Positions 1 through 5,013 of a DNA stretch of 5,013 bases are shown piece by piece. The stretch comes from Melioribacteraceae bacterium (GTDB lineage: Bacteria; Bacteroidota; Ignavibacteria; Ignavibacteriales; Melioribacteraceae), in assembly GCA_015494845.1 (NCBI GenBank), contig WGAL01000415.1, positions 1 through 5,013 of the forward strand, read 5' to 3'. The number at the start of each line of letters is the position of its first letter. Within the stretch, counting starts at the first letter, position 1. The notes beneath the pieces are model-generated. The model made no database searches, was not told where the DNA came from, and saw only the letters and a program-made list of their open reading frames with translations. The translations under genes and the position numbers were made by a program.

Positions 1-27
1 ATGGTATCCTCACGTTATTCAAAGTAA
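1..27 (-). other. Start of the next cassette
   Basis: On the minus strand the sequence after the exchange point reads TTACTTTGAATAACGTGAGG and then ATACCAT. GAGG close to a possible ATG spanning the window edge hints at a gene start, as in the large cassette, but only the CAT-side two bases are inside the window. If this is a cassette, its own attC, further left, should begin with CAAAGTAAC. Confidence 0.35.
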
Positions 28-209
28 CGGCGTCGCTTTTCACCCGTCCGCTTTTGCAATGCTTTAAGAGACGAATTGCCAACGCCTTTTATTGAAAAAT
101 TATTTTACTAACTTGAACAACTTTATAAAAACTACAACCTTGTTACTTACCCAACTTGAAAAACACGCCTCGCGTAAAAGCGGTCGGGTGGAAAAGCGGG
201 TTATATGGC
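20..209 (-). repeat. Long attC-like site ending cassette C
   Basis: On the minus strand it starts with GCCATATAAC and ends with GTTACTTTG. The arms are CGCTTTTCCACCCG-A-CCGCTTTT (198-176) and AAAAGCGG-A-CGGGTGAAAAGCG (51-34 region), pairing over about 21 bp with one mismatch. One extra base (the doubled C of TTCCACCC) lies in the upstream arm. That asymmetry gives the same polarity as the 4509-4595 site. The spacer between arms is about 120 nt, contains no credible ORF, and makes the site about 190 bp, longer than most attC sites. The first core site GTTATATG partner lies in the collapsed attC at 774-781. Confidence 0.8.
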
Positions 210-281
210 GAATGTTTTTTTTCAATTCTTTTGTAAATTATTTATTGATTAAAAAATGAATTGTCAGTTTATGTAGATTAG

Positions 282-623
282 CTACATACAAGAGAGACAA
301 GCCAATAGCTTTACTTTTATTGTTTCATTACTTTTAACCATAACTAGTTTATGATAATAATAACCGGCAGGTCCCGGACCCGGAAGATATGCATTGACAT
401 AATAATCACCTGGTTCAACTTCAAATTTACATATTCCATTTGCATCTGTGTATTTAACCAAGCTATCAGAAGTGACTATAATTTTTTCATTTGGAACTAG
501 AGAGTTGTTTTCATCAACTACCGAAACATAAATTATTCCGGTTTTAACTTTAGTTGGTTCATCATCACAAAATGAAATTAAAATAATTAGGAGAAAAAAT
601 AATAAATAACTAAAATATTTCAT
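282..623 (-). CDS. Putative lipoprotein with a small carboxypeptidase-regulatory-like beta domain
   Basis: The predicted product is 113 residues. Residues 1-18 are a hydrophobic leader (MKYFSYLLFFLLIILISF) followed by Cys19-Asp-Asp. This resembles a lipobox with an acidic +2/+3 region as in Bacteroidota lipoproteins, although Phe at -1 is atypical. Residues about 28-106 look like one beta-sandwich domain of the carboxypeptidase-regulatory/transthyretin-like type: GIIYVSVVDENN, then a turn TDANGICKFEVEPGDYYV and a closing strand ETIKVKL. Such domains commonly occur as extracytoplasmic modules of Bacteroidota surface proteins, but here it stands alone. A CLSC motif lies at the extreme C-terminus (109-112). 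The stop is TAG (284-282), overlapped by a weak 6-bp inverted repeat (271-287). Envelope location is likely; specific function is unknown. It is the only gene of its cassette. Confidence 0.85.
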   Translation of the reverse strand: MKYFSYLLFFLLIILISFCDDEPTKVKTGIIYVSVVDENNSLVPNEKIIVTSDSLVKYTDANGICKFEVEPGDYYVNAYLPGPGPAGYYYHKLVMVKSNETIKVKLLACLSCM

Positions 624-771
624 TTTTTGACCTCATTTATTGGTTAAAAACACTTCTTATTTGCTGACAAATATTGGAAAAACATTGGCAAGCATCTACA
701 TTACTATTAACAAAATAATATTACAATTTGCCAATAAATTATTTTATAAAAATATCTAATTGCTATTCTTA
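624..771 (-). promoter_or_regulatory. AT-rich leader of the lipoprotein gene, likely containing its promoter
   Basis: No gene is seen here. GAGG (634-631) lies 7 nt before the ATG at 623-621 and is a fair ribosome binding site. The stretch is very AT-rich on both strands. On the minus strand AATATTTG misses the Bacteroidota -7 box TAnnTTTG by one base, and TTGGCA-N18-TTAATA is a loose sigma-70-like pair; neither is convincing. The terminator-like hairpin upstream (815-836) makes an internal promoter more likely for this cassette than for the large one. Confidence 0.3.
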
Positions 772-796
772 GCCATATAACGGCGTAGTTAGGCTT
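772..796 (-). repeat. Collapsed attC site between cassettes B and C
   Basis: Minus-strand sequence AAGCCTAAC-TACGCC-GTTATATGGC has both outer core sites (GCCTAAC and GTTATAT) but only about 6 nt between them instead of inverted arms and a spacer. Each core site pairs with the correct partner elsewhere: AAGCCTAAC with GTTAGGCTT at the start of cassette B (4516-4508), and GTTATATGGC with GCCATATAAC of the next attC (about 200-209). The segment ACGCCGTTA also occurs at the 3' end of the attC at 20-209. The simplest reading is an attC that has lost its palindromic middle. Without the arms it should fold and recombine poorly. Confidence 0.62.
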
Positions 797-814
797 TCAA
801 AATTTAAAATTTAT

Positions 815-836
815 GGGGCAAACTTATGCTTGCCCC
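815..836 (-). terminator. Terminator-like hairpin after the interrupted T9SS gene
   Basis: On the minus strand, GGGGCAA and TTGCCCC form a perfect 7-bp stem with an 8-nt loop, followed by ATAAATTTTAAATTTT. It lies 14 nt beyond the TAA at 852-850 and about 20 nt before the attC core. This is a good rho-independent-type terminator, with an interrupted rather than pure T tract. It would limit transcription into the next cassette. Confidence 0.68.
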
Positions 837-849
837 TAAAATTAAAATA

Positions 850-2538
850 TTACTTAGTCAGTATCATCTTTCGAACCGAATTAAACTCACCGCTTTGTAA
901 CCGATAAAAATATAAACCGCTTGGTAAATTGTTTGCATTAAATTTTACAGAATATTTACCGCTTGTTTGTCTTTCGTTTACAAGAACCGCGACTTCTTGT
1001 CCCAATGAATTATACACCGCCAAATTAACAAAACTTTCTTTCGGCAATTGGTAACTTATTGTCGTGCTTGGATTAAACGGGTTCGGGTAATTTGAAAATA
1101 ACGCATACTCGGTTATTTGTTCTTCGCCTTGTGTCGTCGGTTTTTGTAATCCGTAAAATGTAAATTGCACGTAGTTCGTGTAATCGGACAAGTGATTGTG
1201 TTTATCTTTTGCGCGAATCTTATATCTTACCCATCCATTTACGCTTCCCCCGCCAAGCCAAATATCGTTATCTGTAAAACTTGTCGAAGTAGTTGTTGCA
1301 AGCAGCTCCCAATCATCCCAAAAGAATTGATTAACCAGTCGCATTTGACGCCAAACTTCATAATATTGAATATCCGGCTCTTTATTCGATTCCCAAGTTA
1401 ATTTCGGCTTATTGTTGTAGTTCTGTCCGGCAAAAGATTGGGGAGTAATGGGATTTGCGTCATATTGACGATATTCCAAATAAGTTGTTCCCTTCATTAC
1501 AACATATATATCATTTCCGGCGGAGGAAGGAGCAAATAATTTAGACGAACTTGACGACGATATATAACCGCCAAAACTCCACTCGTTGCCGTCAAATTTT
1601 TCATAGGCGATTCAGCTTAAATCATAAAAAACGAACAATTCGTCATTTTCCAACTCCACTGCTTTTGCCGGTTGAGTCGGTTCATAATATGAACTTGTAA
1701 ACATTTCATAATTGCCCCAAGTCGAACCATCTAAATCTCTACTCATTATCCATAATTGAGAATGTATTGGCGAATCGGCGATGTAAGGAATTGAATACAA
1801 TTTTGAGTCGGTAGCGAATATCGATTCAATTCTTGATTCATTTCCCATTATGCTTGGGATTGATTCCGTTGCAAGCCAAGTGTCGGTATCAAGATTTTTA
1901 GCGCGGTTTTTAGGGCCTCCTTCGTTTAAATAAATTTTGCTATTCCAACTCGTGTTATAACCGACATATATCTTATTCCCCGACGCCGTTATGGAAGGAA
2001 AACTGCCGACTTCGCTTGGCGTATAATCTGTTACGTTTTTAAATTTACCTATATTGTTTTGATAATCATACCTTTTGTAAAACACTTCGTGATTGTGCGT
2101 CGAAGAATTATATGTCGTCCAAACTATATGGGTCTCATCATAATGACGCACGACATCTACGCCGTGTAAAGTTTGGTTTGCTCCGATTGAAATACCGGTT
2201 AACGTAGTCCAACTTACGCCTGCGTTTGTTGAGTATTTTGTTTTAATGTAATTACCTTCTTGGTATGTAGCATAAACCTTCCCTCCGTCCGCATCGCCGA
2301 CAATATTGGGGAAATCGCCATTTGAAGAAAGTAAGGCGCTTCTTATTACCGAGCCGGAACTATTAAGCAGATAATACTTTATTTTATTTGACGTTGTTTT
2401 TACCAATAAGTGAACGCCGTCTTTATCGGTAAAGCTTTCGATTTTATCGGCGTCGCTTATTGAAGTCGTTACTATCGAATTCCAACTTTGAGCGCTTAAT
2501 GAAATTGAAAACATAAGAAAGATTATGAACTTTTTCAT
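850..2538 (-). pseudogene. Secreted beta-propeller/Fn3 protein with T9SS sorting domain, split by an in-frame TGA
   Basis: One reading frame of 562 codons is broken by a single TGA at codon 309 (1614-1612). The first part (308 residues) begins with signal peptide MKKFIIFLMFSISLSAQ and continues as a sialidase/BNR-like propeller with a degenerate Asp box STNAGVSW at 103-110. After the TGA the frame continues as sensible protein (IAYEKFDGNEWSFGG), although the next ATG is only at 1497 and has no ribosome binding site. From there come an Fn3-like domain (about codons 363-463: PKLTWES, YYEVWR, YKIRAKD) and a T9SS type A sorting domain (about 480-562: NYPNPFNP, LPSGLYFYRL, ending MILTK). The upstream product would lack its secretion tail and the downstream part lacks a signal peptide, so neither alone should reach the surface. 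Read-through, sequencing error or a recent nonsense mutation all fit. No catalytic residues can be assigned. Confidence 0.85.
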
Positions 2539-2649
2539 ATTTTTACCTCCTAAATTAAATTAGATAATTTGGAGTTTCGGCTTAATAGCGGATGAAACCC
2601 CGCGTAATTGTAGCGTGTTTTTCTTGGTATGAAGATATCTTACAATGTC
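2539..2649 (-). promoter_or_regulatory. Leader of the interrupted T9SS gene, with strong RBS; promoter uncertain
   Basis: AGGAGGT (2551-2545) lies 6 nt upstream of the ATG at 2538-2536 and is the strongest ribosome binding site in the window. The leader is AT-rich with one GC-rich patch that can form a weak GCGG/CCGC hairpin at about 2590-2605. A TACAAT hexamer on the minus strand could be a -10 element, but I see no good -35, and no clear Bacteroidota TTTG/TAnnTTTG pair. Transcription from its own promoter is therefore possible but unsupported. Confidence 0.4.
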
Positions 2650-2687
2650 GGTGGTTTTGTCCGCTTTTTTTAACGAACAAAACCACC
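2650..2687 (-). terminator. Strong intergenic hairpin, candidate terminator after the FG-GAP/VCBS gene
   Basis: GGTGGTTTTGT (2650-2660) and ACAAAACCACC (2677-2687) form a perfect 11-bp stem. Two more CG pairs lie inside it after a single mismatch, around a loop of about 10 nt rich in A on the minus strand. On the minus strand the hairpin is not followed by a T-run, so it may be an mRNA 3'-end stabiliser or an attenuator rather than a classical intrinsic terminator. The plus-strand side is followed by TTTAATAAAATTT, but no plus-strand gene reads into it. Confidence 0.55.
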
Positions 2688-2688
2688 T

Positions 2689-2712
2689 TTAATAAAATTT
2701 ATAGCATGGCAT
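2689..2712 (-). CDS. Possible 7-codon mini-ORF (leader peptide or remnant of a lost gene)
   Basis: Directly after the TAA of the preceding gene (2728-2726) comes AAGGAG (2725-2720), then 7 nt, then an ATG at 2712-2710. The reading gives MPCYKFY and stops with TAA at 2691-2689, 1 nt before the hairpin at 2687-2650. Signal quality matches the real starts in this window, but the ORF is too short to be a conventional gene. It may be a coupled leader peptide, the intact start of a gene deleted further down, or chance. There is no homology evidence. Confidence 0.22.
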   Translation of the reverse strand: MPCYKFY

Positions 2713-2725
2713 AATCAAGCTCCTT

Positions 2726-4486
2726 TTATTTTATTAATAAAGCTTTTATTGTTTTTTCGAACATCCCAAAATTTGTTTTTGCCGATAATTTTATAAAATA
2801 TACCCCGCTCGGAAGCCCCCGTCCGTCAAAATCCTCCTCGTATGTTCCCTTCCTTTGTTTTTCGTTTACCAGTTCACAAACTTTCTCTCCAAGTATGTTG
2901 AATGCAGATAACTTCACAAAACTTTCACTTGGAATTTCATATCTTATTCTTGTCGTCGGATTGAAAGGATTCGGATAATTCTGGCGCAAGTTAAAGTCTG
3001 ATTCCGGCGTATGATTCTCATCCGCAGAGACCAACTCTGTCGGTTTATATACGTATGACTCAACTTTCCCAAAACCTTCTTCGGGACGCGTAGAGGATTT
3101 ACCGTTAATAATAATTTCCTCATATCCGTCATGGTCAAGGTCGTACATTCTTGCGCCATAGATTAATCCCCAATCCTCGTCGTTCGCTTTCGGATTACGC
3201 CAATGGTAGTATAATTCATACGACGGATTATTCGGACTTCCGGTAAACTTAAATATCAGTATGTTTTGATCAACGCACATAAATATTTCTTCTTTCCCGT
3301 CCTTATCTATGTCTATCGGAAACATATTGCCCGCATACCATGAAAACAAATTGTATATATCTATCCTATGAACCGGCTCGTATTGATTGTCTCCGGTTGC
3401 CTCGTAGCACGTAAACCGCGTTATCCCTTGCCCGTTATAAAAGGCGTCGCCACCTATCCAAAACTCATTCTTGCCGTTATCATCTATATCTTGAGTGCTA
3501 AAATGCAAATACACATTGTACGTCCCCACGTCTTCCTCGTGATAAACCAACTCGTATTGGCTTTCTTCGGGTTGATATTCAAAGACAAACAATCCGCCGT
3601 TCATTCCGCCGAATACCAATTCCGGATAACCGTCTCCGTCTATATCTTCCGTCGAGAATCCCTCCCCGTAATACTCTATCGCCCCGTCTAAGGCGTATTC
3701 ATATACTAATTCCATATTATTTATTGCGGAGTTATACTGTGAAATTTGAACATACGGTTGAATGAAATAAATTTGCTCCACAACCCCGTCTTTGTTAAAA
3801 TCCCCGTAGCGATGATTATTGGTCTGATTATGCTCAATGTGTTGAAAATCCAATATTGTCGGCAAATCGTTTTCCGTTTCGTTTTTATAATAATTGCTAG
3901 CCTGAGTATAGACGGAATCTGTCAAACCAATATTAATATAACATATTTGTTTTCTACCATTTCCGTTTATATCATGGACGCCTCCGCAATATCCGCCTAC
4001 CCCTTCCCTCTCAAATGTATATACCGAATCGAAAGTTTCAAGCGAAGGATTAAATTCAAATATCACAAAGTCATTCGCTATCTCTCGACCGTAATACACT
4101 TCGAAAATATGACCGTAGATTTCGGCGTTGCCGTTGTTATTTATATCTTCAATCGGAGACGGCTGAAAACTTTGTCCCGAAATATCGGTGTCGAACCAGA
4201 ACCGATACATTAGATTGTATAGCGAATCGTTTATGTTTGTTATATCTATTTTTGTCGTATCGACGCCTCCCTTTTTTATTTGAGTAATCTCCCCGATGTT
4301 TTTATATCTTATCAAGCCGCTGCGTTTATCCGTAATTTTAACAACATCTTTCACGGAAGACATTTTTTCTATTTTCAGCCAATTGTCTTTTCCGATATTT
4401 TCTAACGATAGGATATTATTTTGCGCAATTGAATTAGTAAATATCATTATATGAAATATTGTTAATAATATTATAACTCTCGTCAT
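2726..4486 (-). CDS. Secreted seven-repeat FG-GAP/VCBS propeller protein with T9SS type A sorting domain
   Basis: The predicted product is 586 residues, exported and probably attached to the cell surface or released. Residues 1-22 form a Sec signal peptide (MTRVIILLTIFHIMIF, then TNSIAQ). Seven calcium-loop motifs follow at regular steps of about 52-59 residues: DINNNGN (114), DINGNGR (172), DFNKDGV (229), DIDGDGY (281), DIDDNGK (333), DIDKDGK (392) and DLDHDGY (449). Most are followed by an E-plus-hydrophobic strand, as in FG-GAP/VCBS repeats, so a seven-bladed calcium-binding propeller is likely. A T9SS type A sorting domain runs from about residue 499 to the end: NLRQNYPNPFNP, then GLPSGVYFIKL, ending in KALLIK. 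In known systems this tail directs outer-membrane passage and is cleaved. No catalytic domain is seen; adhesion or ligand binding is an inference. The gene stands first in the large cassette, with TAA as its stop. Confidence 0.93.
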   Translation of the reverse strand: MTRVIILLTIFHIMIFTNSIAQNNILSLENIGKDNWLKIEKMSSVKDVVKITDKRSGLIRYKNIGEITQIKKGGVDTTKIDITNINDSLYNLMYRFWFDTDISGQSFQPSPIEDINNNGNAEIYGHIFEVYYGREIANDFVIFEFNPSLETFDSVYTFEREGVGGYCGGVHDINGNGRKQICYINIGLTDSVYTQASNYYKNETENDLPTILDFQHIEHNQTNNHRYGDFNKDGVVEQIYFIQPYVQISQYNSAINNMELVYEYALDGAIEYYGEGFSTEDIDGDGYPELVFGGMNGGLFVFEYQPEESQYELVYHEEDVGTYNVYLHFSTQDIDDNGKNEFWIGGDAFYNGQGITRFTCYEATGDNQYEPVHRIDIYNLFSWYAGNMFPIDIDKDGKEEIFMCVDQNILIFKFTGSPNNPSYELYYHWRNPKANDEDWGLIYGARMYDLDHDGYEEIIINGKSSTRPEEGFGKVESYVYKPTELVSADENHTPESDFNLRQNYPNPFNPTTRIRYEIPSESFVKLSAFNILGEKVCELVNEKQRKGTYEEDFDGRGLPSGVYFIKLSAKTNFGMFEKTIKALLIK

Positions 4487-4492
4487 TTCAAA

Positions 4493-4498
4493 CTCCTT
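4493..4498 (-). promoter_or_regulatory. Ribosome binding site fixing the start of the FG-GAP/VCBS gene
   Basis: AAGGAG on the minus strand sits 6 nt before the ATG at 4486-4484. It decides the start: a longer in-frame reading from a GTG at 4528 would begin inside the attC site and place 14 non-signal residues before a good signal peptide. The site lies only 18-23 nt inside the cassette, leaving no space for a promoter between the cassette boundary and the gene. Confidence 0.85.
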
Positions 4499-4508
4499 GA
4501 TTTTTGTA

Positions 4509-4595
4509 AGCCTAACGTCCAGGGTCACTTGCCGCTATGGAGCAAGGCCGAAGGCCGCAGCGGAATGGCGGTCAAGTGCACCCGTTTGTTAGGAC
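4509..4595 (-). repeat. attC recombination site of the first (partial) cassette
   Basis: Read on the minus strand, this begins with core site GTCCTAAC and ends with GTTAGGC, matching the integron consensus RYYYAAC...GTTRRRY. Between them are inverted arms GGGTGCACTTGACCGC (4583-4568) and GCGGCAAGTGACCC (4535-4522). They pair fully except for two extra bases (G and A) in the first arm. Extrahelical bases in the upstream arm are the hallmark that sets attC polarity, so the array reads on the minus strand, with the genes. The central spacer holds a small GGCC-GAA-GGCC hairpin (4546-4556). Total length of about 87 bp is within the usual attC range. The predicted exchange point is between 4516 and 4515. 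The site also forms the upstream edge of the leader of the following gene. Confidence 0.87.
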
Positions 4596-5013
4596 ATTTC
4601 TTTTCTTTCATTGAGTTGATTTAGCCATCTTATAAGCAGCATCTCTATTAAAGAACGGGCTTCAGACAACTGCATTGGTTTATTTGGGGCAGCTGTGGTC
4701 TCTCTTCCATGCCGCGCCTCATCACCAATTGCAGTTGGGCTATTGGCAGTATGTTTGAATCGTTTTATGGATGATTTTGTAGCCCAGCCTTTTTTCACAA
4801 TTTTATCCAATCCCCCAACTGAATCTTCGATAATTTCATAGAGTTTGTATAGTCCGGCCCAAGTATGCCGTTCTTTGCCATAAATTCTTAATGCCCGTTT
4901 TGCAGACTTGTTAGACAAGCCAATAACAAGCCAATCAGGAACACTATCTGCTGGATGTACTTCTTCTATTATTTTTCCTTTAGAATCTTTTATTACTATA
5001 CTAACACTATCTC
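4516..5013 (-). mobile_element. Integron gene cassette A, 5' part missing
   Basis: This is the visible 3' part of a cassette carrying the unrecognised protein ending at 4589 and its attC. Its first attC core site GTCCTAAC predicts that the cassette begins, outside the window, with GTTAGGAC after the exchange point. That prediction can be tested in flanking sequence. Confidence 0.7.
4589..5013 (-). CDS. Cassette-encoded protein of unknown function, 5' end outside the window
   Basis: The minus-strand frame stays open to the right edge, giving at least 140 residues. A TTG at 4918 could serve as a start, but no convincing reason favours it: the 31 codons upstream read as good protein (DSVSIVIKDSKGK, then EEVHPADSVPDW), so the true start is probably beyond 5013. 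There is no signal peptide or membrane segment in the visible part, so it is probably cytoplasmic. The C-terminal half looks alpha-helical and has a pattern I associate with widespread hypothetical proteins: LYKLYEIIEDSVGG, KKGWATKS, then GDEARHG, NKPMQLSEA and a final helix with LLIRWL. An HEPN-like or similar all-helical fold is possible but unproven. The TAA stop (4591-4589) lies within the first core site of the downstream attC, which is typical of compact integron cassettes. I do not assign a function. Confidence 0.72.
   Translation of the reverse strand, partial: DSVSIVIKDSKGKIIEEVHPADSVPDWLVIGLSNKSAKRALRIYGKERHTWAGLYKLYEIIEDSVGGLDKIVKKGWATKSSIKRFKHTANSPTAIGDEARHGRETTAAPNKPMQLSEARSLIEMLLIRWLNQLNERKEMS

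Follow-up and report, generated by a model that had tools for sequence, protein, structure and literature searches.

Is the stretch of DNA analysed here part of an integron cassette array, and what do its cassettes carry? The window, a whole contig (C415) of 5,013 bp, comes from a 1.99-Mb draft genome (444 contigs, 77.9% complete), and every gene recognised in it lies on the minus strand. The most familiar integrons are those of Proteobacteria and those linked to drug resistance. The host genome of the window is likely a member of the Ignavibacteria, because nine of the 11 homologues named by organism, among the 120 listed for its 585-aa protein, come from Ignavibacteriales, Ignavibacteriaceae or Ignavibacterium (the remaining two come from Marinimicrobia and from 'bacterium BMS3Abin03'). 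This agrees with the Ignavibacteria-like background proposed in the original prediction, which was also right that the window holds no integrase, none having been found on the contig. We conclude that the window is very probably a stretch of an integron cassette array, in which a covariance model matches two attC sites, a further site likely lacks the hairpin it once had, and the genes run in the direction of attC. The integron-type array first proposed for this locus is thus supported by the covariance model built from relatives, by the pairing rule of cassette arrays, by the breakpoint of one cassette, and by integrases in 32 of 79 genomes of the family. The window contains two long sites in the expected orientation, its cassettes follow the array rule, and its cassette 1 is common to two other genomes.

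attC sites of the window

The first long site, S1 (22..206, 185 bp, minus strand), closes the 3' end of cassette 1. On the minus strand (206-22) it reads as an R'' box (ATATAAC, 200-206), two spacer bases, the arm GCTTTTCCACCCGACCGC, a loop, a complementary arm, six spacer bases, and an R' box (GTTACTT, 22-28). The arms are GCTTTTCCACCCGACCGC and GCTTTTC-ACCCG, the complementary one having one C fewer. Their pairing score of 18.3 stands above the maximum of 13.6 reached in 100 dinucleotide shuffles, and its fold is no more than moderately stable (z -1.8; matched by 11 of 200 shuffles). The arms of S1 recur in another genus (G009:C4, locus L047), in an array near an integrase gene without internal stop.

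The second, S3 (4510..4594, 85 bp, minus strand), is of the short type and closes the 3' end of cassette 3. Its arm-pairing score of 11.8, reached by 16 hits over 100 shuffles, is not significant alone. As DNA, its plus strand folds at -21.3 kcal/mol (z -3.4), beating all 200 shuffles, and more stably than the minus strand (-18.6, z -2.8). No plasmid match was found for S3 and its flanks. S3 has two extra bases on the R'' side, so that in both long sites the palindromes carry their extra bases where the original prediction expected them, on the R'' side of the minus (gene) strand. The same 2- and 6-base spacers and a one-sided extra base were seen in relatives' sites in an unfiltered scan (L038); later scans of relatives, unlike that first one, required these features. 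The RYYYAAC/GTTRRRY pairs predicted for the window are present with the letters and coordinates given, although both boxes of S1, ATATAAC and GTTACTT, depart from the strict pattern. Box patterns allowing one departure missed S1 and were relaxed afterwards, and an initial arm score, with the AAC box as its anchor, did not separate the sites from 40 shuffles and was replaced.

For an assessment from relatives, 30 candidate attC were taken from their stretches around integron integrases and attC-like sites, and 28 of them (five from one genome of the same genus, G075) were used to build a covariance model, R1, leaving out one doubtful site and one from the genome under study. This model, built here, differs from that of IntegronFinder. 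Run without filters over the window, it ranked S1 highest, at 57.4 bits (E 2.7e-15), followed by S3 at 24.1 bits (E 2e-5); both hits lie on the minus strand, and their ends (22-206 and 4510-4594) are those predicted. The covariance-model match anticipated at both long sites was therefore obtained with filters off; under the default filters, applied to whole genomes or many loci, S1 was listed and S3 missed. Rfam gave three matches only in the window, all far under their gathering scores and none at the attC sites. In the same genome, two attC are well preserved, with 57.4 bits for S1 and, in the genome-wide search, 68.5 bits for a site on contig C404.

The cassettes

The start of an integron cassette consists of bases that pair with its own R'' box. 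In the window, GTTATATGGC (200-209) is the exact reverse complement of GCCATATAAC (772-781), and GTTAGGCTT (788-796) that of AAGCCTAAC (4508-4516), so that the exact complementarity over 9-10 bases claimed between cassette start and first attC core site is confirmed in both cassettes. The partner boxes that the rule predicts for the window ends, GTTAGGAC and CAAAGTAAC, would both lie past the ends of the contig.

Cassette 1, as a mobile unit, spans 28..780 (753 bp, minus strand), its limits being the crossover (780/781) and, at position 28, the G of the R' box of S1. Its gene (282..623, minus strand) codes for a 113-aa protein that, judging from its start, is a putative exported lipoprotein or small surface protein. 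It shows a weak carboxypeptidase-regulatory-like match (PF13620, E 0.0007, below cut-off), and 88% amino acid identity over 95 residues to a protein of another genus (G007). At the DNA level, positions 32-786 match the end of a contig of a sister species in the same genus (G075:C3) with 99.7% identity over 755 bp, position 32 corresponding to the end of that contig, and positions 180-781 match G007:C81 with 85.5% identity over 606 bp. The G007 match sets in at the G/TT crossover (781) and loses identity within the attC loop. That to G075 extends five bases past the crossover, through the ACGCC (782-786) that closes the upstream site in the window as well as in G075. The upstream breakpoint of cassette 1 thus lies at the crossover or within six bases of it. 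Each genome has a different upstream neighbour for it: the collapsed middle site S2 in the window, a complete attC in G075 and, in G007, a stretch where the model detects no attC and where a tRNA-Phe gene lies about 220 bp upstream. A 99% identical copy of S1 (25-182) ends another contig of G075, where it continues with GTTATGT instead of GTTACTT. A second cassette end of the genome under study (C404, 3764-4568), with a type IX secretion tail and an attC, is 87% identical to a stretch in a third genus (G073).

Cassette 2 (781..4515, 3,735 bp, minus strand) is delimited by GTTAGGCTT and AAGCCTAAC and contains two genes with tails of the type IX secretion system (T9SS). Gene A (2726..4483, minus strand) codes for the 585-aa protein, with a signal-peptide-like start, FG-GAP repeats (PF13517, 2.2e-13) and a C-terminal T9SS sorting domain (PF18962, 4.6e-9). 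Gene B (850..2538, minus strand) is a single frame of 563 codons, interrupted by an in-frame TGA at 1612-1614; its pieces 1612-2538 and 850-1497 share that frame, and the 3' piece ends in a T9SS sorting domain (PF18962, 1.6e-12). Since both PF18962 and TIGR04183 pass their curated cut-offs in gene A and in the 3' piece of gene B, the two products are predicted T9SS cargo with type A sorting domains, gene B being predicted to be now broken or misassembled. In 19 other genomes, cassette 2 had no close DNA match, only short ones of 66-90% identity.

Of cassette 3, the contig end leaves the last 140 aa of one gene (4589..5011, minus strand), which has 36 homologues, mostly of 235-244 aa. A search with a longer homologue (P0001) in 79 family genomes found the window only and nothing in the other 78. 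The single relative found in a named genome collection, 46% identical, belongs to a Desulfobulbaceae genome, and no attC was detected beside it. Judged by these sequence comparisons, mobility is evident for cassette 1 only among the cassettes of the window, because cassettes 2 and 3 are without close match in the 19 and 78 other genomes compared, respectively.

Integrases and the state of the array

With TIGR02249 over its curated cut-off as the definition, the 32 of 79 family genomes with an integron integrase (IntI) compare with 52 of 294 genomes sampled from the class, and none of the five genomes of the genus (this draft, 78% complete, and four congeners) has one. The best TIGR02249 matches in the genome under study, two pieces of 87 and 75 bits, are read as XerC/D-type recombinases because, like these, they lack the middle of the model. 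The covariance model detects attC in 65 of the 79 family genomes at E<=0.001, and sites occur as well where a genome is nearly complete but has no IntI over the cut-off, as in G029 with 21 sites on eight contigs. attC sites without a found integrase are common in the family. On this 5-kb contig alone, at least two attC occur with no nearby integrase, which is the composition of a CALIN (cluster of attC sites lacking an integron integrase).

This raises a serious alternative, to which we give a little less credence than to a coin toss: that the window is degenerate and immobile, a CALIN whose cassettes decay in a genus now devoid of its integrase. Five genus genomes without IntI over the cut-off, of which G075 has 12 attC sites, would fit it; so would the middle site without hairpin, the in-frame stop in gene B, and the tailed gene that precedes the attC on C404, which is open for its last 109 codons only while similarity extends upstream. 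Against decay stands cassette 1 with its attC, shared recently since it is 99.7% identical in G075, as do the well-preserved attC of S1 and C404 (57.4 and 68.5 bits). The genomes are moreover drafts, and in over ten relatives no more than a few hundred bases separate IntI from a contig end, where assemblies break.

The middle site

Between cassettes 1 and 2 lies S2 (775..794, 20 bp, minus strand), likely a collapsed attC without hairpin, made of R'' GCCTAAC (788-794), the spacer TACGCC (782-787) and R' GTTATAT (775-781). For this middle site, the outer boxes and complementarity of the original prediction hold, although it is only 20 bases long and has no hairpin. It keeps both outer boxes and ends in the ACGCC-GTT of the family attC consensus. 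The model alone gives it no support, because its score of 14.6 bits (E 0.013) is below that of an in-gene spot (1955-1994, 15.4 bits); as a site, S2 is instead supported by complementarity and by the breakpoints common to relatives. A pattern search for S2-like collapsed sites in 1.32 Mb of fetched loci found two further matches and none in a reversed control; that in L099 is the terminal part of an ordinary attC, and that in L005 (3443) has a longer spacer. No other site with a spacer as short as that of S2 was found in the 1.32 Mb, overlaps included.

S2 may never have been an attC, an illegitimate deletion having joined cassettes 1 and 2 at a chance AAC/GTT pair; we regard this as unlikely. 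A score at chance level and a spacer of a length seen nowhere else in the fetched sequence speak for it, but the end of S2, ACGCC-GTTATAT, is also that of the complete attC that precedes this cassette in G075, nine bases of GTTAGGCTT are complementary to AAGCCTAAC at S3, and L108 has an attC of 36 bp that lacks most of its hairpin. With the hairpin of S2 likely lost, cassettes 1 and 2 probably form one fused unit. Fused gene cassettes are reported to arise by partial or total attC loss (PMC4670013); as there, cassettes 2 and 1 appear joined by an attC without hairpin, but no ORF fusion is involved here, the contents being T9SS cargo and a small putative lipoprotein.

Over the sites of this genome and its relatives, an ORF of at least 80 aa ends within 250 bp upstream of 164 of 191 sites, at a median distance of 8 bp, and 147 of 166 cassette ORFs have the orientation of attC. 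In 125 intervals from one site to the next on the same strand (median 887 bp; the S1-S3 interval of the window included, S2 omitted, S3 added by hand), all four variable bases of the cassette start agree with its own R'' box in 95 (mean 3.6), against 18 (mean 2.5) for R'' and R' within a site. In several relatives, sites stand in rows near IntI genes. A reading of the palindromes as intergenic repeats (REP-like or ends of transposons) with a mere resemblance to attC is very improbable: sites scattered over many contigs besides arrays would suit it, but not an R'' that complements its own cassette start better than the R' of its site, the short distance to upstream ORFs, the one-sided extra bases with 2/6-base spacers, or the rows near IntI genes.

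Type IX tails in cassettes

The original prediction described the array as filled with T9SS-dependent cargo. Both genes of cassette 2 carry tails, whereas cassettes 1 and 3 are untailed, and the description is rejected as overstated: about 9% of relatives' cassette genes are tailed (14 of 162 cassette ORFs with Pfam T9SS tails). With a profile from 119 tail sequences, 15 of the 162 cassette ORFs match against 18 of 492 outside (odds ratio 2.7, p=0.011), the 492 controls being ORFs of the same stretches outside detected cassettes that may include missed ones, the stretches having been chosen for holding sites or integrases, and the genomes not being independent. In a 120-ORF sample of the 492 (none over 800 aa), the Pfam tail family has at most two members, being absent among the 25 commonest families, the last of which have two. 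Where a gene ends no more than 250 bp ahead of an attC, it is tailed in 16 of 164 cases, against the same 18 of 492 (p=0.004), the 164 including the two of the window, untailed, and the 16 one gene from C404 of this genome. The genomes are tail-rich anyway, with from 47 to at least 150 tails each in 15 genomes, and a crude signal-peptide count gives 52 of 156 in cassettes against 126 of 492 in flanks (p=0.06), no clear difference. These comparisons suggest that type IX tails are commoner in family cassettes than in flanking genes, which is new here; an open-licence full-text search found no literature linking gene cassettes to type IX secretion.

Other cassette cargo includes ParE-like toxins (6 of 162), PemK-like toxins, PIN domains and single defence-like proteins.

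Relation to known systems

Since complete integrons are reported in Chlorobi and Ignavibacteriae in IntegronFinder surveys (PMC9024848), the window belongs to a known kind, from the same bacterial group as its likely host; unlike those RefSeq integrons, it lies in a draft genome without found integrase, and its cassette content is described. Compared with the CALIN of that definition, one of its three sites has no hairpin, and on a contig of only 5 kb an integrase may lie further off. As to cargo, archaeal cassettes are enriched in signal peptides (PMC9668308), and among Xanthomonas cassettes 11.6% carry signal peptides and two encode type III effectors (PMC12444791); both resemble the present cassettes in carrying exported proteins, and differ from them in the C-terminal type IX sorting domain found here. 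Cassettes are also described as inserting at 'attG' sites, which are not attC (PMC12901181).

The integrase that recombines the folded bottom strand of attC, here the plus strand, would either belong to a chromosomal integron that this genome has lost or that was left unassembled, or act in trans; cassettes would travel as circles joined at G/TT. Cassette 2 would have delivered two ready-tagged genes for predicted T9SS cargo, and after the loss of the S2 hairpin neither cassette 1 nor cassette 2 would any longer move without the other, S1 serving for both.

One cassette is common to species and genera with its breakpoint at the crossover, and the analysis yields an attC model for a likely Ignavibacteria family with such sites nearly everywhere. 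Tentatively, the Ignavibacteria integron may be a shuffling platform for the type IX secretome, from which tagged surface proteins could be exported at once by any T9SS host, and integrase-less lineages such as this genus may go on trading them in the form of CALIN cassettes. It is likely that related bacteria receive surface or secreted proteins from one another through such arrays, and if the enrichment holds, integrons would be a route for the exchange of surface proteins among these bacteria.

Results and discussion

Besides S1, the attC site at 22-206 of the window, a single further attC was among the matches listed for the window's own genome when the attC covariance model was run with default filters. 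It lies on contig C404 (locus L069, 3764-4568 with the gene end) and is preceded by a gene for a protein with a type IX secretion system (T9SS) tail, of which only the last 109 codons form an open frame. In G073, a genome of another genus, a cassette end matches this stretch of T9SS tail and attC at 87% identity. Three cassettes in a row, each with a T9SS-tail gene last, occupy 6552-12247 of locus L112 in G080, which belongs to a different family of the same order. Five genomes of relatives (G029, G044, G046, G047 and G034) carry 9 to 23 attC sites each, yet no integron integrase above the curated cut-off. Among them, the G029 assembly has just 8 contigs and a completeness of 99%.

On the 5' side of the cassette 1 (28-780) relative in genome G007 (contig C81, locus L064), the model finds no attC; a tRNA-Phe gene lies ~220 bp upstream, the kind of setting expected of insertion at a secondary (attG-like) site. 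The 36-bp attC-like site at 9763-9798 of locus L108 has both outer boxes and lacks most of the hairpin, which places it midway from a complete attC to S2, the likely collapsed site at 775-794.

Within cassette 2 (781-4515), the second T9SS gene (850-2538) is a single frame of 563 codons split by an in-frame TGA at 1612-1614, reflecting either an assembly error or a pseudogene. In the gap separating its two genes, visual inspection shows a hairpin at ~2651-2690 (11-bp stem, GGTGGTTTTGT/ACAAAACCACC), perhaps a terminator.

Part of the S1 loop (80-138) matches stretches in other genera at 81-86%. Of the four inspected (loci L060, L062, L063 and L067), two fall within attC sites whose arms differ, one in a weak, cut-off site and one (L063) outside the detected site. 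The loop and stem may evolve separately.
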